From positions 1 to 38,224 of the forward strand of contig CAJQHR010000046.1 in NCBI GenBank assembly GCA_905478225.1: DNA of 38,224 nt. The letters are read 5' to 3'. Numbering within the stretch: the first letter of the stretch is position 1; the number at the start of each line of letters is the position of its first letter. Below the pieces are notes generated by a model. The model searched no databases. It was not told where the DNA came from and saw nothing but the letters and a program-made list of their open reading frames with translations. Of the stretch, positions 1 through 38,224 are shown in pieces. The DNA comes from an uncultured Crocinitomix sp. (lineage in GTDB: Bacteria > Bacteroidota > Bacteroidia > Flavobacteriales_D > Crocinitomicaceae). Both the position numbers and the translations under genes were made by a program.

Positions 1-217
1 CTTTTTCAACAATTTTATCCGGGACGGATTTTTCCGGTGTTCCGTATTTATCAAAGGCTTTGTAGCGTAAAATCACTAAGTGTTCAAATAGATCTTTTCC
101 ATTGTTTACCAGCTCGTTAAGCTCGCCAAGACCAAGGTCTCCTTTTTGAAGTTCAGCAACCTTTTCTGAAATTTCCTTAATTAAATCTTCGGTGTTTTTA
201 TAAGATGTTTTACCCAT
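1..217 (-). CDS. Hypothetical small helical protein, partial
   Basis: An open frame runs from an ATG at 217 off the left edge of the window (72 codons visible). The peptide starts MGKTSYKNTEDLIKEI and is charged and predicted helical. The stretch with KGDLGLGELNELVNNGKDLF loosely recalls the exonuclease VII small-subunit pattern (a helix, then G-D-L-x-L, then a second helix), but the resemblance is weak and the C-terminus is missing. It is divergent from the thymidine kinase gene, with about 54 bases between the two starts. No function is assigned. Confidence 0.6.
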   Translation of the reverse strand, partial: MGKTSYKNTEDLIKEISEKVAELQKGDLGLGELNELVNNGKDLFEHLVILRYKAFDKYGTPEKSVPDKIVEK

Positions 218-271
218 TTTCTACTAGTTATTCACAATTTCAACATTCGGATAAAATTAAAGTTATATTTG

Positions 272-898
272 ATGCAAAATGCTATCAAATTGAAAGTTTC
301 TCAAAAACATGATGTTAACATCTCTGGACATTTTTCCTTTAGTCCGAGAGTGTCTAACGCTAGAATCAAAGTTATCTGCGGACCAATGTTTTCTGGTAAA
401 ACAAAAACGCTGATTAAAACAATTGCTGCTTATCAAGCAGAAGGAAAGAAAGTAGTGGTTTTTAAGCCAAAGTTAGACGACCGTTATGCTGAAGAAGCAA
501 TTGTTTCGCACGACAAGGATGAAAACGAAGCGATTAATGTGAGCAAGCCGGCTGAGATCTTGGATCTCTTCCATAGTGCTGATGTTGTTGCCATTGATGA
601 GGTGCAGTTTTTTGATCCTTCCATAGTAGGTGTATGCAATATCATTGCGGGACAAGGAAAATCAGTTGTCGTAGCGGGGTTAGACATGGATTATCGGGCG
701 GTTCCATTCGGATCAATACCAGAATTATTGACAATGGCTGACGAAGTAGTGAAATTAAATTCAGTTTGTACTTTTTGTTCTGGTAGAGCAAGACATTCAC
801 ACCGTGTTTCAAAAGACAGTGGAGTTGTAGTTTTAGGGGAAAAAGATAAATATGTACCGCTTTGCCGCAGTTGTTATAATGAACTAAAGGAAGGGTGA
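272..898 (+). CDS. tdk: Thymidine kinase (type II)
   Basis: Phosphorylates thymidine to dTMP in the pyrimidine salvage pathway (cytosol). The P-loop GPMFSGKT lies at about residues 38-45, the Walker B-type DEVQFF at about 110, and the substrate-loop motif GLDMDYRAVPFG at about 137-148. A structural zinc site is given by two C-x2-C pairs (CTFC and CRSC) in the C-terminal lasso domain. These are the hallmarks of the cellular/bacterial type II family, and about 208 residues is normal. ATG 272 is preferred to an adjacent TTG at 269. The N-terminal 30 residues before the core are longer than in many homologues, so an internal start is possible. The stop overlaps the GTG of the next gene, indicating translational coupling with murF-alr. 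Confidence 0.93.
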   Translation: MQNAIKLKVSQKHDVNISGHFSFSPRVSNARIKVICGPMFSGKTKTLIKTIAAYQAEGKKVVVFKPKLDDRYAEEAIVSHDKDENEAINVSKPAEILDLFHSADVVAIDEVQFFDPSIVGVCNIIAGQGKSVVVAGLDMDYRAVPFGSIPELLTMADEVVKLNSVCTFCSGRARHSHRVSKDSGVVVLGEKDKYVPLCRSCYNELKEG

Positions 899-3300
899 AT
901 TTAAAGCTTTCAATAAAGACAATCCGTTCTATTACTAATGCGGATTTTATTGACCCGAATAAAGTATTTCAAAACACAATCATTGAAAATATTGTAATTG
1001 ACAGCAGATCGCCGTCAATTAATAAGGACACCTTATTCGTAATTCTGGAAGGAAACAAAACGAGTGGTGCTGCTTATGTTTTTGATTTTATTGAGAAAAA
1101 CGGCGGTGTTATTCTAACTGAAAAACCACTTGAAAATTCAAAAGTGGGTCAATTAGTAGTTAAAAATACTTTAGACGCCTTGCAAGAATTGGCCGCCCAT
1201 CACCGGACAAAATTTAATATTCCGGTTATTGGTATTACGGGCAGTAATGGCAAAACCACTGTCAAAGAATGGTTATATCATGTTTTAAAAGATAAGTTTA
1301 AGATCGTTCGCAGTCCAAAAAGCTATAATAGTCAAATTGGCGTAGCACTCTCCGTTCTTGAATTGGATGAAGCGGATGAATTGGCGATTTTTGAAGCTGG
1401 AATTTCAAGACAAGGAGAAATGGTCGCTCTTGAAAAAATGATTCAACCCACAAGTGGTATTTTCACCGGATTAGGGGATGCACATAATAGTGGTTTTAAA
1501 GGTGAGAATCCCGCCCAATTAAAACGAGAAGAGAAATTCTTACTTTTTAAAAATGTGAATTATTTAGTTGAGCGCCAGCCTGAACAAGTCGAAATTCATA
1601 AAGAAGGATCAAGCGAAATTGTGAAGATCAGCGCCAAAGAAAATGCGTTTGAGCTTATTGGAACTGACCGTGCCAATCAATTTAAAATTCCTTTTCAAGG
1701 AAAGGGATCAATATCAAATGCCGCATTAGTTAGTTTGGCCGCTTTAAAGTTTGGAGTAGACTTGGCGACTATTCAAGAAAGATTGGAACATTTACCAGTT
1801 ATTTCAATGCGCCTCGAAATAATTAGCGGCAATTCAAACAACCTGCTCATTAATGATGCTTATAACCTGGATGAAAAATCTTTGGAAATAGGCGTACAGT
1901 TTTTAGAGGCGAACGCTGAGGATAAAAAGCGAACCATTTTTATAGCCGAAAATCGAGCACATGTTGACCAAAAATCAACATTGTTACATGCCTTGCAAAA
2001 ATATATTGGGCAAATTAGAATTGATAAGGTGGTCTATTTTGGTCCTAGAGCGCTTGCCGATCAATTTAATTTTATTGATCAACAATATGAAGCGGCATCC
2101 AATTTTTATGATGCACCGCTCAATTTAGAGAATCAAGCCATTCTTTTTACAGGTGCTCGAAGTTGTCATTTAGAAACCGTAGTAAACTATTATACTGCAA
2201 AAAAACACATCACTCGCCTTTTAGTCAACTTGGCTGGAATGCGGAATAATTTGAATCTTTTCCGTGGCAAGTTAGCACCGTCCACTAAAATTTTGGCCAT
2301 GGTTAAGGCCCAGTCATACGGTGGTGGGATATTAGAAGTGGCTAAATTTTTAGCGAAGGAAAATGTGGCTTATTTTGGTGTGGCCTGTGCAGACGAAGGA
2401 GTGATTTTACGCCAAGGTGGAATTACACAACCCATATTAGTGATGAATCCCGAGCCTGCAGCGTTTGAAGATATGATTGACTTTGATCTAGAGCCCAGCA
2501 TTTACTCATTAGACTTATTAAATGCGTTTATTCATCAATTAATATTAAAACGACGTGCAAACTTCCCCGTTCATGTTAAGCTAGATACAGGCATGAATCG
2601 TCTTGGATTTCGTGCCGAGGAATTGAATGAATTGTTGGGTATGTTAACGACACAACCAGAGGTTTATGTGCGTTCTGTTTTTTCACATTTATCTGTTGCT
2701 GATGTTTCGAATGAAGAAGAATACACCGCCAATCAAATCTCCACCTTCAACAAGCTAGCGGCTATAATTAGTCAAGAATTGGGGTATTCGTTTATTAAGC
2801 ACTTAGCGAATTCGGCGGGTGCTTATAATTACCCAACCACTCATTTTGACATGGTGCGATTGGGCATTGGGTTATTTGGTTTGATGAAAGATCACAAGCA
2901 GCTAGGATTTGAAGACGTATTGGTTCTGCATTCGCAAATATCACAACTTAGAACCATAAAAACGGGCGAAAGTGTGGGCTACAGTCGAAGCTATAAAGCT
3001 GATGAGGACACAACAATTGGTGTAATACCCGTTGGTTATAGTGATGGCTTAAGAAGAAGGCTTGGAAATGGTAATTGGGCGGTAAAAATTGGCGATAAAA
3101 AATATCCGATAATTGGAAATATCTGTATGGATATGTGCATGGTTGATTTACAAAATGATCCGATAAAAGTTGGGGCGGAAGTAGAATTATTCGGCGCTGA
3201 GAATAGCGTTTTTCAAATGAGTGCTATTTTAAACACCATTCCGTATGAAGTAATTAGTGGAATTTCTTCACGAGTTCAACGAATCTACTTAGAAGAGTAG
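895..3300 (+). CDS. murF: Bifunctional MurF ligase / alanine racemase
   Basis: Peptidoglycan precursor synthesis in the cytosol. The N-terminal half (about 1-430) is a Mur ligase that adds D-Ala-D-Ala to UDP-MurNAc-tripeptide. Its ATP-binding loop reads GITGSNGKTT at about residue 115, followed by the SPKSYNSQIG segment. The C-terminal half (about 435-801) is a PLP alanine racemase: the PLP lysine lies in MVKAQSYGGG, the PVGYSDG segment carries the second catalytic tyrosine, and GNICMDMCMVDL is the family signature. This MurF-Alr fusion is a known, widespread Bacteroidota arrangement, and about 801 residues is the usual size. GTG 895 overlaps the tdk stop by four bases and no better in-frame ATG exists nearby. 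The protein makes D-Ala and the enzyme that consumes its dipeptide in one chain. Confidence 0.95.
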   Translation: MNLKLSIKTIRSITNADFIDPNKVFQNTIIENIVIDSRSPSINKDTLFVILEGNKTSGAAYVFDFIEKNGGVILTEKPLENSKVGQLVVKNTLDALQELAAHHRTKFNIPVIGITGSNGKTTVKEWLYHVLKDKFKIVRSPKSYNSQIGVALSVLELDEADELAIFEAGISRQGEMVALEKMIQPTSGIFTGLGDAHNSGFKGENPAQLKREEKFLLFKNVNYLVERQPEQVEIHKEGSSEIVKISAKENAFELIGTDRANQFKIPFQGKGSISNAALVSLAALKFGVDLATIQERLEHLPVISMRLEIISGNSNNLLINDAYNLDEKSLEIGVQFLEANAEDKKRTIFIAENRAHVDQKSTLLHALQKYIGQIRIDKVVYFGPRALADQFNFIDQQYEAASNFYDAPLNLENQAILFTGARSCHLETVVNYYTAKKHITRLLVNLAGMRNNLNLFRGKLAPSTKILAMVKAQSYGGGILEVAKFLAKENVAYFGVACADEGVILRQGGITQPILVMNPEPAAFEDMIDFDLEPSIYSLDLLNAFIHQLILKRRANFPVHVKLDTGMNRLGFRAEELNELLGMLTTQPEVYVRSVFSHLSVADVSNEEEYTANQISTFNKLAAIISQELGYSFIKHLANSAGAYNYPTTHFDMVRLGIGLFGLMKDHKQLGFEDVLVLHSQISQLRTIKTGESVGYSRSYKADEDTTIGVIPVGYSDGLRRRLGNGNWAVKIGDKKYPIIGNICMDMCMVDLQNDPIKVGAEVELFGAENSVFQMSAILNTIPYEVISGISSRVQRIYLEE

Positions 3301-3304
3301 GGAA

Positions 3305-3763
3305 TTAAAATTTTCCACCGTTTCCTCTATTATCATAGTCTGTTCCTCCAATTAAATAGAATAATGAATCATTCCGAAACATTCCGTTTCCAGAAATCAC
3401 TTGTGAACTCCAAATTTCTTGTTCGGGAACTTCAAAGGCATCCCCATCCATGATCAATACCAAATCAAAATCCGTGTTGCGATAGTCTGCTAGATACAGT
3501 GTATCCGAATTCGTTCCAATAATGGTTACTTTTTGATAAACGGTAGAAATTTCGCTGAGCATTGGCATATATAGGGCATCCGTTATTTCGTAAGTCCCGA
3601 TATACGGATCACCGGCAAAGGTGCATGAAAAATCATTTATATTCGCTTTAGGGTCAAAATTTAGCGCATTTTCATCTGTACAGCCTTCTTTTTTGCAATT
3701 GACTAAAAGTATAGTGCAGCATAATAATCCAATGAGTTTATGTGAGGTTTTGGGCATCATCAT
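3305..3763 (-). CDS. Lipoprotein with GCTD-type motif
   Basis: Predicted surface or periplasmic lipoprotein of 152 residues. A short charged N-terminus leads into a hydrophobic stretch ending in the lipobox LLVNC (Cys about 23), followed by two lysines. Next comes a G-C-T-D-x-x-A-x-N-[FY]-D-P-x-A motif ending in Cys, a short disulfide-type module common in Flavobacteria exported proteins, then a beta-rich domain without recognised family. The gene is convergent with murF-alr and ends four bases from it. It lies 10 bases downstream of the phosphatase-superfamily gene on the same strand, so the two may be co-transcribed. Two more in-frame ATGs follow the first, so the exact start is uncertain by one or two codons. 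Confidence 0.75.
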   Translation of the reverse strand: MMMPKTSHKLIGLLCCTILLVNCKKEGCTDENALNFDPKANINDFSCTFAGDPYIGTYEITDALYMPMLSEISTVYQKVTIIGTNSDTLYLADYRNTDFDLVLIMDGDAFEVPEQEIWSSQVISGNGMFRNDSLFYLIGGTDYDNRGNGGKF

Positions 3764-3773
3764 TAGACTTACA

Positions 3774-4721
3774 TTAACATTTAATAAAAAGTTCTTTCAT
3801 GATTTCTCCGTCCGATTTTTCAATTTCAAAACCTAACAATTCTCCAATTGTGACAGGAATATCTATTAATTCTCGATCAACATCTGTAATTACACCACGT
3901 TTAAAATCGGGGCCATAAGCAAAGCAATTAATTTTTCGGCAACCTTCACAATTGTCTCCATGAGATATGAACCCGTCTTTTTTTCCATCTAAATGTCTGC
4001 CGTGATCATTCGTAACAAAAATGGTTGTTTTACCCTTATAATGTTCATCTAGTTCAATGTATCTAAAAACATTGAAGATAAATTCGTCTGACTTTTTCAT
4101 ACTCGATAAGTACTTTTCCCAATTACCAGCATGTCCCCAAGAATCGGGTTGTCTAAAATTGATCAGCACTAAATTTGGTCTATCCTTCTTCAAAATTTCA
4201 ATGCTCCTATCATAGGTTTGCAAATCTGATCGGTATCCCGTTTGAAATCCATTCACCCCACAATCTGAATACGGACGAAATTTATCACGCCATTTTTTGT
4301 CTTTACAGTTCGTCAGAAGCGCCAATTTATCTTTACTTGAAATAACATATGCCGCAGTTCTTTTTTTGCCTGTAGCTTTTAGCCAATATTGAAACATAGA
4401 AGGGGATTTCGGATATTGTCTCCCCGTATTATCAATGCTTTGATAACTGCCCGTGCACATTGCTGTATGACCTGCGGCCGTGTATGTTGGTCCATTATTT
4501 CTAAAACCAGTATAAATTACTCCATGCTGGGCCATGTCATTGGCCATTCTAGGAATGTATTGATGTGTAGAATCTCCCCACGTTTCGCTGTATCGAGGTC
4601 CATCCATCACTAAGACAATAACATTTTCTGTCTTGTAATGCTTCTCCTCAGTAGCTCCAGCGAACGAGCTTGAAACAAACAACAAGCAGACTAGCGCACA
4701 TAAAATAATTTTTGCATTCAT
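3774..4721 (-). CDS. Secreted alkaline-phosphatase-superfamily hydrolase
   Basis: Signal peptide at residues 1-22 (hydrophobic core, cleavage after SFAG or so), so an exported metallohydrolase. The metal and nucleophile layout of the superfamily is visible: Asp40 in VLVMDG, the nucleophile-type threonine in GPTYTAAGHT (about 77-86), then D-S-W-G-H, a NDHGRH motif, and a late SHGDN histidine. The order D...T...D-x3-H...DH...H is that of phosphodiesterase/nucleotide pyrophosphatase and sulfatase-like enzymes; substrate cannot be read from sequence. There is no C-x-P-x-R sulfatase signature, so a classical sulfatase is unlikely. It starts head-to-head with the gene at 4855, sharing a 130-base intergenic region. 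Confidence 0.8.
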   Translation of the reverse strand: MNAKIILCALVCLLFVSSSFAGATEEKHYKTENVIVLVMDGPRYSETWGDSTHQYIPRMANDMAQHGVIYTGFRNNGPTYTAAGHTAMCTGSYQSIDNTGRQYPKSPSMFQYWLKATGKKRTAAYVISSKDKLALLTNCKDKKWRDKFRPYSDCGVNGFQTGYRSDLQTYDRSIEILKKDRPNLVLINFRQPDSWGHAGNWEKYLSSMKKSDEFIFNVFRYIELDEHYKGKTTIFVTNDHGRHLDGKKDGFISHGDNCEGCRKINCFAYGPDFKRGVITDVDRELIDIPVTIGELLGFEIEKSDGEIMKELFIKC

Positions 4722-4854
4722 GAGTACAAAAATATCAAATTTGATTCCAAATCAGCAACTTGGTTCGGATATTGTTATGTTTTCATCAATTAATTGTGGA
4801 CTAAAATATTCGATTAGTGCAATTTTTTTGGAAAAAGCAGGTTTTTTTGTACTT

Positions 4855-5745
4855 ATGTTAAAAGCTTCATCCTTCTTTTGTTTTTTCACCTTTCTGTCTG
4901 TGCATGGGCAAATGTTGGACAATATAGAGGGAAAAACCTTTGGTGAAGTGCCCTACTTCAATGAGGCATTTGTAAAGCGGAACAAAATAAAAACCATAAC
5001 AGGGTATTATTCAACCAAAGCAACACTAGACATTATTCGAAAATCTAAAGATGTTTATTATTATGAATTTAATGAACAAGGGCAATTAACGAAAGATTAT
5101 CGCACGCAATACAAAGACACTTTAATAGGTATGTACGCGTACAATGAGAGTGGTTTGCTAAGTGTGCTTCGAAAATCTGATAATGGAGGGTTTCATTCTT
5201 ATCACTATCTCTATGACGATAGAGGGCGCATTTTAAGCCAGGAATACCGCCGAGATTTTAATAAAGTTGGAGACGTTGCCAGTTTTGAGTTGGACAAAAG
5301 TTTCAGTATTTCAATTGAAAAATTTGAATATATCGACATGGAGGGGCAAGATTATAAAAAGATCTACTATAATACCGCCGATAGAATCTATCAAGAAGAG
5401 TTTTTTTATTTTGAAGAAAATGGCTATTTGATTAAACAAGAGGCGCGTATGAAAATTGGTGCGAGTTATACAAATACAAGCTTCGTTTATGATGAAATTG
5501 GGCGGGTTAAAGAAAAAATAATAGAAAAACGTTTGCAGAATACTTATATCTCAAAATGGGTTTATGAATATGATGAACATTCAAATGTTTTGGCACAACA
5601 TTATTATAAAAAGGATGCTTATTTAACAGAAAGCCAAATTGTGTACGCGAACGATAATTTGTTGATTGAGGCAATTATATCTAGAGATGTTGAAACCAAT
5701 TTGGTCACAATTCTTAAACTATCAGATTACGTTTTCTTTGATTAA
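4855..5745 (+). CDS. Secreted YD-repeat-like protein
   Basis: The frame is open from 4720, but the ATG at 4855 gives a clear signal peptide (MLKASSFFCFFTFLSVHGQ), so it is taken as the start (296 residues). The mature part contains repeated units of the form Y-x-[FY]-[ND]-E-x-G-x-[IL] separated by about 20-40 residues, resembling the YD/RHS-type or MORN-like repeats of exported Bacteroidota proteins. There is no toxin domain and no T9SS tail. An alternative start at 4720 would overlap the divergent phosphatase gene and bury the signal peptide, so it is less likely. Function is unknown; a cell-envelope location is inferred. Confidence 0.7.
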   Translation: MLKASSFFCFFTFLSVHGQMLDNIEGKTFGEVPYFNEAFVKRNKIKTITGYYSTKATLDIIRKSKDVYYYEFNEQGQLTKDYRTQYKDTLIGMYAYNESGLLSVLRKSDNGGFHSYHYLYDDRGRILSQEYRRDFNKVGDVASFELDKSFSISIEKFEYIDMEGQDYKKIYYNTADRIYQEEFFYFEENGYLIKQEARMKIGASYTNTSFVYDEIGRVKEKIIEKRLQNTYISKWVYEYDEHSNVLAQHYYKKDAYLTESQIVYANDNLLIEAIISRDVETNLVTILKLSDYVFFD

Positions 5746-5747
5746 TT

Positions 5748-6158
5748 TTATAAACCGTTGCACTCAACAACGTTCCGTTCTGTTTCATAAAGCCTCACGC
5801 GAAGTTCCAATATCATGTCAAGTTTTGAGCGTAGAATTTTCCAGATGGTTAAGCATATGTTTTCAGCCGTGGGATTTAAATCTTTAAATTCTTCGGTATC
5901 CAGGTTAAGGTTTTTATGGTCAAATCGTTCCTCAATTTCTGCCTTAATTAAATTTTTAAGCAGCTTTAAGTCAATTACCATTCCAGTTTCAGGGTTAATT
6001 TCCCCTTTCACCCATACCTCTAAGGTATAATTATGGCCATGAAAATTTGGATTGTTACATTTGCCAAAAACTGCGTCGTTTTTTGCCATATCCCAGTCCG
6101 GATTGTACAATCTATGTGCGGCATTAAAATGGGCTTTTCTACAAACGGATATCTTCAT
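5748..6158 (-). CDS. queD: 6-pyruvoyl-tetrahydropterin synthase / QueD family
   Basis: Zinc enzyme of the PTPS/QueD family, converting dihydroneopterin triphosphate to a carboxy- or pyruvoyl-tetrahydropterin, the first committed step toward queuosine precursors in most bacteria. The zinc histidines are visible in AAHRL (about 15) and FHGHNY (about 40 and 42), with the catalytic cysteine in GKCNNPNF. A late R-x-YETERN segment provides the family's C-terminal Glu. The start at 6158 gives 136 residues, the normal length; an upstream in-frame ATG would add seven residues. It is convergent with the preceding gene, with a two-base gap. Whether the product is QueD or a true PTPS is not settled by sequence alone. 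Confidence 0.88.
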   Translation of the reverse strand: MKISVCRKAHFNAAHRLYNPDWDMAKNDAVFGKCNNPNFHGHNYTLEVWVKGEINPETGMVIDLKLLKNLIKAEIEERFDHKNLNLDTEEFKDLNPTAENICLTIWKILRSKLDMILELRVRLYETERNVVECNGL

Positions 6159-6179
6159 GTTTTTAATAAAAAAATGCAA

Positions 6180-6483
6180 AAGTTAAAGTTACTAAAATCA
6201 ACTCAACAATAAGAACAGTCAAGGCTTATTTTTGTTTTTGACTGTTGAAGTTTGAGTAGAACAGAATTTTTTCTTTACTTTGCGTAAAGGCTAAATCCCT
6301 TTAAAAATCGGTAAACCTCTATAATATCATAGATTTTTGCACGGTTTTGTTGATGATAAAACACTGAGCGCAAACAAGTTTAACTGTCAACTGCAACCAA
6401 CATTTTGATATTTTGTGCAATTATTTGCGAATAGATTGGATCCACACTTTAATCTATTTGTTGATGATAAAAAAAAACGACTA
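6180..6483. other. Intergenic region with a 16-bp direct repeat
   Basis: About 300 bases between the divergent queD and lipoprotein genes. It holds a candidate promoter (6251-6282) and a perfect 16-base direct repeat, TTTGTTGATGATAAAA, at 6346-6361 and 6457-6472; the second copy ends just before the lipoprotein start. No convincing coding frame or tRNA is seen. A structured leader or small RNA is possible but not shown. Confidence 0.5.
6251..6282 (+). promoter_or_regulatory. Candidate promoter of the 6484 lipoprotein
   Basis: TTTG at 6251-6254 and TTACTTTG at 6275-6282 match the Bacteroidota -33/-7 pattern with a 20-base spacer (the -7 box agrees at 7 of 8 consensus positions). If used, the leader would be about 195 bases. 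That is long and contains the direct repeat described separately. Confidence 0.4.
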
Positions 6484-7056
6484 ATGAAAAAAATAGTTCT
6501 ATTATTCGCGTTGCTACCCTTGTTAATGACAAGTTGTGGCGGAGCAGAAACAACTGAAGACTCTGATGGAACAGATTCTTTAAATACAACTACACTGGAT
6601 TTTTCTGACATGAATGAAATTTCCCTCGTGCCTCATGGGTTAAATATGCAATTAATGCTTCCTTCGGTTGCTTCATCAACAGGAGCGTCTATCGATCCTA
6701 AAATTATTCATGATGAAGGAGATTATCTATGGTACATCACCATTGGCCCTCGGTTTGAATTAATTATAGAAGATTTTGGAAAAGAAAAAAGTAAAGTTGC
6801 CGAGGAGAAAAAACGCCTTGCTGAATTAACCAACATATTTGACATTGAATTTAGCACTGATGAACCCGCGCTGTTGATGTATAAACGTACGCTCCACGAA
6901 GATCAAGGGGGAAAAGCCTCGTATCACTGTTACGGTCAAGTTATGATTGATGGTTATAACTACGTGATGCGTAGTGAAGATGAGGGTGCTTTAAAACCAA
7001 TTATCGAAGATATGGTAATGACCATTCGATCAGCTAAACCTGTAACAGGAGCTTAG
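6484..7056 (+). CDS. Lipoprotein of unknown function
   Basis: The ATG at 6484 gives a clean lipoprotein signal with lipobox LMTSC and Gly-Gly after the cysteine (190 residues). An in-frame extension to 6415 has no signal character and is rejected. The mature protein starts with an acidic, Ser/Thr-rich linker (EDSDGTDSLNTT), followed by a compact alpha/beta domain containing repeated hydrophobic strands and a Tyr-rich C-terminus (YHCYGQVMIDGYNYVMRS). No family is recognised. It is transcribed alone, probably from the promoter at 6251-6282. Confidence 0.7.
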   Translation: MKKIVLLFALLPLLMTSCGGAETTEDSDGTDSLNTTTLDFSDMNEISLVPHGLNMQLMLPSVASSTGASIDPKIIHDEGDYLWYITIGPRFELIIEDFGKEKSKVAEEKKRLAELTNIFDIEFSTDEPALLMYKRTLHEDQGGKASYHCYGQVMIDGYNYVMRSEDEGALKPIIEDMVMTIRSAKPVTGA

Positions 7057-7071
7057 ATTAATTCTCAAGCT

Positions 7072-7094
7072 GCCCTGAGCATTTGTCGAAGGGC
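7072..7094. repeat. REP-like CCCTGAGC...GTCGAAGGG element
   Basis: The imperfect palindrome GCCCTGAGC at 7072-7080 and TGTCGAAGGGC at 7084-7094 matches the short CCTGAGC-TTGTCGAAGG repeat seen between genes in many bacterial genomes. It lies just after the lipoprotein stop. The recognition is from memory of the motif; no search was made. Confidence 0.45.
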
Positions 7095-7268
7095 GCAATG
7101 TTCAATAATGCGTATGACTAATTTCTTCAACAGGATTTTCGCTTAATCCATTTTGTAAATCCCCTATTCTCAATTTACAGCGAATAAGAAGCAATAATTA
7201 ATTTTGTGATAAATGACTGATGCCGCACAATAGCGATATATCTCCCTATCACCAATTGTATAAAAATA

Positions 7269-7317
7269 AAAAAGCCCCTCTGATATCGAAAACACTCGAA
7301 TTTCAGAGGGGCTTTTT
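7269..7317. terminator. Strong bidirectional Rho-independent terminator
   Basis: Perfect 15-bp arms (7269-7283 and 7303-7317) enclose a 19-base loop. The stem core is GCCCCTCTGA, and A/T runs at the base give U-tracts in both directions. It can end the lipoprotein transcript from the left and the 7337-7696 transcript from the right. Confidence 0.9.
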
Positions 7318-7336
7318 GTGCCAAATAAAAGTTGTT

Positions 7337-7696
7337 CTAGTACAATTTTAGTTTTAAAAATGTACGCATCTCTTTAATTTCTTCACGGTTAAATTTATTG
7401 TCTGCTCTTTTAATTAAGTGCATTAAATAAGTCAAATTCTCAGCATCCGTTCCTGGATCAAGTAAAAATTCTTCTTCCTCTTCATTTTCTCCCTTTTCTA
7501 CTGTGTGATCAAAACACTCTTCTTCTGTAATATATTCTGAAGCTAATCGAAGAACTTTTGCCAATAGCGGGTCCTCATCTTTAAGGGCATCCTCTCTCAA
7601 GTCCATAAGTGACTTCACAATCTTTTCACCATTAAAACCTTTTTCTAAGGCTTTGATAAGCTTGTCTATTTTTGCGTTTGATTCTTCTTGTACCAT
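7337..7696 (-). CDS. Acidic hypothetical protein
   Basis: 119 residues from the ATG at 7696. A TTG 18 bases upstream would extend it but overlaps the promoter. The protein is strongly charged and predicted all-helical, with an internal acidic run (EKGENEEEEEF) and no signal peptide or membrane segment, so it is cytosolic. No family is recognised. A Bacteroidota -7 box, TATTTTTG (7712-7719, minus strand), lies just upstream, with a TTTG 22 bases further (7742-7745). This predicts a very short leader of about ten bases and supports the ATG chosen. A strong terminator follows. Confidence 0.65.
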   Translation of the reverse strand: MVQEESNAKIDKLIKALEKGFNGEKIVKSLMDLREDALKDEDPLLAKVLRLASEYITEEECFDHTVEKGENEEEEEFLLDPGTDAENLTYLMHLIKRADNKFNREEIKEMRTFLKLKLY

Positions 7697-7881
7697 TCTT
7701 CTAATTTTGCCCAAAAATAAATATTCTTATCCAAACAGGGGCAAAAATTGGCAAAACGAATTCATTTATTTATTTTCTGTTCTGTTTTAATCGCCATTTC
7801 AACAGAACTTTATCATTTAATTTAGACTTAAATTAGGTGTCTGAACGCACTGTTTAATGCAAATTTTGTATTTTCACATCC

Positions 7882-8622
7882 ATGAAAACGGTAGATGTTG
7901 TCACATCACATAATATTTCCATTGACTACGAAGCAGCTTCGGTAATGAACCGTGGTATTGCCTTGTTTTTGGATTTACTCATCATGTTTGTGTACACTAT
8001 TATTATATCTATCATTCTTGGGGCGATAGGAATTGGATGGGGAGGAGGTGAGTTGGCAGATATTTTGGGTTATATTGTTGGACTTTTACCGGTGATGTTT
8101 TATAGCTTAATGTTTGAGTTTTTGCTCAAAGGACAAACCCCGGGGAAAATGGCTATGGGAATTCGTGTAGTTAATTTAAATGGTGAAAATGCGTCTCTTG
8201 GTGATTATACTTTGCGTTGGTCTTTTAAAATTATTGACTTGTGGTTTTCTGCTGGGGCCATTGGCGCCCTATTTATTTCAACCACCGAAAAAGGGCAACG
8301 ATTGGGTGATTTATTAGCCCAAACCGCCGTGGTAAGAAATAAACCCGAACAAATTTATTCCATTCGTGACATTCTTAATATTAAGGATCGTAGTAAGCAC
8401 GAACCCACTTATTTAAATGCATACCGATTTACGGATGAGGATATGATTTTGATTAAAAACGCCATAACCCGCGTGAAAAAGTATCCTAACGAACCGCATA
8501 AACAGCTTGTAAGAGACCTTGCTGCAAAGGCTGCGGAACTGCTGAATCTGGAGGAAGTCCCAAAGAAGAAATTGACATTTTTAAAAACCTTGCTGCAAGA
8601 TTATATTGTTTTAACCCGATAG
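7882..8622 (+). CDS. RDD family membrane protein
   Basis: An integral inner-membrane protein of 246 residues. The RDD domain covers about residues 15-150: the N-terminal R-G-x-A-x-x-L-D segment, two to three hydrophobic helices (about 25-50, 62-85 and 125-140), and the G-x-T-P-G-K-M motif that follows the second helix. The last 100 residues are soluble and charged, without recognised domain. RDD proteins are poorly characterised; some act as or in ion transport. The gene stands between the acidic hypothetical protein (divergent) and the regulator gene (same strand, 75 bases away). The CRP-type operator for the regulator lies in that gap. Confidence 0.85.
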   Translation: MKTVDVVTSHNISIDYEAASVMNRGIALFLDLLIMFVYTIIISIILGAIGIGWGGGELADILGYIVGLLPVMFYSLMFEFLLKGQTPGKMAMGIRVVNLNGENASLGDYTLRWSFKIIDLWFSAGAIGALFISTTEKGQRLGDLLAQTAVVRNKPEQIYSIRDILNIKDRSKHEPTYLNAYRFTDEDMILIKNAITRVKKYPNEPHKQLVRDLAAKAAELLNLEEVPKKKLTFLKTLLQDYIVLTR

Positions 8623-8635
8623 TGTTAAATGGCTC

Positions 8636-8680
8636 TGTAACATTTGTTACAACATTTAACACCGTTTCCATTTACTTTTG
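8636..8680 (+). promoter_or_regulatory. CRP-type operator 1 and -7 box (regulator gene)
   Basis: TGTAACATTTGTTACA at 8636-8651 is a perfect palindrome of 7-base arms around TT. A perfect Bacteroidota -7 box, TACTTTTG, follows at 8673-8680, starting 29.5 bases from the palindrome centre. This places the operator about 41 bases upstream of the expected start, the class II activator position of CRP-family proteins. It precedes the CRP/FNR gene itself, suggesting autoregulation. Confidence 0.85.
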
Positions 8681-8697
8681 AAAGAAATTAACAGGAC

Positions 8698-9693
8698 ATG
8701 TTTAAGAAAGGCTTGAAATTATACAGCATCTTTAAGTCAAAATGCCCGCATTGCCAAGAAGACGATTTTTTTGAAGGTTCTCGATTTAAAGCTAATGTGG
8801 CAGAAAAATGCAATGTTTGTGGCGAAAAATTTAGCAAAGAACCGGGTTTTTATCAGGGGTCATATTATGTAACGTATGCACTTGGAGTAGCTATTTTTGT
8901 TGCGGTTTGGGTAGCGAGTCGCGTTTTGTTTCCTGAAATGAGCATGCCGATATTGGCAACAATAATTGTTTCAGCTTTATTATTAATGACACCATTTTCA
9001 TATTATCTTTCGAAGATAATATGGGCAATTTTTTTTTCCGTTATAAACCACGAACAAAAAATGAGAGAACTACTTCTTGAGAATTACGAGCACCTTTTTG
9101 AGATTGAATTATTAGATGAAATCAAAAAAGTGGGGTATATAAAAAATATTCCGGAAGGAGATGTCATCATAAATATTGGCGATACTGTTCGAAATATGCC
9201 ACTATTGCTTGAAGGTGCCATAAAAGTATCTCGCTTGGATGACGACGGGGATGAATTATTGCTTTATTATCTGGAAAAAGGAGACGTTTGTGCCATGACA
9301 TTAACCTGCTGCACGGGAAATTCTATTAGTGAAATTCGCGCGGTTGCAGAAATGGATTCTAAAATAATCATGGTTCCCGTTCAAAAAATGGCAGACTGGG
9401 TACGTGATTATGAAACGTGGCGCACATTTGTTTTTGAAAGTTATAATTCAAGATTCAAAGAAATGCTAGAGGCCATTGATAACTTGGCGTTTTTAAACAT
9501 GCATGAACGAGTACTCAAATATTTAAAGCATAAAGTGATCGTAACAAAAGACACCTTCTTGTACGTCACGCATCAAACAATTGCTTATGATTTACACACG
9601 TCTCGTGTGGTTATTTCAAGAATTCTAAAGAGTTTAGAAAAGGAAGGTAAATTGAAATTAGATCGCAACAAGATCGAATTTCTTGATTTTTAA
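8698..9693 (+). CDS. DUF983 zinc-membrane domain fused to CRP/FNR regulator
   Basis: The reading frame joins two proteins that are normally separate. Residues 1-115 are DUF983: a zinc ribbon with C16-x2-C19 and C38-x2-C41, then two membrane helices (about 57-77 and 85-110). Residues 122-331 are a complete CRP/FNR regulator: a cyclic-nucleotide-like beta roll, a cysteine cluster C198-x5-C204-C205, a dimer helix, and a winged helix whose recognition helix contains TSRVVISRILK. Met122 (9061) is a natural start for a free 210-residue regulator. The join depends on a run of nine T at 9029-9037: with ten T, DUF983 would end at 9078-9080 with a family-like RYK tail and the two genes would overlap. 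A membrane-tethered regulator, a sequence error, or slippage are all possible. Operator 1 lies upstream. Confidence 0.8.
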   Translation: MFKKGLKLYSIFKSKCPHCQEDDFFEGSRFKANVAEKCNVCGEKFSKEPGFYQGSYYVTYALGVAIFVAVWVASRVLFPEMSMPILATIIVSALLLMTPFSYYLSKIIWAIFFSVINHEQKMRELLLENYEHLFEIELLDEIKKVGYIKNIPEGDVIINIGDTVRNMPLLLEGAIKVSRLDDDGDELLLYYLEKGDVCAMTLTCCTGNSISEIRAVAEMDSKIIMVPVQKMADWVRDYETWRTFVFESYNSRFKEMLEAIDNLAFLNMHERVLKYLKHKVIVTKDTFLYVTHQTIAYDLHTSRVVISRILKSLEKEGKLKLDRNKIEFLDF

Positions 9694-9703
9694 TTACTGC
9701 AGA

Positions 9704-10522
9704 ATGAACCTATTCATTTTAATTAAGAATAACAGTTTGGATCCTTCCATTGTGAATTTTTCTAGCTCGCTATTTAACGGCACTGAGACCAAAATTCATT
9801 TATTAAATATTGTTCCAGCGAATGGAGAAGTACCCCTTCAAATGAATGGAAGAATATTGGAAAACTGTACAGAGTTTGATTTGTCTCACTATGAAAAACA
9901 AGCCGAAACGAACTTGACATATCTAAACAGTATTAAAGCCGATTTAATAGTTGAGCGTCATTCGTATGCCGGAAATGAAATTAGCATTTTAAAGGATTAT
10001 ATTAAAACACATCAAATTAATGTGATTGTTGGGGGAGCACATAAAACAACCGCAAGGGAGAATGCTTTTGTCAAAACATACCCATCAAGGATAATTGAAA
10101 ATACGGAATTACCGTATTTAACAATTAAATGTAATCGAGATAATTTCACCCCCGAAAGAATTGCCTTAATTGGCGATTTCACGGCTCCGACTGTTGAAAA
10201 TTTTGAAGTAATTAAAGCGCTTGCTACACGTCATCAAAGTGAATTTACATTGGTGAAATTCCATACACCAAGCGATAAAAGATCCGAAGTTGATATTTAT
10301 AAAATGATGCAAGCATTTGCAGATGCCAATAAGCTCACTGCCAACCTAAAAATTATTCGCAGTACTGGTAAAGAAAGCGGAGTTTCAGAATTGCATAAAG
10401 ACGGATTAACGGATTTAATTGTCGTTGCAAGAACACATAAATCAACCTTTTTTAAACTATTTAATCAGGGTGAACAAGCGAACATTGTCAACCATGTGTA
10501 CGCACCAATTTTTATTTATTAG
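9704..10522 (+). CDS. Universal stress protein family protein
   Basis: 272 residues from the ATG at 9704, ten bases after the regulator stop. The chain is two alpha/beta USP-like halves: about 1-145 (starting MNLFILIKNN, with a hydrophobic strand and the HQINVIVGGAHK segment) and about 148-272 (starting ERIALIGDFTAPTVENF, ending with DLIVVARTHKS). The classical G-x2-G-x9-G-[ST] ATP-binding motif is not evident in either half, so nucleotide binding is uncertain. It is co-transcribed with the regulator and the YeeE/YedE gene (three-base gap downstream), which ties it to the sulfur island; its exact role there is unknown. Confidence 0.75.
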   Translation: MNLFILIKNNSLDPSIVNFSSSLFNGTETKIHLLNIVPANGEVPLQMNGRILENCTEFDLSHYEKQAETNLTYLNSIKADLIVERHSYAGNEISILKDYIKTHQINVIVGGAHKTTARENAFVKTYPSRIIENTELPYLTIKCNRDNFTPERIALIGDFTAPTVENFEVIKALATRHQSEFTLVKFHTPSDKRSEVDIYKMMQAFADANKLTANLKIIRSTGKESGVSELHKDGLTDLIVVARTHKSTFFKLFNQGEQANIVNHVYAPIFIY

Positions 10523-10525
10523 TTT

Positions 10526-11086
10526 ATGATAGATGCAATTCTTCAACCATGGCCTTGGTATGTTTCAGGCCCTTTAATCGCATTGGTGATGTTATTTTTA
10601 CTGCTTACGGGAAAAAACTTTGGCATGTCGTCCAATTTACGAACTATGTGCAGCATTGGGGGGGCAGGTAAAGTGGCTGATTTTTTCAAGTTTGATTGGA
10701 AACGCCAAGTTTGGAATTTAATGGTGGTGGTTGGTGCGGTTGCGGGGGGCTTTGTTGCGGCGCATTTCTTGTCGGCTGATACGGTAATAGATCTCAATCA
10801 AGATACGGTTGTTGCGCTTGAATCTTCAGGGTTTATTAATCCTGGAGAAAAATATGTGCCTGATGAAATTTATGGTTGGGAAGCCGTAACATCCTTTAAA
10901 GGGTTAATGATTTTAATAGTTGGAGGTTTATTTATTGGTTTTGGAACAAGATGGGCTGGAGGGTGTACTTCTGGTCATGCCATTAGTGGTTTAAGTAATT
11001 TGCAATTACCTTCTCTTATTGCTGTAATCGGCTTTTTTATTGGTGGCATTGTCATGACTTTTTTTATACTCCCTTATCTTCTCTAA
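10526..11086 (+). CDS. YeeE/YedE family sulfur transporter, N-terminal half
   Basis: An integral membrane protein of 186 residues with about four to five helices. The family's cysteine-bearing loops are present: TMCSIGGAGK (about 42) and RWAGGCTSGHAISGLSNLQ (about 150). Family members of the YeeE/TsuA type import thiosulfate by passing it along conserved cysteines. Here the transporter is split in two: this gene carries the first half and the next gene (DUF6691) the second, an arrangement common in Bacteroidota and Proteobacteria. It starts three bases after the universal stress gene, so it is in the operon driven by operator 1. Confidence 0.88.
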   Translation: MIDAILQPWPWYVSGPLIALVMLFLLLTGKNFGMSSNLRTMCSIGGAGKVADFFKFDWKRQVWNLMVVVGAVAGGFVAAHFLSADTVIDLNQDTVVALESSGFINPGEKYVPDEIYGWEAVTSFKGLMILIVGGLFIGFGTRWAGGCTSGHAISGLSNLQLPSLIAVIGFFIGGIVMTFFILPYLL

Positions 11087-11108
11087 TACCCCAAAAGCAA
11101 CATAACAA

Positions 11109-11522
11109 ATGAAATATTTAAAATTTATAGCAATCGGATTCGTATTTGGTATTATCATGTATAAGTCGCAGGCTGTATCTTGGTTTCGCATATATGAAAT
11201 GTTCCGTTTTGAAGCCTTTCACATGTATGGTATTATCAGTTCGGCTTTAATGCTTGGAATTGCTTTTGTGCAAATCATTAAAAGAAGAAACATTAAGAAC
11301 ATTTACGGTGAAGAAATTCAGTTCACACCAAAAGCAAAGTCGGTTACTCGTTATCTATTGGGTGGCGGAATTTTTGGTTTAGGTTGGGCCTTGGCTGGAG
11401 CATGCCCCGGACCCATGTACGTGCTTATTGGGGCCGGGGCGTATTCGATTTTAATTGTGCTTGCGGCAGCAATATTGGGCACTTTTTTATATGGACTAGT
11501 CAGAAGTAAGTTGCCGCATTAA
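11109..11522 (+). CDS. DUF6691 / YeeE-YedE second half
   Basis: 137 residues with four hydrophobic helices. The signature GLGWALAGACPGPMYVLIGAGAY (about 95-117) carries the conserved cysteine of the second repeat of YeeE/YedE transporters. It presumably forms a heterodimeric sulfur-compound channel with the preceding gene product in the inner membrane. The gap to the previous gene is 22 bases with no promoter, so the two are in one operon. Operator 2 follows directly after the stop. Confidence 0.85.
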   Translation: MKYLKFIAIGFVFGIIMYKSQAVSWFRIYEMFRFEAFHMYGIISSALMLGIAFVQIIKRRNIKNIYGEEIQFTPKAKSVTRYLLGGGIFGLGWALAGACPGPMYVLIGAGAYSILIVLAAAILGTFLYGLVRSKLPH

Positions 11523-11534
11523 TCGTTTGTATGT

Positions 11535-11578
11535 GTAACAATTGTTGCTGCCATTTCCACCCAGCTTTATCAACTTTG
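11535..11578 (+). promoter_or_regulatory. CRP-type operator 2 and -7 box (TauE/SafE gene)
   Basis: GTAACAATTGTTGC at 11535-11548 differs from the palindrome at one base. A -7-like box, CAACTTTG, at 11571-11578 starts 29.5 bases from the centre, the same as at operator 1. The expected transcript start is about 15 bases before the ATG at 11598. Confidence 0.7.
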
Positions 11579-11597
11579 TATCAAATTATTTTATTGA

Positions 11598-12401
11598 ATG
11601 GAATTGGCAGAAATCTTAGGTTTTCTTGGGGCATTAATCATTGGAATTGTATTGGGTTTAATAGGCGGTGGCGGATCAACTTTAACCGTTCCAATTCTTG
11701 TTTATGTAATGGGTATTAGCCCCGTAATTGCTACTGCATATTCTCTTTTTGTTGTTGGTAGTTCAGCTCTTGTAGGTGCAATTATTAATGCTAAAAAGAG
11801 AATGGTTGATTTTCGAATGGGAATTGTATTTGCCATTCCTGCCTTCTTAGCCGTTTTCTTAACACGTAAATATTTGGTTCCCGCAATTCCAAATGAATTG
11901 TTTAGTGTAGGAGATTTTCTGGTCACAAAAGACATTGCAATAATGGTGTTTTTTGCCATCATAATGCTTTTAGCTTCCTATTTCATGATTAAAAAACGGA
12001 AGGATACAACCACCGAAGAGACCACCGTTCAATACAATTATCCATTTATAATTATCGAAGGAATTGTTGTTGGAGTTTTGACCGGAATCGTTGGGGCAGG
12101 GGGCGGATTTTTAATTATTCCTGCACTTGTGCTTTTTGCGAAATTGCCAATGAAAAAAGCAGTGGCCACATCATTATTAATCATTGCAGTCAAATCACTT
12201 ATCGGCTTTTTAGGAGACGTGCAAAACACTCGCATTGATTGTGTTTTTCTGTTAACCTTCACTGGAATATCAATCGTAGGAATTTTTATTGGACTCTATT
12301 TAAATAAATTTATTGATGGTAAAAAGCTCAAAAAAGCTTTCGGATGGTTTGTTTTGATTATGGCTATTTATATTATCCTAAATGAAGCCGTGTTGAGTTG
12401 A
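11598..12401 (+). CDS. TauE/SafE sulfite/sulfonate exporter family protein
   Basis: Inner-membrane transporter of 267 residues with about eight helices in two repeats. Each repeat begins with the family's glycine-rich motif: GLIGGGGSTLTVPILVYVMG (about 21-40) and GIVGAGGGFLIIPALVLFAKL (about 162-182). TauE/SafE proteins export sulfite or organosulfonates, or move other sulfur anions; the neighbouring sulfite dehydrogenase makes sulfite the best guess. It has its own operator and promoter (operator 2) but stands immediately downstream of the YeeE/YedE pair. A longer frame upstream of the ATG is not supported. Confidence 0.9.
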   Translation: MELAEILGFLGALIIGIVLGLIGGGGSTLTVPILVYVMGISPVIATAYSLFVVGSSALVGAIINAKKRMVDFRMGIVFAIPAFLAVFLTRKYLVPAIPNELFSVGDFLVTKDIAIMVFFAIIMLLASYFMIKKRKDTTTEETTVQYNYPFIIIEGIVVGVLTGIVGAGGGFLIIPALVLFAKLPMKKAVATSLLIIAVKSLIGFLGDVQNTRIDCVFLLTFTGISIVGIFIGLYLNKFIDGKKLKKAFGWFVLIMAIYIILNEAVLS

Positions 12402-12419
12402 TCTATCATTTGAAATAGG

Positions 12420-12463
12420 GTAACAATTGTTACTGATAAAGGGTTTCAAATGAAATACATTTG
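12420..12463 (+). promoter_or_regulatory. CRP-type operator 3 and -7 box (rhodanese gene)
   Basis: GTAACAATTGTTAC at 12420-12433 is a perfect palindrome. TACATTTG at 12456-12463 is a perfect TAnnTTTG -7 box, again starting 29.5 bases from the palindrome centre. It drives the rhodanese gene at 12528. Confidence 0.85.
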
Positions 12464-12527
12464 TACCAGCAATAAGTTAAATTACCTTTTTTGAACAACA
12501 AAGAAGGATAAAAAAAGAGAAATAAAA

Positions 12528-12824
12528 ATGGGATTTTTAGATAAATTAAGAGGAGCACTAGTTGGAGAACAGGTTGATTATTCAGCTCTAATTAAAGATG
12601 GTGCAGTAGTAGTAGATGTGCGCACAAAGGAAGAATTTAGATCTGGGCATGTGAAAGGGAGTAAAAACTTTCCGCTTCAGACTTTAGGGAATAAAGTGAA
12701 AGAATTAAAAGGAAAAACAGTGGTTTTAGTTTGCAGATCTGGCGCAAGAGCGAGTCAAGCTCAGCGTATGCTAGCAAACAATGGAATTACAGCGCACAAT
12801 GCAGGTGCGTGGCAAAATATTTAA
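12528..12824 (+). CDS. Single-domain rhodanese
   Basis: A 98-residue cytosolic sulfurtransferase. The rhodanese fold is complete: VVVDVRTKEEFRSGHVKGS at about 27-45 and the active-site loop CRSGARAS with catalytic Cys69. Such short rhodaneses carry sulfane sulfur as a Cys-persulfide between donors such as thiosulfate or glutathione persulfide and acceptors. There is no signal peptide. It has its own operator/promoter (operator 3) and is followed by a terminator at 12943-12981, so it is probably a single-gene transcript. Confidence 0.92.
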   Translation: MGFLDKLRGALVGEQVDYSALIKDGAVVVDVRTKEEFRSGHVKGSKNFPLQTLGNKVKELKGKTVVLVCRSGARASQAQRMLANNGITAHNAGAWQNI

Positions 12825-12885
12825 GCTTATAGTTTACAACGAAGAGAAGGAAAAAGTTAATAACGATTAACGAGGCGAGATGGGT

Positions 12886-12935
12886 GTTAGTTGGCCATAG
12901 TTTTTAGTTTAGAATAATTTTGATGTCCAACTAAC
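12886..12935. repeat. Inverted repeat in the 3' region of the rhodanese transcript
   Basis: GTTAGTTGG at 12886-12894 is repeated inverted as CCAACTAAC at 12927-12935, extended by one T/A pair (12885 and 12936), with a loop of about 32 bases. It precedes the terminator. It might form a structured 3' UTR; no function is known. Confidence 0.4.
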
Positions 12936-12942
12936 AAAAATT

Positions 12943-12981
12943 ATCCGCTCTGTATGCCTTTGGTGTAAGGGCGGATTTTTT
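12943..12981 (+). terminator. Rho-independent terminator after rhodanese gene
   Basis: The stem ATCCGCTCT (12943-12951) pairs with AGGGCGGAT (12968-12976), nine pairs including one G-U, and is followed by a run of six T (12976-12981). It separates the 12528 rhodanese from the lipoprotein rhodanese at 13003. Confidence 0.8.
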
Positions 12982-13002
12982 AACTTTATAAAAAAAAAGA
13001 AA

Positions 13003-13431
13003 ATGAAAACAATTTTTATAGGATTATTGGCAAGTGCTTTTGTGTTGATGTCATGCGCACAAACGGAGTCAACAAATGGCCAAACCTCTTCTTCAAATGA
13101 TACTCATCCTGTTGAAAATCAGGTTGAAACTTCAGCTGAGGTCAAACGCGTTACGAAAGCTGAGTTTAAGACTTTTTTAGCAGAAAATGCTAACGCCCAA
13201 TTAATTGATGTACGAACGCCGGGTGAATTTGGATCGGGCGCAATTGAAGGAGCCGAGAATATCGATTATAATGATGCTAATTTTGAAAGTAACATCAATA
13301 ACCTTGACAAAAATGCACCGGTCTTAATTTATTGTAGAAGTGGCAATAGAAGCTCTAAGGCGCTTAAGATATTTGAGGCAAATGGATTTACACACGTTCT
13401 TGAATTAGAGGGCGGTTATTTAAACTGGTAA
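13003..13431 (+). CDS. Rhodanese-domain lipoprotein
   Basis: 142 residues. The signal ends in lipobox LMSC (Cys18), so the protein is anchored in the periplasm or outer membrane. After a Ser/Asn/Glu-rich linker (about 20-46), a full rhodanese domain follows: LIDVRTPGEFGSGAIEGAENI at about 67-87 and the active loop YCRSGNRSS with Cys111. It would act on sulfane sulfur outside the cytoplasm. It overlaps the next gene by one base (stop TAA, start ATG), so translation is coupled. Unlike the other units of the island, no GTAACA-type operator is visible in front of it. Confidence 0.9.
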   Translation: MKTIFIGLLASAFVLMSCAQTESTNGQTSSSNDTHPVENQVETSAEVKRVTKAEFKTFLAENANAQLIDVRTPGEFGSGAIEGAENIDYNDANFESNINNLDKNAPVLIYCRSGNRSSKALKIFEANGFTHVLELEGGYLNW

Positions 13432-13673
13432 TGAAGGACGCTTTAAAATCATCTTGGATGCTCTTCGGCATTGCATCCTTAACATTAGGTTTAGCACCTT
13501 TTACACCCGAGCCGCATTTATGGGGTAAAATAAAATGGATACTTGGTGGAGCAGAAGGAATGCAGCCAGTTGACTGGTTCGACTTTTTAATGCACGGCGC
13601 ACCTTGGATCCTTTTAATTATTTCTGGTGTACTCCATTTAAAAGACGGATTAACAAAAACGACCGAAGTATAG
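13431..13673 (+). CDS. Small two-helix membrane protein
   Basis: 80 residues with two hydrophobic segments (about 8-24 and 56-68) around a short loop containing PHLWGKIKWILGGAEG. No named family is recognised with confidence, though similar small proteins accompany rhodaneses in Bacteroidota. It is translationally coupled to the rhodanese lipoprotein by a one-base overlap, which suggests a joint role at the inner membrane. A strong terminator follows. Confidence 0.75.
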   Translation: MKDALKSSWMLFGIASLTLGLAPFTPEPHLWGKIKWILGGAEGMQPVDWFDFLMHGAPWILLIISGVLHLKDGLTKTTEV

Positions 13674-13692
13674 ATTTAACAATGATTGATTT

Positions 13693-13729
13693 AATAACCG
13701 TTCTCTTTTAGAGGGCGGTTATTTTTTTT
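13693..13729 (+). terminator. Rho-independent terminator
   Basis: A 13-pair stem (13693-13705 with 13711-13723, two G-U pairs) with a five-base loop, followed by a run of eight T. It ends the 13003-13673 transcript. Confidence 0.9.
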
Positions 13730-14008
13730 GAACCCTTCTGAATCCTGAATAATATTTCAAGGGGTCGTTAATTAACTTCAGAATGTGCACAATGTCCAGT
13801 TATCATAGTATTCAAAAACATCAGTCATGTTTATTTTCGAGTATAATGAAGCTTTCAGAGACTTTGGTTTGCTTGGTGGTAACTTCTGGAAGACCACAGA
13901 AGAACTTAAAAAAGACACCGTAGTTTTTGGTTGGTCGATAAGCCTTTTGAAGCATGAGTAAAAGGAACATGCGTAATGCTTCAATCTATCATTAAAAGAA
14001 TAGCGCTT
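13730..14008. other. Intergenic region with possible gene remnant
   Basis: About 280 bases between a terminator and the end of the rhodanese-hydroxylase gene. A 44-codon frame at 13827-13961 (+) begins MFIFEYNEAFRDFGLLGG and looks protein-like in composition but matches nothing I recognise. A 68-codon frame on the other strand covers the same bases and is less convincing. It may be the remnant of a lost gene. Confidence 0.3.
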
Positions 14009-15814
14009 TTATTTCTCGTCTGGCGTTTTTCTAAATCCAGAAAAAATCAATCCGAAAAATCCTTTCGGATATTTCTCAATCCCGTCAAAACCAAGGGTAA
14101 TATCTCGCCCACTTGATGGAATATAATTCTTACGAAAGATATAATCCCAGATACTAAATGAAATGCCAAAATTAACGCCGTAACGCCTGTTCTTTGGCAA
14201 TTCTTTAGCATGGTGCCAAATGTGCATTTTAGGATTGTTAAAGATGTATTTAAATGGCCCATAATCCCAGCCTACATTGGCATGATTGATATGTCCAATT
14301 GCTATTGAAATATAAAACACGATATAAGCCATTTCTGGAGTAAATCCTCCAATTAACATGACTGTAATATATTTCATTGGCGTGTAGAATACGTTCTCCA
14401 TCCAATGATAGCGTAAATGCCCTGCGAATCCCATCTCTTCAATGGAATGGTGTACCTTATGAAATCGCCATAAAAAGTCAAATCTATGCAATAATACGTG
14501 TGTAAACCATTGTATAAAATCTGTTGCTATAAAGAAAATGATAAGTTGTGCCCATACGGGTAAACTCCCTAAATCAATCAGCGCATAGGAAGTGGCATCT
14601 CCGCCAATTAAGTCATGGAAAAATTTCGCCGTAACTTCTGAAAAAGACATGAAAATGATCAACTTAAAAATATAAAAGTTGAAGAACATGAAAAAAGCAT
14701 CAATCCAAAAATCTTTGCGAATTCGAGGTTGATCTTTCCGCCATGGAAAAGCAATTTCTAATAACCACACGACTAGTGATAAGACCACTAATAGCCAAAA
14801 GTAGTTCACATACCAAGGGCTAACTTGAAATGTAATTTCGTTCCAGGTATAAGATGCGAAATTGCGAAACCCAGCCCAAAAAACTTCACCGTATGTAGCC
14901 ACATATTCTTCAACCGGCAACGCAACAACGCCTGTGTCAATTGCCAATTCGCTGTGGTAACCCCACTCAATCCAAGAGCCATCAAAATTCCCAACATTAG
15001 GGAAGTTTAAAACTTCGGAAAGCACGAATGCTGAAAATGCCGACCGCACGCCCGAATGACAATAAACGATAATCTCTTTGTCTTTTGTTATGCCTTTAGA
15101 TGCATAAAGTTCCGTTAATTCTGTTTCTGAAAGTAAGAGCTGATCACCATGATAATCAATATTTTCAGCCCAATCTATATGAATGCTGTTCGGAATTCTT
15201 CCTGCTTTAAAGGCGCCTTCTTTCTGAAACTTGCCTTCAAATTCATCCTTATTTCGAGTGTCGATTAATAGGATGTTCGGATTATCTACGGCGGCTTTCA
15301 TTTCCTCTAACTCAACCAATCTCACTTCATTTGTTGGGCTTGCGGAAAACGTGTATTCGGCGGCAGGTTGAACAGTGTTTATTGAATCAATCTGTGAATT
15401 TCGATCTCCCCATGCTTTAATTCCACCATCCAATAATTGAACGTTTTCGTGCCCATAATGAGTTAATACCCACCATAAACGACCGGCATCACTTCCCCCC
15501 TTATGGTCATACACAATTAAATGGTCTGCAGCTGAAAGTCCTAATGTGGTCATTAAGGCCTCCATTTTTTCACGACTTGCAATCAACCCATCAAAGGCGT
15601 CATCTCTTTTTGAAATATCGTTCCGAGTCACATGCAGCGCTCCAGCAATTGAATCTTCAAGAAACTTCTCGTCTTTTGAAATATCAATCACCACGTAATC
15701 CTGAAAATTCTGTAGTAAATCATCAGCAGAAATAACCGAAGACGAAGTGTTTTGCTCAAAACTAGTGCTTGTAATCAAAACTAGTCCAAAAAATAAGGAA
15801 AGGTATTTTTTCAT
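14009..15814 (-). CDS. Double rhodanese fused to fatty acid hydroxylase
   Basis: 601 residues in one frame. A signal peptide (1-20) is followed by two rhodanese domains of the mercaptopyruvate-sulfurtransferase type: about 27-145, with Asp103 where a cysteine would sit (inactive), and about 160-295, with the active loop YCHSGVRS and Cys252. A membrane helix (about 338-355) then leads into a membrane di-iron hydroxylase of the sterol desaturase/fatty acid hydroxylase family (about 370-590), with histidine boxes H439-x3-H443, H452-x2-HH456 and H531-x2-HH535. The rhodanese half is therefore probably periplasmic, whereas the histidine boxes of such hydroxylases usually face the cytoplasm. The gene is divergent from the sulfite dehydrogenase genes and shares operator 4 with them. 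The fusion is unusual; its substrate is unknown. Confidence 0.9.
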   Translation of the reverse strand: MKKYLSLFFGLVLITSTSFEQNTSSSVISADDLLQNFQDYVVIDISKDEKFLEDSIAGALHVTRNDISKRDDAFDGLIASREKMEALMTTLGLSAADHLIVYDHKGGSDAGRLWWVLTHYGHENVQLLDGGIKAWGDRNSQIDSINTVQPAAEYTFSASPTNEVRLVELEEMKAAVDNPNILLIDTRNKDEFEGKFQKEGAFKAGRIPNSIHIDWAENIDYHGDQLLLSETELTELYASKGITKDKEIIVYCHSGVRSAFSAFVLSEVLNFPNVGNFDGSWIEWGYHSELAIDTGVVALPVEEYVATYGEVFWAGFRNFASYTWNEITFQVSPWYVNYFWLLVVLSLVVWLLEIAFPWRKDQPRIRKDFWIDAFFMFFNFYIFKLIIFMSFSEVTAKFFHDLIGGDATSYALIDLGSLPVWAQLIIFFIATDFIQWFTHVLLHRFDFLWRFHKVHHSIEEMGFAGHLRYHWMENVFYTPMKYITVMLIGGFTPEMAYIVFYISIAIGHINHANVGWDYGPFKYIFNNPKMHIWHHAKELPKNRRYGVNFGISFSIWDYIFRKNYIPSSGRDITLGFDGIEKYPKGFFGLIFSGFRKTPDEK

Positions 15815-15837
15815 TGTGCCATTTTTACTTGAATTCC

Positions 15838-15911
15838 TAAAGTTAAGAAGCCCATTGCGGAATGAGTGTAACTATTGTTACTTAAAAATAAAAAAGAATT
15901 TCATTATTTTG
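15838..15911. promoter_or_regulatory. Divergent CRP-type operator 4 with two -7-like boxes
   Basis: GTAACTATTGTTAC at 15868-15881 (one mismatch to the palindrome) lies between the divergent hydroxylase-rhodanese and sulfite dehydrogenase genes. TTATTTTG at 15904-15911 (plus strand) and TAACTTAG at 15845-15838 (minus strand) each agree with TAnnTTTG at seven of eight positions. Both start exactly 29.5 bases from the palindrome centre. One site may therefore control both directions. Confidence 0.75.
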
Positions 15912-15994
15912 GTAAGCTAAACTCTAATCATCTCATTTAAAAGGTGTGATTCGTCAAAGATGAATATCATTTTAGTGGAGAAAAAGGAGTAATA

Positions 15995-17254
15995 GTGTTC
16001 CAATCAAATCAACGTATGGATAAAAAGAATAATTCAAGAAGAAACTTCATTTCTAAATCAGCATTAGCTGCTTTTGCTGCCTTGGCGGGAACCAAAATTG
16101 TGTTTGGCGAAAATTTCCCGAGTGAACTTGAACCAATTGGTTTAGATGAACTGGAAACACCAGAAGGCATTCCCGGAAAAAGTGATGCCTTAACCATTTT
16201 AAACAATAAACCTTGGAATGCAGAAACGCCTCCCCATTTGTTAGATCCGGAAATTACACCAGCCAATTTAATGTTTGTGCGCAATAACGGGATTCCGCCA
16301 ACTGAATATGATTTGGAAAAATGGACTTTAACCATTGAAGGAGAAGCAGCCCAACAAAAAAAGACATACACGTTAAAAAAATTGTACGATAATTTCGCTC
16401 ATTACACCTATGACCTCACCCTTGAGTGTGGAGGAAATGGACGTGGAGAATTTAATCCACCGGCAAAAGGGAATCAATGGGGATTAGGAGGCGTGGCTTG
16501 CACGCGTTGGACAGGGGTTCGATTGAAAGATGTGTTAAATGATGTCGGTTTAAAAAGCACGGCGGCTTATATTGGTTATTATGGTGCGGATACGCATTTG
16601 TCTGGTGATTCGTCAAAAGTTGTTATTTCAAGAGGCGTACCAATTCAAAAAGCCATGGAGGACGAATCGTTAATTGCTTGGGCAATGAATGGTGAAGCAA
16701 TTCCAAAAATGAATGGATATCCGTTACGATTGGTGATGGGGGGTTGGCCTGCTTCAGTTTCTGGTAAATGGCTGACTAAAATTGTAATTAGAGATAAGGA
16801 ACATGATGGGCCAAAAATGGGTGGACAATCTTACCGAATACCGAAGTATCCCGTTCCGCCTGGAACAAAAGTACCGGATGAGGACATGAAGATTATTGAA
16901 TCTATGCCGGTTAAATCCATTATTACTTATCCTAAAACGGGCGCAATAATTGGAAAGGGTCAGTCTTTCGAAGTTCGCGGTCATGCTTGGGCGGGTGATT
17001 TAAAAGTGAAAGCAGTTATGGTTTCAATTGATTTTGGAGTGACGTGGCAAAAATGCGAATTGAATCCGCCAAAAAATAGATTAGCTTGGCAAAGGTGGAA
17101 AACACGAATTACCTTACCAGAATTTGGATATTATGAATTGTGGGCGCGAGCAATAGATGAAAATGGAAAAGGGCAACCTATGGTTTTACCAGGTTGGAAT
17201 CCGAAAGGATATTTAAATAATGCGTGCCATAGATTAGCAGTAAAACAAGCTTAA
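15995..17254 (+). CDS. sorA: Sulfite dehydrogenase molybdopterin subunit (SorA-like)
   Basis: Periplasmic molybdenum enzyme that oxidises sulfite to sulfate. A Tat signal (SRRNFISK followed by an Ala-rich helix) shows export of the folded protein. The molybdopterin ligand is Cys145 (numbered from the GTG) in TLECGGNGR. The domain order is oxidoreductase molybdopterin-binding (about 90-270) followed by a dimerisation Mo-co-oxidoreductase domain (about 300-415, with VKAVMVSIDFGVTWQKCEL). AAAGGAG six bases before GTG 15995 supports that start; the ATG at 16016 is the alternative and keeps the whole Tat signal. The gene overlaps the cytochrome subunit by one base, as in SorAB pairs. Operator 4 lies upstream. 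Other sulfite-oxidase-fold enzymes share these motifs, so the substrate is inferred from context. Confidence 0.88.
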   Translation: MFQSNQRMDKKNNSRRNFISKSALAAFAALAGTKIVFGENFPSELEPIGLDELETPEGIPGKSDALTILNNKPWNAETPPHLLDPEITPANLMFVRNNGIPPTEYDLEKWTLTIEGEAAQQKKTYTLKKLYDNFAHYTYDLTLECGGNGRGEFNPPAKGNQWGLGGVACTRWTGVRLKDVLNDVGLKSTAAYIGYYGADTHLSGDSSKVVISRGVPIQKAMEDESLIAWAMNGEAIPKMNGYPLRLVMGGWPASVSGKWLTKIVIRDKEHDGPKMGGQSYRIPKYPVPPGTKVPDEDMKIIESMPVKSIITYPKTGAIIGKGQSFEVRGHAWAGDLKVKAVMVSIDFGVTWQKCELNPPKNRLAWQRWKTRITLPEFGYYELWARAIDENGKGQPMVLPGWNPKGYLNNACHRLAVKQA

Positions 17255-17754
17255 TGACTGATCAGGATAAAGAAAAAGTTTACGAACAAGCCATTAAACA
17301 AGCAAAGAACACCATTAACGTGGCATCTGTGCTGGTCCTTGCGGGGGTAGTTTTTATGATTCAATTAACCTATTTCCCTCAGTTTTTTTCTTCCACAGAT
17401 CAAAACATTTCCGCATTTGACACCACCGCAGTCGATCCTATGGTCATGACTATGGATCTTGATCCAACCGAGATTGAAAATGGAATCCATGTTCCTTCAG
17501 GATTAATTGTGGATGATGGTGTTGATTTGGTGATTCGAACCTGTGGCGTCTGCCATTCACTGGGTCTTGTGACACAGAACAAGGCAGATCGAGAGGGCTG
17601 GAAGGATATAATTGTTTGGATGCAAGAGACTCAGGGTCTTTGGAATTTGGGCGCAACAGAGGATGCTATTCTAACCTATTTAGCTAATAATTATGCACCC
17701 GTTGATGAGGGAAGAAGAAGGAATTTGGAAGTATTAGAATGGCACGACCTCTAA
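17254..17754 (+). CDS. sorB: Membrane-anchored monohaem cytochrome c (SorB-like)
   Basis: 166 residues. One N-terminal membrane anchor (about 22-42) is followed by a linker and a cytochrome c domain with a single haem site, C97-G-V-C100-H101. A plausible methionine ligand sits in IVWMQETQGLW. It would accept electrons from the molybdenum subunit and pass them to the respiratory chain. Start and stop of the two genes overlap (TAATG), so translation is coupled. A longer N-terminus and membrane anchor distinguish it from the soluble SorB of Proteobacteria. Confidence 0.88.
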   Translation: MTDQDKEKVYEQAIKQAKNTINVASVLVLAGVVFMIQLTYFPQFFSSTDQNISAFDTTAVDPMVMTMDLDPTEIENGIHVPSGLIVDDGVDLVIRTCGVCHSLGLVTQNKADREGWKDIIVWMQETQGLWNLGATEDAILTYLANNYAPVDEGRRRNLEVLEWHDL

Positions 17755-17831
17755 AGTGAAATTTGACCCCTAATTTGCAGTTTTTGGATACAACCAACTA
17801 GCAATGAATATCTAATCGCATTCAAGTTTCT

Positions 17832-17874
17832 GTAACAAATGTTACTTTTTTTGTTCGCACCAATGTTTAGTTTG
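17832..17874 (+). promoter_or_regulatory. CRP-type operator 5 and -7 box (SQR pseudogene)
   Basis: GTAACAAATGTTAC at 17832-17845 is a perfect palindrome (with T at 17831). The -7-like box TTAGTTTG at 17867-17874 starts 28.5 bases from the centre, one base less than at the other sites. It controls the now broken sulfide:quinone reductase gene. Confidence 0.75.
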
Positions 17875-17893
17875 GTCTTTCAAAATTATTCTT

Positions 17894-18566
17894 ATGACTC
17901 ATATACTAATTATTGGAGGAGGCACTGGCGGCATCATGACCGCAGCACAACTTCTCAAAAAAGGAAATGTAAAAGTAATGCTACTCGAACCAGCAGAATT
18001 TCATTATTATCAACCCGCATGGACTTTGGTAGGCTCGAATACCTATAACTTCGAAAAAACAAAACGCACAATGGCATCTGTCATGCCAGACGGGGTGAAC
18101 TGGATAAAAGAATTTGCAGACAAGTTTGATCCAGCAAATAATTCAGTAATTACCACCGCCGGAACAGAAATCAACTATGATTATTTAGTGGTTTCACCAG
18201 GTATTAAAATAGACCCTTCTTTAGTTGAAGGATTATCAGAGGCCATGGATAAAGGTGTGGTATGTAGTAATTATACGGGATCCTCAACACACTTGGGAAG
18301 TCCTAAGAAACTTCAAAGGAGGCACGGCTTTATTCACACAACCCGCAACACCAATAAAATGTGGTGGCGCTCCTCAAAAAATCATGTATTTGGCGGAGGA
18401 ACACTTTAAAAAAGTTGGAGTGAGAGGTAAAACAGATGTTGTATTTGCAACACCTGGGGGTGTAATTTTTGGAGTTAAACGCATTGCTAAAACGTTAATG
18501 GAAGTGGTAAATCGTAAAGACATTAATTTACGTTTTCATCATAAATTAGTGAGAGTTGATTTTTGA
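17894..18566 (+). pseudogene. Sulfide:quinone reductase, truncated and frameshifted
   Basis: The intact enzyme oxidises sulfide to sulfane sulfur and passes electrons to quinone. The first 128 codons (17894-18276) are a good SQR start: FAD-binding GGGTGG, the FHYYQPAWTLVG segment, and a first cysteine in GVVCSNYT. The frame then breaks at a GGG run (18277-18279). Removing one G restores DPQHTWEVLRNFKGG and continues to a second cysteine in PIKCGGAPQKIMYLA. The restored frame ends at 18566 after HHKLVRVDF, only about halfway through a normal 380-400-residue SQR, so the third cysteine and the C-terminal part are missing. Sequence beyond belongs to another gene. Operator 5 precedes it. Confidence 0.88.
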
Positions 18567-19037
18567 CTCAATAAGTTTAGCTGAAGTGGGAGCAAATTAT
18601 CTCAAACTCAAAAAAGTTGAAAAGGGATTTCAATCCCCAAGTTTTTCAATGAAGGATATTAATGGCAACCTTGTTTCTTTGTCAGATTTTAAGGGAAAAT
18701 TAGCCCAAATAGATATTTGGGCGACTTGGTGTGCACCCTGTATGGCAGAAATACCAGATCTGAAAAAACAGAGGAATATTTTGCAGGAAAAGAAATTGTT
18801 TTTGTGAGTATCTCAATAGATAATCAAAAAGAGAGTTGGAAAAAAATGATTGAAGAAAAAGAAATGCGAGGCGTTCAATTATTTGCTGATGATCCAAACG
18901 ATCCTTTTATTAAGGCCTATGATGTTCAGGGAATTCCACGTTTTATACTTTTAGATCGAAAAGGTAAAATAATTGACCCAAACATTACACGTCCATCAGA
19001 TGAGGACTTAATTCCGCTGATAGAAGCAAATTTATAG
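18567..19037 (+). pseudogene. TlpA-like thioredoxin C-terminal remnant
   Basis: Starting without its own start codon directly after the truncated SQR, the sequence encodes the tail of a TlpA/peroxiredoxin-type thiol-disulfide protein: FQSPSFSMKDINGNLVSLSD, then the active site WATWCAPC. A second frameshift follows: a run of six A at 18763-18768 has lost one base, since seven A restore LKKTEEYFAGKE. The remaining frame (VFVSISIDNQKESW..., to 19037) holds the thioredoxin cis-proline segment QGIPRFILLDRKG. The N-terminal part is missing. The SQR-TlpA border at about 18565 is best explained by a deletion that joined two unrelated genes. Confidence 0.82.
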
Positions 19038-19041
19038 TTGG

Positions 19042-19386
19042 TTATAAAAAGCCGAGTTCCAATTGTGCCTCTTCACTCATCATATCCTTGTCCCAAGGTG
19101 GGTCAAATACAATATTCACCTTTGCTTCAGTAACGCCGAATACAGTTTCAACCTTGTTCTTTACATCAACAGGTAAACTTTCTGCAACGGGGCAATTAGG
19201 AGAGGTTAACGTCATGTCCACATCCACAAATCCATCTGCTTTAATTTTGACCTCATAAATTAAGCCCAGTTCAAATATATCCACCGGAATTTCTGGATCG
19301 TAAATCTCTTTTAACGCAGCAATAATGTTCTCTTCCAACGCTCTAATTGCTTCCTTGTCCATATTTCCTTCTTTTGAAACTATCAT
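19042..19386 (-). CDS. DUF59/MIP18-family Fe-S assembly protein (SufT-type)
   Basis: A 114-residue cytosolic protein of the MIP18 family. Core motif: AALKEIYDPEIPVDIFELGLIYEVK with DPE-P, then MTLTSPNCPVAESLPVD, where the cysteine is conserved. These proteins assist iron-sulfur cluster maturation. The ATG at 19386 overlaps the sufE stop by one base (TAATG read on the minus strand), supporting that start over an ATG at 19362. It is the last gene of the sufS-sufE-DUF59 operon. Confidence 0.9.
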   Translation of the reverse strand: MIVSKEGNMDKEAIRALEENIIAALKEIYDPEIPVDIFELGLIYEVKIKADGFVDVDMTLTSPNCPVAESLPVDVKNKVETVFGVTEAKVNIVFDPPWDKDMMSEEAQLELGFL

Positions 19387-19802
19387 TACTTCATTTTTAA
19401 TGCCAAGGCATACATTTTCATTTGTTTAACCATTGCCACCAAACCATTACTTCTGGTAGGGGAAAGGTGTTCTTGCAAACCAATTTCTTTAATAAAATCA
19501 AGCTTGGCTTCTAATATTGTATCGGATGTTTCGTTCGACAATACATCCACTAAAACGGCAATAATTCCTTTTGCAATAATTGCATCAGCATCTGCCGTGA
19601 ATATAATTTTTTCGTCCTTTTTTTCTGCGTACAACCACACAGTCGATTGGCATCCTTTAATGATATTTTCTTCCTTTTTATGGGCAGCATCAATCAAAGG
19701 TAAATCTTTCCCTAGTTCTATAATGTATTCGTACTTCTCCATCCAGTCGTCATAAATGGCGAAGCTTTCTACTAATTCGTTTTCTTTTTCTGTAATGCTC
19801 AT
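19386..19802 (-). CDS. sufE: SufE sulfur acceptor
   Basis: 138 residues. SufE takes the persulfide sulfur from the SufS cysteine and delivers it to the scaffold. The acceptor cysteine is in IIKGCQSTVWLYAEKK (about residue 51), the invariant site of the family. The later STSR-like segment LQEHLSPTRSNGL is also typical. The gene begins one base after the sufS stop, in the same transcript. Confidence 0.93.
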   Translation of the reverse strand: MSITEKENELVESFAIYDDWMEKYEYIIELGKDLPLIDAAHKKEENIIKGCQSTVWLYAEKKDEKIIFTADADAIIAKGIIAVLVDVLSNETSDTILEAKLDFIKEIGLQEHLSPTRSNGLVAMVKQMKMYALALKMK

Positions 19803-19803
19803 T

Positions 19804-21021
19804 TTAACTTAGCATAGTTATCGCTTTTTTCAAAGCAATTATAAATTGATCAATCTCTTCTTTTGTATTGTAAAAACTGAATGAAGCCCGAATTGTTCCC
19901 GGAATTTGGTAAAAATCCATTATTGGTTGTGTACAATGGTGTCCAGTTCGCACGGCAATTCCTTGTTGATTCAGCAGTGTGCCTATATCATAGGGGTGAG
20001 TGCCTTCAATTAAAAATGAAATGGTACTTCCCTTTTTTTCAGCAGTGCCATAGAATTGTATTCCATCAATTTCACTGAGCTTTTCAGTAGCATGCACCAA
20101 TAAATCAGTTTCGTGCTTTTTAATCCCTTCAAGGTCTTGTTCTTCAAGCCACGCTATTGCTTTTCCAAAACCAATACCTCCAATTATATTCGGTGTGCCG
20201 GCTTCAAACTTATGCGGTAATCCGTTGTAAGTCGTTTTTTCTAGTGTCACCGTTTTAATCATGTCACCACCTCCTTGGTAAGGAGGCATTGCGTTTAACA
20301 ATTCTTCTTTTCCATAAAGCACGCCTACACCTGTAGGTCCAAAAACTTTATGACCAGAAAAAACTAAAAAATCGCAATCTAATGCTTGAACATCAATTTG
20401 CTCGTGCTGTAATGATTGGGCTCCGTCAATTAGAACTTTGGCGCCAATTTTATGTGCCGCTTGAATAATTTCGGCTATTGGGTTTATAGTTCCCAAGGCG
20501 TTTGAAATATGCGTTACTGAAACAAGTTTCGTTTTAGTTGTTAAAAGATTAGGGAGTTCGGCCATTATCAATTCTCCGGCTTGGTTCATTGGAATGTATT
20601 TTAGAACTAATCCACGTTCTTCTGCTAACATTTGCCATGGAACAATGTTAGAATGGTGTTCCATTTGCGAAATCAAAATTTCATCTCCCGCTTTCAAAAG
20701 TTTACCAAAACTGCTTGCAACTAAATTAATACCATGCGTGGTGCCTTGGCTAAAAATAATCTCATAATCATTTTTAGCGTTGATATATGTTTGAATCGTT
20801 TTTCTAGCGTGTTCGTAGTTTTCAGTTGCTACTTGGCTTAAATGATGAACTCCGCGGTGAATATTTGAATTTTCGGACGTATAATACGTCTGTATACAGT
20901 CAATTACCGCTTGCGGCTTTTGAGAAGTAGCGCCGTTATCAAAATAAATGAGCGGATACTTTCCAATCTTGGTGTCAAGAATTGGAAACTGTTTTCGTAT
21001 GTTTTTTACATCAAATGACAT
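19804..21021 (-). CDS. sufS: SufS cysteine desulfurase
   Basis: PLP enzyme that removes sulfur from cysteine for iron-sulfur clusters (cytosol). The PLP lysine lies in FSGHKVFGPTGVGVLYGK, the histidine that stacks on PLP in EHHSNIVPW, and the catalytic cysteine in RTGHHCTQPIM. The class II desulfurase layout and 405 residues fit SufS. The ATG at 21021 is preferred; a TTG 15 bases further up lies in the promoter. A perfect -7 box TAAATTTG (21034-21041, minus strand) with an upstream GTTG about 19 bases away gives a short leader. No other SUF scaffold genes (B, C, D) are in the window. Confidence 0.94.
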   Translation of the reverse strand: MSFDVKNIRKQFPILDTKIGKYPLIYFDNGATSQKPQAVIDCIQTYYTSENSNIHRGVHHLSQVATENYEHARKTIQTYINAKNDYEIIFSQGTTHGINLVASSFGKLLKAGDEILISQMEHHSNIVPWQMLAEERGLVLKYIPMNQAGELIMAELPNLLTTKTKLVSVTHISNALGTINPIAEIIQAAHKIGAKVLIDGAQSLQHEQIDVQALDCDFLVFSGHKVFGPTGVGVLYGKEELLNAMPPYQGGGDMIKTVTLEKTTYNGLPHKFEAGTPNIIGGIGFGKAIAWLEEQDLEGIKKHETDLLVHATEKLSEIDGIQFYGTAEKKGSTISFLIEGTHPYDIGTLLNQQGIAVRTGHHCTQPIMDFYQIPGTIRASFSFYNTKEEIDQFIIALKKAITMLS

Positions 21022-21033
21022 GCTACTTTTTTG

Positions 21034-21064
21034 CAAATTTAGTGAGATTGTTCTGATTTACAAC
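21034..21064 (-). promoter_or_regulatory. Promoter of the sufS operon
   Basis: On the minus strand, TAAATTTG (21041 to 21034) is an exact TAnnTTTG -7 box. A GTTG about 19 bases upstream serves as the -33 element. The predicted start lies within about ten bases of the sufS ATG. Confidence 0.65.
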
Positions 21065-21189
21065 CATTATTTAGAATTGTTCTAAATAATACTCCTTGGG
21101 GAGCGAAAATTTTGGTTATTTTTGTTCAGATCATCCTATGCCGCTAGGTGTTTTAAATAGGTGGCTTGGATGATAAAAAAACTGAAAAA

Positions 21190-21381
21190 ATGAGTAAAGC
21201 AGAGGATTTTAGAAATCAATACAATCAATTTAGATCTTCTGATTTTGAGTTTTTGGCAATGTCTAATCAGCCATTATGTATTTCAGATGATTATAAAATA
21301 ATTCTGCCCTTAAACAAAGATTACTTCAATGATGGCATCCCGAAAAAAGTAATCAGAAAAATAATTAGAAAGCTTAAATAA
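21190..21381 (+). CDS. Small hypothetical protein
   Basis: 63 residues from the ATG at 21190; a TTG at 21166 is the only longer option. The peptide is charged and ends in a strongly basic stretch (KKVIRKIIRKLK). No signal peptide, membrane segment or known family is seen. It is divergent from the suf operon and stands 77 bases before the aminotransferase gene. It could be a real small gene or a remnant; the base composition resembles coding sequence. Confidence 0.45.
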   Translation: MSKAEDFRNQYNQFRSSDFEFLAMSNQPLCISDDYKIILPLNKDYFNDGIPKKVIRKIIRKLK

Positions 21382-21458
21382 CGATATATTCACAAAAGCT
21401 AAAATAAAAACGGTCAAACCGCAGTCTTTAATCTTTAGTCTAAGAGCGCAGCGATCTA

Positions 21459-22610
21459 ATGTCTAAAACCATGATAAAATCAAAGCTACCCAACATAGGA
21501 ACAACAATATTCTCGGTAATGTCGGCTTTGGCCAACGAGCATAAGGCGGTGAACTTATCACAAGGTTTTCCTGATTTTCCAATAGATGACAGACTTAAAT
21601 CTTATATTGGAGAAGCTTTAGATCAAAATCAAGTGCAGTATGCACCAATGCCAGGGCGGTTAGATTTGCGCGAAGCGATTTCGAAGAAGGTAAAACAACA
21701 ACATGGCATAGCGGTTAATCCCAATACTGAAATTACAATTACGGCTGGTGCTACGCAGGCTATTTATACAGCCATAACAGCAATTATAAATGAAGGGGAC
21801 GAAGTGATTTTGTTCGATCCGGCTTATGATTGTTATGATCCAACGATCAGGGTGAACAAAGGAATTCTGATTCATTTGAAATTGAAACATCCAACGTATC
21901 ATATCAATTGGGAGGAGGTTCGTGAAAAAGTAACGGCAAAAACGAAATTAATCATCACCAATAATCCGCACAATCCTTGTGGTTCAGTTTGGACTGAAGA
22001 CGACATAAAATCTTTAGAGGAATTAGTACAGGCCCATCCGGAATTAATGGTTTTAAGTGATGAGGTCTATGAGCATATCCAATATAATAATGAACATCAA
22101 TCTGTATTAAAGTCGTCAATTTTGCGTGAACGGAGTTTCATAACCTATAGTTTTGGGAAAACAATGCATGTTACGGGCTGGAAATTGGGTTATTGTATCG
22201 CCCCTGAGTCATTCACCGCCGAATTTAGAAAAATCCACCAGTATATGGTGTTTTGTGCAAACAACACTATGCAGTATGCGGCGGCTAAATATTTAAATGC
22301 GGGTGAATTTTGGAGAGAAGTGATGCCAATGTATCAGCAGAAAAAGGATTTGTTTATGGAACAGATTAAAATGTCTCGGTTTAAACCGTTGACGTGCTCT
22401 GGCACTTATTTTTGTCTCCTAGATTATAGTGAAATTTCAACGCTTCCTGACGTGGACTTCGCCAAAGAGTTAACGATTAAATATGGCGTTGCTGCAATTC
22501 CAGTTTCTGTTTTTTATCAAGACCAAACAGATCATAAAGTAATTCGTATTTGTTTTGCCAAGCAAAATGAAACGCTCATTAAAGCTGCCGAGTTATTATG
22601 CAAGATTTAA
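21459..22610 (+). CDS. Methionine-type aminotransferase (class I/II, YbdL-like)
   Basis: 383 residues, cytosolic PLP enzyme. The PLP lysine is in SFGKTMHVTGWKLGY (about residue 230), with the family motifs NLSQGFPDFP (about 33), ITAGATQAIY, and the N-N-P-H-N-P-C-G segment. The GFP[DN]FP start and the VTGWK motif point to the KMTB/glutamine or methionine aminotransferase subgroup that regenerates methionine. The gene overlaps the omega-amidase gene by 13 bases, a known pairing: glutamine transamination yields 2-oxoglutaramate, which the amidase removes. A second ATG twelve bases downstream is possible. Confidence 0.88.
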   Translation: MSKTMIKSKLPNIGTTIFSVMSALANEHKAVNLSQGFPDFPIDDRLKSYIGEALDQNQVQYAPMPGRLDLREAISKKVKQQHGIAVNPNTEITITAGATQAIYTAITAIINEGDEVILFDPAYDCYDPTIRVNKGILIHLKLKHPTYHINWEEVREKVTAKTKLIITNNPHNPCGSVWTEDDIKSLEELVQAHPELMVLSDEVYEHIQYNNEHQSVLKSSILRERSFITYSFGKTMHVTGWKLGYCIAPESFTAEFRKIHQYMVFCANNTMQYAAAKYLNAGEFWREVMPMYQQKKDLFMEQIKMSRFKPLTCSGTYFCLLDYSEISTLPDVDFAKELTIKYGVAAIPVSVFYQDQTDHKVIRICFAKQNETLIKAAELLCKI

Positions 22611-23386
22611 GAATTGGATTGATCCAGACCCAACAATTTTGGGAGGATAAAACGGCAAACCTTAACCATTTTGAAAGTCATTTTTTAAATCATATCGACG
22701 CAAATTCGGTTGATTTGGTTTTGTTACCAGAAATGTTTAACACCAGCTTTTCCATGAATGTAGCATCCATTGCCGAGCAAATGGATGGAGCTTCACTTGT
22801 TTGGTTAAAGACTTGGGCAAAAAAGCTCAATTGTCAAATGGGTGGAAGCATTATAATCTCAGAAAATGGACAGTATTATAATCGTTTTGTAATTGTTTCG
22901 AAAAATGGAATTGAAGCCACCTATGATAAACGCCACCTTTTTAGAATGGCAAATGAAGATCAACATTTCGCTGCAGGTCAAAATCGAGTGATTCATCAAA
23001 TGAAAGGCTGGAGCATTTTATTGCAAGTTTGTTACGATTTGCGTTTCCCCGTTTTTTCTAGAAATCGACTTGTCGATAACAAAAAAGAATATGAGGCGGT
23101 AGTTTATGTGGCCAATTGGCCTAAAAAACGAGCGTTTATTTGGAAAAACCTGCTGCAAGCTCGCGCAATTGAGAACCAAGCTTATTCCGCTGGACTGAAT
23201 CGAGTGGGTGAAGATGGAAATGGAATTGAATATTCTGGTGATTCAATGGTTGTTGATCCTTGGGGAAATATTTTAACCACTTTCCCATCGCATGAGCAAA
23301 AGTTTCAAATCATTACATTGGAAAAAAGCGTATTGAACGACATTAAGACAAGTTTTCCGGCTTATTTGGATGCTGACACGCTCTAA
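22598..23386 (+). CDS. Omega-amidase / nitrilase-superfamily hydrolase (YafV/Nit2-like)
   Basis: 262 residues. The nitrilase catalytic triad is visible: Glu45 in LLPEMF, Lys111 in YDKRHLF, and Cys145 in LLQVCYDLRFP. This Q-V-C-Y-D-L-R-F-P context is typical of the 2-oxoglutaramate amidase subgroup. It hydrolyses the alpha-keto acid amide produced when glutamine serves as amino donor, pulling the upstream aminotransferase toward methionine. The two genes overlap by 13 bases, indicating coupled translation. No signal peptide; cytosolic. Confidence 0.9.
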   Translation: MQDLRIGLIQTQQFWEDKTANLNHFESHFLNHIDANSVDLVLLPEMFNTSFSMNVASIAEQMDGASLVWLKTWAKKLNCQMGGSIIISENGQYYNRFVIVSKNGIEATYDKRHLFRMANEDQHFAAGQNRVIHQMKGWSILLQVCYDLRFPVFSRNRLVDNKKEYEAVVYVANWPKKRAFIWKNLLQARAIENQAYSAGLNRVGEDGNGIEYSGDSMVVDPWGNILTTFPSHEQKFQIITLEKSVLNDIKTSFPAYLDADTL

Positions 23387-23569
23387 AACCTGCCTTTTCT
23401 AATCCGAAAAGCATGTAAACAACAGACATATAGCGGTTTACTCTTCGGTTTTGATTAAATCATACGTTTAATCAATAGTTACTACAGTTAAATAAATGAC
23501 CCCTAAATTCGACTCACCTTTCATGAGTTCCTTCCGTGAATACTACTGAAATATAAAAATCTAACAAAA

Positions 23570-25311
23570 ATGAAAAAGACTTACTTTATGGTCGCAGGAG
23601 CAACCCTGTCGACAGTGGGTGGGTATACTCAAATCTCTAGTGAGCAAGCCAATCTTCCTTTCGAAAAGGAAACCCAAACAAGACAAATAATTGGACTCTA
23701 TTCTGACAGTCGAGACGCAGGAGACCCCATTATAACAGACGACTTTAGTGTACCAGATAACTGGTTAATTTACTCCAAAGTCGGAACCGATCCCGAATGG
23801 CAAATTGTGACAGAAGAACCACCTGCTTTAGATGGCTTTATAAGTGACATGGCGTCAACTACAAAAGCGAATGGCTTTGGTGTTTTTGATGGTATTCAAT
23901 ACCTCAGAGATGAAATTGTCGGTGTGCCAGAGCAGGATGCTTATTTAGAGTATGGTTCCACAATTAACCGTACCGGTCTTCCTGGTGTAATTTTGGAATT
24001 TGAACAAGCCTACAGGGCATTTAACAGAGATCAAACCTTTGTGGAAGTAACAGCCACTACTTGGGATGATGGGGAGTTCGTTTCTTACGAATTAAACTCC
24101 GGGGAATCTACAAATGGACCAACACTCCAAGAAACGGCGACGCTAAATATCTCCGAAATTGCTGCCGGAGAATCAAGTGTAAAAATCTGATTCAGATGGC
24201 TAGAAACTAGTTTAGAAGATGTAATTGGTGCAGGTTATGCATGGATGGTTGACGATTTTATTGTTCGCGAAGCATGGGATCACGATCAACAAATCTCAGC
24301 ATCTTATCACCGTTCAGGATTAGGGGTATTTATGCCAAACGGCATGGAGTATTATATGATTCCGCCCACTCAACTTACCGATATTTTTTTTATTGGTGAA
24401 ACAGAAAGCATGGCAGGTATAACGCAAGTAAATGCGAAGTTGAATGTAGACGTTCTAGGTGGTGCTGGAGACTCTGGAACATCCGCTCCATTCGACTTAC
24501 CAGTGGCTGCTTCTGACTCAGTGAGTTGCACAACCCCATTCGTTCCAAGTACAGAAGGCGCATATAATGTGACCTACTTTTTTGACAGTGATGGCGAGGA
24601 AGAACCTACGAATGACACTATGTACGATCTCTTTACAGATACAAATGCAGCTCAAAATTTCGTTTATTCTCGAGATAATGGTTTTAGTTCATCAAGCATT
24701 AGTAATGTCACATCCAACGTAGGAATACCATTGCTAATTGGCAATGTAATGGACATTTTCGCCACGGATCAAATTGGAGCGATAGACATTGTTGTTTCTG
24801 ATGCCGAAACGAATGTAGGACAGGAAGTTTTTGCCCAAGTGATGATACTGTCAGGAGACGTTTTTGTATATGCAGATCAATCCGAAAATCATATTATTAC
24901 ACCTGAAGAAAACGCGGGTTTTATTACCATTACACTCGAAACACCAATTGATGTCGCTGCTAGTGAGACCGTGCTTGTTTTAGCTGGTCATTATGGTGGT
25001 GGTGATGAGGTAGAGTTTAGAATGGCACAAGGTGGGGATGAACAGACGGTTTTAGGTTATATCTCAGGTGGAGCTGATCCTTTCTTGTTATTGGAACCTT
25101 CAGCAATTATGAATTAAACGAGGCGGCTGCGGTTTCAGTTGAGTTTAGAGATGCTTCTGGTAGATTAGTAAAATCAATCGAAAATGGTGTTCAAAATGCA
25201 GATTTCTACACGCTCGAAATTGATGCGAATGAATTTGCAGATGGGATCTACTTCTATTCATTCAATGTTGGTGGTCAAAAAGTGACAAAAAGAAAGGGAA
25301 TTAACAAATAG
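23570..25311 (+). pseudogene. T9SS-secreted protein, paralogue 1 (decayed)
   Basis: Begins with a signal peptide (MKKTYFMVAGATLSTVGGY) and follows the paralogue at 25442 along its whole length, including the D-D-F-S-x-x-x-N-W jelly-roll start. Two lesions break it. First, a TGA at 24188-24190 replaces the Arg codon of the V-[KR]-I-R-F-R-W strand (CGA to TGA fits a single transition). Second, near 25110-25117 the copy jumps from the SAIM segment directly to NYELNEA, lacking about 112 bases present in the intact paralogue. ATTATG/TATG-type microhomology lies at both edges and the frame changes. The C-terminal sorting tail survives in another frame, ending at 25311. Confidence 0.85.
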
Positions 25312-25408
25312 ATTATAAAACGAACATTTAGGATTAAAATGATGACACATTTTTTTCTGAAAAACGACTTTGTCTATGTGTTGATAATGGATAAAGCTGT
25401 TTTTTTTC

Positions 25409-25426
25409 GTATATTTACACTCAAAT
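25409..25426 (+). promoter_or_regulatory. Promoter core shared with the beta-helix gene
   Basis: GTATATTTACACTCAAAT at 25409-25426 contains a -7-like TATATTTA. It is identical at 17 of 18 positions to 35530-35547 before the beta-helix T9SS gene. It is followed by an A-rich leader and the ATG at 25442. Confidence 0.45.
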
Positions 25427-25441
25427 TTAAAAATAGAAAAA

Positions 25442-27286
25442 ATGAAAAAGGTTTACTTACTGGTTTCAGGTGTGATTTTAGCGGCAGGTGCTGTTAATGC
25501 GCAGGTTGATGCCGAAAGAGCATACTTGCCGTTTGAAAAGCAAGATGCTACTACAAGAGTTACGGGTCTTGTAAGTGATGATAGAGCTCCTGGAGATATT
25601 ATTATTGAAGATGATTTTAGTGATTTTGGTAACTGGGATATTGGTACCGAAGGTGGGACTATTCCTGAATTCGAACTAACAACTACTACACCAACAGACG
25701 TTGATGACTATTGTGGTGCTATGGCATCTCCAACTAACGCTAACGGATTTGCAATGTTTAACGGGATTACTTACCTATTAGATGACGCGGTTGAGCCTGC
25801 AGATGCTACAGTAACGTTTGCTGATCCAATCGATTGTTCTGCTGCTACTGCAGTAACATTGGAATTCTTTGCTTTTTATAGAGCATTTAACGCTGATGAC
25901 GTATTTGTTGAAGTTACTAATGATGGTTGGGGTACTTTCGAGTCTTACCAATTATTCGTTGACATGCCAACAAATGATCCAACAAGACAAGAAGTTATTC
26001 TTAAGGATGTAACATCTGTAGCAGCTGGTGAAGCTACTGTTGAGGTTCGTTTCAGATGGACTGAACTAGGAGCTGATCCTGATTTCGGTTCTGGTTATGG
26101 TTTCGGTATTGATGATTTCAAAGTGAAAGAAGCTTGGGATTATGATGTTGAAATTACTGCATCTTACCATAGATCTGGTGTTGGTGTATATATGGAAAAC
26201 GGTATGGAATATTACCAAATTCCTAATGACCAAGTAACTGAAATCGAATTTGCTGGAAAAGTACAAAACTTAGGTGGTGTTACTCAAAACAATGCAAAAT
26301 TAAACGTTGAAGTTTCTGGTCCTGTAACTTATTCTGGTACTTCTGCTGGTGTTGATCTTCCTGTTGGAGCATCTGATTCAGTATCTTGTGCAACTACTTT
26401 AACTCCAGCTGATAACGGTGATTATAATGCTGTTTATTGGTTTGATTCTGATGACGCTGAGGAAGAAACAGTAAATGATACAATTGTTGATCCTGGTACT
26501 ATTCAACGTACAGAGTACATGTATGCTAGAGATAACGGAATCGGTGGATCATCTATCGGAAACGTAACTTCTAATACTGGTGCTCCTTTATTAATTGGTA
26601 ACACAATGGATATTTTTGGTGACGGTGTAATCGGAGCTGTTGATATCGTTGTTACTGATGACGCTTCAAACGTAGGGAAATTAATCTTTGCTCAAGTAAT
26701 GATTTTTGACGGTGGTGCTGGTGCATTTATTTATGCTGACCAAACTGCAGATCACGAAATTACTTCTGGTGAGAATGGTGGACCAATTACTGTTACATTT
26801 AGCGAAGAGATTGAAGTGTTTGCTGGACAAACTATCTTAGTTCTTGCTGGACACTATGGTGGAGCAACTGAAGCTAGATTCAGAATGGCACAAGGTGTTG
26901 ATGAGCAAACTGTATTAGGATACACTTCTGGTGCTACTGATCCGTTCTTCTTACAATCTCCTTCAGCTATTATGGTGCGTACGCACATGAGAAGCTATGT
27001 TGGTTTAGAAGAAACTGTAATTAACAACTTCTCTATTTCTCAAAACATCCCAAATCCATTTGGAGACAATTCAGTAATCAACTATGAGTTGAACGAAGCT
27101 GCTGCTGTTTCTGTTGAGTTTGTTGATGTTTCAGGAAAAGTTGTTAAGTCAATTAACAACGGAACACAAGCTGCTGGTGCTTATACTTTAGCTGTTGATG
27201 CTAATGATTTTGCTGAAGGTGTATATTTCTACACATTCACAGTAGGTGCTGAAAAAGTAACTAAAAGAATGGTTATTACTAAGTAG
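25442..27286 (+). CDS. T9SS type A sorting-domain protein, paralogue 2 (intact)
   Basis: 614 residues, secreted. Signal peptide (1-20, cleavage after VNAQ); an N-terminal jelly-roll of the cleaved-adhesin/MAM-like kind (about 55-235, starting DDFSDFGNWDIG); a middle immunoglobulin-like region (about 240-360, with GASDSVSCATTLTPADNGDY); a further beta domain; and a C-terminal T9SS sorting domain (about 525-614: SQNIPNPFGDNSVINYEL, then VYFYTFTVG...KRMVITK). Codons are strongly biased to GGT, GCT, GTT, ACT and GAA, much more than in its neighbours, which suggests high expression. It is flanked by two broken copies of itself and followed by a strong terminator. Binding target unknown. Confidence 0.9.
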   Translation: MKKVYLLVSGVILAAGAVNAQVDAERAYLPFEKQDATTRVTGLVSDDRAPGDIIIEDDFSDFGNWDIGTEGGTIPEFELTTTTPTDVDDYCGAMASPTNANGFAMFNGITYLLDDAVEPADATVTFADPIDCSAATAVTLEFFAFYRAFNADDVFVEVTNDGWGTFESYQLFVDMPTNDPTRQEVILKDVTSVAAGEATVEVRFRWTELGADPDFGSGYGFGIDDFKVKEAWDYDVEITASYHRSGVGVYMENGMEYYQIPNDQVTEIEFAGKVQNLGGVTQNNAKLNVEVSGPVTYSGTSAGVDLPVGASDSVSCATTLTPADNGDYNAVYWFDSDDAEEETVNDTIVDPGTIQRTEYMYARDNGIGGSSIGNVTSNTGAPLLIGNTMDIFGDGVIGAVDIVVTDDASNVGKLIFAQVMIFDGGAGAFIYADQTADHEITSGENGGPITVTFSEEIEVFAGQTILVLAGHYGGATEARFRMAQGVDEQTVLGYTSGATDPFFLQSPSAIMVRTHMRSYVGLEETVINNFSISQNIPNPFGDNSVINYELNEAAAVSVEFVDVSGKVVKSINNGTQAAGAYTLAVDANDFAEGVYFYTFTVGAEKVTKRMVITK

Positions 27287-27317
27287 TCACTTAGGATAAA
27301 CATCCTTTAACAATATT

Positions 27318-27363
27318 AAACCCCATTTCGTTTTGGTTTTTTCAAGATGAGGTGGGGTTTTTT
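27318..27363 (+). terminator. Rho-independent terminator
   Basis: A 12-pair stem (27318-27329 with 27349-27360, ACCCCA core, two G-U pairs) followed by a run of six T. It ends the transcript of the intact T9SS paralogue. Confidence 0.9.
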
Positions 27364-27393
27364 GATTTGTAACATTTCCTAATTCTAAAGCCT

Positions 27394-29259
27394 ATAAAAA
27401 ACACATTTCCACTATTAGCCGCAACACTTTTTTGTGCAACTTCTTTAACAGCGCAAATTGATGCAATACCCGCCGCACGATTAAAAGAAACCATTACGGT
27501 TGATCTTGGAGGTCATCCAAGTCATTTGACGTATCATGAAGAACGTGCTGCAGGTGATGTAATTGTAGCGGATGATTTTATGGATTTGTCAAACTGGTTA
27601 ATTGTTACGGAAGATGGAACTTCAGCTGAATGGGTGTGGTATGCTGACACGCCTTCTGACATAGATGAGCACATGGGAGCAATGAACTCAACTACACATG
27701 AAAATGGTTTTGCAGGGTTTAATGGTGTTCAATATTTATTGGACGGGGATGTTGAGATGCAAAATGCCAGTTTAGAATATGAGCATTTAATTAATTGTGA
27801 GGATGCCAGTTCAGTTATTCTTTCATTTGAGCAGCGTTATCGTGGTTTTAATACTTGTAAAACATACGTAGAGGTTTCAAATAATGCAGGTATTTCTTAT
27901 GATTTTCAATATGAAATAAATCAGCGAACATACGTGAATCAAAATCCAATTCAAAAAGTAATTACGTTAAATATTACAGAAGCGGCTACAGGAAATCCGG
28001 AGGTGAAAATTCGGTTTAGATGGGAAGAAACTAGCGAAGTTGATGTGCACGGATCGGGTTATGCTTGGTTGATTGATGACTTTGTGGTTTCCGAAGGATG
28101 GAATACGGATGTGAAGATTACGGATGTACATCTGCAGTCTGGCGTGGGTGGTTTAATTGAAAATGGAATGACTTATTATTTGGCTTATGAACATCAAACA
28201 ACTGAAATAGAATTAAGCGCTACGGTTGAAAATTTAGCGAGTACAGTCCAAGAAAATGTGAAGCTTAATGTACAGGTAACAGGGCCTTCTGGTCACAGTT
28301 GTATGTCAGAGGTTACGGACTTGAATATTGGGGCTAAAGACTCCTTATTTTGCACATCTTCATTCACGCCGAGTGAGGCTGGCACGTACACCGCTAAATT
28401 TTGGTTTGATAGTGATTCGGAGGAAGATTATGTTTTTAATGACACCATTATTAAATCGATCGAAGTCGGTTCAGAGTTTAATGATTATGCCCGTCATAAC
28501 GGTGTTGAAACTGGATCAATTGCCAACCTAACTGTTAACGCCGGTGCACCGTTATTAATTGGAAATTTAATGCAGTTTTTTGATGTGTCTGAGTTCCGCG
28601 AAGTGTCGGTTTTCATAACTGACGACAGCACAAATTTAGGGCAGTATATATTTATACAATTAATGAAGTATAATCCCGAGACGGGTGATTTTGTTTATGT
28701 TGAACAAACGGACGATCATGAGATAAATGTCTCGAATTTGGGCACCAAAGTGAGTCTATATTTTGAGGAAGAACAGTGCTATAAGGAAAATGAATATGGA
28801 TTGATTTTGGTGGGACATTACGGGGGAACAAATGAGGTCCGTTTTTCCTTGGCGCAAGATGTGGAGGAAAAAACTGTGCTGGGTTATACTTCGGGTGCTA
28901 CTGATCCCTTTTATTTAGAGGGTCCGCAAGCAATAATGGTTCAAATTGAGGGAATGGAGTATGGCTATTGTAATATTGGAATTGAAGAAAATGGAAGTGC
29001 ATTTAACCTTTCTCAAAATAAACCCAATCCATTTTCGGAATCAACGTTAATCCAATATGAATTGGCGAGTAATGAAGAGGTTCATATCAGCATTACTGAT
29101 TTGGCAGGGAAAATGGTAAAAACCATAAACCTGGGCAACCAATCCGCCGGGAAACATGAATTCCGCCTGAGCGAGAATGATTTTTCTGAAGGTGTATATT
29201 TTTACACGTTTAATCTTGGAGATGAGTTTGTGACAAAGCGAATGATTGTGGTAAAATAA
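27394..29259 (+). pseudogene. T9SS-secreted protein, paralogue 3 (start codon lost)
   Basis: The frame from 27394 encodes a perfect signal peptide, KNTFPLLAATLFCATSLTAQ, and then the same architecture as the paralogue at 25442, through to a T9SS tail ending FVTKRMIVVK. The codon where the ATG belongs is ATA (27394-27396), with no in-frame ATG, GTG or TTG before the signal peptide; the frame is closed by a stop at 27370. The first standard in-frame start, TTG 27526, would remove the signal peptide and make export impossible. The body shows no other lesion, so loss of the start is recent, or a rare AUA/AUU start is used. Codon use is ordinary, unlike paralogue 2. Confidence 0.75.
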
Positions 29260-29264
29260 CCTTA

Positions 29265-29519
29265 GGAGCTTCGGGCTTTGATCCAATTGATGTGCTGAGT
29301 AAATATCGTTACCGCGAAGGGCCGGGCTATTATCAGTCGACCAAGGATGCGGATACGCACTTTTTCTTTGATTATATTCTAAAAGGAACTTACGTGTTTG
29401 AATATGATTTACGTGTGCAACACAAAGGAGATTTTTAAAATGGGATAACGACCATTCAACGCATGTATGCGCCAGAGTTTACTTCGCATTCGAACGGAAT
29501 TCGTGTAATTGTGGAGTAG
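29265..29519 (+). pseudogene. Alpha-2-macroglobulin C-terminal remnant
   Basis: The frame reads GASGFDPIDVLSKYRYREG, then GPGYYQSTKDADTHFFFDYI, KGTYVFEYDLRVQHKGDF, a TAA stop at 29436-29438, and NGITTIQRMYAPEFTSHSNG before the final TAG. This is the extreme C-terminus of the large bacterial alpha-2-macroglobulin family (the segment with K-G-T-Y-V-F-E-Y and M-Y-A-P-E-F). Only the last 85 codons of a gene that normally has about 1800-2000 remain, and even these carry an internal stop. It begins right after paralogue 3, so a large deletion removed the rest. Confidence 0.75.
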
Positions 29520-29617
29520 AGGATCAATCCGCAATAAGAAATATGTTTAGAAGAGTCAAGCAGGTTGTTCGCTGTGCTTCGGCGAAATGGAAATGATTCG
29601 AGCATATGACTTTTTTA

Positions 29618-30091
29618 TTATTTAAAATGCAATTTCATTCCTTCGTGAGAATTTTTAAAGCCCAAACTTTTATAAAATTCAAGAGCGGCTGGTCGTTTTT
29701 TATCAGTTGTTAATTGAAGCAAATGCGTATTTCTCTCTTTTGCACGATTAATGGCCCACAGAAACATGGATTTACCAATGCCTTGTCCTCGCTTGTCGGT
29801 TCTAATTCGCACGGCTTCAATTTGCGCTCTGATTCCTCCTTGATAGGTCAGGTGCTGAATAAAGGTCAATTGAAAAGTGCCAATAATTTCATGGTTTTCA
29901 TCCGCTGCAACCATTAATTCTTGATTAGCATCTGCATCTATTTTTTTAAAAGCCAATTGATATTCTTGCGGAATTTGATTTTCGGGATTAAAACTTTCTC
30001 TAGTTTGACCCAATTCATCATCTGCAAGCATAGCAATAATGAACCTTAGATCAGTTATGGTTGCTTTTCTATAATTTATTGTCGTTTTCAC
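29618..30091 (-). CDS. GNAT family N-acetyltransferase
   Basis: About 157 residues from the GTG at 30091; a TTG at 30097 is the only other candidate and no ATG exists in frame. The acetyl-CoA binding loop is RTDKRGQGIGKSMFLWAI (about 97-114, pattern R-x2-G-x-G-[IL]-G), followed by the C-terminal beta-strand and AALEFYKSLGFKNSHEGMKL. A phinothricin/amino-acid-type substrate cannot be distinguished from others. It is convergent with the pseudogene region and lies downstream of the band-7 gene on the same strand (30-base gap), so it may be co-transcribed. Confidence 0.85.
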   Translation of the reverse strand: MKTTINYRKATITDLRFIIAMLADDELGQTRESFNPENQIPQEYQLAFKKIDADANQELMVAADENHEIIGTFQLTFIQHLTYQGGIRAQIEAVRIRTDKRGQGIGKSMFLWAINRAKERNTHLLQLTTDKKRPAALEFYKSLGFKNSHEGMKLHFK

Positions 30092-30121
30092 AAACAATTT
30101 CCCTATAAACGACTATGAAGA

Positions 30122-30982
30122 TTAATTGCTCTTAAGTATTGATACTCCAGAACCAAACACATTACTTGTACCATAAGGTGAGCCAATTCCATCCCATTTC
30201 TCCCACTTTTTCAATTCAATGTATTGTGGGTTTTTCCCAATTTGTTCAGCTTCCAGTTGAATTGCTTCAGCTTTAAAGGTTGCAGAAATTACAAGGGCAG
30301 AATCTCCACGTGCTTTTTCAATTTTAGCATTTGCCAAATACTCTTCCTCTTTTTGTTTTTCTTTGGCCGTTAAGTTTCTTTGCTTCTGCGTCTCTTTGTT
30401 TGTGATTTCTGTTGCAATATTTGCAGGTAAATTGACATCAGCAATTTCTACATAATGCAAAGTGATGTAGTTATCTTCAAAATCACTCTGCAAAATGTCT
30501 TCGATTTCTCCTTCTAATGCTTCACGCTTAGAACTGTAAACTTGCTCGTATGTGTAGCGACCGATCACATCTTTAATTGCTCCTTTTGCTTTATCATTAA
30601 TGAAAGAAATAAAACCGGGACCGTGTTTAAGGTGTAATGCTGCAATTTTACCTTGCGCTGCCGAATAGTTAACCGAAACTTCCACTGTAATATCTGTCCC
30701 ATTAATATCCATTACTTCAGAAGTGTAATTCTCCGTTTGCTGACGGATATTATAGGTGATCATTTCATTCCAGGGAGCAATAAAAAACGTTCCATCATCA
30801 TAAGTTACTTCTTTGTCTACACCACCTCCATATGGGCGATAAATGAATCCTTGTTCTCCTGGTTCAACATCTGTCCAGGACATAAAGAACATAATTAATA
30901 AGATGAGGCCAGTTACCCCAAGGGCGATATAACGACCTAAATTTTTAGTTGGTATATTAAATTGATTATTAGTTTGATTCAT
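30122..30982 (-). CDS. Band 7/prohibitin (SPFH) membrane protein
   Basis: 286 residues. One N-terminal membrane helix (about 15-36), then an SPFH domain (about 38-200: VEPGEQGFIYRPYGGGVDKEV..., then TDITVEVSVNY and the YEQVYSSKREALEGEIEDIL segment), and a coiled-coil charged region (about 195-250). SPFH proteins form large membrane-bound ring assemblies and affect protease or membrane-domain function. A 61-residue two-helix membrane protein is encoded immediately upstream (8-base gap) and is probably co-transcribed. Confidence 0.9.
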   Translation of the reverse strand: MNQTNNQFNIPTKNLGRYIALGVTGLILLIMFFMSWTDVEPGEQGFIYRPYGGGVDKEVTYDDGTFFIAPWNEMITYNIRQQTENYTSEVMDINGTDITVEVSVNYSAAQGKIAALHLKHGPGFISFINDKAKGAIKDVIGRYTYEQVYSSKREALEGEIEDILQSDFEDNYITLHYVEIADVNLPANIATEITNKETQKQRNLTAKEKQKEEEYLANAKIEKARGDSALVISATFKAEAIQLEAEQIGKNPQYIELKKWEKWDGIGSPYGTSNVFGSGVSILKSN

Positions 30983-30990
30983 AACAAGTA

Positions 30991-31176
30991 TTAATTTTTA
31001 GATGTTTTTTTAATGAAATTGAAAACCAAATAAATCACCGCTATGATTAAGCCAAGCGCCATAACTTTAATAAAGGGCGATCCTTTAAGTAAGTATTTGA
31101 ATGATAGAAATATAGTTCCACCAATAATGACTGAACCGAAAATAATTTTATAGACAAGTAAAGTTCGATTGCTCAT
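30991..31176 (-). CDS. Small two-helix membrane protein
   Basis: 61 residues with two hydrophobic helices (about 7-27 and 34-54), ending in a basic tail (KKTSKN). No family is recognised. It lies eight bases upstream of the band-7 gene on the same strand, which suggests a helper or partner of that membrane complex. Confidence 0.7.
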   Translation of the reverse strand: MSNRTLLVYKIIFGSVIIGGTIFLSFKYLLKGSPFIKVMALGLIIAVIYLVFNFIKKTSKN

Positions 31177-31270
31177 GATAAAAAGGTTTATTTAACAAAG
31201 ATAGTAACATCTGCTGAATGAGCCACATAATAATAGATTAGCGTTGATGCAAGATGAACGTCTAATTGTT

Positions 31271-31441
31271 CTAGTAAACAGAAAAAATCCCAAAATATGA
31301 AACAGCGAATAAGGTATTAAATGATGAAGCTAGTGCATTGTATTCTTCCCTGTCAAACCAAAGGTGATAATTTTCTAGCAATACATCTTGCCCGACAAGC
31401 AGAGTAGTTACAATTGCTCCAATAATGCAAATAGTTCTCAT
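31271..31441 (-). CDS. Possible small membrane peptide
   Basis: A 56-residue frame (MRTICIIGAIVTTLLVGQDV...) with one N-terminal hydrophobic segment and a second near the C-terminus. It lies just downstream of the terminator at 31456-31490. Coding status is uncertain; no homologue is recognised. Confidence 0.35.
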   Translation of the reverse strand: MRTICIIGAIVTTLLVGQDVLLENYHLWFDREEYNALASSFNTLFAVSYFGIFSVY

Positions 31442-31455
31442 TTTTTAGGCATAAA

Positions 31456-31490
31456 AAATCCCTTTTTTCATCAGGGGAAAAAAGGGATTT
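31456..31490 (-). terminator. Rho-independent terminator of the DUF2911 gene
   Basis: Perfect 14-pair arms (31456-31469 and 31477-31490) with a seven-base loop. On the minus strand the stem is followed by a T run. It lies 18 bases after the DUF2911 stop. Confidence 0.85.
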
Positions 31491-31507
31491 AAATTATTGT
31501 CGTTTTA

Positions 31508-32107
31508 CTATTTTGAAGTTACATAAAAGCTAAACGTAGCTTTTTCCCAAGCAAAAGTAACTCCGGTTTCTGTAACTGTAAATGCTAAAGATTCAACGTT
31601 ATCTTCTCCAAACGCTGGTGTAACATCAAAGTTCAATACATCTTTTTCTGGATTGTGGTCATAAGCTCCCCAAACTCCGTGTATTTCTTTACTCCATTCT
31701 TCATTCAAAGTAATGCCCCAATCTGCATTTTCGTTTGGCGTCACAAACAACGCATATGTTCCAGCTGCAACGTCTGATCCGTTCACCTTAACATCAGCAG
31801 CAAAGGTAATAGCAGTTGCGTCATTTGCACCAGCTCTCCAAATTTTACCGTTAGGTACAAGGTCACCCCAAATTGTTCTACCCTTTACATAAGGTGAACC
31901 AAAATCTACATCTACCTGAACTCCACTCGCTATACCCGTTGATTGTGACCGTGGACTTTTTGGTGGTTTCGGAGTTTCGTCTTCAACCGTTTCTACAACT
32001 TCTTGCGCAGTTGAATCTACATCATTTTCAGTATCCGCAGCTTCACCGCCACCGCAAGAAAACAAGAGTACAGGTGCAATCAATAGGTAAGATATTTTTC
32101 TAAGCAT
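31508..32107 (-). CDS. DUF2911 lipoprotein
   Basis: 199 residues. Signal with lipobox LLFSC followed by Gly-Gly-Gly. An acidic, Pro-rich linker (about 22-55) leads into a DUF2911 domain (about 60-199): VDVDFGSPYVKGRTIWGDLVPNGKIWRAGANDATAITF, the characteristic G-R-x-I-[WF]-G-x-L-V-P and W-R-x-G-x-N-x-A-T pattern, and later YALFVTPNENADWGITLN. Function of the family is unknown; export to the envelope is clear. A single-gene transcript ends at a perfect terminator. Confidence 0.9.
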   Translation of the reverse strand: MLRKISYLLIAPVLLFSCGGGEAADTENDVDSTAQEVVETVEDETPKPPKSPRSQSTGIASGVQVDVDFGSPYVKGRTIWGDLVPNGKIWRAGANDATAITFAADVKVNGSDVAAGTYALFVTPNENADWGITLNEEWSKEIHGVWGAYDHNPEKDVLNFDVTPAFGEDNVESLAFTVTETGVTFAWEKATFSFYVTSK

Positions 32108-32349
32108 AATTTTAGTTTTGTGTAAAGATAATGGTTTCTCTGCACAATAAAGTCAACTTTTTAAGTGGAAGTCTAATTTATAGGTAACAAGTTTGGATTT
32201 TTATCTTTTTTCACCATTGGTGTTGCAAATTAATTGACCGCTTTTCTATCATGTTGCCCCAGATTGAAATTAGGGTATAATATGAAATCGAGAAAAAATA
32301 TTTTATAAGTGCGCCGATTTGAATGATAAGTGTGATCAAACAATTTGAG

Positions 32350-32931
32350 TTATGATTTCTTAACGAATTGCGTCAAAATCACGATCTGTTGTCCTTCTAC
32401 TTTTCCTTCAATTTGTTCAGCGTTGTCCCATACAAGTGAGATGCGTCGCACGGCTGTTCCACGTTTAGCAGTAAAGCTTGCTCCGCCTCTTACATTTAGA
32501 TCTTTTGTTAGCACTACAGTGTCTCCATTTTGGAGAATAACACCGTTGGCGTCTTTGTGCACAATAGCTTCACCTTCATCATCCCCTTCACCTGTTGAGG
32601 CCGCCCATTTAAGTGTTTCCTCTTCCAAATAAATCATGTCTAATAGATCTTGAGTCCAACCTTCTGATTTAAGGCGGTTTAGCATGCGCCACACCACTAC
32701 TTTAACAGCATCAACCTCGCTCCACATGCTGTCATTTAAACAACGCCAATGGTTCGCGTCAACATGGTCTGGATTTTCAATTTGATCTTTACAAGTTTCG
32801 CAAATTAGAATACTGTCATCAATTGTCCCCTTGGGGTGAGGAGGAACTTCAAAAATACTCAGCTTATCATTAGCGGTGCAAATTTCACATTGGGACCCTG
32901 CTCTTTCTTGGATTGCTTTATCAATACTCAT
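32350..32931 (-). CDS. PhnA/YjdM domain protein
   Basis: 193 residues. The N-terminal part has a zinc-ribbon-like pattern (two C-x2-C motifs, CEICTAND and CETCKD). The C-terminal 65 residues are the PhnA/YjdM domain (VHKDANGVILQNGDTVVLTKDLNVRGG...GTAVRRISL). Once linked to phosphonate use, the family is now of unsettled function, and no phosphonate genes are near. It is preceded by a short intergenic region. The frame is complete and has normal length for the longer Bacteroidota form. Confidence 0.88.
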   Translation of the reverse strand: MSIDKAIQERAGSQCEICTANDKLSIFEVPPHPKGTIDDSILICETCKDQIENPDHVDANHWRCLNDSMWSEVDAVKVVVWRMLNRLKSEGWTQDLLDMIYLEEETLKWAASTGEGDDEGEAIVHKDANGVILQNGDTVVLTKDLNVRGGASFTAKRGTAVRRISLVWDNAEQIEGKVEGQQIVILTQFVKKS

Positions 32932-33029
32932 TTAGAGGTGTTTTAGATAAAAATCAGCTGTAAAGCTATCAATTATTAACTGTTGCGCACCTACTAGTTA
33001 CAATTTTATTGAACCATTAATTTTTTATC

Positions 33030-34427
33030 TTAGAATTTACCATCTGTATGAATTCGGATGATATAAATTCCTGACGAAAGTGCTGAAATATCAATCGTGT
33101 TAAAGTTAGACGCCTCCGCATGAATTAACTTTCCGGTTAAATCGATAATCGAAATTTGTTGAATGTTTAAATCACTTTGTTCAGTAATATTTATTGCTGT
33201 TTTAGCCGGGTTTGGATAAATGCTAATTGAATTGGTTAATTCAAGGTCATCAATTCCCAAAGGACAGGCAGAATCATAAATAAGTGATTTTATACCCGAC
33301 CAAGCTGCTGGAAAAGGAATGGGAAGAGGAGAACAAATATGACCAACGTAAATTCGGTCTTTATAAACCGTCATTCCATATGATGAAATAGAATCGGTTG
33401 AGTCGCCATAAAAGTCACATAAAATTGGTTCAGACGGATCAGAGACATCTACCTCAACAATTTCAGTTCGGCCGCAGGACATAAAAATGGTAGAACATTC
33501 ATCAATCATATCAATTTCATTTGTGTTCCACGGACTAGTAAACCAGTGTAAACTTGTGGCTGCGGGTGAAGCCAATGGAAACCCATTTGGATTCCACCAA
33601 CCGTGTAGAGTGACATCAGTTGGATCTGAAACATCTAAAACCTCCATGCCTGCATAATCAACCGCCACGTAAAGTAAATCGTCTCGTTTAATAATGTTAT
33701 TTTAAGCGCGAGCAGCTCCATCTAGTGCGGGATTAGAATACCGTCCAATTTCTTCAACTCCACCTGCATCACCTAATTGTAAGATGCGCATTCCGCCAGC
33801 ATCATAAGCCAAATAGGCAGTAGTGCCATCAATTACAATATTTCTGGCTTTGATTTTTTCAACATCTGTTCCCACCGGCCAATCTGTAGGAGGAATGTAT
33901 TGTGATACGAATCCGATATTCGTAGGGTCAACTATACTTAAAACAATTACACCATTTGAAAGACCGCATAAATAAGCCAAATCACCTGCTAAAGCAACAT
34001 GTGCCGCTGCTGCGTCTTCTTCACTTGCCCTAACGTCCAATACTTCAGGAAATAATGGGTTCTCGACATTGACAATTGCCAAGCCTGAAGGTTGGTCGTG
34101 TGAGCCAAACATACTTCCAAGAGGCAAGAATAAAAGGTTGTTTCGTTGAATGACGCGGTTTACAGTTAAGTCATCAAACCAAGTTGCATCAACATTCGCA
34201 ATAACCTCCAAATTTTCTGGATCGACACTACTCAAAACGGTTAATCCTCCCTCGGCATTTGCCGTGTACACATAATCTCTATCCATTTGATCATGCAAGG
34301 CAGTAATTGTGTTGCTGGTGCATTCTAGTTCTAATTCATCTTCGAGTGTGAGTCTAAAACTATCGCAGTATTGCGCCGATAGAAGAGCCGGAATTGCACT
34401 TATAATTAGAATGGCTAGGTATTTCAT
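33030..34427 (-). pseudogene. LVIVD-repeat T9SS protein, broken by a stop
   Basis: The 466-codon frame encodes a signal peptide (MKYLAILIISAIPALLSAQ), several LVIVD-type beta-propeller repeats (for example AIVNVENPLFPEVLDV, VLSIVDPTNIGFVSQY, MEVLDVSDPTDVTLHGWW), and a T9SS sorting tail (SIYPNPAKTAINI...GIYIIRIHTDGK). One in-frame TAA at 33702-33704 interrupts it after GAARA. The following codons (NNIIKRDDLLYVAVDYAG) continue the same frame and the same repeat, so a point mutation to a stop is enough to explain the break. The first part (241 residues) would lack the sorting signal; the second part has no signal peptide. Function, if it were intact: secreted adhesin- or choice-of-anchor-like protein. 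Confidence 0.85.
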
Positions 34428-34575
34428 TGTGTGTTTAATTGGTATGACGTTTTATGTAATGCTATGGTTTGTTTAGCTTAATCCGACAGGTGTTTTCAGC
34501 AACTAGCCGTAATTCGCTTCTTAATCCCCCATTCAAAACGTTTTAAATGATTTTGTATCTTCACCAAATTAGAAA

Positions 34576-34959
34576 ATGTTTGGACAAAATAAAAAAATAT
34601 TACAAGCAAAAATTGACGTTCGTTATCATTCGCGCGAATTAATTAAGGCTGTTTTTATGGTGACGGAGGATTTTCCGAAGAATGATCCGGATGGTTTTGC
34701 GCCGTTACTGCGTAAAAAAGCTTTGGGAATATCTTCCTTTCTAACACATGGTACCGTGAAATCTGATAAAGAGGAGCAAAATGAAGATTTTTTGGTCGTG
34801 ATGTCTGAATTAAGAGAGCTTTTAAAACTCATTACAATTGCACATCATCTGAAGTTTTGTACTGATCGTCACAAGGCAATGGTACGATTGGGAATTGCAA
34901 ATGTCATTGATAATTTAGATAAGCTGGTAGTATTAACTGGTGGATTTAAGGATCAGTAA
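34576..34959 (+). CDS. Four-helix-bundle protein (IVS/S23-like)
   Basis: 127 residues, all-helical and cytosolic. The order YHSRELIKAVFMVTEDFPKND, then a helix with RKKALGISSFL, then a helix with ELRELLKLITIAHHL follows the four-helix-bundle family related to 23S rRNA intervening-sequence proteins. The usual Q-[IL]-R-R-A-A motif is altered (LLRKKALGI) and the normal N-I-A-E-G is replaced, so it is a divergent member. No rRNA is in the window. A terminator follows at 34982-35004. Its role is unknown. Confidence 0.6.
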   Translation: MFGQNKKILQAKIDVRYHSRELIKAVFMVTEDFPKNDPDGFAPLLRKKALGISSFLTHGTVKSDKEEQNEDFLVVMSELRELLKLITIAHHLKFCTDRHKAMVRLGIANVIDNLDKLVVLTGGFKDQ

Positions 34960-34981
34960 TTATAAATCTATTCTAACAAGC

Positions 34982-35004
34982 GCAGTTGTAATACTGCTTT
35001 TTTT
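34982..35004 (+). terminator. Rho-independent terminator
   Basis: A short stem GCAGT/ACTGC (34982-34986 with 34993-34997), a six-base loop and a run of seven T. It ends the four-helix-bundle transcript. Confidence 0.6.
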
Positions 35005-35545
35005 CCCGTTTGACATAAATGGCATAAGAAATAGAGCCATTACTATTATTGATTTAAATTTCATTTTTAGTGTTGTTTAGTTTAATATTTGATCACTTAT
35101 TAACATGAATGGTGCCATTTTCACAACAAATGTATTAAAAAATACATGTTGCAACATGTATTTTATGTTAATCTTTTGTTAATCTGCTTAGATATGTTTA
35201 TAAATTTTTGAAAAACAGCTTTTTATGTTGTTTTTGGATCATGTATTAAACCTTTTGCTTTGGTTCTGTCCTTTAGATTAGATCTTATTTTAAAATTTCA
35301 ATTATTGTTTCACCAATTTCACCGTTTTACTTCCGTTTTTGGATTGATTTTCTACGACTAAAAGTTGTGATAAATGATGCTTATAAATTACAGATAAGTA
35401 CTTAGTTTCTGAGTGTTTTGACAATTATTTCTGCTGAAGAAGTAGACTTAGTTATGGCTAAAAAAGATTTCAATAATCAATTCAAATCTTTCACTCCATT
35501 TCTTTCGATTGACAATTCACCTAAAGATTGTATTTTTACACTCAA
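35005..35545. other. Long AT-rich intergenic region with a perfect palindrome
   Basis: About 540 bases without a convincing gene. It contains the 26-base perfect palindrome at 35139-35164, several AT-rich runs, and the promoter core of the beta-helix gene at its right end. A 62-codon frame at 35418-35606 overlaps the gene start and looks accidental. A small RNA could be encoded here, but none is recognisable. Confidence 0.5.
35139..35164. repeat. 26-bp perfect palindrome
   Basis: AAAATACATGTTG (35139-35151) is followed without spacer by its exact complement CAACATGTATTTT (35152-35164). It is a dyad that could form a cruciform or hairpin, or bind a dimeric regulator. The stem ends in a T run, so a terminator role is also possible, although no gene lies just upstream. 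Confidence 0.75.
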
Positions 35546-35547
35546 AT
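35530..35547 (+). promoter_or_regulatory. Promoter core shared with the intact T9SS gene
   Basis: GTATTTTTACACTCAAAT differs at one of 18 positions from 25409-25426. A TTG 19 bases upstream of the -7-like TATTTTTA is a possible -33 element. The last bases are the ATG of the gene, so transcription would start almost at the start codon. Confidence 0.4.
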
Positions 35548-36979
35548 GCCTTTGCAGAAGCGAAATTCTAATCCATTTATATCAAGGAACTACATTCATC
35601 CGTTAATCCTGATTGTTTTATTCTTTGTTGGATCGAAATCCTTCGGTCAAAATGTAATTTGGGTGAACCAAACCACCGGACCGTTTTACATTTTATCAGA
35701 CACCACAATTAACACCAATGATTCACTTATGATTGGTGAAGGTGGACTAGTTTACATTGGAGATGGTATTGATGTAGATGTATTTGGTACACTTGAAGTT
35801 ATTGGATCTGCAAACAATCCCGCTAAAATTCATCCATTACATGCAGGAATTGGTTGGAAACAAATCATAATCCATGATTCCGTTGATTCTCTAAATATCA
35901 AAAACGCGGAAATTATAGATGGCAGAATATATGCTACCGATTGTATCATCTCCTATGAGAATGCGAAATTTATTAACCAACAAGACTTAGAATGGAATGG
36001 TGCCCTTTCTCGTTTTTTCGGCGGTCAATTAACTGCAAAAAACTGCACTTTCAAAGGAATAAACCAAGGCGAGGGGTTGCTATGCCATGGCATTTCAAAC
36101 CCTATTATAACCAACTGCCAATTTGATTCAATTCCTGATGCTGTTGAATTTCTGAATTGTAATTTTGGTCGAATTGGGAACTGTACTTTTCAAAATTGTT
36201 ATGATGATGCCATTGACTTAAATCATTGCCAACAAACAATGATCGACAGCAATTACTTTTATAATATATTCAATCGAGGAATGGAGATCGGTTCCGAAAA
36301 CAACGGGAGTTCAACTGATATTCTTGTATATCGTAACATCCTTGTAAACTGTGCCGAAGCCGTAACATTTAAAGAAGGATCAACTGGAATTATAACAAAC
36401 AACACCTTTTTCAATAACGACATTGCAGTTAGCGCCTTGGTCTCAGGCGATCCCGCAATTGGCAGTTCTATAGAAATAATCAATTGCATCTTCCAAAGTA
36501 ACACCCAGGATTTGTTCGCGGATGCAACATCTGATATAGTCGTGACTTATAGCTCGTCAAATAATGAACAAATTTTAGGGATTGGAAATGTGCTAGCACC
36601 AGCAAAATTCATCTCCCCTTCCGATTCAAATTTCAACTTAAACCTAGCCTCTGCTTGCATCAATTCAGGATCACCATTCTCGCCCTTTGATTTAGATGGT
36701 TCAAGGGCAGATATGGGGGCGTTATTCCAGCCCTTACAAGGAGCGTTGAAGCCTATTCGACTTTGGCCTAACCCTGCTACAAGTTATGTGAAAATTCACT
36801 TAATCGATCCATTTGAGGAATTACAAATAATCGATCATTTGGGAAGAGTTCGTGCCAATATAAACATCTTTGAAACCAAGTACATTCAATACTCCACATC
36901 CCACTTAGCGCCTGGAATCTATTTTGCCCGATTTAGTAGGGAAGAGAATATACGATTGGTGAAATTCGTTGTTGAGTAA
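35546..36979 (+). CDS. Right-handed beta-helix T9SS protein
   Basis: 477 residues from the ATG at 35546 (a TTG 18 bases upstream is the alternative). After an unusually long basic N-terminus, a hydrophobic signal segment ends at SKSFGQ. The middle (about 120-330) is made of short parallel beta-helix repeats rich in N-C-x-F and I-x-N-C patterns (for example IITNCQFDSIPDAVEFLNCNF), of the kind found in carbohydrate-active or structural secreted proteins. The C-terminus is a T9SS sorting domain (RLWPNPATSYVKIHLID..., ending RLVKFVVE). No catalytic motif for pectate lyase is seen, so enzyme activity is not claimed. Confidence 0.88.
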   Translation: MPLQKRNSNPFISRNYIHPLILIVLFFVGSKSFGQNVIWVNQTTGPFYILSDTTINTNDSLMIGEGGLVYIGDGIDVDVFGTLEVIGSANNPAKIHPLHAGIGWKQIIIHDSVDSLNIKNAEIIDGRIYATDCIISYENAKFINQQDLEWNGALSRFFGGQLTAKNCTFKGINQGEGLLCHGISNPIITNCQFDSIPDAVEFLNCNFGRIGNCTFQNCYDDAIDLNHCQQTMIDSNYFYNIFNRGMEIGSENNGSSTDILVYRNILVNCAEAVTFKEGSTGIITNNTFFNNDIAVSALVSGDPAIGSSIEIINCIFQSNTQDLFADATSDIVVTYSSSNNEQILGIGNVLAPAKFISPSDSNFNLNLASACINSGSPFSPFDLDGSRADMGALFQPLQGALKPIRLWPNPATSYVKIHLIDPFEELQIIDHLGRVRANINIFETKYIQYSTSHLAPGIYFARFSREENIRLVKFVVE

Positions 36980-37042
36980 GGTCTTTTTCATTTAACACCA
37001 ACAAAAAAAACTTTTCCCAATTATTCTAATCCAGAATATAAA

Positions 37043-37905
37043 TTATTCAAACAACCCCAACTGCTCTCCAACACTCGGACGCCGAAAAAGATCACAGTTC
37101 AATTCATGCTGCTGCGCATTTGGAAAATATTTCTTCTTAGCCAACTCCCGTTGTTGCCGAATGTTATTGGCAAAAGAACCGGTTCCTTTCATACGATCGC
37201 CAAAAATAGAACTTCCAGTTTTACCTCCGTGCATAGATTTTAATTGGTTCATTACTTTTAATTTCCTGTCAGGGAAATGATGTGCCAGCCAATCTTCAAA
37301 AGTCGATTCGTTAGGCCCCATTAATCTTACAACATGTGAATGAAAATTTGTTGCGCCATGTGCTGCGGAAGCCTTTGCGATTGAAATTATTTCATGATCA
37401 TTTAAGGCTGGCATGATTGGTGCCGCCACAACCGTTACTGGCACTCCTAACGCTGTCAATTGACTGACCAATTCTAATTTTCGTTTACTCGTGGCGGTTC
37501 TCGGTTCTAGTTTTCTCCGCAATGATTCGTTCAATGTGTTGATACTAAGGTAAAGCCTATTAAATTATGTTTAGCAAGCGCCTCAATGATATCGAAATCG
37601 CGTTTCATAAGTACATTTTTTGTAATGATTCCTAAGGGGTGGCGGTGTTCTAAAAAAACGGCCAATAGCGAACGTGTGATTTCGAACTTTTTTTCACAGG
37701 GTTGATAACAATCGGTATTCCCTGATAGGACGATTGGTTTTACTTTCCACGATTGTTTTTGAAGGGTAGCCGTTAATAATTCTGCGGCGTTTTACTTTAC
37801 CATTATGACTTGCTCAAAGTCAGCTCCTGCGCTGTAACCCCAATATTCATGTTTCAATCTTGCGTAACAATAAGTGCAGCCTAGTAGTGGAGAAAATGGA
37901 GGAGA
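37043..37905 (-). pseudogene. Radical SAM protein (PA0069/SPL-like), decayed
   Basis: Read on the minus strand, the gene begins near 37905 in a degraded segment and then shows GCTYCYARLKHEYWGYSAG, the C-x2-C-Y-A-R-x2-H-E-Y-W-G signature of PA0069-type radical SAM proteins. The first cysteine region is lost. Two more lesions follow: a TAA at 37792-37794 inside MVK-NAAELL, and a one-base loss at about 37549-37550, where restoring one C gives LSINTLNESLRRKLEPRT. The last 163 codons (37043-37534) are open and well preserved, ending RPSVGEQLGLFE. The missing 5' end faces the IS1595-type element about 200 bases away, so an insertion or deletion there is likely. Confidence 0.85.
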
Positions 37906-38036
37906 AATTGTGGGTTAGATTCACAGTTAAAGGCTAAAGTAGAAAAAGAATAAATCCCTTCTTCAACGTTCAGTATGGGCGTTAAACACGACAATTGTAT
38001 ACTGAGTATCTCATTAATTGCTTATTCCACATAAAA

Positions 38037-38061
38037 AAAGCCACGAATTAATCGTGGCTTT
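38037..38061. terminator. Rho-independent terminator after the transposase
   Basis: AAAGCCACGA (38037-38046) pairs with TCGTGGCTTT (38052-38061), 10 pairs with a five-base loop. A/T runs on both sides make it active in both directions. Confidence 0.85.
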
Positions 38062-38116
38062 CAATAGAATTCATGTTTTTTTTGAATATTTATTCTTTAA
38101 TTGATTCGTCGCTTTC

Positions 38117-38224
38117 TTACCAGTATGATTTAGCCACGGCTAATGTTAATCTATCGAAGAGCCTTTCTCCAAAGTATCTGCGGTTAAGTTTGTAGCAAAA
38201 TTCATTCAAATAATTCTGCAAATA
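38117..38224 (-). mobile_element. IS1595-type transposase, C-terminal end, partial
   Basis: The minus-strand frame from the right edge reads YLQNYLNEFCYKLNRRYFGE and RLFDRLTLAVAKSYW before its stop (38117-38119). This is the conserved C-terminus of ISXO2-like DDE transposases of the IS1595 family (N-E-F-C-[YF]-K-x-N-R-R-x-F). The gene continues beyond the window; the inverted repeat of the element is not identified here. Confidence 0.7.

Follow-up and report, generated by a model that had tools for sequence, protein, structure and literature searches.

A candidate CRP/FNR-family sulfur regulon marked by five palindromic elements in an uncultured Crocinitomix sp.

The window analyzed herein is the whole stretch of 38,224 nucleotides of contig CAJQHR010000046.1 from an uncultured Crocinitomix sp. 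Within the window, a gene for a CRP/FNR-type regulator lies beside genes for sulfur transporters, rhodaneses, a SorAB-like sulfite dehydrogenase, and a sulfide:quinone reductase (SQR), together with five palindromes and their predicted promoter boxes (Table 1). A preliminary description, made from the sequence alone, called this locus a sulfur-oxidation island. The sulfur genes are present; the handling of sulfide, sulfite, and sulfane sulfur fits the gene set better than oxidation alone. In this assembly, the gene for SQR, downstream of site 5, is interrupted.

Table 1 Features of the sulfur island, in window coordinates.
Feature	Position	Strand	Remarks
Putative operator 1, GTAACATTTGTTAC	8637..8650	+	0 mismatches; upstream of DUF983-CRP and its operon
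-7 box of promoter 1, TACTTTTG	8673..8680	+	Predicted
DUF983-CRP/FNR fused ORF	8698..9693	+	Pfam, alignments; CRP part from about 9061, modelled; helix TSRVVISR; Cys198/204/205
Universal-stress-like protein	9683..10522	+	Operon 1; named by eye, no Pfam match
PmpA-like (C-terminal half) YeeE/YedE sulfur transporter	10526..11086	+	Pfam Sulf_transp; C-terminal part of NCBIfam TsuA, below cut-off
PmpB-like (N-terminal half) YeeE/YedE transporter	11109..11522	+	DUF6691/Sulf_transp
Putative operator 2, GTAACAATTGTTGC	11535..11548	+	1 mismatch; upstream of TauE
-7 box of promoter 2, CAACTTTG	11571..11578	+	Predicted
TauE/SafE sulfite exporter family	11598..12401	+	Pfam
Putative operator 3, GTAACAATTGTTAC	12420..12433	+	0 mismatches; upstream of rhodanese
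-7 box of promoter 3, TACATTTG	12456..12463	+	Predicted
Rhodanese, 98 aa	12528..12824	+	Pfam
Rhodanese, 142 aa	13003..13431	+	Pfam; no operator of its own
Rhodanese (two stretches) fused to fatty-acid hydroxylase	14009..15814	-	Pfam; divergent from site 4
Putative operator 4, GTAACTATTGTTAC	15868..15881	+	1 mismatch; upstream of sulfite dehydrogenase
-7 box of promoter 4, TTATTTTG	15904..15911	+	Predicted
SorA-like sulfite dehydrogenase	15995..17254	+	Best NCBIfam model SorA, below its cut-off
SorB-like c-type cytochrome subunit	17254..17754	+	Below NCBIfam cut-off
Putative operator 5, GTAACAAATGTTAC	17832..17845	+	0 mismatches; upstream of SQR
-7 box of promoter 5, TTAGTTTG	17867..17874	+	Predicted
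SQR gene, broken	17894..18566	+	Two frames; C-terminal part absent

The palindrome GTAACA-N2-TGTTAC is present at all five places named in the preliminary description, three times without a mismatch and twice with one, and each copy is intergenic as claimed, none lying inside an ORF of at least 80 aa. When up to two mismatches were allowed, the window contained 7 matches versus a mean of 1.64 in shuffled sequences, and 7 or more were reached in 0 of 100 shuffles. The same sites had also been read as GTA-N8-TAC, the NtcA-type operator form; this holds for sites 1, 3, 4, and 5, but not for site 2, which ends in TGC. TTTG is found at +33.5 from the palindrome center at sites 1-4 and at +32.5 at site 5, and the earlier offsets of 29.5 and 28.5 for the -7 box are therefore correct. 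A TAnnTTTG-type box had been placed after every palindrome. Its spacing was verified at all of them, but the exact TAnnTTTG is limited to 2 of the 5, site 1 (TActTTTG) and site 3 (TAcaTTTG); sites 2, 4, and 5 carry CAacTTTG, TTatTTTG, and TTagTTTG. For the composite element, defined as GTAACN3TGTTNC-N25/26-TTTG, the window gave 5 matches, whereas none arose when the window was simulated 300 times with an order-1 Markov model.

The composite was then searched in the genome of origin (3.52 Mb), where it marks its targets exactly: it was found 5 times, all in the sulfur island, with 0 in the reversed control. The 3 perfect palindromes of this genome are also all inside the island. Near-matches to the palindrome were counted at 24 places in all versus 20 in the control. 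The 19 near-matches outside the five sites are at the control level, 16 of them lie inside ORFs of at least 80 aa, and TTTG at the operator spacing was found in 0/19. A looser composite gave 9 places, the 5 of the island and 4 elsewhere. Sites scattered over the genome had been named in the preliminary description as an outcome that would count against the proposal; a scattered regulon is ruled out for this genome by the island-only perfect and composite matches.

Relatives were examined via the regulator. The 80 named Bacteroidota loci are the best 80 of 578, picked by the regulator alone. These best 80 of 578 loci contain 136 palindromes with at most one mismatch, versus 3 in each of four controls with a reversed or scrambled motif, and TTTG stands at +33.5 in 79 cases and at +32.5 in 5, with a mean of 2 at the other offsets seen. 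A chance origin of the palindromes is ruled out by the shuffles, the Markov simulation, and the reversed and scrambled motifs. The composite is present in 57 of the best 80 of 578 loci, and the other 23 are without one in the stretch examined. Over 105 sites selected by TTTG, the -7 box reads T 0.87, A 0.89, n, n, TTTG, the TA lying outside the selection. This agrees with the Bacteroidota housekeeping promoter, described with TAnnTTTG at -7 in PMC7366714.

In the relatives, the composite lies upstream of TauE in 34/60 cases, of DUF983 in 9/21, and of PmpA-like genes in 6/20, and upstream of the operon-internal PmpB-like and SorB genes in 0/20 and 0/7, respectively. TauE, rhodanese-type, and PmpA-like genes are the commonest targets. 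SorA is preceded by a palindrome in 5/6 cases and by TTTG in 2/6; for SQR the numbers are 5/6 and 1/6. Conservation upstream of orthologous genes had been proposed as a check, and the sites were found to precede orthologous sulfur genes in relatives. The window's sites 4 and 5, before the SorA-like gene and SQR, have degenerate -7 boxes. Other half-sites were tried in the same best 80 of 578 loci and rejected: TTAACA-N2-TGTTAA, the PrfA box, gave 8 sites, 0 with TTTG; the GTCACA type gave 1 site, 0 with TTTG; and the GTGACA type gave 10 sites, 6 with TTTG, a type in which overlap with the real motif is possible through forms with one mismatch.

Among the 8 same-genus relatives in the draw, the gene order of the island is common to three (G047, G060, and G097). 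Each of the three keeps 4/5 palindromes, of which 3, 4, and 4, respectively, have TTTG; 1 of the 4 composite matches in G047 and 3 of the 7 in G097 are beyond the island. A counterpart of operator 1, a palindrome without mismatch at the same place, is present in L076, L077, and L078. Over 40 family regions, 37 palindromes were found versus 0-13 in eight controls, and 25 versus 0-1 with TTTG; many of these regions are without a palindrome. The perfect palindrome by itself is non-specific across 200 family genomes, with 154 in 96 genomes versus 127 in 93 for the reversed control. The composite gave 167 in 100 genomes versus 53 in 41; this enrichment is only about threefold, and therefore some composite matches elsewhere are chance and single matches need care. 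In a phylum draw of 118 genomes, a composite tightened to a right arm of TTAC and a spacing of 26 matched at 12 places in 8/118 genomes: 3 in the genome of origin, 8 in 6 of the 26 listed same-class genomes, and 1 in one same-phylum-only genome. The control matched at 5 places in 4 genomes, and the phylum draw alone therefore says little. The CRP relatives L112 and L113, with an RE helix, have no palindromes; L110, with an RV helix, has none, and L111 has a distant one with one mismatch. The contrast between RE and RV helices was too small as evidence and was dropped.

In this assembly, the regulator ORF is a fusion of DUF983 and CRP, which are two overlapping genes in relatives. It belongs to the CRP/FNR superfamily by its cNMP-binding-like barrel (PF00027, 40.7 bits) and its C-terminal Crp-type HTH (PF13545, 30.7 bits), both above the Pfam cut-off. 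The AF2 model of the CRP part has a pLDDT of 86.7, and its Foldseek matches include CRP, NtcA, and HcpR. The only cysteines of the CRP part are Cys198, Cys204, and Cys205; the former two are present in 41/41 and the last in 39/41 aligned proteins, and all three fall in the effector-pocket region. The [4Fe-4S] sensor of FNR uses an N-terminal cysteine cluster; no such cluster was found here, the cysteines of the CRP part not being N-terminal. In cAMP-CRP, an Arg-Ser pair of the pocket binds the phosphate; by eye, no such pair was seen in the pocket segment CAMTLTCC..SEIRA. This protein is the one Crp-type HTH above the Pfam cut-off in its genome, the other HTH match being MarR-like by eye. The genome also encodes, on C65, another cNMP-domain protein whose recognition helix differs, and with the fused protein as query it gave one further match at E <= 1e-20.

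The preliminary description proposed that the local CRP/FNR protein reads these sites. This is supported by the confinement of the sites to the island, their recurrence with sulfur genes in relatives, and the NtcA-like recognition helix, which indeed reads TSRVVISR. With the signal left aside, the protein is probably the binder of the palindromes and the activator of the sulfur regulon, as judged from sequence. Its dimer would bind TGTAAC-N4-GTTACtG some 40 bases ahead of the start, with the right half-site abutting the -33 region, and would activate the TAnnTTTG housekeeping promoter in a class II manner. In class II activation as described for NtcA, the site center is at about -41.5 from the transcription start (PMC3898017); the one fixed distance found here is class II-like and is measured to the -7 box. 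The regulator would drive its own operon (DUF983-CRP, the stress-like protein, and the PmpAB-like pair), and autoregulation via operator 1 is the best reading. It would also drive TauE, a rhodanese, the SorAB-like sulfite dehydrogenase, and SQR. Reduced sulfur species would be the signal, and thiol or persulfide sensing by the three near-invariant pocket cysteines is plausible. Sulfane-sulfur sensors react through persulfidation or a polysulfide bridge at their cysteines; the observation here that bears on this is the near-invariance of the three.

Three rival explanations were weighed. It is very unlikely that the palindromes belong to another transcription factor, with the CRP gene as merely one target. 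Proximity and an operator before the CRP gene are no proof of binding, and 23/80 of the CRP-selected loci (best 80 of 578) have no composite. However, the two-fold symmetric 14-mer has the NtcA operator form and a fixed class II-like distance, the recognition helix matches that of NtcA, the enrichment surrounds the CRP gene in loci picked by that gene only, and the genome's one above-cut-off Crp-type HTH is this very protein. Some regulators of sulfur species do repress, by paper title, namely CstR (in the references of PMC9774590) and SoxR of Hyphomicrobium; FisR, another regulator of this group, activates instead (PMC9774590). Repression of the present promoters, released by the signal, is quite unlikely, given that 22 bases separate the end of the palindrome from the -7 box with one fixed spacing across relatives, which is the pattern of class II activation, and that the consensus has TACTG there in place of the -33 box TTTG.

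The signal could instead be oxygen, NO, or the general redox state, with the sulfur genes responding. DNR and HcpR, which sense NO or redox, are among the structural neighbors of the regulator model, and in relatives the composite is also found before genes for thioredoxin, cytochrome c, and Tll0287-like proteins; such a signal is somewhat unlikely given TauE, rhodanese-type, and PmpA-like genes as the most frequent targets. This alternative is compatible with the proposed binding and activation.

A CRP-family sulfur regulon is the best reading of the locus. Five near-identical elements precede sulfur-handling genes beside the gene of their likely regulator, and the arrangement recurs in many Bacteroidota relatives. 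The element has the look of the unusual Bacteroidota promoter in a form that depends on an activator and keeps one fixed spacing. If true, the regulator would be a candidate for the switch that heterotrophic Bacteroidota use to control genes of sulfide, sulfite, and sulfane sulfur, for which no named switch was found among the publications covered by the literature search. More tentatively, it may represent a Bacteroidota class of CRP-fold activators without cyclic nucleotides, which would sense persulfide or polysulfide via Cys-x5-Cys-Cys in the former nucleotide pocket, drive TAnnTTTG promoters from an NtcA-type operator, and control the oxidation of sulfide and sulfite in heterotrophic flavobacteria and related bacteria.

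Among known systems, NtcA is the cyanobacterial CRP-family nitrogen activator with the class II operator GTA-N8-TAC (PMC3898017). It resembles the present regulator in the operator form at the four sites above, in the class II-like distance of the palindrome from the core promoter, and in the helix: STRVTVTRLL of NtcA and TSRVVISRIL here have R-V in common, as the preliminary description had pointed out. By sequence, NtcA ranks second among the solved relatives; Foldseek rows give 20-24% identity. It differs in that the targets here are sulfur genes, the core promoter is TAnnTTTG versus TAN3T, and no cysteine is aligned in NtcA at the three positions; the NtcA equivalog NCBIfam TIGR03697 gave 47.5 bits versus a cut-off of 244.95. 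The best solved sequence relative, PDB 3dv8 (putative Crp/Fnr regulator EUBREC_1222 of Eubacterium rectale), has cysteines at the positions of Cys198 and Cys204, but isoleucine at the third and the helix SHREVITRML. The HcpR regulon of Desulfovibrio was similarly deduced from CRP/FNR palindromes before sulfur and energy genes, but with a different half-site, TTGTGA-N6-TCACAA (PMC545781), and with sulfate-reduction and hybrid-cluster genes as targets. The HcpR structure 9day, from Porphyromonas gingivalis, is among the structures compared. The targets of CstR, BigR, FisR, and SoxR are genes for SQR, persulfide dioxygenase, or rhodanese, and BigR and SoxR are ArsR-type, outside the CRP family. 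As is proposed for the present regulator, these proteins respond to reduced sulfur species (PMC9774590 for CstR, BigR, and FisR); CstR, which is CsoR-like, and FisR, of the Fis family, likewise differ in being outside the CRP family (PMC9774590).

The preliminary description had proposed five intergenic GTAACA-N2-TGTTAC palindromes, and all five were found between the genes of the sulfur island. A TTTG follows each palindrome, at +33.5 from the palindrome centre at sites 1-4 and at +32.5 at site 5. The proposal of a TAnnTTTG-type -7 box at every site holds in part: the TTTG lies behind all five, and the exact TAnnTTTG is present only at sites 1 and 3. The boxes of sites 4 and 5 are weak.

Positions of the five palindromes and of associated genes in the window
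Feature	Position	Gene context
Site 1	8637	upstream of DUF983-CRP/FNR, a stress-like protein and the two genes of a split YeeE-type transporter
DUF983-CRP	8698-9693	single frame
Site 2	11535-11548	upstream of TauE
Site 3	12420	upstream of a rhodanese
Rhodanese-fatty-acid hydroxylase fusion	14009-15814	OlsE model, below cut-off
Site 4	15868	upstream of SorA/SorB-like sulfite dehydrogenase
Site 5	17832	upstream of SQR
SQR	17894-19037	two frames

The genome that holds the window (3.52 Mb, 98.5% complete) was scanned for the palindrome with at most one mismatch, which occurred in 24 places versus 20 for the reversed pattern. All three perfect palindromes of the genome are in the island, as the proposed link to the sulfur genes predicted. 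The 19 near-matches outside the five sites were inside ORFs of at least 80 aa in 16 cases, and none had a TTTG at 32.5 or 33.5 on either strand. Sites scattered without sulfur genes or -7 boxes were thus not borne out: the composite of palindrome and TTTG (GTAACN3TGTTNC-N25/26-TTTG) occurs in the genome only at these five sites, with 0 for the reversed control. None of 300 Markov-1 simulations made from the window produced it.

The arrangement recurs in relatives. The best 80 of 578 CRP relatives, chosen blind to the sites and by their titles mostly from Flavobacteriaceae, contained 136 palindromes; four control motifs, reversed or scrambled, gave 3 each. A TTTG accompanied 82 of the 136; the histogram of offsets has 79 at +33.5 and five at +32.5. 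At least one composite was present in 57 of these 80 loci, including Flexithrix dorotheae (Cytophagales), and no nearby site was found in the other 23, nor in many of the family regions that carry a CRP relative. In 40 family regions, 37 palindromes (0-13 for eight controls) and 25 palindromes with TTTG (0-1) were counted. The logo over 105 sites reads TGTAAC-wwwT-GTTACtG-N20-TAnnTTTG, in which the leading T, the TG 3' of the palindrome and the TA of the -7 box were not part of the selection. Across 200 family genomes the composite occurred in 167 places versus 53 for the control; for the perfect palindrome by itself the counts were 154 and 127. These family-wide controls are less clean, which indicates that composite matches distant from sulfur genes are partly due to chance.

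The 84 composite rows represent 82 distinct sites (two were counted on both strands), and a downstream ORF was obtained for 79. Clustering gave TauE (28), a rhodanese-containing group (20, many resembling metallo-beta-lactamase/rhodanese proteins by eye), PmpA-like (6), sulfate-permease-like (5), DUF983 (4), SQR- or FAD-type (3), fatty-acid hydroxylase (2), cytochrome-like and TolC-like (2 each) and seven singles. The sulfate-permease-like, cytochrome-like and TolC-like names were given by eye, as were two of the SQR- or FAD-type ones; the third of these came from a match. Counted per gene over 119 loci (two, L079 and L168, being the same contig), the composite preceded TauE in 34/60, DUF983 in 9/21, PmpA-like in 6/20, rhodanese in 3/12, SorA in 2/6, SQR in 1/6 and the stress-like protein in 1/5. 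In these loci it preceded neither the hydroxylase fusion (0/4) nor the operon-internal PmpB-like (0/20), SorB (0/7) and RDD (0/3) genes. It stood directly before the CRP gene in 1/114, perhaps because the operator is often before DUF983 or further away. Two loci (L215, L243) have a hydroxylase ORF without rhodanese and with its own composite, so a lipid hydroxylase may be part of a sulfur regulon.

A separate sample of 30 loci, picked for the composite alone, held 31 sites. Fifteen were inside open frames, ten of them without the TTAC right arm; the one before a TauE-like gene and the one before an SQR-type gene are probably real too. Twelve of the 16 sites outside open frames, the window's own included, preceded genes named by Pfam or eye as TauE, rhodanese, DUF983, SorA, thioredoxin, cytochrome c or YgaP-like, and the remaining four preceded a Tll0287-like gene, Fib_succ_major, or a doubtful or no ORF. 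By Pfam, cytochrome c, YgaP-like membrane and Tll0287-like proteins follow composites in L137, L138 and L140, respectively; by eye, cytochrome-like proteins do so in L190 and L192.

Eight same-genus relatives were drawn, and the site comparison covered G011, G031, G047, G060 and G097. Conservation upstream of orthologous genes was confirmed in G047, G060 and G097, which keep the gene order and four of the five palindromes each, with the TTTG at the correct spacing behind three, four and four, respectively. The SorA palindrome of G047 was not found at the threshold used, and no SQR was found in G060 and G097 within the stretches covered beyond SorB. G097 carries a second CRP paralog (36% identity; L133:855-1436) behind SorB, where G047 and the window carry SQR. 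Palindromes also lie close to the CRP gene of G011 and G031, where the arrangement is different. G031 has at least 2 kb in common with a contig of Crocinitomix catalasitica, which makes Crocinitomicaceae (Flavobacteriales) the probable source of the window. Composite matches outside the island numbered one of four in G047 and three of seven in G097; another G047 contig has two extra palindromes that lack the TTTG, and the gene behind one of them looks cytochrome-like by eye. Between palindrome and TTTG the spacer of the relatives' composites varies and both ends are constant. The one-sided deviation GTTGC in the right half of the TauE site is kept in seven relatives' regions from two genera (L075-L078, L083, L095, L099), which looks like selection for a weaker right half.

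Some reading frames are irregular. DUF983 and CRP form one frame in the window versus two overlapping frames in same-genus relatives; the frames join in a T-rich run, by true fusion or sequence error. The window's SQR lacks the C-terminal part and continues into a TlpA-like tail, unlike the single long frame of G047. The other SQR-like gene, on contig C18 of this genome, is spread over three frames, which hints at assembly errors. Among short YeeE relatives, PmpA is described as the C-terminal and PmpB as the N-terminal half (excerpt of PMC11582611). The window's transporter pair (186 and 137 aa) is provisionally named PmpA-/PmpB-like by our own assignment.

The CRP part contains a cNMP-like domain and a Crp HTH. 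Its AF2 model (pLDDT 86.7, pTM 0.62) has Thermus CRP, 3dv8, DNR, NtcA and HcpR among its Foldseek neighbours, and sequence ranking of solved relatives placed 3dv8 first and NtcA next. The NtcA segment STRVTVTRLL aligns to the recognition helix. At this helix position, the glutamate of E. coli CRP reads GTGA, and valine accompanies GTA. No other Crp-type hit inspected in the genome had the same helix; beyond those inspected, a third, weak cNMP hit lies on contig C44. Across 41 proteins, Cys198 and Cys204 are conserved in 41/41 and Cys205 in 39/41. The model places them behind strand 6, in a loop and a short helix that form its region of lowest confidence, and this segment is taken as the putative nucleotide-pocket segment. 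The signal of the regulator is inferred solely from the targets and the cysteines.

The palindrome end and the -7 box are separated by 22 bases at one fixed spacing, with a right-flank TG near -33. TAnnTTTG is a Bacteroidota promoter element (excerpt of PMC7366714), and the regulator would act on it in a class II-type activator geometry. Operator 1 stands before the DUF983-CRP operon, which also carries transport genes, and thereby implies that the regulator controls its own expression. Among the matches listed from an open-access library, none showed the operator-promoter combination, its sulfur targets in Bacteroidota or a pocket that bears these cysteines. Known beforehand were CRP/FNR regulons, an operator of the NtcA form and the -7 box, and NtcA promoters have the class II activator geometry (excerpt of PMC3898017) that is predicted here.
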